Shown here piece by piece: positions 1 through 49,083 of a stretch of 49,083 nucleotides of DNA. Source of the DNA: Polyangiaceae bacterium (lineage in GTDB: Bacteria > Myxococcota_A > Polyangia > Polyangiales > Polyangiaceae). Positions within the stretch are counted from its first letter, which is position 1; every line of letters starts with the position of its first letter. The stretch is taken from NCBI GenBank assembly GCA_029261965.1, contig JAJDAH010000170.1, positions 1 to 49,083 on the forward strand, in the 5' to 3' direction. The notes beneath the pieces are model-generated. The model was not told the DNA's origin. It saw only the letters and a program-made list of their open reading frames with translations, and searched no databases. The translations under genes and the position numbers were made by a program.

Positions 1-107
1 CGCTGCCCGCTCGTCAGAGAGGCGGTCGGCGTGCTCGACTCGGCCATCGCCAGAGGCGCGCCACAAGTGAGGGCGAGACCAAGGGCGACGGTGAAAGCGA
101 GGCGCAC
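1..107 (-). CDS. N-terminus of an exported protein (partial)
   Basis: A GTG start at 107-105 is preceded by AAGG (117-114) at a good ribosome-binding distance of six bases. The first 35 codons read as a classical Sec signal peptide: MRLAFTVALGL, a hydrophobic core, then a likely signal peptidase I site after ALAMA-like residues (P-L-A-M-A/E-S-S). The mature part then begins with a Ser/Thr-rich stretch. The gene runs off the left edge of the window, so function cannot be inferred. It lies on the same strand as the MopE-like gene that ends 114 bases upstream and may be co-transcribed with it. The call rests on the signal peptide plus the ribosome-binding site only. Confidence 0.6.
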   Translation of the reverse strand, partial: MRLAFTVALGLALTCGAPLAMAESSTPTASLTSGQ

Positions 108-221
108 GGCGCACCTTAGCAACTTTCGACTAAACGCGTGCATTCACGACCGGCAGCGCCACCGCGTTCCGCCGTCGGCGCAACGCTACATCAGGCCGGT
201 CGTTTTTTGCCGGCCAGAAGC

Positions 222-2378
222 TCAGGGATCGGTGATGAAGACCTCGAGCTGCCAGGGGCCCGAGTCCCCCTGATAGCCGTCGATCTGGACGAAGTACTCA
301 CCGGGGTCCAGCGTGACATCGAGGTAGCTCTTGTCCGGAACGAAACCCGCCGCACAGGACTGGACGAGCTCGTCTCCGGGGCAGCTCGGGCCGGCTCGCA
401 CGTTGAGCAGCGTGTTGTAGACGCTTCCTTTCATGTCGAAAACGACGCGCTTCTGCTCGGTCAGCGACAGACGCAACATTTGGTCGCGCGCGCCGCCCGC
501 GGGCTGACCACCGAGATCGCAGCCGGCGTCGTAGTCAGCGGAAGAGTTCGCTGTATTGCCCTGGAAAAATCCGCCTTCCAGCGGAATGTCGATGGCCTCG
601 GTGCAGGTGTCGGCGAACGCCACGAAAAGCGGAGGTCCCGCCGGACGGGTCAGAGCGGTCACCGTCACCGGGCTCGCCCGAAGCGATTCGGCGACGACCC
701 GATAGCTGCCCGGCGCGACGTCGTGAACGGCGGCACGATTAGGGCTCCTCGACGACGTGCCACAAGTCAGCACGTCGTCTTCGGAGGCACACGGCAACGT
801 CGCGAGGCTGATCGCCCCCGTATCCCCATCCGAGAGGCTCTGAACCAAGAGAACGTCGGTGCGCTCGGTGAGGACGAGCTCGTAGGCGGCGTCTCGAGCC
901 CCAACGCGACAGCCGAGCGACGCGTTGTCGGCGTGTCCGTCCAATGTCACGACGATACTGGTGTTCGGGACGATCGGCGGCGAGCCGTCGCAGGTCTCGT
1001 CCGGCGGCGCGACGGTAGGCGGACTGAGCTCGACAACCACGCCAACGTTCGTCGGGGCGGTGGCCGACACGGCAACGAAGTACGTCGCTGGAGGAAGCGC
1101 CCGGGCAAAAAGCCCCACGGCGTTGCTCGTCTGGCAGGTGATCTCGTCACCGCTGTCCGCGCACGCCGGGGTGCGAAGAGAAATCGAGGGCAGCCCGTTG
1201 CCGTCGAGAGATGTTGCAAAAACCTCGACATCTTGCGGAGCAGTCAACGTGAATTGGTAAACGAGATCGCCGACCAGGTCCGTGCATTCGGACGGCACAT
1301 CCGCGTCGGCGTCGATGAGCTCGACCACTTCTTGCACCCCCGGGGTGATCGCCTTCGCGGAGCCACAAGTTTCGTTGCTCGGCTTGCTCGATGCCGGGCG
1401 AAAATCCGCGGAGAGCCCCACCGTCTGGCCGACATCGGTGAAGACATACAGCGGGTAGTTCGCAGCACTGAGCTGGCGAAGCCTCAGCCGAGACACGCGG
1501 CCTCCCGTGGCCCTGGCGAAACCGCTCGCGCAGCCGATTTCAGTCGCGGCGTCACCGCACAGCGTCGCGCCGGCGAGCGCGAGATTGCCGGACGAGGTCG
1601 TCGCCACGATGTCGACGTCGATGGGTGACCCGCCACTCACGAGCAAAGCCGCGACGACGTCACGCCAGTTTCCCCCGGTTCCGGCGCAGGTCGCGGCGAG
1701 GTCCTGCTTTGCAGCGAGCGTGTCGAGTTGAAACAATCCGTCACCAGAGATCTCGAGGGGGTCCAGGCAGGTGTCGTGCTCCGGGGCCTGGCAATCGGAT
1801 TCGTCCGTGGTCCCATCACAGTCATCGTCGACGGCGTTGTTGCACACCTCCACTCCAGTGCTGGACACCGAAGGGTTCGTGTCGTTGCAGTCCCCGCCCC
1901 CATTGCAGTTCCAATCAGCGTCACCGTCTCCGTCCACGTCTCTCGGGCCGTGGGAACAAGTTTTGTCAGCTTCGACACACGCGTCGATCGTGCAGGTGTT
2001 CTCGTCGGAACAAGGAACCGGGCCGCCGGGACGGCAACCAAGCATCGGGTTGCAAATCTCGAGGCCGTTGCAGAAGACCTCGTCGAAACACAACGTATCG
2101 TCGGGAACGACGCGGCACCGCGCGAACGCTTCGTCGCACCTGTCGAACGTGCAATCGATGCCGTCGTCACACTGCTCGTCGTCGATGCACGGCCCGCCGA
2201 GAGTCGGATCGATGGCAGCGTCGGCGTCCGTGCCCGGTGGAGCTGCGTCCGCGGCGTCCATCTGGGCGACGACGTCGGCGCCTGCGTCCCGCGAGCCGAA
2301 TGGGCTCGGGACCGACGAGTTGCCGCAAGCACCCACGGTGACCGCGAGAAGGCCGGTCACGTGCCGGGGCATGGCCAT
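222..2378 (-). CDS. MopE-like lipoprotein with Cys-rich repeats and PPC-like domains
   Basis: Predicted exported protein of about 718 residues. The N-terminus MAMPRHVTGLLAVTVGAC is lipoprotein-like, with a lipobox ending at the Cys of VGAC. Next come an Ala/Asp-rich linker, a Cys-rich region with CxxxxxCDDGxxCTFDxC-type repeats, and a putative metal-binding motif of the MopE class (DVDGDGDADWNC, DCNDTNP, CNNAVDDDCDG), dense in Asp and Cys and likely to bind calcium. The C-terminal two thirds hold four beta-rich repeats that each begin with a D/E-T-C signature (HDTC, NETC, DETC, ADTC) and resemble PPC or other adhesive beta-sandwich modules. A longer frame upstream was not used: ATG 2378 fits the lipoprotein signal and has TACCAT (2391-2386) seven bases before it. 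Likely a surface-exposed protein; its ligand is unknown. Confidence 0.8.
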   Translation of the reverse strand: MAMPRHVTGLLAVTVGACGNSSVPSPFGSRDAGADVVAQMDAADAAPPGTDADAAIDPTLGGPCIDDEQCDDGIDCTFDRCDEAFARCRVVPDDTLCFDEVFCNGLEICNPMLGCRPGGPVPCSDENTCTIDACVEADKTCSHGPRDVDGDGDADWNCNGGGDCNDTNPSVSSTGVEVCNNAVDDDCDGTTDESDCQAPEHDTCLDPLEISGDGLFQLDTLAAKQDLAATCAGTGGNWRDVVAALLVSGGSPIDVDIVATTSSGNLALAGATLCGDAATEIGCASGFARATGGRVSRLRLRQLSAANYPLYVFTDVGQTVGLSADFRPASSKPSNETCGSAKAITPGVQEVVELIDADADVPSECTDLVGDLVYQFTLTAPQDVEVFATSLDGNGLPSISLRTPACADSGDEITCQTSNAVGLFARALPPATYFVAVSATAPTNVGVVVELSPPTVAPPDETCDGSPPIVPNTSIVVTLDGHADNASLGCRVGARDAAYELVLTERTDVLLVQSLSDGDTGAISLATLPCASEDDVLTCGTSSRSPNRAAVHDVAPGSYRVVAESLRASPVTVTALTRPAGPPLFVAFADTCTEAIDIPLEGGFFQGNTANSSADYDAGCDLGGQPAGGARDQMLRLSLTEQKRVVFDMKGSVYNTLLNVRAGPSCPGDELVQSCAAGFVPDKSYLDVTLDPGEYFVQIDGYQGDSGPWQLEVFITDP

Positions 2379-2385
2379 CCGCACA

Positions 2386-2391
2386 ATGGTA
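2386..2391 (-). promoter_or_regulatory. Putative -10 element for a leaderless transcript
   Basis: TACCAT on the minus strand lies 7 bases before the ATG at 2378, and no Shine-Dalgarno sequence lies between them. This is one of several such placements in the window. Transcription would begin at or very near the start codon. Confidence 0.4.
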
Positions 2392-2482
2392 GTCCGTCGA
2401 CGGGCGCCGGGCATCCTCGGGGCGGGGAATCGCGTCAGAACACCGACCAATCGAGAAAGCGGCTGCACGCCCGGATTCGCCC

Positions 2483-3883
2483 ATGGCAGACTGGTGGCCC
2501 TTGAGCCAGGACCGCCTCACACGCCAGGAGCTGAGCTGGCTACTCGCCCAGGAAGCCCGCTCCGCCGCTACGGCCCTTCGAAGGGGCGTCACGTCGCAAG
2601 GCGAGGCGCCCCCTCCTTCGTCGGCCTCGACGGAGATGGCCAAGATCGACATCAAGGAGGCGCCCGCGGTCGACGCGACGTTGGATGCGCTCGACGCCTC
2701 CATCGGGTTGCTCAGTGATCTGCAGTCCGCGGCGCCGAGCAAGGCACGACGGGGACGGATCGATCTGGCTTCGCTCCTTTACGAAGTGGCCCCGAACGCT
2801 CGCATCACGATGGAGCCTGGAGCAGGAACCGAAGTCTTCGGGGATGAAGCCGATCTGCGGCGCATGCTTCACGTGCTCGTCAGCGAAACGAGCAATCCCG
2901 CCGAGGCTGCCGCGCCCGAGATCAGCATTCGTCGAGAGAAGAGCTGGGTCAGGATCAGCGTCGAGCTCGGTCCCGATAGCTCGTCGACGACGACGATGGA
3001 GCGCCGATGGCTCAGCCGCATGTCGGTTCGGCACGGCGGCCGCCTCGAGCTGGTTAGCGGAACCCAATCTCTCCTGCTACCGGCAGACGCCTCGACCGAA
3101 GAGGTCGACGACCTGCGCAAAGAGCTCGAACAGGCCCAGCAGCTAGGCGAAGCCTACGCCCGCGAGCTCGCTACCGCGATGTCAGCCGGTGACGTGCAAA
3201 CCAGCTCCGCAGAAGTCCCGGCGAGCAGCGAGCGATTCGAGGCCATGGTGACTCTCGCAGCCGGGCTGGGGCGTGCACTGCGACAGGTGTTCGAGGAGTT
3301 GCGATCCCAGTCCCAAGAAGCAAGTCAGACCCTGGGGGAGTCGGCGAGCCTGACTCGAGAGCTCGGTCGGCTGACGTCCACGGGCTACGAAATCGTCGGG
3401 GAGCTCTCGAGGCTCGGCGGCTGTGGCCTGGACGAATCGAACAAACCCTTGGATCTCAGTGCTCTCGTCCGCGAGATTGTGCAGGACGCGGAGGGGCGCG
3501 CCGCGCGCCACGGCGTCAGGCTCGAAATTGCCGCTAGCGACGGCGTGAGTGCCAACGTTCGTGTATCCGCCATCTCGTTGCTGCTGCGCTCACTGGTGGA
3601 CCATGCGGTGGCTGCAGCCCCGAAAGACGGCGTCGTGCACATCGGGCTCAGAACGGGAAAGAGCGTCGCCGTGCTCACCGTCGACGATCCGGGCCCTTCG
3701 GTGCCACGGGCATCGAGATCGGCTCTCTTGAACCACCAAACCGATCCGTCGGCACTCGGCCGGCCGGCGGGCGTCGCGCTCGTCGTGGCCAACGCCGCTT
3801 CGAGCTACCTCGATGGCACCCTGGCTCTGACCGAAACCGAAGAGGGCACGTGCCGGGTCGAGGTCAAGCTCCCGGCCCCGTAG
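2483..3883 (+). CDS. Degenerate histidine-kinase-like protein with two HATPase-like domains
   Basis: Soluble 466-residue protein with no signal peptide or membrane segment. An N-terminal helix (LTRQELSWLLAQEARSAATA) leads into a first HATPase-like region (about 85-200, with an N-box-like DEADLRRMLHVLVSE). A coiled coil follows (about 205-235), then a helical segment where a dimerisation/phosphotransfer domain would be expected, then a second HATPase-like region (about 320-466, with LLLRSLVDHAVAAAPKDG and VDDPGPSVP). No phosphoacceptor His with an H-E/D-x-R-x-P context is visible in either helical segment, and the ATP-binding boxes are weak: the N-box Asn is not apparent and the G1 box reads DDPGPS. 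A single-domain receiver follows 68 bases downstream, suggesting a signalling pair. It may be a scaffold or an anti-sigma-like ATPase rather than an active kinase. Confidence 0.7.
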   Translation: MADWWPLSQDRLTRQELSWLLAQEARSAATALRRGVTSQGEAPPPSSASTEMAKIDIKEAPAVDATLDALDASIGLLSDLQSAAPSKARRGRIDLASLLYEVAPNARITMEPGAGTEVFGDEADLRRMLHVLVSETSNPAEAAAPEISIRREKSWVRISVELGPDSSSTTTMERRWLSRMSVRHGGRLELVSGTQSLLLPADASTEEVDDLRKELEQAQQLGEAYARELATAMSAGDVQTSSAEVPASSERFEAMVTLAAGLGRALRQVFEELRSQSQEASQTLGESASLTRELGRLTSTGYEIVGELSRLGGCGLDESNKPLDLSALVREIVQDAEGRAARHGVRLEIAASDGVSANVRVSAISLLLRSLVDHAVAAAPKDGVVHIGLRTGKSVAVLTVDDPGPSVPRASRSALLNHQTDPSALGRPAGVALVVANAASSYLDGTLALTETEEGTCRVEVKLPAP

Positions 3884-3937
3884 AAAGCCCCTTCAAGGCT
3901 CAAAACTTCGATCAACCCGGGGTGACTCGCGCCGTGG

Positions 3938-3943
3938 TAGGCT
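3938..3943 (+). promoter_or_regulatory. Putative extended -10 element before the receiver gene
   Basis: TGGTAGGCT (TG at 3935-3936, hexamer 3938-3943) ends 8 bases before ATG 3952. No Shine-Dalgarno sequence lies in between. This fits an independent leaderless transcript for the receiver gene, although read-through from the upstream gene is also possible. Confidence 0.35.
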
Positions 3944-3951
3944 CGATTTCG

Positions 3952-4329
3952 ATGCGGATTCTCATTTGCGAGGACCAAGATTCGATCCGCCGGATGATCG
4001 AGGCACTCGTCGAAGCCCGTGGGTACGAGGTCACGGCCGTGGCCTCTGGCACCAAGGCAATCGACGTCGCGATGACCGAGTCGCCCGACATCGTCCTGTT
4101 GGATTTGATGCTTCCCGGCCAGTACGACGGTTGGGAGGTCTGTCGAAGACTCCGGAGTGATCCGGCGACCAAGGAAGTCCCGGTCGTGATCATCAGCGCG
4201 CTCGACGACCCTGACTCTCGAAAGAAGGCCGCCGACGCCGGCGCCAACGCCTACTACACGAAACCGTTCAGCCCGATCGCATTGCTCAAGGAAATCGACC
4301 GCATCAAAGAGCAGTTGACCAAGGGTTGA
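3952..4329 (+). CDS. Single-domain response regulator (CheY-like)
   Basis: A 125-residue receiver domain with no output domain. The acidic pair is at ED 7-8 (LICEDQ), the phosphoacceptor Asp at about 51 (IVLLDLMLPG), the Ser/Thr switch in VVIISAL, and the conserved Lys in YYTKPFSP near 103. All residues needed for Mg-dependent phosphorylation are present. The start ATG 3952 puts the first beta strand directly at the N-terminus (MRILICED), as in the family. An in-frame extension upstream would overlap the preceding gene and has no domain support. It probably receives phosphate from, or is sensed by, a partner kinase. The adjacent upstream protein lacks a recognisable phosphoacceptor His, so the real donor may be encoded elsewhere. 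Confidence 0.9.
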   Translation: MRILICEDQDSIRRMIEALVEARGYEVTAVASGTKAIDVAMTESPDIVLLDLMLPGQYDGWEVCRRLRSDPATKEVPVVIISALDDPDSRKKAADAGANAYYTKPFSPIALLKEIDRIKEQLTKG

Positions 4330-4348
4330 CCGCCCGAGGCCGCGAGCT

Positions 4349-4738
4349 TCAGGACTTGAGCAAGTTGAGGTGCTGCTGGGCGCGAGTCTCGGCCGACTGA
4401 ATGATCGCCTGCGCTTCGCTCGGCGGAATTCGTAACTTGTCGCACAGGTCGTCGAGCAGCTCTTTTTCCTTCTCGTCCTGCTCCCCGTCGATGAACGTGA
4501 TCATGACGGCGTGATTCAACAGGACGCGGCGATCGTCTGCGCTGAGATCGGTCAGCGGAATGTCGTCGAGCGTTTTCAACGTCTCGGCGAACTTGCGAAC
4601 TTCGAGCTTCTCGCTCGGCGTAGCCTCGAAGGCGGCGAGGAATGCTTCGATGACGTCCTTTTCCTCTTCGGCCACGCGACCATCGGCCCACGCAACGCTC
4701 ACGAGTCCTTTGAGGATAGCCAAATTCTGCGGATGCAT
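4349..4738 (-). CDS. TerB-like (tellurite-resistance/DjlA-type) helical protein
   Basis: A 129-residue all-helical protein. It shows the TerB/DjlA N-domain pattern of two related halves rich in acidic residues: LVSVAWADGRVAEEEKDVIE near residues 10-30 and VMITFIDGEQDEKEKELLDD near 78-97. Each resembles an A-x-x-D-G-x-x-x-x-x-E metal-binding turn, so divalent-metal binding is plausible. No membrane segment is present. TerB-like domains occur in stress and membrane-associated complexes; no ter partners are visible here, so the role is unassigned. It is convergent with the receiver gene (19-base gap) and co-directional with the acidic protein upstream of it. Confidence 0.75.
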   Translation of the reverse strand: MHPQNLAILKGLVSVAWADGRVAEEEKDVIEAFLAAFEATPSEKLEVRKFAETLKTLDDIPLTDLSADDRRVLLNHAVMITFIDGEQDEKEKELLDDLCDKLRIPPSEAQAIIQSAETRAQQHLNLLKS

Positions 4739-4795
4739 GAGGGGCAGAATCGCACAACCCGTGGCGACGTCAACGGCAGGAATTTTTCGCGAAAA

Positions 4796-6675
4796 TTACG
4801 AGCGACCGCCGCCAGCGACGCGGGGGGGCAACACCGTCGCGTCGAGACCGACCATTTCTTTCAGATCGCGAGCCACGTCTTGATCGGGTCGATCGAGTGT
4901 TTTGCTGAAACGTTCGAGTAGATCGGCCACATCACTCTTCCGCGGCGGGATCGACGATGGGGCTTGCGATTCGGGCCACGGCGGCAAGGGTGTGCCAGGC
5001 CTGACGGCTCGCACGACACCGCTCGGGGTCAGCGCTTCGGCCGGAGTCTCCTCGGGCAGCGCTTCCGTCAGCGGAGCATCACTGTGGTCCTCGAGGCGGT
5101 CGGGCGCCGCATCCCCCAGCTGCGCCGCATCCCCGACCTCGTCCGCAATCTCATCGCGTTGACCCGGTGGCCGCGCGTCGGGTTCGTCGTCGGCCGCCTC
5201 GTGACAAAGCGCCTCGCTGAACTCGACCTCTTCCCGTGTCGTGGCGCCCTCGCGCCCCGACACTTCGGTGCTTTCGAAGCCACCAAGCGGCGTCGCTGTC
5301 CCTCGAAGCGACGAGTCGGTGGCATCGACCGGCTCGGCATCGAATTCGCGAGGTAGCTCGTCCGGGAGCCCGCCGTCCGCCGATGTCACATCCGGCATGC
5401 GCTCGGTAGCGTCTACACCACCGAGCTCGAGCGGTCCTTCTGGGGGCTCGTCGAGCACCTCGAAGACCCCATCTGCTGCCACCTCTGCTGCCACCTCTGC
5501 TGCCACCTCGGGACCACGAAAGCTCGATCCCCCAGCCTCGTCGAGCTCGACCACCGGGACGTCGCCGTCCGCCGCGGCAAAGGAGCCCAGAGGTGGGGTC
5601 TGGTCACGCAGACGCTCGGCCACCTGTGCCACCTGCGGGATTTCGTCGGACATCGACTCAATCGCCGGGACGGCGGCGGGTGTGCTTTCTTGCGCGCTCG
5701 TCTCGACCGAGGCGGGGGACAGGGACGAATCCTCGCCACGCTCGGGCACCGGCTCGGCACGCTCGGGCACTGGCTCGCCACGCTCGGGCACCGGCTCGCG
5801 CGCCGCCTCCGCCGGCGGAACTTCGGACGACTCGAAAAAGACATCGATCTCGACATCGACTTCTTCGGATATCTGTTCGCCGAAGGCGTGCTCAGGCTCC
5901 TCGGGCGCTGGTGGCACCTCGCTCGCGACCTCCGGCAGCATCAGCGTGGCCAGCCGGCGCGACCGGGGACCCTCGGGCCGCGTGATCTCGCTCGGAGCCA
6001 GCGGGCTCGACTCCGAATCCGGGTCGAGCGCGCCGTCCAGGTCACTCGCCGCCAGTGCGCCAGAGGGCCCGAGCTCGGCCGGCGCGGATTCTGGCGCTTC
6101 CGAGAACGGGGTGACCGCCAGGGGCACCGATGAAACGGTCATCGGACTCGGCGCTGGATCACAGCGCGGGGCCAATGTGGGCTCGCGTGTAGCGACGTCG
6201 GGGGGCGCGGCCGCGCCCGGGCGAGCCAGCGCTCGATGCTCGGCCCGCGCCGAAGCCAAGTCGAGGCTCGGCGCCGCACGACTCGTCTCGCGGGCGAGCC
6301 GCGCCAGCGCGCGCCGACCCGCGGCTCGGTTGACCGGAATCAAAGCGGCTTCGATCTCGCGCACCAGAGCCGGCGGGCCGCCGCCAGGCCGTTTTCGGCT
6401 CGCGCGCCGCAGGGCTGGCGCGCCGGCGCTGGCCACCTCGAGCAGCGCGCTCAACAGCTGCCTGAGCGAAGCCTCGGCCTGCTCGAGCGACGCTGCGGTG
6501 CCGCCGGTGATTTGAATCGAGCCATCGTCGTGGAGTTGGACGTGGTCCGGATCGACGATGCGTGGCGCGCCGCCCAGCTGCTCGCTCGTGCCGAGAACCA
6601 AATAGCCGGCAATTTCCCCGACAACCGGTGCGCGTCGAGCCGCGGCCGCCGCAAGCACTTCGATGAGAGTAACGC

Positions 6676-6679
<4 letters not shown>
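4796..6679 (-). CDS. Low-complexity acidic Pro/Glu/Ala-rich protein of unknown function
   Basis: A 627-residue protein. Only the first ~130 residues look folded: [13 protein letters not shown], then a beta-rich [14 protein letters not shown] segment and two helices. That short part is faintly reminiscent of a protein-kinase C-lobe (H-x-x-P-x-x-V-x-L-x-x-D-G) but has no catalytic residues; this is a weak inference. The remainder is disordered, acidic and Pro-rich, with near-perfect tandem repeats ([12 protein letters not shown]-type and [14 protein letters not shown]) encoded by tandem DNA repeats. A short ordered C-terminus ([19 protein letters not shown]) follows. The start codon overlaps the hisF stop (bases 6676-6679), so the two are translationally coupled. 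There is no signal peptide or membrane segment. It may be a cytoplasmic scaffold. Confidence 0.7.
5472..5507. repeat. Three perfect 12-bp tandem repeats inside a coding region
   Basis: The unit TCTGCTGCCACC occurs three times head to tail without mismatch. On the minus strand it encodes repeated AEVA steps in the disordered part of the acidic protein. In-frame repeat number could change by slippage without breaking the gene. Confidence 0.9.
5736..5798. repeat. Three 21-bp tandem repeats inside a coding region
   Basis: Three copies of a 21-bp unit (first copy begins CCACGCTCGGGCACC) at 5736-5756, 5757-5777 and 5778-5798, with one or two mismatches in the middle copy. On the minus strand each encodes a PER(G/A)EPV heptad. 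The unit is a multiple of three, so the reading frame is preserved. Confidence 0.9.
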
Positions 6680-7446
<767 letters not shown>

Positions 7447-7544
7447 GCTTCGGGCTCCGACCCCATATCGGAGGCGACCACGATCGGACAAAGTCCTGAC
7501 GAATTTGGCCAGCTCGGCGACTGGGAACGGGGTGGGGCAGCGCG

Positions 7545-7550
7545 TATATT
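7545..7550 (+). promoter_or_regulatory. Putative -10 element (TATATT) for a leaderless operon
   Basis: TATATT ends 8 bases before ATG 7559, with no Shine-Dalgarno sequence in between. It lies in the 112-base divergent spacer between hisF and the zinc-ribbon/kinase operon. The same TATATTGCC string occurs at 38736, again just before a start codon. Confidence 0.5.
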
Positions 7551-7558
7551 GCCGGGCA

Positions 7559-9532
7559 ATGGTCGCCTGCCCGCACTGCCGGTCCCTCAACGAGCCGGGC
7601 AGGCCGATCTGCGGTAAATGCGGCTCGGTCATGGGCCCAGCGCCGGACTTCGCTAAGCAGACTCTGTTGGGAATCGCGAACGTGGGTACGGCCCCGGCGG
7701 GAAACGCCCCACTGCCGGTGGCTTCGGCTCAGACGCAGGTGGGCCATGCCCCACCTGCCGCTGTTCCGCCCACGGTGATCGACGTGCCAGCCCAACCGCC
7801 CGTTGGCCCAGGAGGTCACCCGCCTCGGTACACCGATGGCTCGAGTCCAAGCGGGGTCGCCACGACCGAGCCAGACGAGCCCGCGATCAAGCAAACGATG
7901 ATGGGCATCGCTCCAGCAGCGCACGGCCCACCGGTAGCGTCAGCATCGCCGGCGTCCGCCGACACGCCCGGGTCCGAGCTGACAACGACACGCCGCCTCC
8001 AGAGCGAAAAACCGACGATGATGGGCACCCCGCGCCTGGGCAGCCTGGCTCCCGGGCTCGGCACCGATGCCCCCCATCAGCCGCTCTCTGACCGCCCGCA
8101 TCTGGGACACCAACTCGAGCGCCCGCAAGAGGAAGCGCACCGGCCCGCGCCAGTGTCGGTCAGCGACATGGAGACTATCCTTCGCCCGTCATCGGACCCC
8201 AAAGAGGAGGCCGTAAGAAGGGTCGCATGGAGAGAGCCCGCTCGCCGCCAGCGGCCTTCAGCCACGAAGCCCGAGCGGGAACGGAAAGCCGAGCCGCGGG
8301 GAATCGAGCCGACCACCGAAGACCTCGCCGTGCTCCCGCGCTCGCGGAAGCTTTCGAAATCCGCGTGGCTCGGCCTGGCGGGAGCGGGCGGGACCGTCGC
8401 CGTCTTGGCGACGTTATTCGCCCTTTGGCCAACCGCACCGGATATCGCAGGGGCGGTCAAAACCGACGCCGACGGCAAAGAAAAACTCGAGCTCACTTGC
8501 CAGGGCTGCCCCGACGGATCGACGCTCAGCGTCGGCGGCGTGAGAGGCAGCGTGCGAGGCAAGGTCACCGAGCTCGACGCGGCCTCGACTCTGCACGTCG
8601 GAAAAAACGAGGTCGACGTCGTTGTCGAGCGCGAGGGCGGTGACCGCGACGAAGTACCCATCGAAGTCTTCGTCAACTACCGGATCCGAGGTGACTTCTC
8701 TGGCCTCGATGCCTCCCGGCCGAAGTTCGACGTCAACGTCGAGGCCGTCCCGGACACCGTCGTCGTCGTCGACGGGAAACCCGTGAAGCTCGACAGCTCG
8801 GGAAAAGGACGGGTGGAGATCGACGTCACGAAGGATTTGACCGGCCCGAAGGCCAAGATGAGCAAGCTCGTCCGCGCCGTCCCCTATTCGGCGACCGCAT
8901 CGGGCATGGAGAAAGAAGAGGGGGCCGTCACGCTTTCTACCTTGGTCACGCCTCTGGTGGTCACGGCACCGGGTAGCCGGACGGTGATCGGCGGGGCACA
9001 CTTCATGCTGGCCGGCAAGACCGACCAGCGGGGCACGGTCACCGTGTCGGGTCGACCGATTACCGTGGACGCGCAGGGGCGATTCGCTCAACTCATGAAT
9101 GTTTCGGCCGTTGGAGAAACGACCATTACTGTGCGCGCGACTTCACCCAAGCAGGCCCCGCGTCTGGTGCCGATCCACGTGAAACGAGTCCAAAATCTGA
9201 GCGCCGAAGCGGCCCGATTCCGAAAGCAAGCCACGACGCTCTACTCGGCCATCCGCGCCGACCTAGCTTCGAAAAAGGGGTGGAAAGTAGCGCTAACGGG
9301 CGCGGTCGCCGAAATCCGACAAGCCGATCACGCGACCGTGATCCTGATGAATGTCGAGGACGGCTGTGAGAGGCCACCGTGCCAGGCGCGCCTCGTCTAT
9401 GGTCGCTCGACGAAGGTCGCGATGGGCTCGAGAGTCGAAGCATTCGGCCGCGTCATCGGTGCACACCGGTCGAGGCGCGGCGACATCCCCGACGTCTCCG
9501 TGGACTTTCTGGTTCATGCGGGGTCCCCGTGA
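7559..9532 (+). CDS. Zinc-ribbon, single-TM protein with K-x-T-(L/M)-(L/M)-G repeats
   Basis: A 657-residue protein. An N-terminal zinc ribbon has Cys at 4, 7, 18 and 21 (CPHC...CGKC). A Pro/Ala-rich cytoplasmic linker contains three matching motifs, KQTLLGIA (Thr35), KQTMMGIA (Thr113) and KPTMMGTP (Thr153). One membrane helix follows near 270-292 ([20 protein letters not shown]). The extracytoplasmic part is beta-rich (Ig-like segments such as [20 protein letters not shown]) and ends in a compact domain with CERPPC. The gene overlaps the downstream Ser/Thr kinase by four bases (GTGA), so the two are coupled. The conserved Thr motifs on the kinase side of the membrane are plausible phosphorylation or FHA-binding sites; that is inference. 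The family name is not known to me. Confidence 0.8.
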
Positions 9533-11658
9533 CTCAGAAGATCTTGGTCGATGCCATCTCCTGCAGCCGGTGTCAGGCGACCAACGCAGGGGATTCTCGA
9601 TACTGCGCCCAATGTGGCGTGCAGCTCGTCGTCAGCGACGATGGCCGGACAGGCGCAACGCCGGGTTCACTTCACGCCGATTCTCTCGCCGAGCGACCAA
9701 CTCAAGCTCCGTCGGCCAGCCCGCCCGCCGAGACCGCGCATCTCGCCGACCCTTTGATCGGCATCGTCGTCGCCGACCGCTACCGAATTCAAGGTCTCCT
9801 CGGACGCGGCGGCATGGGCGTGGTCTACAAAGTAGAGCATGCCCAAATCGGCAAGCTCATGGCACTCAAGCTTCTGACCGGCGAGCTCACGCGGGACGAG
9901 GAGCTCGTTTCTCGGTTCAAGCGCGAAGCGTTGATGGCCAGCCGCCTTTCTCACCCCAACACGGTCCAGGTTTTCGATTTCGGTAGCTCCGACGGGCTGA
10001 CGTACCTCGCCATGGAGTTCTTGAACGGCGAGGACCTGGGCAAGGCGCTCGGCCACGGGCCGTTCGACTCGGTTCGCGCCGGCAAGATCATGATTCAAGC
10101 GTGCAGCTCACTCGCCGAGGCGCACGAGTTGAGCATCGTCCACCGCGATCTCAAGCCCGAAAACATCTTCCTGATGAAAGGGCGGTCCGGCGACGACGTC
10201 ATCAAAGTGCTGGATTTCGGCCTCGCGAAGCTCCGCGAGTCGAGTGAGCTCGCGGAGGTCACCACCGGTGGCGCCATAGTCGGGACCCCTTTCTACATGT
10301 CTCCAGAACAGATTCGTGGCGAAGATGTCGATCCTCGGAGCGACATCTATTCGCTCGGCGCCGTCTTGTGCACGTGTCTGACGGGACGCCCGCCATTCGA
10401 CGCACCGACTCCGATGGGGATCTTGACGAAGCATCTCACCGAGCCGCCCCCTTACATCGCAAACCTGTTTCCCGATCTAGGCATCTCGGCCGGCATGTCG
10501 CGCATCGTCTACCGGTCTTTGAGCAAGGAACCCGAAGACCGCCCGCAGAGCGTGCAAGCTCTGCAGCAAGCCATCGTGGACGAGATCCGGGGCAATACGC
10601 GGGGAAGTGTCGACAACTTGCTCGACTCCACGCGCGTCCGAAAGGTGGCGAAGCTGGCCGAAGACGCGGCCACACGCGACGAGGTCGCGATGTACGAGCG
10701 CAAGCTCCGTCGCCGCGGTTTGATGACGTGGCTCGGTGTCGGCGCGTTCGCCGTCGGCGTCGGAGGCGCCATCGGTTGGCGGCTCTGGCAAGCACCCAAT
10801 GTGCCAGTGACGGTCGAAGGCACCGAGCAAGAACCCAACGACAAACCCGGCGCCGCCAACCCGGTGGCCTTCGGGAGCGAAGTGAAAGGCAAGCTAGGCA
10901 GACGTCTCAATCAGGAGACGAGTGATCGCGATTTCTTCGCAGTGACGATCGGGGAGGAGCCCATCGAGGTGAGCACCACTTCGCTGCCGAACATGGCGCT
11001 TTGTGTGTGGGTGTACCCCTCGGGCGCCCAGCAACCGGTCGGCCGCTACTGCGCTGGCAATGCAAACCGCGACTTGGTCATCCCCGCGCTCCAGCTCGAA
11101 GCCGGCGACTACCTGTTCGCGGTGATGCAGGACCAGGGTCGCTACACCGCCGCTCCCCCGCCACCCGTGTACGAAAATGTCTCGGACAACTACACTTTCC
11201 GAGTGAGTGAAGCGGCGCTCGTAGACGGCGTGGAGATCGAGCCGAACGATGCACCGTCGAGTGGCAGACGAGTGAAGATTGGTGAAAAGATGTCGGGGCG
11301 CTTGACTTGGATGCGCGACGAAGACGTCGTCTGCGCGACAGGCAGCGGCAAGTTCCGATTCGTGGTCGAGGACGGCACCAAGTCAGCGCGACCCGCTCCG
11401 TCCGTGCTACAGGCGACGCCAATCGGCGGGCCTGCGGATGGGATCCCGGTCAGAATACACCACGGCAGCGCTCGCGGTGACGCCAACCCGATGGACACGC
11501 TGAGCCCATGGAAGGGACCCGTCACTACGGCCACCCGGGGCACCGATGCGTGCCTTCGGCTGGCTCTCGCTCCCAATCCGTGGGCGCCGACCCCTCACCC
11601 ACACATCGCTCCGGCGAGTGACGACGAGTATCTCGTCCATGTCGAGCCGGTTCCGTAG
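9529..11658 (+). CDS. Zinc-ribbon Ser/Thr protein kinase with extracytoplasmic PPC-like domain
   Basis: A 709-residue membrane kinase. A zinc ribbon (Cys12, 15, 26, 29) precedes a complete Hanks-type kinase domain from about 85: GRGGMGVVY loop, Lys114 (MALKLL), HRDLKPEN with Asp207, DFG Asp229, and the activation segment GTPFYMSPEQ. One membrane helix lies near 401-422. The outer part has two EPND signatures (EPNDKPGAA, EPNDAPSSG) typical of PPC beta-sandwich repeats and may sense a ligand. The GTG start at 9529 overlaps the preceding stop and gives the zinc ribbon at the N-terminus; the longer upstream frame lies inside the preceding gene. The catalytic residues predict an active kinase, and the upstream zinc-ribbon protein is a natural substrate candidate. 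Confidence 0.93.
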   Translation: MTQKILVDAISCSRCQATNAGDSRYCAQCGVQLVVSDDGRTGATPGSLHADSLAERPTQAPSASPPAETAHLADPLIGIVVADRYRIQGLLGRGGMGVVYKVEHAQIGKLMALKLLTGELTRDEELVSRFKREALMASRLSHPNTVQVFDFGSSDGLTYLAMEFLNGEDLGKALGHGPFDSVRAGKIMIQACSSLAEAHELSIVHRDLKPENIFLMKGRSGDDVIKVLDFGLAKLRESSELAEVTTGGAIVGTPFYMSPEQIRGEDVDPRSDIYSLGAVLCTCLTGRPPFDAPTPMGILTKHLTEPPPYIANLFPDLGISAGMSRIVYRSLSKEPEDRPQSVQALQQAIVDEIRGNTRGSVDNLLDSTRVRKVAKLAEDAATRDEVAMYERKLRRRGLMTWLGVGAFAVGVGGAIGWRLWQAPNVPVTVEGTEQEPNDKPGAANPVAFGSEVKGKLGRRLNQETSDRDFFAVTIGEEPIEVSTTSLPNMALCVWVYPSGAQQPVGRYCAGNANRDLVIPALQLEAGDYLFAVMQDQGRYTAAPPPPVYENVSDNYTFRVSEAALVDGVEIEPNDAPSSGRRVKIGEKMSGRLTWMRDEDVVCATGSGKFRFVVEDGTKSARPAPSVLQATPIGGPADGIPVRIHHGSARGDANPMDTLSPWKGPVTTATRGTDACLRLALAPNPWAPTPHPHIAPASDDEYLVHVEPVP

Positions 11659-12886
11659 CCCCGGCGCAATCACCGCGGTGTTCGCGGTGTCTCTGGCAGC
11701 GGTGGGCTCGCTGGACTCTGGCTCGAGCTGGGCGAAACCCACCGATCCCAACCTGCCGCAGCGGATCACCGTCGGCGTCGCTCGGGGCTCGATGCCCATG
11801 CCGCGCGTGGACCCAACGCGTCGCAGCCGATCGCGCGTGACGCTGCCTCGCTCACTTGGAGTCGAGTGGCGTACGCGCGTCCCAGGACAGATCGATCGCG
11901 GCATCGCTGTCGGCGAGGGCGGCAGCATCGTCGTCGCCACTTCGGCGGGCCAAATCCTCCAGCTCGACGCCGCCGGCAAGGTGGAATGGACGTTCCGTAC
12001 GGGTAGCGGCGCGGCGACGACGGATCCCGTCATCACCGCAGACGGCGCCAGAGGCTTCGTCACGAGCGGCAACGAATGGATCACCGTCGAGCCGAACGGC
12101 AAAGAGCGATACCGGGTGGCGTTGCCGTCGGGATCGGTGCGAGACGTCCTGCCCACCGCTGACGGAGGTGCCGTACTCGCGATCGGGCGCGAGCTACTTC
12201 GCTTCGAGCGCGATGGCATGCTGCGATCTCGGGCTCGGGGTGGGAATACGATGGCGCTCCTCGCCGATCGCACGGACACCGTCATCGTCACCGTCGAGGG
12301 CACGGTATCGGTTTGGCGCTCGGTGAACGTGCCTACGACCTCAGGACGGCTCGGCGGGCGCGCAACGGGGGGGATCGCGCTTCACGACCGACGCGTGTTT
12401 GCCATCGTCGACGCCAGTCGGGTCGTCACCCTCGATCTCGATTCACACGAACTCGCTACGCTGGTCGGTAACGGCACCCACCAGCTCTCGAACTCGCTCG
12501 CGCTCGGTTCCGGAGGCCAACTGACGACCGTCACCGATGATGGCGTGCTCCTGCGCCACGACCGTCGCGGCAAAGAAGTACTCCGGGTGGCGCTCGAACC
12601 GCTCGACGCCCTCGCGGACGCCGGCAGCCGATCGCGCGTCTCGGGCCCCCCGCTCATCGTCGATTCGTCGGGAACCGCAGCTTTCGTCCGCCCGGGGCTC
12701 GACGTGGGCGTCGTGCTCGGCAACGGCGAGCTCCGAGCGGGTCCCAACTCGGCATGTGGCGAACCGGTGGGGCTTTCTCCGACCGGCAGGGATGGAATTG
12801 CAATCGCTTGCCGGGCGGGAATCGTCGTCAGGCTGAGCGCCAAGCGCGCATCGACGGGCGACGGCGGTGCGAGTCGACGCCTCTAG
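11639..12886 (+). CDS. Exported PQQ/WD40-type beta-propeller protein
   Basis: A 415-residue protein with a Sec signal (MSSRFRSPGAITAVFAVSLA, cleavage near SSWA/KP). It then has repeated four-strand blade sequences such as GQILQLDAAGKVEWTFRTGSG, EWITVEPNGKERYRVALPSG and GVLLRHDRRGKEVLRVAL, which are characteristic of PQQ-like or quinoprotein propellers. No enzymatic residues are evident, so a binding or scaffolding role is likely. The start overlaps the kinase gene by 20 bases, making it the third gene of the operon. The context suggests that its periplasmic or surface propeller works with the outer domain of the kinase. Confidence 0.85.
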   Translation: MSSRFRSPGAITAVFAVSLAAVGSLDSGSSWAKPTDPNLPQRITVGVARGSMPMPRVDPTRRSRSRVTLPRSLGVEWRTRVPGQIDRGIAVGEGGSIVVATSAGQILQLDAAGKVEWTFRTGSGAATTDPVITADGARGFVTSGNEWITVEPNGKERYRVALPSGSVRDVLPTADGGAVLAIGRELLRFERDGMLRSRARGGNTMALLADRTDTVIVTVEGTVSVWRSVNVPTTSGRLGGRATGGIALHDRRVFAIVDASRVVTLDLDSHELATLVGNGTHQLSNSLALGSGGQLTTVTDDGVLLRHDRRGKEVLRVALEPLDALADAGSRSRVSGPPLIVDSSGTAAFVRPGLDVGVVLGNGELRAGPNSACGEPVGLSPTGRDGIAIACRAGIVVRLSAKRASTGDGGASRRL

Positions 12887-12939
12887 AAGCGGTGAGAGTC
12901 ACCCGCCGCAAGTATTCCGTGGATCGAAGACCGAGCGAC

Positions 12940-14715
12940 TCAGAAAACGCCGCGCGCGATCCAGCGATGCACCAGATCCGTGCTGAACGTGACCGCCACG
13001 AACGCCTCGGGCTGAACCTCTCGACGCGTCACCGGGTCGACGGGCTCACCGGTGGCATTGCGAAGCGCCGGGTCGCCCACCTGCGGACCGATCAGCTCCT
13101 GCACGACCTTGAAGCGAACGCCGCCGGAAATGTCGACGAATTGCAGCGGGTCGATCGACGCCCCGACGTAAATCGTTTCGAGCGGATCGACCAGCGAAAA
13201 CCCGACGAGCGGTCGAGGGATCAGCTGCCAGACATCGAAGACGGTGTCGTCGAGGTACCGTTCCTTCCAGACGTAGGCGCTCACGAACGCGACCGCGTCT
13301 AGATCGAGGCCGTCCTCGGTTCGGTGCACGCGGAAATCGGCAACGTTGTCGCCCTCGTTTCGGGGGCCGAAGGTGAGTCCATACTTCTTGGTGTTGTCGG
13401 GAATGGCCAGCGACGCGCCGAAGCTCACGTCGATCAAGATTGGGCTCAAGGTTTCGTAGGGAGCGATGTTGTAGACCTCGGTGTGACCGCCGTGGTGTCG
13501 TCCCCTGCGAAGGCGAGTCCGCTTGACGCTCAGCTTGACGTCATCGCCAGCGCCGTAGTGCCGGTGCATGGAGGTCGGCGAATTCGCCAACAAGGCCTCG
13601 GCGCGCGCGACATTGCCGACGAGCGACGTCAACATGCGCACCGCCTTCTTGCGCTTCTGCATCAGTTTGTGACTCGCTTTGCCGAGCTGGCGGGCTTGCT
13701 CAGCGGCTCGAACCTCTTGCCGAGCCGCGCGCAGCTCGGTTTCTACGCGACCGGCGTCGCTCGCGGCAGCGTCGACGGCTTGCTCGGCCTCTTGTTTAGC
13801 GCGCCCGAAACGCGCGTTCTCGAGATTGGCCAACGCCGCCTTGTGTGCCTGCTCGGCGCGCTCGAGCTCACGCTCGAGTCGTCGCGCCTGGTTCTTGGCT
13901 CCGCGGGCGTTGGCGCCCAGCTCTTGTGCCAGCTTACGAGCGCCGCTGGCCGCATTCTCGGCTTGGGCTATCGCTCGAGTCCAGGCGCCTCCAGAGCCCA
14001 CGCCGCTGGCCGCGGCACGCACCGCTTTTTCGACTCGCGTCCGTCGTGATGCGGGATCCCCACCACCAGCGTCGCACTGCATCCAAACGGCCTCGAGGGA
14101 AACCTCTTGACGCGCCTGCCTGACCACACGCGCCAACTCCTGGCGCGCGGCTTGAAGAGCGTCTCGCGCCGCCTTCGGATCCGCAAACGTTGCGGGGGCT
14201 CCACCTGCGGATGCAAACAAGGGGTCCGAGGACATCTTCGGGGGCAAACCGCCCGAAGGGTCGGCGCCAGTCACGTGATAGCGATAGCAAAGCGGGCTCA
14301 CCCCTTCGAAGCGCACCTCGAGATCGAGCGCACCACGCACGAGGCGACCAGGTTCTGCCTCGAGCTTGGGCGCGGACCCGCCCTTGAAAACGACGACTCG
14401 GCGGTTCGATTCGCCAGCGTCGGGTTCGCTCGGGGCTCCGCCCGAACCAAAACTCACGGATGCGCCGGCGGAAGCGGTCGGTCCGGCCGGAGGTGGTGCT
14501 TTGGAAGCCGGCGGCACGTTCATCGGAGGATTGGCCACGCTCGGAGCAGCGGGCGGCGTCGGCGCGGGACTCGCCGGCGCGGGGGCTCCCGCGGGTGATG
14601 GCGGCAGCGGCGGTGCCAGGGGCGGTGCCACTGGGGGGGTTGGACCGGGTTGTGCCGCCGCTGACCCAGCAGCCAACAGCACCGTGGACGTCATCAACAA
14701 CGATCGGATCTTCAT
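12940..14715 (-). CDS. Exported protein with long coiled coil and beta-rich C-terminus
   Basis: A 591-residue protein. The signal peptide is MKIRSLLMTSTVLLAAGSAAA (cleavage at AAA/QPG), followed by a Pro/Ala-rich linker and a small beta domain (VRGALDLEVRFEGVSPLCYRYHV). A long Ala/Arg/Glu-rich coiled coil comes next (about residues 190-390, with blocks such as RRLERELERAEQAHKAALAN). The C-terminal ~180-residue region is beta-rich and ends in an aromatic residue (WIARGVF), as outer-membrane or surface beta proteins often do. ATG 14715 was chosen for the signal peptide and a GGAG ten bases upstream. I do not recognise a named family. It may be an outer-membrane-anchored periplasmic protein; the strand topology of the C-terminus is uncertain. 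Confidence 0.75.
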   Translation of the reverse strand: MKIRSLLMTSTVLLAAGSAAAQPGPTPPVAPPLAPPLPPSPAGAPAPASPAPTPPAAPSVANPPMNVPPASKAPPPAGPTASAGASVSFGSGGAPSEPDAGESNRRVVVFKGGSAPKLEAEPGRLVRGALDLEVRFEGVSPLCYRYHVTGADPSGGLPPKMSSDPLFASAGGAPATFADPKAARDALQAARQELARVVRQARQEVSLEAVWMQCDAGGGDPASRRTRVEKAVRAAASGVGSGGAWTRAIAQAENAASGARKLAQELGANARGAKNQARRLERELERAEQAHKAALANLENARFGRAKQEAEQAVDAAASDAGRVETELRAARQEVRAAEQARQLGKASHKLMQKRKKAVRMLTSLVGNVARAEALLANSPTSMHRHYGAGDDVKLSVKRTRLRRGRHHGGHTEVYNIAPYETLSPILIDVSFGASLAIPDNTKKYGLTFGPRNEGDNVADFRVHRTEDGLDLDAVAFVSAYVWKERYLDDTVFDVWQLIPRPLVGFSLVDPLETIYVGASIDPLQFVDISGGVRFKVVQELIGPQVGDPALRNATGEPVDPVTRREVQPEAFVAVTFSTDLVHRWIARGVF

Positions 14716-14759
14716 CGAATTATTCACTCCCCGAGAGCTCGGAAAAACGAGGGCATGGA

Positions 14760-15443
14760 TCAACAGGATTGCTGAGGCCCGAGAAACTGCTCGATATCGA
14801 CACAGCCCAAGCCGATGAAGCCGGGCTCGAGAATCCCGCACACTCCGCGAGGCGTGCAACAACCCGGCAGCGTGATCGGCAACACGTTCGCGAGCTCGGG
14901 ACACGACGGGTCGGCCGATCCCGGGCCATCACGCGGCACACAACCATTGAACTCGGGCGCCAGGCTCGCAAAGTTCACGCCGCACTCGCCATCATCGGTG
15001 CAGCAAGACTCACCAACGGCGGCGGGCGGACACTGGCCGACGTCGCAGCTACCGCCAGGCGTCGGACCGGCCTGTAGACAAAGCTCCCGACAGCCATCGA
15101 TGTCTTCGCCACCGGTCTGGCAAACGCACGTCTCGAAACAAGACTCGCAGCCGCCGCAGTCGGGAAACAGCGTGCACGGACCCGTGTTGGGCGGGGTCCC
15201 CGGCGTGCCGGGATTACCGGTGATCGGGTCCGGGCATTCGCACGGGCCGAAGCGTTCTTCGGAAGTGCAGGCCTGAATCCCGACGAGTCCAGCGGGGCAT
15301 CCGCAGTTCACCTGAAATCCCGGAATGCACGCGCCTTCCTCCGGCTTGAACTCGAACTCGCCAGGATCGGCGTCCGAAAGACACGCCGCCATCAGAGCCG
15401 ACGCACCCAAAAGAGAAGCGAGAGCTAAGAGTCTTCGAAACAT
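14760..15443 (-). CDS. Cys-rich lipoprotein
   Basis: A 227-residue lipoprotein. MFRRLLALASLLGASALMAAC gives a clear lipobox (LMAAC). The mature part contains about 24 Cys in short clusters (CGCPAGLVGIQAC, CGGCESCFETCVC, CDVGQCPP, CCTDDGEC, CCTPRGVC), which implies a disulfide-rich extracellular fold. The CxxCFxTCxC pattern recurs in the CAP-domain lipoprotein at 42.3 kb (CSACADCLTQCTC), so a shared Cys motif appears on two secreted proteins here. ATG 15443 has GGGGAG six bases upstream. Function is unknown. Confidence 0.8.
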   Translation of the reverse strand: MFRRLLALASLLGASALMAACLSDADPGEFEFKPEEGACIPGFQVNCGCPAGLVGIQACTSEERFGPCECPDPITGNPGTPGTPPNTGPCTLFPDCGGCESCFETCVCQTGGEDIDGCRELCLQAGPTPGGSCDVGQCPPAAVGESCCTDDGECGVNFASLAPEFNGCVPRDGPGSADPSCPELANVLPITLPGCCTPRGVCGILEPGFIGLGCVDIEQFLGPQQSC

Positions 15444-15619
15444 GAAATCTCCCCGGATTGGCGGGCGTAGGGTAACACTTCGTCCCCATACTCGCGGCCG
15501 AATTTCCATGCGCATTCCGCGCAAGAGACGCCCGTGTTCCGTCCGCCCGCGCAGCATCAGTAAGTGTCAGCCGAGGTCTTGAACGAGAATGGATCGATGA
15601 GTCGGCAGAGGAGTCGAGA

Positions 15620-16501
15620 GTGAACCTCCGCCCATATTTTCAGCTGTGCCGCATTCCCAACGTGTTTACCGCATTCGCGAACGTGCTCGCGGGGGTGGTG
15701 CTCGTTCGGGGCGGAGCTCCGATTAAGACTGATTGGTGGCTGCTCGCGGCCACCGGCGCACTTTATTGCGGGGGCATGGTGCTCAACGACTTCTTCGATC
15801 GCGAGATCGATGCGGTCGAACGCCCCGACCGGCCCATCCCCTCCGGGCAGGTCAGCGCCTTTGGTGCTGGCATGTTTGGCTCATCGTTGCTCGCTGTCGG
15901 AGTTGGCATGGCGTCCTGGCACTCGACCCGCGCGACGATGACGGCCATTGCGCTCGTTGTTGCGATTCTCGCTTACGACGCTTGGCTCAAATCGAGCAGG
16001 CTCGGACCCGTGGCAATGGGATCGTGCCGCTTCTTGAACGTCGCCCTCGGCCTGAGTGCCGCGGAAGCCAGCTCACTGGACGTGTGGTGGGCGCCCGTCC
16101 TCGCGGGCCTGTTCACCGCAGCCATCACCGGCCTCTCGCAGCACGAGGTCGGAGGCACGGCGTCGGACCGCGTCCGACCCATCGTGCTCGCCCTCGGAGC
16201 GTTGGCCGGCCTACTCGCATTCGCCGCGGTGCGCTCGGCGCGGCCCGGGAGTTGGCAAGTACTGGCCACTGTAGCGCCGTTCTTCACGCTCGTACTGATT
16301 CGAGGTCGCCAGCTGTTCGGTCCGCTGTGGCTGAGCGCGGCCCCGCCGGACCTCGGCCGCGCCATCGGTGGGGGGATCCTGCTCATGCCGGCGATCGACG
16401 CGACCATCGTGGCTGCGCATGGCTCACCCGTGTGGGCGCTCGCCGTCGTCGTCGTCGGCGCGCCCGGCTACCTGCTGAAGCGCTGGTACTATCTGACCTG
16501 A
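15620..16501 (+). CDS. eboC: EboC-like UbiA-superfamily prenyltransferase
   Basis: A 293-residue polytopic membrane protein of the UbiA superfamily, with about eight or nine hydrophobic helices. The first aspartate-rich motif is intact: NDFFDREID (Asn56, Asp57, Asp60, Asp64) followed by RPDRPIPSG, the Mg/diphosphate-binding and active-site loop. The second canonical Asp-rich motif is replaced by YDAWLKSSRLGP (about 119-130), as I recall for the EboC branch. It starts with GTG 15620 behind GGAG. Together with the eboA/B/E/F-like genes downstream it marks an ebo cluster. The prenyl donor and acceptor are unknown. Assignment to EboC rather than another UbiA enzyme rests on the neighbourhood and on the CRxLN/YDAWLK motifs. 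Confidence 0.85.
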   Translation: MNLRPYFQLCRIPNVFTAFANVLAGVVLVRGGAPIKTDWWLLAATGALYCGGMVLNDFFDREIDAVERPDRPIPSGQVSAFGAGMFGSSLLAVGVGMASWHSTRATMTAIALVVAILAYDAWLKSSRLGPVAMGSCRFLNVALGLSAAEASSLDVWWAPVLAGLFTAAITGLSQHEVGGTASDRVRPIVLALGALAGLLAFAAVRSARPGSWQVLATVAPFFTLVLIRGRQLFGPLWLSAAPPDLGRAIGGGILLMPAIDATIVAAHGSPVWALAVVVVGAPGYLLKRWYYLT

Positions 16502-16529
16502 TCGCCCGTCTCGCGTGTCCGCAGCGGCT

Positions 16530-16558
16530 GGCCGTCGCTGGCCTGGACGGCCGTCTTT
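16530..16558 (+). terminator. Putative terminator after eboC
   Basis: GGCCGTC (16530-16536) and GACGGCC (16546-16552) form a perfect 7-bp stem with a 9-base loop, followed by GTCTTT. The tract is short, so strength is uncertain. It lies between eboC and the convergent GAF gene. Confidence 0.4.
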
Positions 16559-16568
16559 CAACGACCAG

Positions 16569-17039
16569 CTAGAGGGATTTCCCGAGCAAGGCGGCGCAGC
16601 TCGCCAACGTCGCCTTCTCGTCGTCGGTGTAGTCGTGTGCGCCAGGCTTGCCGACCCCGAGAGCTCCGGCAAGTCGTCCGCCCTCGTCGAACACCGGCAC
16701 GGCGATCGCTCCCTCGACACCGGTGAGCTTCGCACTCGGTTTCGCCACGCCCGAGGAGTCACTCTGAAGATTGCACACCGTCACCGGTTCACGACGCTGA
16801 ACACAGAGGCCGGCCATGCCCTTGCCGAACCGAATGCGCTCTGTCACCGCTGCAACAGGCGGCGGTAGCCCCTTCGAAGCGACCATCAGCAACACCGACT
16901 CGTCGTTGTCCGCGCGATGCAGCGTCACGGTCACCGCGCCAAAGGCAGTGGCGATCTCCTCGATCGCGAGATCGAACGATGGGCCGCTCGAGCTGGTGAG
17001 GGCGGCTTCAACCGAGCTGGGCAACGATGCAAGAGCCAT
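16569..17039 (-). CDS. Stand-alone GAF-domain protein
   Basis: A 156-residue single GAF domain. It shows the typical run FDLAIEEIATAFGAVTVTLHRAD, the ...RIRFGKGMAGLCVQRREPVTVCNL segment and the closing strand EGAIAVPVFDEGGRLAGALGVGKP. No output domain is attached. ATG 17039 is preferred over the ATG 15 bases upstream because GGAGGT (17052-17047) sits seven bases before it. The gene is inverted between eboC and eboA, and its divergent promoter region shares the 21-bp repeats with eboA. It could be a small-molecule sensor for the cluster, but nothing in the sequence identifies the ligand. Confidence 0.85.
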   Translation of the reverse strand: MALASLPSSVEAALTSSSGPSFDLAIEEIATAFGAVTVTLHRADNDESVLLMVASKGLPPPVAAVTERIRFGKGMAGLCVQRREPVTVCNLQSDSSGVAKPSAKLTGVEGAIAVPVFDEGGRLAGALGVGKPGAHDYTDDEKATLASCAALLGKSL

Positions 17040-17046
17040 GGGATCG

Positions 17047-17052
17047 ACCTCC
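17047..17052 (-). promoter_or_regulatory. Shine-Dalgarno sequence that decides the GAF gene start
   Basis: GGAGGT on the minus strand is 7 bases before ATG 17039. The alternative ATG at 17054 has no ribosome-binding sequence. Confidence 0.7.
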
Positions 17053-17119
17053 ATCCGAACGAAAGCAGGAGCGCGACCGAGTCTAGCGTCGAGTCTGCAG
17101 AAGTCCCAACATCGTCCGG

Positions 17120-17182
17120 GACGATCTCAGCTTCTGGGCAGACGATCCCAGCTTTTGGGCATACGATCTCAGCTTCTGGCGC
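17120..17182. repeat. Three 21-bp direct tandem repeats upstream of eboA
   Basis: Copies at 17120-17140, 17141-17161 and 17162-17182 share the core ACGATCTCAGCTTCTGGG with one to three differences each. A fourth, partial copy (ACGATCTC) begins at 17183. The period of exactly 21 bp is two turns of the helix, so any bound protein would line up on one face. The array lies in the 222-base spacer between the GAF gene and eboA, about 45 bp upstream of the proposed eboA -35 element. Confidence 0.85.
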
Positions 17183-17225
17183 ACGATCTCGTTCTCGGCG
17201 CGCTGGAGCGAAGGTTTCGACGTCG

Positions 17226-17254
17226 ATGACCACGATGAGACAAGCTGCTACCTT
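17226..17254 (+). promoter_or_regulatory. Putative eboA promoter
   Basis: ATGACC (17226-17231) resembles a -35 element, followed by a 17-bp spacer and TACCTT (17249-17254) as the -10. The -10 ends 7 bases before ATG 17262, predicting a leaderless mRNA. If this is correct, the in-frame ATG at 17226 is part of the promoter and not the start. Confidence 0.4.
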
Positions 17255-17261
17255 GCTCGCG

Positions 17262-18119
17262 ATGTCGGTCACCGAGCGCCAGGACGCGCTCATGAAACGG
17301 CTTCGGGCGGGTTGTCCCGAGAGCGGCGTGAGCTGGCTCGAAGAAGTCGCTCGCACCGCCCTCTCCGAGCGCTCGACGAAACGGCTGCTCGACGCGTTCC
17401 CCGCTACCGCACGGCGGCTGGGCACGGGGCTCCTGGCGACGACGACCACATGCGAGCCCGAGGGCACATCCAACTTCACTGCCGACGTGGGCGGCCGCGC
17501 GGTGCTCCTGTTGGTAGCCGCGGTGATCGATCCCGAAAACCTGAAGACCGTCACAGAAGCCGCCTACGACATCGGCGACACCCGCGAAAAGATTGCGGTT
17601 GTTCGTTCGCTCGGCCTCTTGCCGGACAACACGCAGCTCTTACCGCTCGCGCTCGATGCGGGTCGCACGAACGACGCGAACTTGTTCGCGGCCTTGGCGA
17701 CCGACAACCCCTACGCCTGTCAACGCTATCCGGAGCCGGATCTCAACAAGCTCGTCATGAAGGCGGCTTTCGTCGGGATCCCCATCGACCGAATCATCGG
17801 CCTCGAGCAGCGATGCAACCAGGATCTGGCACGTATGGGCATGGAGTACATCGATCAGCAGCAGTCGGCGGACCGCGATTTTCCGCCAGAGCTGTGGCTC
17901 GCCATCGGGCCCCACCCGCCGGCGGGAGCCGTGGCACGCATGATCGGCTACCTCAACCACAGCGTGGAAGCGCACCGCCTTGGCGCGGCTCGGGGCCTCG
18001 GAATGACCGCTGACGGCCGCGCCCGCGCGTTTTTGCAGGAGCGTTCGGCAGTGGAGGAGAGTCCCGAAGTCCGAGCTGAGGTCTTGCGCTCGCTCGAAGC
18101 CCTGTCGGCAACCGGTTGA
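17262..18119 (+). CDS. eboA: EboA-like protein
   Basis: A 285-residue soluble helical protein with the features I associate with the EboA family: DAGRTNDANLFAALATDNPY, a YPEPDLNKLVMKAAFVG block, IGLEQRCNQDLARMGMEYID and PPELWLAIG. No catalytic motif or membrane segment is visible. EboA proteins have no assigned biochemical function. Starts at 17226 and 17235 are possible, but 17262 leaves a plausible promoter and a short N-terminus (MSVTERQDALMKRL). It opens the co-directional run eboA-eboB-eboE-eboF. Confidence 0.8.
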   Translation: MSVTERQDALMKRLRAGCPESGVSWLEEVARTALSERSTKRLLDAFPATARRLGTGLLATTTTCEPEGTSNFTADVGGRAVLLLVAAVIDPENLKTVTEAAYDIGDTREKIAVVRSLGLLPDNTQLLPLALDAGRTNDANLFAALATDNPYACQRYPEPDLNKLVMKAAFVGIPIDRIIGLEQRCNQDLARMGMEYIDQQQSADRDFPPELWLAIGPHPPAGAVARMIGYLNHSVEAHRLGAARGLGMTADGRARAFLQERSAVEESPEVRAEVLRSLEALSATG

Positions 18120-18175
18120 CCGCCTGCTAGAAGAGACCACGGCGTCCACGCGCGCAAGGAAACACTGGATTAACG

Positions 18176-19051
18176 ATGCTCTTCGACCCACACATCCATT
18201 TGGCTTCGCGAACCACCGACGACTACGAGCGGATGGCCAAGGCCGGCATTCGCGGGGTCGTCGAACCGGCGTTCTGGCAAGGCCAGCCTCGAACGCAAGT
18301 CGGCACGTTCATCGACTATTTCAACTCGCTCGTTGGTTGGGAAAGGTTTCGCGCGAGCCAGTTCGGCATCGCGCACTTCTGCACGATCGCCCTCAACCCC
18401 AAAGAAGCCAACGATCCACGCATCAGCCGCGATGTCCTCGACCTGGTGCCGAGATATCTCGAGAAGGATGGCGTAGTCGGGGTGGGAGAAATTGGATACG
18501 ACGACGTCACGGACGCCGAGGAGAAAGCATTCGCCGAGCAGCTCGAGTTGGCGAAGAAGCTCGCCGTGCCGGCGCTGATTCATACGCCGCATCGCGACAA
18601 GAAGAAGGGCACCGAACGTACCCTCGCACTAGTCAAGGAAGTCGGCATCCCGGAGGACCTGGTAATCGTAGATCACAACAACGAAGAGACGCTGCCGCTC
18701 GTGCTCGAGACGGCATGTTGGCGTGGCCATTCGATCTACCCCGACACGAAAATGACCGAGGAGCGCATGGTCGGCCTCTTGAAGCGCTACGGCACTGAGC
18801 GAATGATCGTCAACAGCGCCGCCGATTGGGGCAAGAGTGATCCGCTCAAGGTACCAAAAACCGCAGACGCCATGCGCGCTGCGGGCTTCGATGAGGAGCA
18901 AGTGCAAACCGTTTGTTGGCACAACCCGATCAGGTTCTTTGAGCAGTCCGGCCGATTGGACCGAACCTTGCTCGAAAGCGACAAGATCGACCAGACGCTG
19001 CTCTTCGAGGGTAACTCTGTGCTCCGAGGACAGCAGCCGAGACGCCAATAG
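18176..19051 (+). CDS. eboB: EboB-like TatD-family metal-dependent hydrolase
   Basis: A 291-residue TIM-barrel hydrolase. All expected metal ligands are visible: HxH at His6/His8 (DPHIHL), Glu105 (GVGEIGYDD), His136 in IHTPH, His167 in IVDHNNE and Asp217 in NSAADWG. This supports a dinuclear metal hydrolase rather than a degenerate member. The substrate in ebo clusters is unknown. It lies 56 bases after eboA and 30 bases before the eboE-like gene. AAGGAA is present but 14 bases from the ATG, so the ribosome-binding site is not ideal. Confidence 0.87.
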   Translation: MLFDPHIHLASRTTDDYERMAKAGIRGVVEPAFWQGQPRTQVGTFIDYFNSLVGWERFRASQFGIAHFCTIALNPKEANDPRISRDVLDLVPRYLEKDGVVGVGEIGYDDVTDAEEKAFAEQLELAKKLAVPALIHTPHRDKKKGTERTLALVKEVGIPEDLVIVDHNNEETLPLVLETACWRGHSIYPDTKMTEERMVGLLKRYGTERMIVNSAADWGKSDPLKVPKTADAMRAAGFDEEQVQTVCWHNPIRFFEQSGRLDRTLLESDKIDQTLLFEGNSVLRGQQPRRQ

Positions 19052-19081
19052 CTGGCTCGGTCTGAACCCCCACCGCATCGC

Positions 19082-20266
19082 ATGCACGTGACCACAGCGG
19101 CTGGGCACCGGACCCTGTTGACCTATTGCGCCAACGTGCACCCCGGGGAGCGCCTCGACGACGTCCTTCGCGCGGTCGAGGTATTCATCGGCCCGGTGCG
19201 CCGAAGGCTGGGTGCGCCACGCTTGGGGGCTGGGCTCTGGCTCAGCCGCACGGCCCTGTCGGAGCTCTCGACCCGTGGTGCGACCCAGCTTCGACGGGCG
19301 CTCGATGCTGAGTCGCTATTCGCCTTCACTTTCAACGGCTTTCCCTACGGCGACTTTCAGGCACGTCGGGTCAAGCGTCGGGTCTATCACCCGGATTGGA
19401 CGCGCGAAGAGCGACTCGACTATTCGGTCCGGCTCGCCGAAGTTCTCGCAGAGCTCCTGCCCGACGACTTGGACGACGCGACGATCTCCACCCTCCCGCT
19501 CGGTCACCGGGAGGAAATGCCGGCCGAGCATCTGGACACCGCGCTCGAACAGGTCTGTCGCACCGCCTCCGCGCTCGCCGCGATTCGCGACCGCACGGGC
19601 AAGTGCATCCGACTCTGCCTCGAACCCGAACCCGGCTGCTGGCTCGAAACGACCGAACAGACGGTCGAGCTACTCGGGCAGCGACTGCCAGAGGCGGCGC
19701 AGCGCATCGGCGTTCTGCACGAGCATATCGCCACGCACGTCGGCGTCTGCTTCGACGCGTGTCACCAAGCCGTGGCGTTCGAAGACGCCCGGGAGTCGCT
19801 CGGCAAACTCGAAGCGGCCGGAATTACCATCGGCAAGGTCCAGCTCTCGAACGCCATCGAAGTGAAAGATCCCGGCGCGGCCGGGGCTCGTCGCGCGCTC
19901 GACGAGTTCCGTGAGCCGCGGTTTTTGCACCAGGTGCGTGCAAAAAATCCCGACGGAACCCTCGAAAGCGCGGACGATCTCGACCAAACCGAGTGCTTGC
20001 CCACCGACCGGCCGTGGCGTGTGCACTTTCACGTCCCCATCCACCGAGATTCGATGGGAGAGCTCGGGACTACTCGGGATTTCTTGGAGCAAACCCTCCG
20101 CACGGTCGCCGCGCGGTCGGTGTTGCCTCATCTGGAGGTCGAAACCTATACGTGGTCGGTGCTCCCGCCGAACGAACGCCCCCGGGGTGACGAGGATCTC
20201 GTCGAAAAATTGGCTCGTGAGCTCGAATGGGCCCGGGCGCGACTCCACGGCGAGGACAGCTCGTGA
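19082..20266 (+). CDS. eboE: EboE-like TIM-barrel protein (xylose-isomerase-like)
   Basis: A 394-residue protein of the xylose-isomerase-like TIM-barrel superfamily. Putative metal ligands lie in CLEPEPG (Glu181), CFDACH (Asp225, His228) and HFHVP (His315/317), matching the usual E/D/H/E arrangement in outline. The N-terminal LLTYCANVHPGE and the IGKVQLSNA strand fit the EboE metabolite-traffic family as I know it. The product is presumably a sugar- or polyol-type isomerase or epimerase, but the substrate is not known. Its stop overlaps the GTG start of the next gene by four bases, so translation is coupled. Confidence 0.87.
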   Translation: MHVTTAAGHRTLLTYCANVHPGERLDDVLRAVEVFIGPVRRRLGAPRLGAGLWLSRTALSELSTRGATQLRRALDAESLFAFTFNGFPYGDFQARRVKRRVYHPDWTREERLDYSVRLAEVLAELLPDDLDDATISTLPLGHREEMPAEHLDTALEQVCRTASALAAIRDRTGKCIRLCLEPEPGCWLETTEQTVELLGQRLPEAAQRIGVLHEHIATHVGVCFDACHQAVAFEDARESLGKLEAAGITIGKVQLSNAIEVKDPGAAGARRALDEFREPRFLHQVRAKNPDGTLESADDLDQTECLPTDRPWRVHFHVPIHRDSMGELGTTRDFLEQTLRTVAARSVLPHLEVETYTWSVLPPNERPRGDEDLVEKLARELEWARARLHGEDSS

Positions 20267-21633
20267 CGCGCCCCCTCGTGGTCGTGCTCGTGGTCGGGCT
20301 CACGCGTTCGATGCTCGGCAAAAACACGCCCAACCTCAACCGGGTAGCCCAAGACGGATTCGTGGCGCCGGTCGATCCGATCTTGCCGGCAGTCACGTGC
20401 TCCGCTCAGTCCACGATTCTCACCGGCACACTGCCGCAGAGCCACGGCATCGTCGCCAACGGTTGGTACTTCCGAGACCTCAGCGAGATTTGGCTTTGGC
20501 GCCAATCGAATCGGCTCGTAGGTGGGGAGAAGTTGTGGGAGGCGGCGAAGAAAAGGCAGCCGGACTTGCGCTGCGCCAAGATGTTCTGGTGGTACAACAT
20601 GTACTCGACCGCGGACATTTCGGTCACGCCCCGACCGATCTACCCGGCCGACGGCCGCAAGATCCCCAGCGCCTATTCGGAGCCGCCGGAGCTCGCCGAC
20701 GAGCTACAGCGGCAGTGCGGCACCTTTCCGCTGTTCAACTTCTGGGGGCCGACTGCCGGGATCCAATCGAGCGAGTGGATCGCGCGAGCGTCGCGTCGCG
20801 TCTTCGACGAACGGCGCCCGGAGCTCACCCTCGTCTACCTCCCGCACCTCGACTACTGCCTTCAGAGACTCGGTCCCAATGACCCACAGGTGGCGCCGGA
20901 GATCAGGTCGGTCGATGGAGTGGCGGGTGAGCTGATCGACCACGTGCGCGGCCAAGGCGCCGATGTCGTCGTGCTCAGTGAGTACGGAATCGAAAATGCA
21001 ACCGGCGTGGTCCGGATCAATCAACGACTGCGCGAGGCGGGGCTTCTGCGCGTGCAAGAGACCCTGGGTTGGGAGCTTTTGGATGCAGGAGCATCCCGGG
21101 CCTTCGCCGTCGCCGACCATCAGATCGCCCACGTCTACGTGCGAGATCCTTCGGATCTCGGTCGGGTCCGGGAGCTACTCTCGAAAGAGCCCGGCATCGA
21201 GAGGGTGCTCGACGAATCGGGAAAACGAGACGTCGGCCTCGACCACCCGCGCTCCGGCGAGCTCGTCGCGGTGGCGGAGCCGGGTCACTGGTTCGCCTAT
21301 TACTACTGGCTCGACGAGTCTCGTGCGCCGGACTTCGCTCGCACGGTCGATATCCACCGCAAGCCCGGCTACGACCCGGTCGAGCTGTTCCTCGATCCCC
21401 AAAAGCCCTTGGTCAAAGGCCGCGTTCTTTGGACCCTCGCAAAAAAGACCATTGGGTTGCGTTACCTGATGGACGTGATCCCGCTGGATCCGTCGCTGGT
21501 TCGTGGCACCCATGGTCGCATCACGACCGATCCCGACGAGGGGCCTTTGGTGATGAGCACCCGTAGTGATCAAGCGTTCGATCGATGTCACATGACCGAT
21601 CTGAAACGCTTCTTGCTAGACCACCTCGACTGA
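20263..21633 (+). CDS. eboF: EboF-like member of the alkaline phosphatase/NPP superfamily
   Basis: A 456-residue protein in the type I phosphodiesterase/nucleotide pyrophosphatase fold. The nucleophile region PAVTCSAQST is intact (Thr45) and is followed by LTGTLPQSHGIVANGWYFRD. The canonical metal site is eroded: the first Asp (usually xDGL) is Val11 in VVGL, the SDHG motif reads SEYG (239-242), and the His after the PDxxGH Asp is Gln201 (LDYCLQRLGP, Asp197). His417 in GTHG remains. It may use a different metal set, be inactive as a phosphatase, or bind a phosphorylated ligand. GTG 20263 is chosen because it overlaps the eboE stop. Last gene of the run. Confidence 0.87.
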   Translation: MTRPLVVVLVVGLTRSMLGKNTPNLNRVAQDGFVAPVDPILPAVTCSAQSTILTGTLPQSHGIVANGWYFRDLSEIWLWRQSNRLVGGEKLWEAAKKRQPDLRCAKMFWWYNMYSTADISVTPRPIYPADGRKIPSAYSEPPELADELQRQCGTFPLFNFWGPTAGIQSSEWIARASRRVFDERRPELTLVYLPHLDYCLQRLGPNDPQVAPEIRSVDGVAGELIDHVRGQGADVVVLSEYGIENATGVVRINQRLREAGLLRVQETLGWELLDAGASRAFAVADHQIAHVYVRDPSDLGRVRELLSKEPGIERVLDESGKRDVGLDHPRSGELVAVAEPGHWFAYYYWLDESRAPDFARTVDIHRKPGYDPVELFLDPQKPLVKGRVLWTLAKKTIGLRYLMDVIPLDPSLVRGTHGRITTDPDEGPLVMSTRSDQAFDRCHMTDLKRFLLDHLD

Positions 21634-21648
21634 GCTTGCCCGCGCCGC

Positions 21649-22473
21649 TCAGTCAGTGCCCAGAAACTCGAACGCGCGCCGGGCGGTCTCCACGGCGTCG
21701 TGGGAATGACGACTCAGCTCCAAGGTCGCCGGGCCAGCGTAGCCCGCGTTCTTCAGAGCCGAGACGACACTCCGCACATCGAGATCGCCCTCCCATGGCG
21801 GCAGATGCTCATGCACATCGCGCGTCATGCCTTCCAGATGCACATTGGCGATCGACGAGATGAACGCATTCACGGTCGCCTCCGCCCCCGTCGGCTCGAG
21901 CATGTGCGCATGGCCAACGTCGAGGGTGAGCTTGAATGCGGAGTCGGCAACGGCGGCGGAAATGCGCTCGAAGTGCGCCATCGTTTCTACGTGCATGCCG
22001 GGTTCGGGCTCGAACGCGACGACCACGCCGGATTTCCGTGCATGCTCACAAAGCTCTTGCAGACCCGCGACGAGGCGTTCGTCGAGGTCGGTGGGATCTC
22101 GCGCACTCGGTGCGGCTCCCGACCAGAGACTCACGACTTCGGCACCGATCTCGACGGCGACGTCGACGGACGTGCGCAAGAACCCGAGTCGTCGAGCTCG
22201 CTCTCGAGGCTCGTCTTCCAGCAGGGTCGGTCGGTGTTTACGCAACGGGTCGAGCAAGAACCGCGCGCCGGTCTCCACGACCGGAACGAGGTCGAGCTGC
22301 CGAACGCGCGCGGCGATTCGTTTCGCCTCGGCGGGCCAGCCCTGAGTCAACGGATTCAGCGCGTGGTGGTCGAGCGTGATGCCGACACTCCGATATCCGA
22401 GCCTCGCGATCACCTCTAGCGCATCCGCTAGAGCGTGCGAAGCGAAGCCGTTTGTGTTGTAGCCGAGTAGCAT
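21649..22473 (-). CDS. Sugar phosphate isomerase/epimerase-like TIM barrel
   Basis: A 274-residue xylose-isomerase-like barrel. Metal-site motifs are FEPEPGMHVE (Glu), LTLDVGHAHML (Asp, His), HLEGMTRDVHEHLPPWEGD (Glu/His) and ATLELSRH (Glu). The ATG at 22473 gives the expected start (MLLGYNTNGFASHALADALE); the frame upstream would need a TTG start with no support. It is convergent with the eboF-like gene, with only 15 bases between stops. It is a second, smaller barrel beside EboE and may act in the same pathway; the two differ too much to be a recent duplication. The substrate is unknown. Confidence 0.85.
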   Translation of the reverse strand: MLLGYNTNGFASHALADALEVIARLGYRSVGITLDHHALNPLTQGWPAEAKRIAARVRQLDLVPVVETGARFLLDPLRKHRPTLLEDEPRERARRLGFLRTSVDVAVEIGAEVVSLWSGAAPSARDPTDLDERLVAGLQELCEHARKSGVVVAFEPEPGMHVETMAHFERISAAVADSAFKLTLDVGHAHMLEPTGAEATVNAFISSIANVHLEGMTRDVHEHLPPWEGDLDVRSVVSALKNAGYAGPATLELSRHSHDAVETARRAFEFLGTD

Positions 22474-22524
22474 CGGAACACAGAGCGTGGTGAGCACTGC
22501 CCGAAAGGTCAAATCCGGCGGCAG

Positions 22525-23415
22525 CTATCGCCGGCGGAAGAACGAGGCGAAAGCCCGCAGGCTCGTTCCGGGATCGACCGCGTAGCGGGGGATGCGAAAC
22601 AGCTCGGTCTCCGACGTCACCCGTCCGCCAATGGCAACGAAACCGGCGGCATAACCCGCCTCCGCCGTTTGACGCCGAACCCGCTCGCTGTGTGCACCCA
22701 TTGGGTAGAAAAAGACGCGTGGCCGCACGCCAGTTTGCTCCTCGATAAGCCCCCTCGAGTGCTCGATCTCGTGGCGTGCACGGCGCTCGGAGAGATTGGG
22801 CAGCATGGGGTGCGTGTGGCTATGCGCGGCGAGCTCACACAACCCGGAGTCGAGCATTTCGCGAATCTGGTGCCACTGCATCGTGCCGTGGGAATGCCAC
22901 TCCTCCACCGTGTTGGACACGATGCCGAGGGTGAACGGCACGCCGTACTCGGTCAGAATGGGATAGGCGCGAGTGTAACCCTCGCGTTCACCGTCATCGA
23001 TAGTGATCACCGTCGACCGCGCCGGGAGCTCGACGTCACCACCGAGGAAGGCCAGCAGATCCTCCATGCGGATCACCTCGACATCGTTGTCCCTGAGCCA
23101 GGTGAGTTGTTGGCGAAACTCCTTCGGAGTGACTGCCGGCCGCGGCAGCTTCCCCCACCCTATGCGATGGTAGAGCAAGACCCAGACGACGCTTTGCTCG
23201 CGTTCGACCGTCGGAAGTCGAAAGCGGGGCAGCCCATCGGCGCCCCCGGTGTCGAGGACGACCGAATCGACGTCGACGGCCCGCGCCGTTGGCACGCTCG
23301 GCACTTCGACCGAGGCGACGCGGGCGGGAGGCGAGCTGGCGAGAGTCGATCGGTCCTCCACCGCGGTGGTGCCGCACGCCACCAAGAGGAACGCGAGCCA
23401 AACGTGAACCCTCAT
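22525..23415 (-). CDS. Polysaccharide deacetylase lipoprotein (NodB homology)
   Basis: A 296-residue exported protein. The lipobox LLVAC (Cys14) indicates lipid anchoring. The NodB domain (about 75-290) has the motif 1 Asp pair VITIDDGE (Asp140/141), the motif 2 His pair in AAHSHTHP (His198, His202), and RPRVFFYPMGAHS as the catalytic Arg/Pro motif. Together these predict a zinc-dependent de-N-acetylase acting on an extracellular polysaccharide or peptidoglycan. Many NodB enzymes read TFDDG; Ile replaces Phe here. The start is ATG 23415, with TACGAT 8 bases upstream. It is separated from the next upstream gene by a terminator, so it is probably its own unit. Confidence 0.92.
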   Translation of the reverse strand: MRVHVWLAFLLVACGTTAVEDRSTLASSPPARVASVEVPSVPTARAVDVDSVVLDTGGADGLPRFRLPTVEREQSVVWVLLYHRIGWGKLPRPAVTPKEFRQQLTWLRDNDVEVIRMEDLLAFLGGDVELPARSTVITIDDGEREGYTRAYPILTEYGVPFTLGIVSNTVEEWHSHGTMQWHQIREMLDSGLCELAAHSHTHPMLPNLSERRARHEIEHSRGLIEEQTGVRPRVFFYPMGAHSERVRRQTAEAGYAAGFVAIGGRVTSETELFRIPRYAVDPGTSLRAFASFFRRR

Positions 23416-23423
23416 CGGCGGCC

Positions 23424-23429
23424 ATCGTA
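23424..23429 (-). promoter_or_regulatory. Putative -10 element for the deacetylase gene
   Basis: TACGAT on the minus strand is 8 bases before ATG 23415. There is no Shine-Dalgarno sequence between them. Confidence 0.4.
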
Positions 23430-23451
23430 TCGAGGGTCGTCCGGGGCTGAC

Positions 23452-23473
23452 AAAAACCCCGACGAGGCGTCGG
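23452..23473 (-). terminator. Rho-independent terminator
   Basis: Read on the minus strand, CCGACG-CCT-CGTCGG forms a 6-bp GC stem (extendable at the base) followed by GGTTTTTG. It lies just after the stop of the lipoprotein gene at 23482 and before the deacetylase gene. Confidence 0.7.
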
Positions 23474-23481
23474 CGTCGAGG

Positions 23482-24312
23482 TCAGGGCGCGAGCGAAGGG
23501 TCGGGGCGCTGACCGGACTCGCGTTTCGGTAAGCGACCGAACCAGCGGTTTCGGAACTCCCATTCGAGCGCACTCGAAATCTCGCGTTGCCGGGCCGCCG
23601 TGGGTACGATCGCGCGCAAGCTCATTTGCGCGGTCGGGGGTCCGGCGCGCAGCAGAGCCTCATCGATGAGGATCGGCGACTCGATCGAATTGGACGGCGT
23701 GAGAAATAGACAGGCTTGCTCGTCCATTTCCGGGGAAACGCCTCGGTAGTTGCACCACCCGCTCTCGTCGGGCACCGGGTTGATGGGCGGAACCTCGGCG
23801 ATCGTGAACGTCGACAGCGAGGTGCAAGAAATCAAGCTGACGTTGAGTAGCTCGCAGTCGGGGGCGCCGGGCTTGCCCCAGATAGAAACCTCTACGGGGG
23901 CGTTGGGCGGTGCTGCTCCGAACCCGAGCAAGTTGTTGCCTCGTTCGAGCACGCCGCAAACGACGCCGGAACGACAGGCGCCCCCGGTTTCGCGGCGCAG
24001 GGTCGAATCCCCGGCGCCGCCGCCGGCCAGCGATCGCCACCCCATCTGTCCCGATGGCCCGGTGAACTCGAAATCGCCGTCGACCAAGAGGTTGTCCTCG
24101 ACGCCGGCGTTCCCGAACGGATTGCGGACCTCGACCGTGCGGACGACTTCTCCAGCCTCTAGCGGCGGCGCAGCGTCGAAGCTCGGTTGCCCGCCAGCTC
24201 CGGCATCGTCGTCGGGGCCAGGCACGACTTCGATGGCCCTACCTTCCTCGGCGTCGCCGAGGCACCCGGTCAGACCAACCGCAACCGCGAACATGGCGAC
24301 ACGCCGAATCAC
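23482..24312 (-). CDS. Lipoprotein of unknown function
   Basis: A 276-residue lipoprotein; MIRRVAMFAVAVGLTGC is a clear signal with lipobox GLTGC. After an Asp/Gly linker there is a segment starting NLLVDGDFEFTG that looks like a jelly-roll or carbohydrate-binding-type strand pattern (repeated D-G-x-F-E, GxxGW), followed by beta-rich sequence and several Cys. The start overlaps the stop of the S41-like protease by four bases (24309-24312), so the two are coupled. An accessory role to the protease or surface binding is plausible but not shown. Confidence 0.8.
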   Translation of the reverse strand: MIRRVAMFAVAVGLTGCLGDAEEGRAIEVVPGPDDDAGAGGQPSFDAAPPLEAGEVVRTVEVRNPFGNAGVEDNLLVDGDFEFTGPSGQMGWRSLAGGGAGDSTLRRETGGACRSGVVCGVLERGNNLLGFGAAPPNAPVEVSIWGKPGAPDCELLNVSLISCTSLSTFTIAEVPPINPVPDESGWCNYRGVSPEMDEQACLFLTPSNSIESPILIDEALLRAGPPTAQMSLRAIVPTAARQREISSALEWEFRNRWFGRLPKRESGQRPDPSLAP

Positions 24313-26372
24313 TTGAGCCGACTCCTGACCCAGCCGAGCGCGGCTTCGAAGGGCAGGTCCTCGCCTTGCAGGAGCGACGTCTGGGTATGCTCGACGACTT
24401 CGTCCGGCTCGATGCCGTGCCCGATGAGCGCCTCACCATCGCGGGTGATGGTGTCTCCGCTCGCGATACGAAAAGCCAGCCGTGACCAGTAGCTGTACTC
24501 GTAGAACGAGGAAAACGCGCCGACGGTCGCATGAGGTCCGAAGATGCGCACATTGGGCGCGCCCTTCATCCCGTGAGCGAGCCAATCGCTGGCAGAGCCA
24601 TCACGGTGGATCAAGAGTGCCACCGGCAGATCGACATCGGCGGAGTTACTCCCGGGCTCGAACACGAGCATCGGAAATTGGCTGAACTTCTCGTAGAGCG
24701 CGATGCCTTCGGCGGGGGTTTCCGGGCCGTCGAAGCCGGCAACGGTCATGAACCCGGGGCCCACCGACAGCGCCACCGGGGGCCGAACCAGCTCGGCGAC
24801 TGCCTCTGGGGCGTCGATGGTGCCTCCGTTTCCCGTCCGATGGTCGAGAATGACGCCCCGCGCATTGGCCTTGAACGTCTCGTTGGCCATGCGAAAAGTG
24901 GACGTCAGCCCGCCGGGGCCGCCGAACAAGCTGTCCCAAGTCATTCCCCAGATGTTTTCGCCGGGGGCGGACTCGACGATTTCGTCGACCCATGGCCGGA
25001 AGCCGAGGAAGTGGAGCTCTTCGACCGAGCCGAAGTTCTGCGGTGGGTTCAGTTGGTGGTACGTCGGGCGATTGTCGCAAGCTGGACCGAAGCTGCCGAC
25101 GCCTCCGCTGCCCACGGGGATGTCGGAGGCGAGATACGTCGTCGGCGACGCGTCGCAGGTCAGTGTCGAGGGGTCGCAGTGGATGATTTTGAACTCGCGG
25201 GCGAACGTCGGAAGCAAGTTCCGCATGTCCTCCGCGAAGTCTGCGTCCACAGCGGGGTCGTTGGCTCCGTGATAGCCCCAATTCACATCGATGAGCGAGC
25301 GGGCCCAGTCGATCGGGTGTTGGCCGTCGACTTCGACGAGCCGATCCCCGGGCTTCAACCCGAGCGCACTTCCCGCAGCGGTATGAGACACCAGCACGTC
25401 CGCTCGAGCGGGATCCCGCGGCGTCACACCATGGCTGAGATCCCCGTCGCCTTCGATGAAGCAGACGGGGAGATGACGGTCACTTTCGTGAATGCTGATG
25501 GCCGAACTCGCGTTGGTGTGCCAGTCGCGAAGAAGGCGCACACCCCGAGAGAAGGAGGACCAGAACTGCCAGGCAGACTGAGCCGTGTCCATCTTCGACA
25601 TTTCGGCGAGGACCGCGGGGAGATTCTGCGTCCGGGTGAAGCGACCGCCGCTCAGCCATCGGAGCCTGCCCTGCAGGTATTTGGCCACCTGCTCTCGGTA
25701 CACCGCGGCGGGAAGGGGCGGCACGAATCGATCGCCTTGACGGCAAAATCCGCTCAAGCAGACAGCCTCGGCGCCGCACACCGGGTCGAACGCTCCTACG
25801 CACGCACCACCCCCGTCGTAGTCGCCCTCGGTGACCACCTCGACGGCGTCGAGGTCGATCTCGGACCCCTCGATACGAATGAAACCTCGCTCGAGCTCCG
25901 CGCCGGTCACGCTCACCGGGTTCGAAACGAGCTCCGCCCATCCGTCAGACGTGACCCGCCCGGACGGAAACATATACGCGACCTCGACTTCGCGCTCGGT
26001 CGAGTATTCGAAAATGGCTCGGGCCGACACGCGGCCGTGCCTCAGCCAAAATCGAAAGCGGTAGGAGTCGTTCGTCGGCGGGAGGCTCACGTCGAGCTCG
26101 AAGGGACCACTTTGACCACCAGCGGTGATGCGAATCCACCCGGTGCCGTGCAGTGGTCCGTCGCCAGTCGGTTCGTCGAGCCCCTCGAAAACGGTTGTCT
26201 GCGCGATTTGCTCGGCGCTCGGCGCGAAACCCTCGAACGATTCGGTATGTGCGGCGGCGGCGTCGAAGCTCAAGAGCCCGCGCGCGTCGAACGTCGTCGC
26301 ACCAGCCTCAGCCGCGGCGAGAACAGCGAAAAAACCAAGCGAAAGAGCGAGATTGTGATGACGAAAATTCAA
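24309..26372 (-). CDS. Exported S41-type (C-terminal processing) protease-like protein
   Basis: A 687-residue protein using a TTG start at 26372, chosen because GGAG lies eight bases upstream and a signal peptide follows directly (LNFRHHNLALSLGFFAVLAA, cleavage near AGA/TT). The first ~200 residues are beta-rich. A Cys-rich turn (CVGAFDPVCGAEAVC) precedes a central helical part. A PDZ-like segment is GLKPGDRLVEVDGQ, and the S41 catalytic region has ARGVILDHRTGNGG and HRDGSASDW with a candidate Ser nucleophile. Substrate is unknown. The catalytic Lys position could not be fixed by eye. Confidence 0.8.
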   Translation of the reverse strand: MNFRHHNLALSLGFFAVLAAAEAGATTFDARGLLSFDAAAAHTESFEGFAPSAEQIAQTTVFEGLDEPTGDGPLHGTGWIRITAGGQSGPFELDVSLPPTNDSYRFRFWLRHGRVSARAIFEYSTEREVEVAYMFPSGRVTSDGWAELVSNPVSVTGAELERGFIRIEGSEIDLDAVEVVTEGDYDGGGACVGAFDPVCGAEAVCLSGFCRQGDRFVPPLPAAVYREQVAKYLQGRLRWLSGGRFTRTQNLPAVLAEMSKMDTAQSAWQFWSSFSRGVRLLRDWHTNASSAISIHESDRHLPVCFIEGDGDLSHGVTPRDPARADVLVSHTAAGSALGLKPGDRLVEVDGQHPIDWARSLIDVNWGYHGANDPAVDADFAEDMRNLLPTFAREFKIIHCDPSTLTCDASPTTYLASDIPVGSGGVGSFGPACDNRPTYHQLNPPQNFGSVEELHFLGFRPWVDEIVESAPGENIWGMTWDSLFGGPGGLTSTFRMANETFKANARGVILDHRTGNGGTIDAPEAVAELVRPPVALSVGPGFMTVAGFDGPETPAEGIALYEKFSQFPMLVFEPGSNSADVDLPVALLIHRDGSASDWLAHGMKGAPNVRIFGPHATVGAFSSFYEYSYWSRLAFRIASGDTITRDGEALIGHGIEPDEVVEHTQTSLLQGEDLPFEAALGWVRSRLK

Positions 26373-26380
26373 GCCGGCTG

Positions 26381-26384
26381 CTCC
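26381..26384 (-). promoter_or_regulatory. Shine-Dalgarno sequence supporting a TTG start
   Basis: GGAG on the minus strand, 8 bases before the TTG at 26372. The only other start in the frame (TTG 26441) has no signal peptide near it. Confidence 0.5.
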
Positions 26385-26512
26385 AGCCCCACACCGCCCG
26401 GGTTGGTAGCACGCGGCGATGGCTCGGGTCTCGGCGGCCAATCGGCCGATCTGCCATTCTCTCCTGAAGTACGGGGCTGCGATTGGGGGCTAGCGTTTCG
26501 GAGTTGGATGGC

Positions 26513-26532
26513 TATGATGTGCCGTAACGGCA
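26513..26532 (+). promoter_or_regulatory. erpA promoter -10 with overlapping palindrome
   Basis: TATGAT (26513-26518) is a good -10. It is followed at once by TGCCGTAACGGCA (26520-26532), a perfect inverted repeat with 6-base arms around one base, which would cover the transcription start. No convincing -35 lies at standard spacing. A repressor site is plausible; the regulator is unknown. Confidence 0.45.
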
Positions 26533-26560
26533 GGTTTCTTCTGGCCGGACGGGAAAGCCC

Positions 26561-26887
26561 ATGTCGATCGCAATCACCGACCTAGCTGCTGGAAAAGTAA
26601 AAGAAATCGCGGAAGCCGAGGGCCTCGAGGGCCAAGGGCTGCGCTTGCGTGTCATTGGCGGCGGCTGTGCCGGGTTTCAGTACGATTTGTACTTCGAAGA
26701 CAAACCCACCGAAATGGACGAAGAGTTCGAGTCCAACGGGATCAAACTGTTCATCGACCCGCTGAGCTTCCAGTATCTCCAAGGCACGGAAATCGACTTC
26801 GTCGAGGGCGTGCACGGGTCGGGGTTCAAGTTCGGCAACCCCAACGTCACTGGCACGTGCGGCTGCGGCTCGTCGTTTCAGGTCTGA
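26561..26887 (+). CDS. erpA: A-type iron-sulfur carrier (ErpA/IscA family)
   Basis: A 108-residue A-type carrier that delivers Fe-S clusters to apo-enzymes. The three conserved cysteines are present: Cys36 in GGGCAGFQYDLYFED and Cys100/Cys102 in TCGCGSSF. The C-terminal pair spacing and total length match ErpA/IscA/HesB. GGCAGF instead of the commoner GGCSGF is a conservative change. No other isc or suf genes are nearby, which is usual for erpA. ErpA versus IscA cannot be settled by sequence alone; ErpA is preferred because the gene stands alone. Confidence 0.93.
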   Translation: MSIAITDLAAGKVKEIAEAEGLEGQGLRLRVIGGGCAGFQYDLYFEDKPTEMDEEFESNGIKLFIDPLSFQYLQGTEIDFVEGVHGSGFKFGNPNVTGTCGCGSSFQV

Positions 26888-27027
26888 CGCCTTCCGGCGG
26901 TTGAAGCCGCCACGGTGTAACCACTTCGCCAGGCCGCGCGTAGAACCGGTCAGAACGAGGTCTCGCGGACTGGCCCGAACAGGGCCTTGCCCGAACCGCA
27001 AACGAGGCACGGGACGAACGCGGCTGT

Positions 27028-27048
27028 CACCCCGGCCCCGCCGGGGTG
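27028..27048. other. Strong GC hairpin between erpA and rpoH
   Basis: CACCCCGG (27028-27035) and CCGGGGTG (27041-27048) form a perfect 8-bp stem around CCCCG. No T tract follows on either strand, so it is not a canonical terminator. The 296-base spacer 26888-27183 holds, besides this, a smaller hairpin (26896-26911) and the inverted repeat at 27120. I see no gene in it. Confidence 0.6.
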
Positions 27049-27119
27049 GATGACCGAGCGGCTGCCTGCGCACCGTTTGCGACCCAGCACTAAATTTCCC
27101 TTTCCTTTCGCTGCTCTAC

Positions 27120-27134
27120 GACCGGAAATCGGTC
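27120..27134. promoter_or_regulatory. Inverted repeat upstream of rpoH
   Basis: GACCG-GAAAT-CGGTC lies 50 bases before the rpoH start. It could be an operator or an mRNA hairpin; sequence alone does not decide. Confidence 0.35.
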
Positions 27135-27183
27135 TCATTTCTCATTGAAGATCACGTTACGTAAGGTTAGGTTAGGTGGTATC

Positions 27184-28062
27184 ATGGCAAACGCAGCCGA
27201 TCCGGAGCTCTCCCGCTACATTTCGTCCGTCCAAGCCGTCCCCAAGCTCGACCGCGAGACCGAGAAGGAGCTCGCGCTCAAGTGGAGAGACGACGGCGAC
27301 GAGATCGCCCGCGACGAGCTCGTACGCGCGCACCTACGCTACGTCGTCGCCATCGCGCTCAAGTACCGTCGCTACGGGATCCCGATTTCCGAGCTGATTG
27401 CCGAAGGCAACTTCGGCATCGTGCATGCGCTCAAGAAGTACGAACCCGAGCGTGGCCACCGATTCGTCACCTACGCGGCGTATTGGATCCGAGCGTACGT
27501 CCTGAACTACATCATCCGATCATGGAGCCTCGTCGGCGTCGGATCGGGCGTGCTGCGCTCGAAAATGTTCTTCAAGCTCCGCCGGGAGCGGGTGCGTTTG
27601 ATGAATCTCCTCGGAGACAACGACGCGGTCGAGGAGGCTCTCGCCAAAAAGCTCGACGTGCCGCGGGATCAGCTCGCGAAAATGGTTCGTCGGCTCGAAG
27701 CCCGTGACATGTCGCTCGATGCGCAGGTCTACGACGACTCGGCAACCACACTCGTGGATACGCTGGTGTCACCCGCGGACAGTCAAGAGGAAACCTTCGC
27801 CGCAACGGAGGTACGCGACCACGTGCGTGACGCCGTTCGAGAAGCTGTGGCCGATCTCGACCAGCGCGAGAAGTTCATCGTCGAGCAGCGTCTCATGGCG
27901 GACTCCGAGGACTCGCTCTCTCTAGCCGAGATTGGCCGGCGACTCGGGGTTTCGCGCGAACGTGCGCGACAGCTCGAAGCGCGGGCGAAGAAGAAGCTCA
28001 AGTCGCGCATGGAAGAGATTGCCCGTAAGACGGGAGCCGACTGGCTACCCAGCGCAGCCTGA
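27184..28062 (+). CDS. rpoH: RNA polymerase sigma factor RpoH (sigma-32 type)
   Basis: A 292-residue sigma-70-family factor. Region 1.2 is DPELSRYISSVQAVPKL, region 2 is ELVRAHLRYVVAIALKYRR with AYWIRAYVLNYI, and the region 2.4-3 boundary carries an RpoH-box-like RSKMFFKLRR (residues 125-134), which is diagnostic. Region 4.2 is LSLAEIGRRLGVSRERARQLE. It directs core polymerase to heat-shock promoters. ATG 27184 is preferred because it gives the family N-terminus; GGTTAGGTGG lies just upstream. Alternative: another sigma-32-like paralogue, since Myxococcota often have several. Confidence 0.92.
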   Translation: MANAADPELSRYISSVQAVPKLDRETEKELALKWRDDGDEIARDELVRAHLRYVVAIALKYRRYGIPISELIAEGNFGIVHALKKYEPERGHRFVTYAAYWIRAYVLNYIIRSWSLVGVGSGVLRSKMFFKLRRERVRLMNLLGDNDAVEEALAKKLDVPRDQLAKMVRRLEARDMSLDAQVYDDSATTLVDTLVSPADSQEETFAATEVRDHVRDAVREAVADLDQREKFIVEQRLMADSEDSLSLAEIGRRLGVSRERARQLEARAKKKLKSRMEEIARKTGADWLPSAA

Positions 28063-28063
28063 T

Positions 28064-28106
28064 GGCGCCGCCGCCCGGGCGCGCTCCTGGGTGCCCCTGC
28101 GGCGCC
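28064..28106 (+). terminator. Long GC hairpin after rpoH
   Basis: GGCGCCGC (28064-28071) pairs perfectly with GCGGCGCC (28099-28106), starting one base after the stop codon. There is no T tract, so it may be a factor-dependent terminator or an mRNA-stabilising stem. Confidence 0.4.
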
Positions 28107-28125
28107 GGTCGAGCGCCCATGCGTA

Positions 28126-28134
28126 TGCTATCTT
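28126..28134 (+). promoter_or_regulatory. rnpB extended -10 element
   Basis: TGCTATCTT contains an extended -10 (TG, then TATCTT at 28129-28134). It ends 6 bases before the predicted 5' end of the RNase P RNA. This is a useful ruler for the same motif at other genes in the window. Confidence 0.5.
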
Positions 28135-28140
28135 CGCATC

Positions 28141-28524
28141 GTCGGAGTAGCTCAGGCGATTGCTCGGCGGTTTAGGCCGGCCGAGAGGAAAGTCCGGGCT
28201 CCAAAGGGCAGGATGCCGGGTAACGCCCGGTGAAGGTGACTTCGAGGAAAGTGCCACAGAAAAAATACCGCCCGGGCCGGTTCGCCGCCCCGGGTAAGGG
28301 TGCAATGGCGGGGTAAGAGCCCACCGCGTCGTCGGTAACGGCGGCGGCAATGCAAACCCCATTCGGAGCAAGGCCACGTAGAGGGGCGCTCGAGGACGGC
28401 CCGTCCGAGCCCCAGGGTAGGCCGCACGAGGCGCGCGGTGACGCGCGCCCCAGAGGAATGATCGCTAGCCGCGAAGTGGGCGACCGCAAGCGGACACAGA
28501 ACCCGGCTTACGAGCCACTCCGAC
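28141..28524 (+). ncRNA. rnpB: RNase P RNA (type A)
   Basis: Catalytic RNA of RNase P, which matures tRNA 5' ends. The hallmark core is present: GAGGAAAGTCCGGGCTCC (P4 5' half, near 28186), GGTAAGAGCCCACCG in the middle, and the 3' core ACAGAACCCGGCTTA (28496-28510) closing P4. The ends pair as P1: GTCGGAGTAGCTC (28141-28153) with GAGCCACTCCGAC (28512-28524), allowing mismatches. Length of 384 bases fits bacterial type A. A terminator follows immediately. Confidence 0.97.
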
Positions 28525-28560
28525 CACGCCGACGGGATCTTCTCGTCGGCGTGCGCCTTT
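28525..28560 (+). terminator. rnpB terminator
   Basis: CACGCCGACG (28525-28534) and CGTCGGCGTG (28544-28553) form a perfect 10-bp stem with a 9-base loop, followed by CGCCTTTT. Confidence 0.8.
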
Positions 28561-28577
28561 TCGTGGATCGGTCGAAG

Positions 28578-30251
28578 CTACTGAGACGCAAATACGAAGG
28601 GCACGTTGACCGTCGTCTTCTCGCCAGACGACGGAAACTGCCACGTGCGAACCCGACTAGCGATGCAGCGAGCCAGACCGCGGTACCCCTTCGGATCCCC
28701 GGTCGTGCTAGCGCTCTGTACGCCTCCGCTCGGGCTCACCGTGATCGAAACCGCGACGCGCGCCGAGCTCGGAGCGTTCTTGTCCCGCGTATTGATCGCC
28801 GGCTGCCAACAGCCACGCTTCACGCTGCTCTTGTACCGACTGACGGTGCGCTGGACGATCGCCGAGTCGAGCGGCTTGCCGCCTCCACCGGACGACGCAC
28901 CCTTGGATCCCGGGCCCGCAGTCGGCCCGCCTTTGAGTCCGCTCAGGCCCGCTAGACCCTTCTTGGTCTCGCCCGCAGGCTGCTGAGTGCCGTTGTTCGA
29001 CGCCGGCAACTTGCCTCCACCTTGGCTGCCGGTGGGGCGCTTGCCGGTGGCTACCTTCTTGCCCTCTTCACCATCACTCGCAGGGTCTTCGTCGGACTCC
29101 TCGGTCTCGCCCGCGCCTTCGCCGGCGCCCTCGGTTCCGTTCTTCGCGGGCACCTCGACGTACTTGACGATGGGCTCTGCGGGCTTCTGCGAGCTGAACA
29201 CCACGAAACCGATGGTCAGTCCGAAAAGAAGTGCAACCACCACTGCGATCCAAGCTGCATACCCCGACCCGCGCTTCTGCGTGAGCGCGGCGAGCATCTC
29301 GTCGGAATCATCGTCCTTCTCGCTGATGACGACCGGTCCCGCCGGCGCGGTCGGACCGGCAACCGACGACGGCTGCACGAAACTGGTGGCGGTGTCCTGA
29401 GCCCCGGGCATGCCGGCCAGCTGCGGCGCCAGCGACGCTCGGGCGCTCGAAAGCCCCTCTTCCACGATCGCCACGAGCTCGGGGTAGGTCTTCAGCGGGA
29501 GCCATTCTTCGAAACCCTCGCGCCAGACCAAGCTCTCGGGAGTCACGGCACCCTGCGTGGCCTTCTGTCGAAGCGTTTGTAGACGGATGGGCCCGAGCGG
29601 CACTCCGTTGATGCCGACGTACCAGTCGTCGCCCGAGCTCGGCGCCTCGACCGACGCACCGGGCTCGTCTCTAACCGCAGCGGCGAACGCAGACGCCAGA
29701 CCGCCCGTGGCGACGCGGGTCATCTCGTCTTCTTCGGTGTACGCTTGCATGCCCGGCGGCAAGGGATCGGCCACACCAGTCGGCGCACCCGCTACGCCCG
29801 GCGAGGCCACCGTGCTGGGCGCCGCCAGACCCGCGGACTCGTCCGCGGCCGACGCCATCGCCGCGAGCGAACCTCCTGGCGACGGAGTACGAGCGATCGG
29901 AGTCGCGGCATCCGGTGCAGCGGGCGGTTTCGGTGGCGGGCCCCGCCGAGGCGGAGCTGCCACCGGAGCACGAGGCGACGGGGCTCTCGCGGCAACGCGC
30001 GCAGGCGGCGCCGGGAGATTCTTAGCGGGCGGCGGGGGCGAGCTCGCCGGCGGTCCGGCGGATGACGGCGGTCCGGCGGATGACGGCGGTCCGACGACTG
30101 AGGGCGGCATCGAGGCACGCAAGCCGGCGGCTTCGCGAATGTCGATGACGTGGCCGCACTTGCGGCACTTCATTCGCGGACGCTTCTTACCCTCTACCTT
30201 CGCATCAGAGATCTGATACTTGGCCTTGCAATCGGGACAGAGAAACTTCAT
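28578..30251 (-). CDS. AgmX/GltJ-like protein: zinc ribbon, GYF, TM, AgmX/PglI C-terminal domain
   Basis: A 557-residue protein. Its N-terminal MJ0042-type zinc ribbon has Cys5, 8, 29 and 32 (CPDC...CRKC). A Pro/Ala linker, a GYF-type domain near 207-265 (DDWYVGINGVPLGPI, WREGFEEWLPL) and one membrane helix near 332-352 (WIAVVVALLFGLTIGFVV) follow. The periplasmic C-terminus (about 460-557) has the AgmX/PglI or TonB-like pattern RTVSRYKSSVKRGCWQPAI and VRTWQFPSS. This order matches AgmX/GltJ of the Myxococcus gliding motility complex (family knowledge). No other glt/agl genes are in view, so a role in gliding is only inferred. The following gene on the same strand is the GspE-N/receiver/TPR protein, 21 bases away. 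Confidence 0.88.
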   Translation of the reverse strand: MKFLCPDCKAKYQISDAKVEGKKRPRMKCRKCGHVIDIREAAGLRASMPPSVVGPPSSAGPPSSAGPPASSPPPPAKNLPAPPARVAARAPSPRAPVAAPPRRGPPPKPPAAPDAATPIARTPSPGGSLAAMASAADESAGLAAPSTVASPGVAGAPTGVADPLPPGMQAYTEEDEMTRVATGGLASAFAAAVRDEPGASVEAPSSGDDWYVGINGVPLGPIRLQTLRQKATQGAVTPESLVWREGFEEWLPLKTYPELVAIVEEGLSSARASLAPQLAGMPGAQDTATSFVQPSSVAGPTAPAGPVVISEKDDDSDEMLAALTQKRGSGYAAWIAVVVALLFGLTIGFVVFSSQKPAEPIVKYVEVPAKNGTEGAGEGAGETEESDEDPASDGEEGKKVATGKRPTGSQGGGKLPASNNGTQQPAGETKKGLAGLSGLKGGPTAGPGSKGASSGGGGKPLDSAIVQRTVSRYKSSVKRGCWQPAINTRDKNAPSSARVAVSITVSPSGGVQSASTTGDPKGYRGLARCIASRVRTWQFPSSGEKTTVNVPFVFASQ

Positions 30252-30272
30252 CGGATCGCCGAGGGAAAACCG

Positions 30273-31760
30273 TCAGAGAAGACTCACCAGGTGCTGCTTG
30301 ATCGAGTCGCGTGTCGCGTCGTCGGGAGCCAGCGTCAACGCTCGCTCCCACATTTCGGTTGCCTTGTTCCGAAAACCTGCCTTTTGATAGAGGATCGCCA
30401 GATTTTTTACCGCAGGAAAGTGGCGAGAATTGATTTGAACCGCCGTCTCGAGCTCGCTGATAGCTTCGTACACCTGCGACCTCTTCCCATAGAGTAATCC
30501 GAGGTGATAATGTAGGCGGTAGGCTAGTGGGTCGATGCCGATCCCGCGTTTCAGATGTCCGACGGCGTCGTCGAGGCGCCCTTCCCGATATGCGGCGACC
30601 CCAGCGTTGAGTTCGCTCTCGGCCTCCGCCGAGATTTCCTCGTCGGACACGGCCTCGTTGCCGCCCTGTTGAAGCGCGGTCTCGACCGCCTTCATGACGT
30701 CATTGATGCGAAACGGCTTCTCGATGTACTGCTCGACGCCGCAGCTCTGCTTCAGGTCCTCTGCGTACCGCCATCCTCGGTAGACTGCGCTCACCATGAT
30801 GATGGGGATGTGTTGGTAGCGCTTGCTGCTCTTGATGCGGCGCGCGATCTCGAACCCATGTACCTCGGGCAGCATCGCATCGAGAATGATGAGGTGGGGC
30901 GAGTGCTCCTTCACCATCTTCAGAGCCGCGCGGCCCCGGTCGGTTTCGAGCACCCGGAAGCCCTTACCGGTGAGCAGCCTCTTGAGCATCTTTCGAATGT
31001 CGACCTCGTCGTCGACCACGAGCACCGTTGGACCCGTCACCGGCACGGGCGACGACGCTTCTTCCGCCGTGGGCAGCCCAGTGACGACGCTCAGCTCGTC
31101 GGACAACTCTCCGAAATCTTCTTCCGCGATGTCGCCGGTGTCCGACGCCTTATCGGTCGCTGGGTCGATGACGACCCCGGGCGGCGGCTCGTTCTGTTCG
31201 GCGGGAATCGCCATCGGTGGCGGCGTGTAGCTGCGGCGCCGCGGCGCTTCGTCGACGTCGATGCCGACCTTCTTGAGCACTTCGGCGGGGCAGGTCGGTC
31301 CGACGTAGTACGCCTCCCCCCGAGTCTTGAGTGTGTAGGCCTCGTCGATCACGTCCTGTAGCGAGCGCTCGAGGGCCACGTAGGGGTAGACCTTCTTGCC
31401 GGTGACGAACTCGAGCTCGTCGATGACCTTCTTTTCCTTCGGGTTGGCCATCGCGATGAATAGACGGTCGTCCCGAACCAACACGGGCAAAATGACATGC
31501 TTTTCTGCGATCTCTCGCGGAAGCAAATCGAGGTCGTCCAGTCGGAGACAGATCTGATTCAGGTCGATACCCGGGATCCCGTGTTGCTCGCTCAGCGCCT
31601 TGAGGGCGTCGACGTCGCTGATGCGTCCTTCGTCGGCGAGGCGGGACGCCAAGCGCTGGCCGCCGGACCGTTCGCCCAGCGCCTTGTCGAGCTCGTCCTG
31701 GGTCAGGGCCCGTTGCTGGAGCAGGATTCTGCCGATCTGCTTCTTGTCGCCCTGACTCAT
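30273..31760 (-). CDS. GspE-N-terminal domain, receiver and TPR fusion
   Basis: A 495-residue cytoplasmic protein. Residues 1-160 resemble the N-terminal domain of GspE/PilB-type ATPases (IGRILLQQRALTQDELDKAL, then LLPREIAEKHVILPVL, IAMANPKEKKVIDELEFVTG). There is no Walker ATPase domain after it. A disordered Pro/Glu linker leads to a receiver domain near 245-365 (VLVVDDEVDIRK, phospho-Asp near 294 in LIILDAMLPE, Lys in YIEKPF). The C-terminus has TPR-type helices (LNAGVAAYREGRLDDAVGHLKRG, LGLLYGKRSQVYEAISELE). Isolated MshEN-type domains can bind c-di-GMP, which suggests a regulator joining c-di-GMP and phosphorelay signals. It is 21 bases before the AgmX-like gene, so probably one operon. 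Confidence 0.87.
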   Translation of the reverse strand: MSQGDKKQIGRILLQQRALTQDELDKALGERSGGQRLASRLADEGRISDVDALKALSEQHGIPGIDLNQICLRLDDLDLLPREIAEKHVILPVLVRDDRLFIAMANPKEKKVIDELEFVTGKKVYPYVALERSLQDVIDEAYTLKTRGEAYYVGPTCPAEVLKKVGIDVDEAPRRRSYTPPPMAIPAEQNEPPPGVVIDPATDKASDTGDIAEEDFGELSDELSVVTGLPTAEEASSPVPVTGPTVLVVDDEVDIRKMLKRLLTGKGFRVLETDRGRAALKMVKEHSPHLIILDAMLPEVHGFEIARRIKSSKRYQHIPIIMVSAVYRGWRYAEDLKQSCGVEQYIEKPFRINDVMKAVETALQQGGNEAVSDEEISAEAESELNAGVAAYREGRLDDAVGHLKRGIGIDPLAYRLHYHLGLLYGKRSQVYEAISELETAVQINSRHFPAVKNLAILYQKAGFRNKATEMWERALTLAPDDATRDSIKQHLVSLL

Positions 31761-31830
31761 CGAAACGCTATGGTTATCGCACGATACCGGACGTTTGGGG
31801 CCGGTCAACGGGCCGTCGGACCAGGCCCCG

Positions 31831-31870
31831 AAAAATCCCGGAGACCGACGAGCCGCGTGGGGACTCCGGG
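31831..31870 (-). terminator. Putative terminator after the esterase gene
   Basis: On the minus strand CCCGGAG (31870-31864) pairs with CTCCGGG (31843-31837), with a 20-base loop, followed by ATTTTT (31836-31831). Confidence 0.6.
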
Positions 31871-31894
31871 CCGTCTGGGGCCGTCCGCGAAGGC

Positions 31895-33916
31895 TCAGCC
31901 GTCGGGAAAGACGCAGGCCCCCCCGCATGTATTCGTGACCTTCCCCGTTCGAAGAAACTCGGCGGTCTGGAGCATGTTTGCGTCGAGCTTTCGAATGTCG
32001 CCGTGAACATCGTTGTCCGTCTCGGGGGTTTCATTCGTCATCGGCGGCGGCGTGCGCATCAAATCGTAGAAAACGATCGCGTGGTCAGTCCCACCCTCGG
32101 TCGTCTCGAGACCCCACACGTCGCGAGCCGAAGGCACCACGAGTGGGATGCCGAGCGTTCGAGCTTGGATGTCCGAGCCGATGTTCGGAACCTGTGAGTC
32201 ACCCACGGCGTTCTGAAACAGCAACGACTTCGGACCCGCGCCGGGCAACGGGTCGTGAACGCCCTGCGCCCAAGCGGTGCCAGAGCCCTCCGCAAAGTCG
32301 AGCGCCGGCTGCCAGAGGGCGAGGGACAGCTGCTGGTCCACACGGTCTGGGTAGCCGTTCCGAATGGCTGGAAAGAAGGCCGGCCAATTGCTGCTGCGCT
32401 GAACGAACAAGCTGAAACCCGACGCGCCCACTTGAAGCACGGCCCGATCGATGTCCGGGGTCATCGCCATGAACGAAGCCCCGAAAATCGCGCCTTGGCT
32501 GATCCCGTAGTAGTAGACCTCGAAGGGGTCGGCGAGCGCTTCGAATGGTGCGGCGGTCGGGGGCTCGGCGAATGTTTGTGGGTCGGCGAGGATTCGCTTG
32601 GCGGTACGTACGAGGGCCAGACGGTTCATCTGGCCTTGCATCAGTCGGTCGCTCAGCCACCAAATGTTGCTGACGTTCTTGATGGCAAACAGCGCTGCGG
32701 CGCTTCCGCCAAAGCCGACGTCCTCGGTGTGGCTCAATCCGATGAAGTCGGTGCCGATGGCGATGAACTGGTGCCGGTCGCAAAACTGGCGAAGCTCACC
32801 CTGGAAGCCGTCGAGCGCTTCGCCAAGCAAGCCGTGCCCGTAGTACACGAGGGGCAGCGGCCCATTGCTGACGGCGCTGTTCGGTATCATGAGGTCGAAG
32901 GGGTACTCCGCAACTCGCTGGATCTCGGGTAGCCCGTCATCGCCGAAGACGAGGCCGTTTTCGGCGACCGTGCGATCGTCATGCTCGAGAAAGCTCGGCA
33001 CCATGAAAACCCCGCGGACACGTTTGTGAATTTCCTGATTCGGATCGAGCTCGACGCTGTCGATCCGATAGCCGAGTCCGTCCTCGCCGATCATCGCCAG
33101 AGTGTCGTCACGCATCGACAACACGGGATCCATCACCGAGCCGATGCTGGCGGTGTTGAAGTCCCATGCGACGAGCAGGTCGTCGCGCTCGACCCCTGCG
33201 GCCGCGAACGCTTCGACGATTCCCGGGAGTGTCTCGAGGGATTTTTTCACGACCGGGTCGTCACTGGTGGCTCCCGCCATGGCGCTCTCGAACCCTGCGG
33301 GACGAGCGGGGGTGACGCCGTCGCGTGTTCGGACCGAAGACGTGACGGCGACAGCGTACCGATGGTCCGGAAGAAAGTGTCGGGCCGGCCGGAGCATGAT
33401 CGGCTGACGGTCCGAGTCGCTGATGTTTGCGGAAAGATCGACCTCGCTGAAGTGCGGAAAGAACTCTCCGCTCTCGAGATCGAGAATCAGGGTGGCGCTC
33501 GAAGGATCGAGGCTTTTTTCGAAATCCGTCTGGGGCGGCAGAGAATCAGGGTCAATCTTCTCTTCGAAATACGCGAGCAGTGGCGTCGCCCAAGAGAAAC
33601 CGTCCGCCTGGTTGAAACGCGCAGGGTCGAAGGGGACCGGATCGGGGTTCCCGTCCTCTGCGCCGCCCGGAAAGGCGTCGGACACGAAAGCAATTCGCTT
33701 GCCGGTCGTCGTGCTCGCGTCGTCCTCGACGAAGTGGTTCGACGGGAAGGGCAGAGCGCAGCTACCGCTGGCCCGAAAAGGATGACAACTCGCCGGCAAG
33801 CCGTCCGCTGGGCCCGCGAACGCGCCGCCCGAACCGGACGACCCCTCTTCGCTGTCGCCGCACCCGGCGACGGCCAAGGCGAGCACCAAACAGAATCCGC
33901 CGGTCGATCTGAGCAT
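31895..33916 (-). CDS. Lipoprotein alpha/beta-hydrolase (esterase/lipase-like)
   Basis: A 673-residue exported protein with lipobox ALAVAGC (residues 14-20) and a Ser/Gly spacer. The N-terminal region (to ~320) is beta-rich with CALPFPSNHFVEDD, typical of the N-terminal domain of bacterial virulence-factor-type lipases. The hydrolase region has PLVYYGHGLLGEA (oxyanion His-Gly) and a nucleophile elbow YYYGISQGAIFG (G-x-S-x-G with Ser near 472). The candidate catalytic His (GGTDHAIVFYD) lies near the C-terminus. Natural substrate is unknown. It is co-directional with tgt, which ends 23 bases upstream of its start. Confidence 0.87.
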   Translation of the reverse strand: MLRSTGGFCLVLALAVAGCGDSEEGSSGSGGAFAGPADGLPASCHPFRASGSCALPFPSNHFVEDDASTTTGKRIAFVSDAFPGGAEDGNPDPVPFDPARFNQADGFSWATPLLAYFEEKIDPDSLPPQTDFEKSLDPSSATLILDLESGEFFPHFSEVDLSANISDSDRQPIMLRPARHFLPDHRYAVAVTSSVRTRDGVTPARPAGFESAMAGATSDDPVVKKSLETLPGIVEAFAAAGVERDDLLVAWDFNTASIGSVMDPVLSMRDDTLAMIGEDGLGYRIDSVELDPNQEIHKRVRGVFMVPSFLEHDDRTVAENGLVFGDDGLPEIQRVAEYPFDLMIPNSAVSNGPLPLVYYGHGLLGEALDGFQGELRQFCDRHQFIAIGTDFIGLSHTEDVGFGGSAAALFAIKNVSNIWWLSDRLMQGQMNRLALVRTAKRILADPQTFAEPPTAAPFEALADPFEVYYYGISQGAIFGASFMAMTPDIDRAVLQVGASGFSLFVQRSSNWPAFFPAIRNGYPDRVDQQLSLALWQPALDFAEGSGTAWAQGVHDPLPGAGPKSLLFQNAVGDSQVPNIGSDIQARTLGIPLVVPSARDVWGLETTEGGTDHAIVFYDLMRTPPPMTNETPETDNDVHGDIRKLDANMLQTAEFLRTGKVTNTCGGACVFPDG

Positions 33917-33939
33917 GGTCCGCTTCGAGGGTGCACTGC

Positions 33940-35064
33940 TCAGCCGAGCATCGCAACCGAATCGGGCTGGCCCATCAGCCGGAGCTCAGTAGCGGCCCAC
34001 TGGCGGTATTCGCCGCGTTCGATGGCGGTCCGAGCCCCGGCGACCAGCGCGCCGTATCGATGAAGATTGTGCTCCGTCAGCAGACGATGCACCAGCAGCT
34101 CGCCGGCCATGAACAAGTGGCGAAGATAGGCGCGACTGAAGCCCGCGGCGCAAGTTGGGCACTCGCAGTCGGGATCCAGCGGCGAGGTATCTCGTGCATG
34201 TTTGGCGTTCTTGAGCATGAGCCGGCCCGTTCTCGTAAAGACCTGTCCGTTCCGCGCGTTTCGGGTGGGCAGCACACAGTCAAACATGTCGATTCCGAAC
34301 CCGATCGCCAATACCAAGTCGGCCGGCGTGCCGACGCCCATCAGGTAGCGCGGCCTTGCCGAATCCATGTGCGGAACGATCTCCGCCAAGGCGCGATGCA
34401 TCTTCTGTGGAGGCTCTCCGACGCTGAACCCGCCGAGGGCCATGCCGTCGAGCTCGAGCGTAGCCAGCTCGTCGTGGTGCGCCCGGCGCAAGTCGACATC
34501 GGTTCCGCCCTGGACGATCCCGAACACGGCCTGGCCCTCCGCGCGAGACTCCAAGCAGCGCTTTGCCCACCGCGTCGTTCGCTCGACCGCCTCGACGAGC
34601 GCGCCGGAGCCGACGCCGGCCGGTGGACAGACGTCGAGCTGCATCGCGATGTCGGAGCCGAGCACGCCCTGGATCCGCATCGACTCCTCCGGAGACAGAT
34701 GCATGCGCGTGCCATCCAGATGCGACGCGAACTCGAAGCCCTCCTCGGTGGCGCGCGTGCGCTCGGCGAGGGACAGCGCCTGGAAGCCACCAGAATCCGT
34801 GACGATCGCGAGCGGCCATCGAGCGAAACCATGAAGACCCCCGTGCGCCTGAACCACATCAGGGCCTGGCCTCAGCCACAGATGGTAGGTGTTCGAAATC
34901 AGCATCGAGGCACCGGAAGCCCGGACCTCGTCCGGCGTCAGCGCTTTGACCGTCGCTTGAGTCGCGACAGGCATGAAAGCCGGCGTGGGTACGGCGCCGT
35001 GCGGGGTCCGGAGCACGCCTGCCCTCGCCGTACCAGAAATTGCCGTCCGATGAAACTCGATCAC
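33940..35064 (-). CDS. tgt: tRNA-guanine transglycosylase (queuosine)
   Basis: A 374-residue Tgt that exchanges guanine at tRNA position 34 for preQ1. The catalytic base is Asp90 in VTDSGGFQ, the nucleophile is in GIDMFDCVLPTR near 265, and FGIVQGG lines the substrate pocket. The zinc site is CECPTC near 303-308 with a downstream Cys/His pair (RHLFMAGELLVHR). The start ATG overlaps the queA stop by four bases (35061-35064), making a coupled queA-tgt pair. Length is normal for the bacterial enzyme. Confidence 0.97.
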   Translation of the reverse strand: MIEFHRTAISGTARAGVLRTPHGAVPTPAFMPVATQATVKALTPDEVRASGASMLISNTYHLWLRPGPDVVQAHGGLHGFARWPLAIVTDSGGFQALSLAERTRATEEGFEFASHLDGTRMHLSPEESMRIQGVLGSDIAMQLDVCPPAGVGSGALVEAVERTTRWAKRCLESRAEGQAVFGIVQGGTDVDLRRAHHDELATLELDGMALGGFSVGEPPQKMHRALAEIVPHMDSARPRYLMGVGTPADLVLAIGFGIDMFDCVLPTRNARNGQVFTRTGRLMLKNAKHARDTSPLDPDCECPTCAAGFSRAYLRHLFMAGELLVHRLLTEHNLHRYGALVAGARTAIERGEYRQWAATELRLMGQPDSVAMLG

Positions 35065-36131
35065 GTTCGCCTCGGCGGCAGGTACATCGCATCTCCGTAT
35101 GACAAGAACCGGTAGCCTTCTTCGATGGCGACCCGATAGGCCGCGAGCACACGATCGATACCCACAAAAGCCGCGACCAGCGCCAGAAGTGTGCTCCTGG
35201 GCATGTGAAAGTTGGTGAGCAATCCGTCGACGACCCGAATCTCACGACCGGGCTGGATCATCAGGCGAGTCTCGCCCGACGTCGCAATGACGTGTCCGTC
35301 GAGCTCGGGATCCGCGGCGGTCTCGAGGGCACGCACGACCGTCGTCCCCACTGCGATCACCGGGGCTTGGCGAGCGCGTGCCTGAGCGACCTCCCGAACG
35401 AGCTCGTCGCTCACTTCGAGGGCCTCGGCATGCATGGGGTGGTCGTCGAGGTCATCGGTCGAGACCGGCTGAAAGGTACCCGGACCGACATGGAGAGTTG
35501 CATAGGCGATTTTCACGCCCCGTTGCCCGAGCGCGCGCAGAAGCGCCTGGCTCATGTGCAAGCCCGCGGTCGGCGCCGCTACCGAGCCAGAACGCTTGGC
35601 GAAAAGCGTCTGGTACCGCTCGACGTCGGCTTCGTCGTCAGGTCGGCGAATGTAAGGGGGCAAAGGCACCCGAGCGACCTCTTCGAGCGCTTCGGTGACA
35701 CTCTCGTCGCATGTGAGCTCGACGCGGAGCCCACCCCCATCCAGTCGCGCGACCACGACGGCCTCGACAGCACCGAAGACCAGTCGCATTCCCGGGCGAA
35801 GGGGCCGGCGCGCCCTTCCGAGGGCTTCCCAAACCTGCGCCTCGCCCCGCTCACCCAGTGATCGCAACAACAGAAGCTCGGCCTTGCCGCCAGAGTCTTT
35901 CCGCCGGCCCAAGAGCCTCGCTTTGAAAACCCGAGTGTCGTTGAGCACCACGAGCGCACCGCCGGGAACGAGCTGTGCCCAGTCGCGCATCGCTCGATGC
36001 GCGATCCCATCGCCGTCGAGCACGAGCAGCCTCGCCCCGTCGCGCGCCCGGAGAGGTCGCTGTGCAACGAGTGATTCGGGCAGATCGTATTCGAGCTCTT
36101 GGCTCTTCACCGTCCGGACAGGTTCTCGCAT
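35061..36131 (-). CDS. queA: S-adenosylmethionine:tRNA ribosyltransferase-isomerase
   Basis: A 356-residue QueA. It adds the ribosyl moiety of SAM to preQ1-tRNA, giving epoxyqueuosine. Signature stretches include ELEYDLPESLVAQRPLRARD at the N-terminus, VVLNDTRVFKARLLGRK-like sequence, PLPPYIRR, GSVAAPTAGLHM and NFHMPRSTLLALVAAF. It is followed, with overlap, by tgt. queA is preceded by a sigma-54-type regulator gene 31 bases upstream on the same strand. No queG, preQ1 synthesis or transporter genes are in the window. Confidence 0.97.
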   Translation of the reverse strand: MREPVRTVKSQELEYDLPESLVAQRPLRARDGARLLVLDGDGIAHRAMRDWAQLVPGGALVVLNDTRVFKARLLGRRKDSGGKAELLLLRSLGERGEAQVWEALGRARRPLRPGMRLVFGAVEAVVVARLDGGGLRVELTCDESVTEALEEVARVPLPPYIRRPDDEADVERYQTLFAKRSGSVAAPTAGLHMSQALLRALGQRGVKIAYATLHVGPGTFQPVSTDDLDDHPMHAEALEVSDELVREVAQARARQAPVIAVGTTVVRALETAADPELDGHVIATSGETRLMIQPGREIRVVDGLLTNFHMPRSTLLALVAAFVGIDRVLAAYRVAIEEGYRFLSYGDAMYLPPRRT

Positions 36132-36162
36132 GCCGGCCGCCTCGACCGACAGTAAACACGCG

Positions 36163-37590
36163 TCATCTCGTCTCGAAGGTAATCCCGAGCCGGCTCATCT
36201 TGCGCCACAACGTCGTGGGACTGATGCCGAGCGACTCAGCGGCGCGTTCGCGATTGCCATCGCAGGCCCTGAGCGCCGCGTCGACGGCGCTTCGCTCCGC
36301 CTCGTCGACGATGTCCGCGAGCGTGCGCCCCTTGTTTTCGGTGGGTCGGACCGGGGCCTGCGGAAGCACGTCGTCGATGGTGATGAGATCGCCCGAGCAG
36401 AGGGCTACCGCCTGCTCCACCATGTTTTCTACTTCGCGAACGTTTCCCGGATATTCGCACCCCAGTAGCTTGTCGATGACTCCGTCGGCGAGCTTTGCCC
36501 GCCGCCCCATCTTTCGATTGTACTTGTCGAGAAAAAACTCCACCAACAGCGGGATATCCTCGCACCGCTCGTGCAGCGGCGGCAGGTGGAACCGAGCCAC
36601 GTTCAGCCGGTAAAACAAGTCTTGGCGGAACCGGCGCTCCTCCACTGCCAGCGCGAGATCGATGTTGGTCGCGGCAATGACCCGAATGTCGACTTTCACC
36701 GAACGGTTCTCGCCCAAACGTCGGATTTCCCCCTCCTGGATTGCCCGCAGCAGCTTTGCCTGAAAGCTGAGGGTCGTCTCCGCGATCTCGTCGAAGAAAA
36801 ACGTTCCACCGTCGGCCTCTTCGAAGAGCCCCTTCCGGGCGCCAACGGCACCCGTGTAGGCGCCCCGCGCATGCCCGAACAGCTCGCTCTCGAGCAGGGT
36901 TTCCGAAATGGCGGCGCAGTTGACGGTGACAAAAGGACGCTGATCGCGCTTGCTGTTCGCATGCACGGCACGCGCCACGAGCTCTTTTCCGGTCCCGCTC
37001 TCCCCGGTGATGAGGACCGTCGCGTCAGTCGGGGCGATCTTGACCACACGACCGAGCACGTCGCGGATCGCTTGAGAGCGGCCGACGATCTTCTCGAAGT
37101 GGTACCGCTCCTTGAAATCCTGGGCAAGGAGCTGGACCTGTGCGTGAAGACGACGACTCTCCAGAGCTTTCGACACCTTCACCAGGAGCTCTTGCTCGGT
37201 GAAGGGCTTCTGAATGTAGTCGAACGCGCCTAGGCGCATGGCCTCGACCGCGCTTTCGATGGTGCCGTAGGCGGTCATCACGATGACCTCGGTTACCGGA
37301 CGGGCCTGCTTGATGGTGCGAAGAACGTCTATTCCCGAAAGGTCGCCCATGCGCAGATCCGTGAGCACGATGTCGAAGTCGCCCGTCGCCCCCATGTCAC
37401 CGCCGTGAGCGCCGTCGGCGGCTTCCTCGACGTCGTAGCCGTTCCCTCGCAGCATCATTGCGAGCGTCGTGCGCATGTTGCGTTGGTCGTCGACGACCAA
37501 GACCTTGCCCATCGTCACACGCTCGCGTTCACCGCCGTCGGTGGGCGAGCGCGGAGCGGAGACGTCGGATGCGGTCTGGATACTCGTCAT
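36163..37590 (-). CDS. NtrC-family sigma-54 response regulator
   Basis: A 475-residue regulator. The receiver domain has VVDDQRN near 32-38 and phospho-Asp78 (VLTDLRMG). The AAA+ domain has Walker A GESGTGKE, the sigma-54 contact loop GAYTGA, and Walker [12 protein letters not shown] (Phe where Leu is usual). The C-terminus is a Fis-type HTH ([19 protein letters not shown]). It activates sigma-54 promoters when phosphorylated. ATG 37590 is taken because GGGGAGGG precedes it; ATG 37512 ([10 protein letters not shown]) is an equally reasonable domain start. No cognate kinase gene is adjacent. Confidence 0.93.
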
Positions 37591-37668
37591 TGCCCTCCCC
37601 CACGTGCTACGGCGGGGCCGCCCTGAACATAAGGCACTCGGCCGCAAGCGCCAGAGGCCGGCCGAGCG

Positions 37669-38706
37669 CTAGAATCGTCCTCGGGCAAAAATCGCACCCC
37701 CGGACCCCGTCGCCGTGAACCCCACGTCGGGGCCGCGTTTTTTGGCCTTCGACACGCGCTGGGGTCTGGCCGGCGAGGGGCCGCCGGTCTGCTCGGAGTC
37801 GCCACCCAAAAGCCCCGTGATGAGCAGGACGGTGCCGGTGACGAGCCCGACCCCGCCAATCGCCACCCCGATGTTGGCGTTTCGCTTGTTGTCGCCGAAG
37901 CTGTCGAAGGCCTTCTGAGCGCCATCGCCGTCGCCATCGTCCACTGCGGCGTTGAAGTCATCTTTGTCACCGTTCGCTTGCAGCCCAAAGAAACCGCCAA
38001 CCCCGAGCCCGACGGCACCGACCCCGTACGCCACCCAGGTCAGCGGGCTGATGCCCGCCTTCGACGGCGACGTGGTGCCGCCATCCTCGCCGTTGCCGGA
38101 CCCCGACCCCGATTCGCCAGAGGCCGTTTCACCTGAAACAGGCCGAAGCGAATCGAGCTCGACGGTTCGCGCCGTGCCAGCGGCGACGTTGAGGGTCCGC
38201 GTCTTGGCACCTTCAATCCCCACGAGTGTCACCGTGTGCTCGCCGGGAAAGACGTAAACACGCTCGCCACCCTGAATTTCGTTGTCGTCGACGCGCGCCC
38301 GCATCGTCGACGCGCCAATGAGCTCGATGATCCCGAGTTTGGGCTGGAGCCGCGCGAGGCGATCCGTCGCATCCACGCGGTCCTGCTCGCTGGCTTCTTT
38401 CATCTTGAGGGCCCGCTGGAACGCTCGAGCCGCCTGCGCGTACTCTCCTGCTTTCTGCCACGCGTCCCCAGCGTTGATCACGGGTGCCGGGTGCGGCGCC
38501 AGGCGCGCGGCCTCCTCGTAGGCGCGGGCGGCGTCCACGTACCGGCCCTCTTTGAACGCCTCCTGGGCGGCGTTGAAAAAGCGGCGAGCGTCCCCCTTGT
38601 CGTCCGCCAGTGCGGGGGCGGGCATGGCCATCACGAGGCCGAGCGCGCCCGCGGCGAGAACGACGACGATGGGCCGTCGGTGACGAAGCGGGTTCGGAAT
38701 ACGCAT
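37669..38706 (-). CDS. Exported TPR protein with PEGA-like segment and C-terminal membrane segments
   Basis: A 345-residue protein. The Sec signal is long (MRIPNPLRHRRPIVVVLAAG to ALA/DD). Two TPR-like repeats follow (FFNAAQEAFKEGRYVDAARAYEEA, AGEYAQAARAFQRALKMKEA), then a PEGA-like strand set (MRARVDDNEIQGGERVYVFPGEHTVTLV). After a Ser/Gly linker, two hydrophobic segments (VAYGVGAVGLGVGGFFGLQA and IGVAIGGVGLVTGTVLLITG) may be membrane helices. This architecture is common in Myxococcota surface proteins of unknown role. ATG 38706 has GGAG 11 bases upstream. Its promoter region is only 44 bases, shared with the divergent lipoprotein gene. Confidence 0.85.
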   Translation of the reverse strand: MRIPNPLRHRRPIVVVLAAGALGLVMAMPAPALADDKGDARRFFNAAQEAFKEGRYVDAARAYEEAARLAPHPAPVINAGDAWQKAGEYAQAARAFQRALKMKEASEQDRVDATDRLARLQPKLGIIELIGASTMRARVDDNEIQGGERVYVFPGEHTVTLVGIEGAKTRTLNVAAGTARTVELDSLRPVSGETASGESGSGSGNGEDGGTTSPSKAGISPLTWVAYGVGAVGLGVGGFFGLQANGDKDDFNAAVDDGDGDGAQKAFDSFGDNKRNANIGVAIGGVGLVTGTVLLITGLLGGDSEQTGGPSPARPQRVSKAKKRGPDVGFTATGSGGAIFARGRF

Positions 38707-38732
38707 GTACGAGGTCTCTCCGGTTTGCTGGA

Positions 38733-38741
38733 TGCTATATT
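38733..38741 (+). promoter_or_regulatory. Putative extended -10 for a leaderless lipoprotein mRNA
   Basis: TGCTATATT (TG at 38733-38734, hexamer TATATT at 38736-38741) ends 9 bases before ATG 38751. No Shine-Dalgarno sequence is present. The motif matches rnpB (TGCTATCTT) in seven of the first eight bases. Confidence 0.5.
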
Positions 38742-38750
38742 GCCATACCG

Positions 38751-40001
38751 ATGTCGAACCGGCACCAGACCGCACGCATAGTGGCATCTTCCCTCGCCGC
38801 CCTTCTGGGCTTTTCCCTGCTGGGTTCGGGCTGCCTGGCGAGTCTCGACGCCGACAAGATCCCCGGCGGCGGCGCGGGCACCGCGGGGGCTTCGATGGGC
38901 GGCAGCGCGGGGACCGGCGGGAGCACCGGCGCCGCCGGCACTGCCGGCACAGGCGGCGTGGGCAACGCTACGGGGACCGGAGGCAGCATGGTCGATGCCT
39001 CGGATGCCGACGCTGACGCGGGCACCACCATCTTGCCCTACGACGACATGAAGCACCCCGTCACCGCGGTGGCCGGTACGTCGCTCATGCCACTGGTGAT
39101 CGCCGCGGACGCCAGCGACGTCTTCCGAGCGCAGCGAGACGCCACGGGTGCGACCATCGTCAAGACGAACATCACGAGTGGCACGAGCGTTCCCGTGAGC
39201 GGCAACATCAATCGTCCACGCGCGCTGTTGGCGCCGTCGAACGCGCTCTTCGTCTTTTCGGCGTCGACCTCCGTCGGCGACCAGGGACAGATACAGCGGG
39301 CAACCAAAGATGGCGGCGGGCTCGTCAGCATCACCGACGCCGTGGACGGCGGCACTTCGACGCTCGGTCGCGTGGAGCGCCTAGCCCTCGATCCTGTGGC
39401 CAACAAGGTCTACTTCACCGCACGCTCAGCGGCGGCGGGCTCTCCGCAGATCCTGCGAGTGGACCTCTCCGCCGGGGCGATGGCGGCCGAAACCATCTAC
39501 GTCGCCGAAGGCACGGAAACCTCACTGGGCAATATCACCGTTCAGGATGCCTGCATCTACTGGATCAGCTCCGGTGCGCTCTACTCAATCAGCAAAGACG
39601 GAGCCGCAACGAGGTCCGATGCGCTCGCCACCCAAGTGAGTGACGCCGTAGGTCTGACCTCCGACTCGAGAAACATCTACTACACGCGGGGCATGGACCG
39701 GAGTGTATGGATGCGGCCGCTCGCGTTCAGCTGCGACGGCAGTGGCGACCCCGAACGCATGATCGGCGCGGGATACGAGGGCATCGGCAATCTCATCGCC
39801 TACCAAAACAAGGTTGCTTGGTTTGCCACCGGTGACCGTGGCGACAACTTCTCTGGAGGGGGCATCTTCGAGTACGAGGCCGCCTCGAACACCATCGAGC
39901 AAATCGCGCCGGAGGACGATGGCGTCGAGGCCATCGCTCAAGCGCCGTCTTTCGTCATTTTCGCGACCGCCGACGGTTTCATCCGGCGCGTCGACAAGTA
40001 G
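38751..40001 (+). CDS. Gly-rich lipoprotein with propeller-like repeats
   Basis: A 416-residue lipoprotein (signal MSNRHQTARIVASSLAALLG, lipobox LGSGC). A Gly/Ala/Ser/Thr spacer of ~50 residues (GGAGTAGASMGGSAGTGGST) tethers the mature domain. The rest contains repeated beta segments such as KVYFTARSAAAGSPQILRVD, CIYWISSGALYSISKDG and NIYYTRGMDRSVW, which look like propeller blades of the DUF5050/NHL type. Probably a surface binding protein; no enzyme motif is seen. It is divergent from the TPR gene, and its stop is 16 bases from the convergent kinase gene. Confidence 0.85.
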   Translation: MSNRHQTARIVASSLAALLGFSLLGSGCLASLDADKIPGGGAGTAGASMGGSAGTGGSTGAAGTAGTGGVGNATGTGGSMVDASDADADAGTTILPYDDMKHPVTAVAGTSLMPLVIAADASDVFRAQRDATGATIVKTNITSGTSVPVSGNINRPRALLAPSNALFVFSASTSVGDQGQIQRATKDGGGLVSITDAVDGGTSTLGRVERLALDPVANKVYFTARSAAAGSPQILRVDLSAGAMAAETIYVAEGTETSLGNITVQDACIYWISSGALYSISKDGAATRSDALATQVSDAVGLTSDSRNIYYTRGMDRSVWMRPLAFSCDGSGDPERMIGAGYEGIGNLIAYQNKVAWFATGDRGDNFSGGGIFEYEAASNTIEQIAPEDDGVEAIAQAPSFVIFATADGFIRRVDK

Positions 40002-40017
40002 CCCCGACGGCTCGCGC

Positions 40018-41637
40018 TCACTCGTACGGGTTCTTCCCGCGGAGCGGGCCACTGCCGGTCTCCGTGGGTTTTACCGCCGGCTTCGGAGCCGCGGGCTTCG
40101 CAGGCTTCTCCGGAGCCGGCGCCTTTTCCGTCGGCCCCCCCGATTTCGCAACGCTCCTCGTCGACGTCGCACGCACGGCGCGACGAGCGCCACCATCTGG
40201 CTCGGCGGCGAGGTCGTCGACGCTGACCGCCTCTAGGCCGTCCTCCACCGCTGGCTCGGGCGCGGGCTTCGGTTCTTTCGGGCTATCGCGACCGTCGCCG
40301 GGCTGCGCCGCGGTTTGCGGACCCACGTTGAGGATCTTTGGCCCGCTCGAGCCCGTTTTCGTGATGGCCACGACCGCCACGACCACTAGGGCGATGAGCA
40401 GACCCGCGATTCCGACGATATAGCCCGTCGGGTTGTCTTTGCGAGTGCGCTGGGAAACCGAGTGCGTGCCCTGGGTGAGGCTCGATGGTTGCGAGGTGCT
40501 CGGAGTGTGCTCGCCGGGCTGGGTCAGCCCCGTCAGTTGACTCAACTGGCTAGGGCTCGTGATTCCGCTGACTCCCGTGACGCTGATGTGGTCCTTCCCC
40601 GTCGGAGTGAACACACCCTCGGGCGGCGCAATCACGGCAGAGTCGCCTTGAACGACCTTGAGCGCCGCGCGAATCGCCTTTCGACGCTGCTCGATACGCG
40701 TGCCCAAGACTCGTTTGAGCAGGCTCCCGATGCCGCTTCTCGCGACGACGATGCGCTCCGACTTGAGATAGCCCTCGAGCGCATCCTGCAGCTCCTTGGC
40801 GGACTGAAAGCGCCTGTCGAGATCGCGTTCGAGCGCCTTGAGCACGATGTCTTCCAAGGCCTTCGGGTAGCCCTTCTCGATCTCGGTGGGCTTCGGAATG
40901 TCTCCAGAAACGACGAGGTGAAGCGTCTCCGCGTCGTGCTCGCCCCGAAACAGGCGACGCCCCGTCGTGAGCTCGAACAAGACGATGCCTAGGGCAAACA
41001 CGTCAGCCCGACGATCGATGGCCTTCGCCATCGCCTGCTCGGGCGACATGTAGCCGAATTTACCTTTGAGTTGACCCGCGCTCGTCGCTTGGCTGAGTCG
41101 CCCCATGGCCTTGGCGACGCCGAAGTCCACGAGCTTCACCGACCCATTGGTGCCGATGAGAATGTTGTGAGGTGAGACGTCGCGGTGAACGACTCCGAGG
41201 ACCTTTCCGTCTTTGCCCGTCAGCTCGTGGGCGGCGTGGAGCCCTCCCGCAGCGTCGGCAACGATTCGAACCGCCATCTCGGGCGGAATCGGTTTGCGCT
41301 TGCCGGCCTCCGCGATGATGGCGTGGAGCGAATCGCCCTCCACCCACTCCATCGACATGTACATGAAGCCGCCCTCGGCCTCACCGACCTCGTAAACGTC
41401 GACGACGTTCTGGTGTCCGATTTGGCGCACGAGGCGTCCCTCGTCGAGGAACATCGTGATGAACTCGGGGTCGTCCGCCAGCTCAGCAAGGATCGCTTTG
41501 ACCGCAACCAGCCGCTCGTCCTCTTTGTTGTCGGCGCGTTCACGGGCAACCCACACGCTCGCCATGCCACCGCGACCAATACGCAGCAGAAGCTCGTACT
41601 TTCCGAGCTTCATGCCTCGTTTGAGGTCGTCGCTCAT
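40018..41637 (-). CDS. Ser/Thr protein kinase with one transmembrane helix
   Basis: A 539-residue Hanks-type kinase. Gly loop IGRGGMASVWVARE, Lys47 (VAVKAIL), HRDVSPHN (Asp153; Val replaces Leu and Ser replaces Lys of HRDLKPEN), DFG Asp171, and activation segment GKFGYMSPEQ. A membrane helix spans about 405-425 (YIVGIAGLLIALVVVAVVAI), and the outer tail is a low-complexity Pro/Ala/Lys segment ending RGKNPYE with no folded sensor. The HRDVSPHN loop lacks the catalytic-loop Lys, a variant seen in many Myxococcota kinases. It likely phosphorylates cytoplasmic targets; substrates are unknown. Confidence 0.93.
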   Translation of the reverse strand: MSDDLKRGMKLGKYELLLRIGRGGMASVWVARERADNKEDERLVAVKAILAELADDPEFITMFLDEGRLVRQIGHQNVVDVYEVGEAEGGFMYMSMEWVEGDSLHAIIAEAGKRKPIPPEMAVRIVADAAGGLHAAHELTGKDGKVLGVVHRDVSPHNILIGTNGSVKLVDFGVAKAMGRLSQATSAGQLKGKFGYMSPEQAMAKAIDRRADVFALGIVLFELTTGRRLFRGEHDAETLHLVVSGDIPKPTEIEKGYPKALEDIVLKALERDLDRRFQSAKELQDALEGYLKSERIVVARSGIGSLLKRVLGTRIEQRRKAIRAALKVVQGDSAVIAPPEGVFTPTGKDHISVTGVSGITSPSQLSQLTGLTQPGEHTPSTSQPSSLTQGTHSVSQRTRKDNPTGYIVGIAGLLIALVVVAVVAITKTGSSGPKILNVGPQTAAQPGDGRDSPKEPKPAPEPAVEDGLEAVSVDDLAAEPDGGARRAVRATSTRSVAKSGGPTEKAPAPEKPAKPAAPKPAVKPTETGSGPLRGKNPYE

Positions 41638-41867
41638 GCGCGGTGCACTGATCCTCGATACGCTCGCAAGTCCGTTGGACCCACGAGTCCGTCCCTCGTT
41701 GAAAATATCTTTTCGCCGGTAACGCTCACCGGATTAGGCACGCTCGCGAGCGAAAGCGTCAAGCCCGATTGTCGCGAAATGGGAGTCATTTCACGACATG
41801 AACCTACATGCAAAACGGTGGTGCATTGGTGAGTTGTGAGTCAACTTTGACGCATCGCGCGCGCTGG

Positions 41868-41876
41868 TGCTACGAG
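41868..41876 (+). promoter_or_regulatory. Possible -10 region before the small conserved gene
   Basis: TGCTACGAG places a poor -10 (TACGAG, 41871-41876) 8 bases before ATG 41885. The 247-base divergent spacer (41638-41884) also holds a CATG inverted repeat near 41797-41815, but nothing else I can support. Confidence 0.25.
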
Positions 41877-41884
41877 CGGCATCG

Positions 41885-42334
41885 ATGGCCGAACCCCTGG
41901 GCGAAATCGCCGGCAACGCGGACAAGCGCAAAGCCGTAATCGAAGATTGCCTCGCTGCGCTGGATCTCGAAGTCGCCTCCAAGGGCGGAATTTCGGGGAT
42001 CGCGATCAAGGGGGGATACAAGCTGGTCAAAAGCGTGAAGCCGGGCTTTCTGCGAGACGTCATGGACCATCTGCTCGACGATTTCCTGGCTGCGCTGGAC
42101 CCGCTGTACCAAGAGGCGCTCGAAAAGGGCGTTCCCCCGGGCGATCACCTGGAAGCGAATCGCCCGCGTGTCGCAAACGCGCTCTTGGAGGTCACCGACA
42201 AGCGAGCGAAGAATGCCAAGATGGCGGTGCTCAAGAAGACCTACGGAAAGCTCCGACCGATGGCGCAGAAGCAAGTCGAAAACGCGGCTCCCCGCCTCGC
42301 CGACCTCCTACGCAAGCACGCCGCAACCGCTTGA
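41885..42334 (+). CDS. Small conserved helical protein (DUF6918-like)
   Basis: A 149-residue soluble helical protein, MAEPLGEIAGNADKRKAVIE at the start. A central SGIAIKGGYKLVKSVKPGFL block resembles the S-G-x-x-I-K-x-G-Y motif I associate with an uncharacterised family (DUF6918); this assignment is from memory and tentative. The C-terminal half is Lys/Arg-rich (DKRAKNAKMAVLKKTYGKLR). No signal peptide or membrane segment. It is followed 11 bases later by the CAP lipoprotein gene, possibly co-transcribed. Confidence 0.75.
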   Translation: MAEPLGEIAGNADKRKAVIEDCLAALDLEVASKGGISGIAIKGGYKLVKSVKPGFLRDVMDHLLDDFLAALDPLYQEALEKGVPPGDHLEANRPRVANALLEVTDKRAKNAKMAVLKKTYGKLRPMAQKQVENAAPRLADLLRKHAATA

Positions 42335-42345
42335 GATCAAAAACC

Positions 42346-43488
42346 GTGGTGCGTCGCCTCTCGCTTATTGCCGGTCTGTTGGGAACCCTCGCCCCGCTCG
42401 GTTGCAGCTCGAGCGACGATTCTCAGGGCCTCGCAGACGCCGGGGCTAGATGTGCCGCACCAGAGTGCTCGGCCTGCGCCGACTGCCTCACCCAGTGCAC
42501 CTGCTCTGGCAACGACTTCGAGGGGTGCCGCGTGGCATGCGGGCTCGGCACGGGATCCGGCGGGGCCGGCGGTAGCGGCGGCATGAGCGGCAGCGACATG
42601 GGTGGCGCAGCGGGCAGCGGCGGTTCGGGCGGGACCGGCAACGTCGGCATGGCGGGCTCACCCGGCAGCGGTGGCGGCATCAACACCAGAGAGATGGAAG
42701 TCTGCGAGCGTTGGAACCAGGACCGGGCGGACATGAACGAGGGCACGTGGTCGGGTGACCTCGGCAGCTGCATCGCTGGCGACGTTTCTGCCGAAGGTCG
42801 GGCCAACGCCCTAAAGCTCGTCAACCTCTACCGTTTCCTGGCGGAGCTTCCGCCGGTCGTCACCGATCCTTCTCGCGACGCGGATGCACAACAATGCGCA
42901 CTGATGATCGACGCCAACAACGACCTCGACCACTCTCCGCCGATGAGCTGGAGTTGCTACACCGCCGAAGGCGCGAACGCCGCCGGAAACGGAAACCTCG
43001 CGTCGACGCCTGGTGTTCGAGCAGTGGATCTCTACATGGCGGACCCGGGTAACCCCACGACGATGGGACATCGCCGTTGGATCCTTGCGAATTCTCTCGG
43101 TCCCATCGGCCTCGGGAGCACCGACAGCGACTCGTGCATGTGGGTTCTTCGCGGCTCGGGAAGCGCGGGACGACCGTGGACCGCTTGGCCGGCACCCGGA
43201 CCGTTCCCGATCGGCGCCATCGACGCCTCCTTCCAGACGGTAGATGAAACGGGCTGGACGATTCAGAGCCAGAGCATCGACCTCGACGCGGCGCAGGTGA
43301 CGATCTCCGAGGGCGGCACCCCGCTCGCCATCCAGGTCGACACCCTCCAGCGCGGTTTTGGCAGTCGCTCGGCCATACGGATCCTGCCGCAGGGCTGGCA
43401 GAGCACGGTCGGGCGGACGTACTCGGTTGTCGTCACTGGCACATCGGAGCCGATCGCCTACGACGTCGAGATGGTCGCCTGTCCCTAA
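42346..43488 (+). CDS. Lipoprotein with CAP/SCP domain
   Basis: A 380-residue lipoprotein starting at GTG 42346 (or GTG 42349). The lipobox is LAPLGC. A Cys cluster (CAAPECSACADCLTQCTC) and a Gly/Ser-rich spacer (about residues 60-115) precede a CAP-superfamily domain. Expected features are ALKLVNLYRFLAELPPVV, DADAQQCALMIDANNDLDHS and MGHRRWILAN, containing the conserved His/Arg cleft positions. CAP proteins often bind lipids or act as secreted factors; no enzyme activity can be predicted. The Cys cluster resembles that of the lipoprotein at 14.8 kb. Confidence 0.87.
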   Translation: MVRRLSLIAGLLGTLAPLGCSSSDDSQGLADAGARCAAPECSACADCLTQCTCSGNDFEGCRVACGLGTGSGGAGGSGGMSGSDMGGAAGSGGSGGTGNVGMAGSPGSGGGINTREMEVCERWNQDRADMNEGTWSGDLGSCIAGDVSAEGRANALKLVNLYRFLAELPPVVTDPSRDADAQQCALMIDANNDLDHSPPMSWSCYTAEGANAAGNGNLASTPGVRAVDLYMADPGNPTTMGHRRWILANSLGPIGLGSTDSDSCMWVLRGSGSAGRPWTAWPAPGPFPIGAIDASFQTVDETGWTIQSQSIDLDAAQVTISEGGTPLAIQVDTLQRGFGSRSAIRILPQGWQSTVGRTYSVVVTGTSEPIAYDVEMVACP

Positions 43489-43489
43489 T

Positions 43490-43510
43490 TTTTAGACCTT
43501 TGGTCTAAAA
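43490..43510. promoter_or_regulatory. Perfect 9-bp inverted repeat upstream of korA
   Basis: TTTTAGACC (43490-43498), a 3-base loop TTT, then GGTCTAAAA (43502-43510). It begins two bases after the CAP gene stop and 147 bases before korA. It is AT-rich in a GC-rich region. It could be a repressor site for korAB, or a terminator-like stem; the lack of a T tract after the second arm makes the operator reading preferable. Confidence 0.5.
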
Positions 43511-43550
43511 TTAGAACTTATGTCAGTTGTTGACCAAGGGAGCGACGCCC

Positions 43551-43579
43551 GTGAACTGGCGGCCCACAACCGCTAGGAT
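43551..43579 (+). promoter_or_regulatory. Possible korA promoter
   Basis: GTGAAC (43551-43556) and TAGGAT (43574-43579) with a 17-bp spacer. The -35 is poor, so confidence is low. The start codon is 78 bases downstream, leaving room for a leader. Confidence 0.25.
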
Positions 43580-43656
43580 ACGGGCAACAGTCTGAGCGAA
43601 GCCGAAACCATCGACGAGCACACGCTTAGCAGCTTGAAAAGGAGCGCGTAAGGCGA

Positions 43657-45531
43657 ATGGCAGCGCAACCGGAGCCCGCCGGGTCGGGCGAGAGGTCGAG
43701 CAACACCCCGAAAACCATCATCGGAGCCGTGGTGCGTTTTGCCGGCGACTCCGGAGATGGAATGCAGGTCACCGGCGATCAGTTCACCACCACCGCGGCG
43801 GTGCTCGGCAACGACCTCGCCACGTTCCCCGATTTCCCCGCCGAGATCCGAGCACCTGCCGGCACCCTCTACGGGGTCAGCGGTTTTCAGATCAACTTCG
43901 CGTCGAAAGACGTGTTCACGCCCGGCGACCGACCAGACGTCTTAGTGGCGATGAACCCGGCAGCATTGAAGACCAACCTTCCGGACCTCGTTCCGGGCGG
44001 ACTGCTCGTGGTCAATGCCGACGCGTTCTCCCCGCAGAACTTGAAGAAGGCGGGCTACGAGAAGAGCCCGCTCGAGGGGAGCGAGCTCGAGGGCTACCAG
44101 GTCCTCTCGGTCGACATCACCAAGCACACCGTCAACGCCGTCAAGCCGACCGGGCTCTCCGTCAAGGAGGCCAACCGGTGCAAGAACTTCTGGACGCTCG
44201 GCTTGATGTACTGGATCTACAACCGCCCGCTCGAGCTGACTCTCGAATGGCTCCAGAAAAAGTACGCCAAGCGGCCGGACGTGGTCGAAGCGAACTCCCT
44301 CGCGCTCAAGGCGGGGCACGCTTTCGGCGAGACGGTCGAGCTCGGTTATCAACGATACGAAGTGCCGGCTGCGCCGGTGACCAAGGGTAAGTACCGAAAC
44401 ATCGCCGGCAACACGGCAACCAGCTGGGGCTTGGTGGCCGCAGCCCAACTGAGCGGTCTCGAGGTCGTGCTCGGCTCGTACCCCATCACGCCGGCGAGCA
44501 CGATTCTCCACGAGCTCAGCAAGCACAAGCACCTCGGGGTGACGACGATCCAGGCCGAGGACGAAATCGCCGCTGCATGCATCGCCATCGGTGCTTCCTA
44601 TGCCGGCGGCATCGGCGTGTGCACGACGAGCGGTCCGGGCATGGCCCTGAAAATGGAAGCCATCGGACTGGCGATTTCGGTGGAGCTGCCATTGGTGATC
44701 GTCAACATTCAGCGAGCTGGACCGAGCACCGGCATGCCGACGAAGACCGAGCAAGCGGACCTCTTGCAGGCGGTTTACGGCCGAAACAGTGAAGCGCCCC
44801 TTTGCGTGATCGCAGCGTCTACCCCGGGCGATTGCTTCCACATGGCCATCGAGGCGGTCAGGCTGGCAACCAAGTTCATGACTCCGGTGGTTCTGTTGAC
44901 CGACGGCTACCTCGCGAATGGCGCCGAGCCTTGGCTCATTCCCAAGGTGGAAGATCTTCCAAAAATCGACGTCAACTTCCGGAAGGAAGCCGAGGGCTTC
45001 CATCCTTTCCTCCGGGACCCAGAAACGCTGGCTCGCAATTGGGCGATCCCGGGCACGCCGGGTCTCCGGCACCGCATCGGCGGCATCGAGAAGGATCACG
45101 ATAGCGGACACATCTCCTACGACCCGCAAAACCACGAGCGTATGAGCCAGGTCCGCGCGACCAAGATCGCGAACATTGCCAAGTTCGTTCCCGAGCAGAA
45201 GATCGGTTTGGGTGACGACCACGGCAAGCTCTTGGTGCTCGGCTGGGGCTCGACCTACGGCGCCATCCGCGAGGCGGTAAGAAACTGCCGTGATCGCGGC
45301 CTGAGCGTCTCCCACGCCCACCTCAACTACCTCTTTCCGTTCCCGCGAAATCTGGGGGACGTGCTGAGCCGGTTCGACCGGGTGCTAATCCCGGAGATGA
45401 ACATGGGTCAGCTCGTGAAGCTAATCCGCAGCGAGTATCTGATTCCCGCCGAGAGCTACCCGAAGATCCAAGGTCAACCCTTCCGTATCGAAGAGCTCGA
45501 GGACCGCATCCGCAAAACGTTGGAGAACTGA
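43657..45531 (+). CDS. korA: 2-oxoacid:ferredoxin oxidoreductase, fused gamma-alpha subunit
   Basis: A 624-residue subunit of the PFOR superfamily. The N-terminal gamma domain (about 20-200) has RFAGDSGDGMQVTGDQF and PAEIRAPAGTLYGVSGFQI. The alpha domain has YPITPASTILHEL, AEDEIAAACIAIGASYAGG, TTSGPGMALKMEAIGLA and QRAGPSTGMPTKTEQADL, all diagnostic of 2-oxoglutarate:ferredoxin oxidoreductase KorA. With KorB it oxidises a 2-oxoacid (probably 2-oxoglutarate) with CoA and ferredoxin, in the cytoplasm. AAGGAG is 12 bases before the ATG and TAAGG three bases before it. It is followed after three bases by korB. Confidence 0.95.
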   Translation: MAAQPEPAGSGERSSNTPKTIIGAVVRFAGDSGDGMQVTGDQFTTTAAVLGNDLATFPDFPAEIRAPAGTLYGVSGFQINFASKDVFTPGDRPDVLVAMNPAALKTNLPDLVPGGLLVVNADAFSPQNLKKAGYEKSPLEGSELEGYQVLSVDITKHTVNAVKPTGLSVKEANRCKNFWTLGLMYWIYNRPLELTLEWLQKKYAKRPDVVEANSLALKAGHAFGETVELGYQRYEVPAAPVTKGKYRNIAGNTATSWGLVAAAQLSGLEVVLGSYPITPASTILHELSKHKHLGVTTIQAEDEIAAACIAIGASYAGGIGVCTTSGPGMALKMEAIGLAISVELPLVIVNIQRAGPSTGMPTKTEQADLLQAVYGRNSEAPLCVIAASTPGDCFHMAIEAVRLATKFMTPVVLLTDGYLANGAEPWLIPKVEDLPKIDVNFRKEAEGFHPFLRDPETLARNWAIPGTPGLRHRIGGIEKDHDSGHISYDPQNHERMSQVRATKIANIAKFVPEQKIGLGDDHGKLLVLGWGSTYGAIREAVRNCRDRGLSVSHAHLNYLFPFPRNLGDVLSRFDRVLIPEMNMGQLVKLIRSEYLIPAESYPKIQGQPFRIEELEDRIRKTLEN

Positions 45532-45534
45532 GCC

Positions 45535-46557
<1,023 letters not shown>

Positions 46558-46592
46558 CAACCCGAGCCGCCCCTTGCTCGAATGCGGGGGTG

Positions 46593-47171
46593 ATGTCAGG
46601 GGCACTCAAGACCGCGTGGCTCACGGCGGCGCTGGCGGCCGTCGCTTGCCTTCCTCCGCAAAAAACGCCGGGAATGGACAGCAAGGACGCAAAGCCACAA
46701 ACGGATTTTCGACTCAGCTCGCTGCACATCCACGACGGCAAACCCCTTCGGCCCGAGTACGCCTGCAGCGGACCCGACAACCTCGGCCGGTCTCCCGATC
46801 TGCGTTGGACACCTCCGCCGGAGGGAACGACCACGCTCGTGGTCACCGTGGTCGACATATCAGCCGACGAGTTCGTGCATTGGGCGTTGTTCGACGTGCC
46901 CGTGTCGACCCACGGGTTGCCCGAAGCCACTCAGGGACCGAACCTTCCCGAAGGAGCGTTCGAGCTCAACAACGACTTCGGGAAAACGGGATACGGAGGG
47001 CCCTGTCCGCCCGAGGGGGATCCTGCGCACATCTACGTCTTCAGCGTCTATGCGCTCGACCGGCGCCCGCCCGACATTCGGCCCGGCACCGCGCCACCCA
47101 AGGACCTCGACAAGACGCTCCGCTCCGCCGCGCTCGCTAGCGGACGCATCACCGTGCACTACCAACGCTGA
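46593..47171 (+). CDS. PEBP-family (YbhB/YbcL-like) lipoprotein
   Basis: A 192-residue protein with signal MSGALKTAWLTAALAAVAC and lipobox AAVAC. The PEBP fold is recognisable: RPEYACSGPDNLGRSPDLRW, VVTVVDISADEFVHWALFDVP and GYGGPCPPEGDPAHIYVFSVYALD. The usual DPDAP signature reads VDISADEF here, so the ligand pocket is altered. Bacterial PEBPs have poorly known roles. ATG 46593 gives a clean lipoprotein signal. It follows korB by 35 bases and may be co-transcribed. Confidence 0.88.
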   Translation: MSGALKTAWLTAALAAVACLPPQKTPGMDSKDAKPQTDFRLSSLHIHDGKPLRPEYACSGPDNLGRSPDLRWTPPPEGTTTLVVTVVDISADEFVHWALFDVPVSTHGLPEATQGPNLPEGAFELNNDFGKTGYGGPCPPEGDPAHIYVFSVYALDRRPPDIRPGTAPPKDLDKTLRSAALASGRITVHYQR

Positions 47172-47176
47172 GCTCG

Positions 47177-47193
47177 CCTACTCGCAAAGTAGG
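47177..47193. terminator. Possible shared stem-loop between convergent genes
   Basis: CCTACT (47177-47182) and AGTAGG (47188-47193) around CGCAA, extendable with one bulge. No T tract on either side, so termination is uncertain. It lies in the 34-base spacer between convergent genes. Confidence 0.3.
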
Positions 47194-47205
47194 TGCGACC
47201 GAACG

Positions 47206-48759
47206 TCAGCCCGTTTCCCCGCGTTTTCTGCGCACGAGATCGCTTTCGAGAATCGGCGAGAAGAAATTGTCCTTCTTCACGTGCTCGTCGGCGCTGAACG
47301 CAAATTTGTAGCTGGGGGCAGCGCGCTGATTGCAGTCGGTTCGTTCGCAGAAACGGCAGGTAATGCCCACCGGAACTCCGATCTTTTCGGCGCGCTCGGG
47401 CGCCCATCGCGGGTGATCGTCGGCGTAGGCGAAGTTTTTCGAGTCCTCAGCGTGGGTGCCGAGACCGATGGAGTAAACCGTCCCCTTCACGAGTGAGCCC
47501 CCCACAGCGCTCGTCACGACCTTTGCGAAGCAGAAATAGGCCCTGCCGTCGGGCAGCACGCTGAACTGCTTCGAGATCACGCTCGGCGTGAGGAACGCCG
47601 TGTGCACGGCCCACTTCGAGCACGAGCCGAGGGCGCTCGGGAACTGGAGGCCCGTGGCGGAGTAGCGCTTGGAGATGTTCCCACCGAGGTCGACGCGCAA
47701 GAAGTGCATCGGCACTCCGCGGCGCTTGGGATCACTCAGATTCGTGATGCGATGTGCCGCCGCTTCGAAGCTCATCTCGAACAATGCCGCGAGACGCTCG
47801 ACGTCGTATCTCGTTCGCTGCGCTTCGCGGAAGACGTCGTCGTAGGGCATCAGCATCGCCCCGGCGAAGTAGTTCGCCAGATGTATGCGCAAGAGCTTTG
47901 GTGTTTCCGGATGCTTCGCTTCGTAGGAACCGGCGATGGATTCGTACAAACCGAGCTCGTCGAGCAATCGCAATCCGACGACATGAGCCAAATCGAATTT
48001 TCTTCGAGCCTCGGGCAACTCCGGAGAGATCTCTAGCGACCCTGCAGCCGGATCATAGCGGCGAACGACGCTGCCCCGCAGGCGCCCCTCTTCGATGACG
48101 ACATCGACACCGAGTCGCTCCTCGAGAACTCGAATGAGCTGATCGCTGAGCACGCGACGCGCAAGCGCAAAGTCGCGACGCATGCTTTCGCTCGCTTCTT
48201 CGAGTGCGGGAAAGAAGTTCGCGTGCGTCTGAAGAAAATCCGTCACCTCGTCGAGCGGCGAATAGTCGAGCTGCAACGTGGACGGGGACAGCTCCCCCTC
48301 GCCGCCCATCGACAGCTGAGCTTTGCGGCCGGCCTCGCGCCGCGACACGGTACGCAGAACGTTGTCGAGTTGGTGACGAGTATTCTTGTAGAGGTTGAAG
48401 AGCGTCGTAATCGTAGTCGCGGCGCGGGGCTCCGCCCCGAGCGAGGCCAGGTCCTCCTTGTCCAAATTGAGCGAGCGAAGCAAAGGCTCATCGAGCAATT
48501 GCGCGAGACTCGCCTCGACCGGCTGCTCGCCAAGGCTCGAGATGAACGGTTCCGGCTCGACCGCCAGCAGATCGAGCGCCTTCCAGAGCAGCGGCAGCTG
48601 GACGGTGCGACGCCCCTTCTCGATGAGGTTCAAATAGGCAGGAGAAATCCCCAATCGGCGAGCAAACTCGGCCTGAGAGTAGCCGCGATCGAGCCGCAGC
48701 TGGCGGAGCCGGAGCCCGACATTGGCGTTCAGCTCTGGGGCGCCTGTGTCGCGCGGCAT
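47206..48759 (-). CDS. ScfR/RamB-like XRE-family transcriptional regulator with IrrE-like domain
   Basis: A 517-residue regulator. The N-terminal HTH_3 domain (about 13-65) has LRLRQLRLDRGYSQAEFARRL and LGISPAYLNLIEKGRR. A long helical linker precedes an ImmA/IrrE-like domain (about 235-330), but the HExxH zinc motif is missing; the matching helix is FDLAHVVGLRLLDELG. The C-terminal DUF2083-type region has CRFCERTDCNQRAAP near 465-480. Relatives (RamB, PrpC-type/ScfR regulators) sense acyl-CoA or short-chain fatty acid metabolism (family knowledge). Its own promoter is covered by GTTTAC boxes, so autoregulation is likely. It is divergent from a tiny ORF. Confidence 0.92.
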   Translation of the reverse strand: MPRDTGAPELNANVGLRLRQLRLDRGYSQAEFARRLGISPAYLNLIEKGRRTVQLPLLWKALDLLAVEPEPFISSLGEQPVEASLAQLLDEPLLRSLNLDKEDLASLGAEPRAATTITTLFNLYKNTRHQLDNVLRTVSRREAGRKAQLSMGGEGELSPSTLQLDYSPLDEVTDFLQTHANFFPALEEASESMRRDFALARRVLSDQLIRVLEERLGVDVVIEEGRLRGSVVRRYDPAAGSLEISPELPEARRKFDLAHVVGLRLLDELGLYESIAGSYEAKHPETPKLLRIHLANYFAGAMLMPYDDVFREAQRTRYDVERLAALFEMSFEAAAHRITNLSDPKRRGVPMHFLRVDLGGNISKRYSATGLQFPSALGSCSKWAVHTAFLTPSVISKQFSVLPDGRAYFCFAKVVTSAVGGSLVKGTVYSIGLGTHAEDSKNFAYADDHPRWAPERAEKIGVPVGITCRFCERTDCNQRAAPSYKFAFSADEHVKKDNFFSPILESDLVRRKRGETG

Positions 48760-48797
48760 TTACAGAGTTTACAGGGCCCACGGAAAACCAGTAAACA
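48758..48797. promoter_or_regulatory. Putative operator: three GTTTAC-type boxes in a divergent promoter
   Basis: ATTTACAG (48758-48765) and GTTTACAG (48767-48774) are direct repeats nine bases apart. GTAAACAG (48791-48798) contains the same box inverted. The boxes overlap possible -10 elements for both genes: TAAACT on the minus strand, 6 bases before ATG 48759, and TAAACA (48792-48797), 7 bases before ATG 48805. They probably bind the regulator encoded at 47206-48759. Confidence 0.45.
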
Positions 48798-48804
48798 GTC
48801 CCCG

Positions 48805-48939
48805 ATGCCCCAGAACCCCAGAGTCCGACGCCGCGAACGCAAGCGCCGCGCAAAAAAGAACGCGGTGTGGCAGCACCGCCGCGCCCAAGAGAACGCCGAA
48901 GCAGACAAGCCGAAAGCACCGCCCAAAAAAGCGACCTGA
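48805..48939 (+). CDS. Small basic protein (44 aa)
   Basis: A 44-residue, Arg/Lys-rich ORF: MPQNPRVRRRERKRRAKKNA, then VWQHRRAQENAEADKPK and PPKKAT. The composition resembles small nucleic-acid-binding or ribosome-associated proteins. TAAACA sits seven bases before the ATG, so it could be leaderless. It is divergent from, and shares the operator with, the ScfR-like gene. No homology is known to me, and so short an ORF could be chance. Confidence 0.4.
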   Translation: MPQNPRVRRRERKRRAKKNAVWQHRRAQENAEADKPKAPPKKAT

Positions 48940-48998
48940 GCGCCTGGTCTCGATAGCCCGCAACGTCGACGCTTGCGGCCCTCGCGAACGACGGCGGC

Positions 48999-49083
48999 TC
49001 ACACGGGCTGAACGACCGCCACCGCGCGCAGGCTTGGTGCCCCGCCGTCGACGAGAGCCCGCAGCCGGGCGGTGACCGTGTCC
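48999..49083 (-). CDS. C-terminus of a gene entering from the right (partial)
   Basis: The minus strand is open for 27 codons from the right edge to a TGA (48999-49001), reading ...TVTARLRALVDGGAPSLRAV and ending VVQPV. The composition is protein-like, but no family can be recognised from this fragment. The segment 48940-48998 holds nothing I can support. Confidence 0.35.
   Translation of the reverse strand, partial: DTVTARLRALVDGGAPSLRAVAVVQPV

Follow-up and report, generated by a model that had tools for sequence, protein, structure and literature searches.

An ebo locus without eboD in a Polyangiaceae genome and its placement within a second type of ebo cluster

The presumed product of the ebo pathway is a lipid with a part in moving small molecules out of the cell. 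The described operon, ABCDEF, is found in eustigmatophyte plastids, Bacteroidetes and Cyanobacteria (PMC5133447, PMC6282210), and a need for ebo genes in metabolite export to the periplasm has been demonstrated in Nostoc punctiforme only, where eboD is located outside the ebo cluster proper (PMC6282210). The gene eboD has already been reported missing in Leeuwenhoekiella sp. MAR_2009_132 and in two of three Planctomycetes, the latter with unclustered ebo genes; deletion or assembly gaps were named as possible reasons, and a replacement by Ino1 or XI2 (see below) is not described (PMC5133447). A further gene string is displayed by the RefSeq annotation of Actinomycetota clusters, among them Streptomyces plasmids (e.g., that of Streptomyces sp. 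NBC_01768, L260): a member of the inositol-phosphate synthase family (Ino1), an SCO3242-family prenyltransferase, a sugar phosphate isomerase, EboA, TatD, EboE and a phosphodiesterase.

Gene content of the locus

The window, the whole stretch of 49,083 nucleotides analysed here, is a complete contig (C79) of a 9.59 Mb Polyangiaceae assembly in 480 contigs (96.4% complete, 3.5% contaminated) and contains no N. Its first ebo gene, eboC (15620..16501, + strand), encodes a UbiA-superfamily prenyltransferase (UbiA in Pfam) with an intact NDxxDxxxD motif (NDFFDREID), for which EboC is the best NCBIfam family at 204.1 bits (cut-off 250), ahead of SCO3242 at 170.1 bits. A single Glu is conserved in 15 of 15 aligned EboC sequences of both ebo types, at the place where many UbiA enzymes carry a second Asp-rich motif. 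Between eboC and eboA lies an inverted gene of 161 aa (16569..17054, − strand; Pfam GAF_2, 53 bits), divergent from eboA. The eboA gene itself (17226..18119, + strand) passes the NCBIfam cut-off for the EboA domain (126.5 bits, cut-off 50) but does not reach that of the narrower EboA_family model (104.7 bits, cut-off 320); its frame is open from 16917, and the start codon at 17226 is inferred from the sequence. Then follow, all on the + strand, eboB (18176..19051), a TatD-like metal hydrolase gene (Pfam TatD, 55 bits), eboE (19082..20266), which codes for a xylose-isomerase-like TIM barrel well above its NCBIfam cut-off (TIM_EboE, 425.7 bits, cut-off 250), and eboF (20263..21633), which codes for a type I phosphodiesterase/nucleotide pyrophosphatase (Pfam Phosphodiest, 217.7 bits) and whose GTG start overlaps the eboE stop codon by four bases (GTGA). 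EboB and EboF match no dedicated NCBIfam model; they lie within the cluster and reach up to 73% and 63% identity, respectively, to homologues from other ebo clusters. Convergent at the end stands a second xylose-isomerase/epimerase-like barrel gene (21649..22473, − strand; PF01261, 119 bits), and we use the name XI2 for this extra barrel of ebo clusters; in the window it adjoins a polysaccharide deacetylase gene. The original prediction of five ebo genes lying together, with an inverted GAF gene splitting eboC from eboA and a convergent second barrel at the end, was confirmed by NCBIfam, Pfam and homologue identities (ebo genes at 15620-21633), with EboC as the best family for the first gene at a score below its cut-off of 250 bits. 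The profiles for EboA, B, C, E and F that served the cluster survey contain the window sequence, which inflates its own bit scores there; the NCBIfam scores, Pfam scores and BLAST identities of its proteins are free of this effect.

As in the ABCDEF operon, homologues of eboA, eboB, eboC, eboE and eboF stand together here; the window differs from that operon by the absence of eboD from cluster and assembly, the presence of XI2 and the order C-A-B-E-F with the inverted GAF gene between C and A. It resembles Leeuwenhoekiella and the Planctomycetes in having ebo genes without a detectable eboD, while its genes, unlike those of the Planctomycetes, are clustered. With the Actinomycetota clusters it shares the set of A, B, C, E, F and XI2 and the lack of eboD; in those clusters, however, XI2 lies between C and A, Ino1 is part of the string and the prenyltransferase belongs to the SCO3242 family, whereas the window EboC scores higher as EboC.

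The GAF gene is strongly associated with ebo genes in this family and class. Among 108 family genomes, strong homologues occur in 18, of which 16 carry ebo genes (16 of the 21 ebo-bearing genomes versus 2 of the 87 others), and the gene adjoins ebo genes at nine further loci, in two of which (L029 and L280) it is divergent from eboA as in the window, a position divergent from eboA or eboD being frequent. The GAF protein is an ebo-associated accessory in the family and may act as a sensor or regulator. That the contig is part of this genome is indicated by the GAF gene, which other family members share, by a queuine tRNA-ribosyltransferase on the same contig that is 68% identical to one in a genome of the same family, and by the tetranucleotide composition of the flanks. 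The ebo cluster itself, which is short, correlates less well with its flanks in tetranucleotide composition (0.43-0.45).

Two types of ebo cluster and a candidate cyclitol route

A scan with an EboE alignment covered 84,980 genomes, and 90 clusters containing B, C, E and F were compared. In 28 of these eboD is nearby and XI2 absent, in 58 (window counted) XI2 is present and eboD absent, and no cluster holds both. Because genomes in the scan were ranked by how closely they match the window EboE, and the accompanying Fisher tests count related clusters as independent observations, the ratio between the types should not be read as a census; the robust result is the exclusion. Four clusters have neither gene, two of them with eboD elsewhere and one cut by a contig end. 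The locus, originally read as a rearranged cluster, is not a one-off: the same eboD-less type recurs in Actinomycetota, Pseudomonadota, Rokubacteria and other Myxococcota, and three genomes from the class of the window hold complete Ino1-C-XI2-A-B-E-F sets with AroB only and no eboD. Among 13 genomes that hold a cluster or cluster fragment of the eboD-less type, 12 lack eboD by profile score. One genome (G506) contains an eboD-B-A-GAF fragment and, on a separate contig, an eboE-eboF fragment resembling the other type; both types may coexist there, or the assembly may be contaminated. In six Actinomycetota loci XI2 is fused to EboA. Such a fusion has been mentioned in passing, with data not shown and unlinked to eboD (PMC5133447). 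Judged by the exclusion of XI2 and eboD and by these fusions, XI2 is a standard part of a second, eboD-less ebo type. An earlier description of this Ino1/XI2 variant was not found in the open-access literature, where searches for Ino1 or SCO3242 together with ebo turned up only the ebo papers already known; an account in a subscription journal is possible.

The likely counterpart of EboD in the second type is Ino1. A cluster-type Ino1 gene (PF01658) is found near 44 of the 58 XI2 clusters. In 40 it is inside the locus; in four Pseudomonadota (L206-L209) it shares the strand of XI2 and precedes it by about 11 kb, a stretch that in L059 (1251-6045) holds DUF58, BatA-like and VWA genes. One Ino1-type ebo cluster, on a Streptomyces plasmid, has a gene for a ScyD/ScyE-family protein immediately upstream (L263:1186-2385), which recalls the cyanobacterial link between ebo and scytonemin genes. 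The original prediction had considered that eboD might be encoded elsewhere or replaced by the extra barrel. The barrel does matter, no eboD lies elsewhere in the assembly, and EboD's ring-forming role is most likely taken by Ino1, since Ino1, like EboD, belongs to the sugar-phosphate cyclases, unlike a metal-dependent isomerase/epimerase barrel. The cluster Ino1 retains the lysines that are conserved throughout its family. The predicted model of XI2 (pLDDT 96) has sugar 3-epimerases as closest folds (such as UlaE and D-tagatose 3-epimerase-like proteins), and 30 sequences show no variation at seven residues (E155, E157, D185, H188, H221, H223 and E252). Of these, E155, D185 and E252 match the metal-binding pattern that is usual for this fold. 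On the basis of the model, XI2 is likely an isomerase, epimerase or dehydratase, and not a cyclase.

The gene content, the absence of eboD, the phylogenetic place and the exclusion of XI2 and eboD are established from sequence. Beyond this, the locus probably represents a second, eboD-less ebo type of C, A, B, E, F and XI2, usually with Ino1, that would serve a prenyl-cyclitol pathway. Both types would make a cyclitol to which EboC attaches a prenyl chain. In the eboD-bearing type ring closure would fall to EboD, a sugar phosphate cyclase whose posited substrate is sedoheptulose 7-phosphate, and in the eboD-less type to an Ino1-family enzyme acting on a hexose phosphate, with XI2, bound to EboA as its scaffold, isomerising or epimerising either the cyclitol or a precursor of it. 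EboF would cleave a phosphate ester, and the resulting prenyl-cyclitol could be a membrane carrier or an export factor, as proposed for Nostoc. How the steps are ordered, what the head group is and what EboB, EboE and XI2 each do is guesswork, and EboC may have another natural acceptor, since a homologue, Ubi-297, farnesylates quinoline compounds in vitro (PMC9235831). The cyclitol model fits a replacement of EboD by another sugar-phosphate cyclase, and we tentatively suggest, as a possibility we hold with reserve, that the two ebo forms build the same class of prenylated cyclitols through two unrelated cyclases, EboD on the one hand and an Ino1-family enzyme with a dedicated barrel on the other, the window lineage being fed by a housekeeping Ino1. 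The proposal of a cyclitol-prenyl carrier has so far drawn on EboD and EboC only, and another cyclase family standing in for EboD would lend it independent support. The Ino1 family, with its well-known assays, would also open the ebo pathway to testing, including in tractable Streptomyces, and searches for ebo clusters keyed on eboD miss a large share of them.

Alternatively, the eboD-less type could make no cyclitol at all, with XI2 and EboE supplying another sugar headgroup and Ino1 being a frequent but independent neighbour. This is unlikely, though it would account for the 14 of 58 XI2 clusters without a neighbouring cluster-type Ino1 (the window, twelve Streptomyces and one Actinomadura) and for the resemblance of XI2 to ketose 3-epimerases. 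Against it, the cluster Ino1 proteins branch separately from the family's housekeeping Ino1, in lineages of their own, and score far above mycothiol-type Ino1 on their own profile, and the gene lies directly before eboC in annotated Streptomyces and never beside eboD in the B-C-E-F clusters. A different neighbourhood is seen on a Ketogulonicigenium plasmid (L261:3765-5811), where two Gfo/Idh/MocA oxidoreductase genes lie directly upstream of eboD in an eboD-type cluster.

eboD and Ino1 in the window genome

The sugar phosphate cyclase gene expected of a canonical ABCDEF operon was found neither in the window nor in the assembly. A search of all window open reading frames of at least 50 aa with the EboD profile gave no match, in agreement with the original reading of the locus, and family searches of the whole assembly (96.4% complete), on which all genome-wide statements rest, returned a single gene of the DHQ-synthase family (PF01761), an AroK-AroB fusion on contig C3. 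In contrast, each of the 20 further family genomes that carry ebo genes has an eboD, mostly adjoining eboE, with the exception of one genome in which it lies elsewhere (G448) and one in which it is found at a contig end (G398). The window genome is therefore an exception within its family.

Cluster-type Ino1 was not detected in the window either. The only PF01658 gene of the assembly, on contig C236, is 78% identical to the Ino1 of family members and groups with them and apart from cluster-type Ino1, and Ino1 occurs in 85 of 108 family genomes, with or without ebo. A VWA gene next to this Ino1 had suggested a tie to the Pseudomonadota clusters; the tie was discarded, as that gene does not match the VWA genes of those loci and the Ino1 is of the family's ordinary type. 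Under the cyclitol model, the window genome would have lost or never had a cluster-type Ino1, and its cyclitol phosphate would most likely come from the housekeeping enzyme. Such a supply seems plausible because other loci (those of the twelve Streptomyces and one Actinomadura) also do without a neighbouring cluster-type Ino1, and because in one such genome (G459) the only Ino1 is unlike the cluster type.

It is rather improbable that eboD or a cluster-type Ino1 is present elsewhere in the genome and was missed in an incomplete assembly. The fragmentation and completeness of the assembly leave room for this, and there are precedents in the eboD on another contig in G448 and in a cluster-type Ino1 located away from ebo in G458. 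The window cluster, however, lies unbroken within its 49 kb contig, and AroB is mostly the sole family member in genomes of the XI2 type, which argues against a missed eboD; a cluster-type Ino1 may have escaped detection.

Phylogenetic placement

The EboE proteins nearest to that of the window (45-49% identity) come from Pseudomonadota, Actinomycetota and Rokubacteria and are encoded in eboD-less clusters, most of them with an XI2 homologue. In BLAST searches against all loci, the best match of each of the window A, B, C, E and F proteins is in an eboD-less cluster of Pseudomonadota (L055, L056, L059 and L069, from Rhodocyclaceae, Halochromatium and others), with EboB 73% identical to that of L055 and L056, EboE nearest to L055 (49%) and EboF 63% identical to that of L056. 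These clusters contain XI2 as well, but theirs belongs to a subgroup farther from the window XI2 (29-33% identity), and their Ino1 lies some 11 kb upstream; the window XI2 is instead 43-47% identical to its best matches in Actinomycetota ebo clusters.

Both the EboE tree and a tree built on 1455 concatenated columns of B, C, E and F from 57 clusters separate the clusters with eboD from those without it at 100% SH-aLRT support and place the window at the base of the eboD-less side, its exact order relative to the Pseudomonadota and Actinomycetota/Myxococcota branches not being settled by the tree. A position inside the main eboD-bearing clade, home of most Myxococcota clusters of that type, was rejected (AU test, p = 4.3e-5). 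An AU test that set the window plus all eboD clusters against the remaining ones (p 0.58) could not discriminate, because the window joins the tree close to the branch that divides the sides and the two splits are compatible with each other; the test against the main clade took its place. With XI2 present, eboD absent and its proteins grouping with the eboD-less clusters, the window locus is by sequence a divergent representative of the eboD-less variant, for which no description was found in the open-access literature, and on this placement it is not a canonical cluster minus one gene. Loss of eboD and shuffling of the family's canonical cluster, with the pathway decaying or eboD being dispensable, is very improbable. 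The twenty other family genomes with eboD-bearing clusters and the GAF neighbour shared with them speak for it; against it are the closest matches of all five Ebo proteins in eboD-less clusters outside the phylum, the tree and AU test, the lack of XI2 in all 28 eboD clusters, and ebo frames in the window that are all open with the inspected motifs kept.

EboE alone, with other ebo genes undetected nearby, occurs in 14 Myxococcota loci (L039-L052) and about 12 Planctomycetota-like loci, and a sequence search found no solved-structure relative of EboE. In the EboE tree these lone-EboE loci form separate clades.
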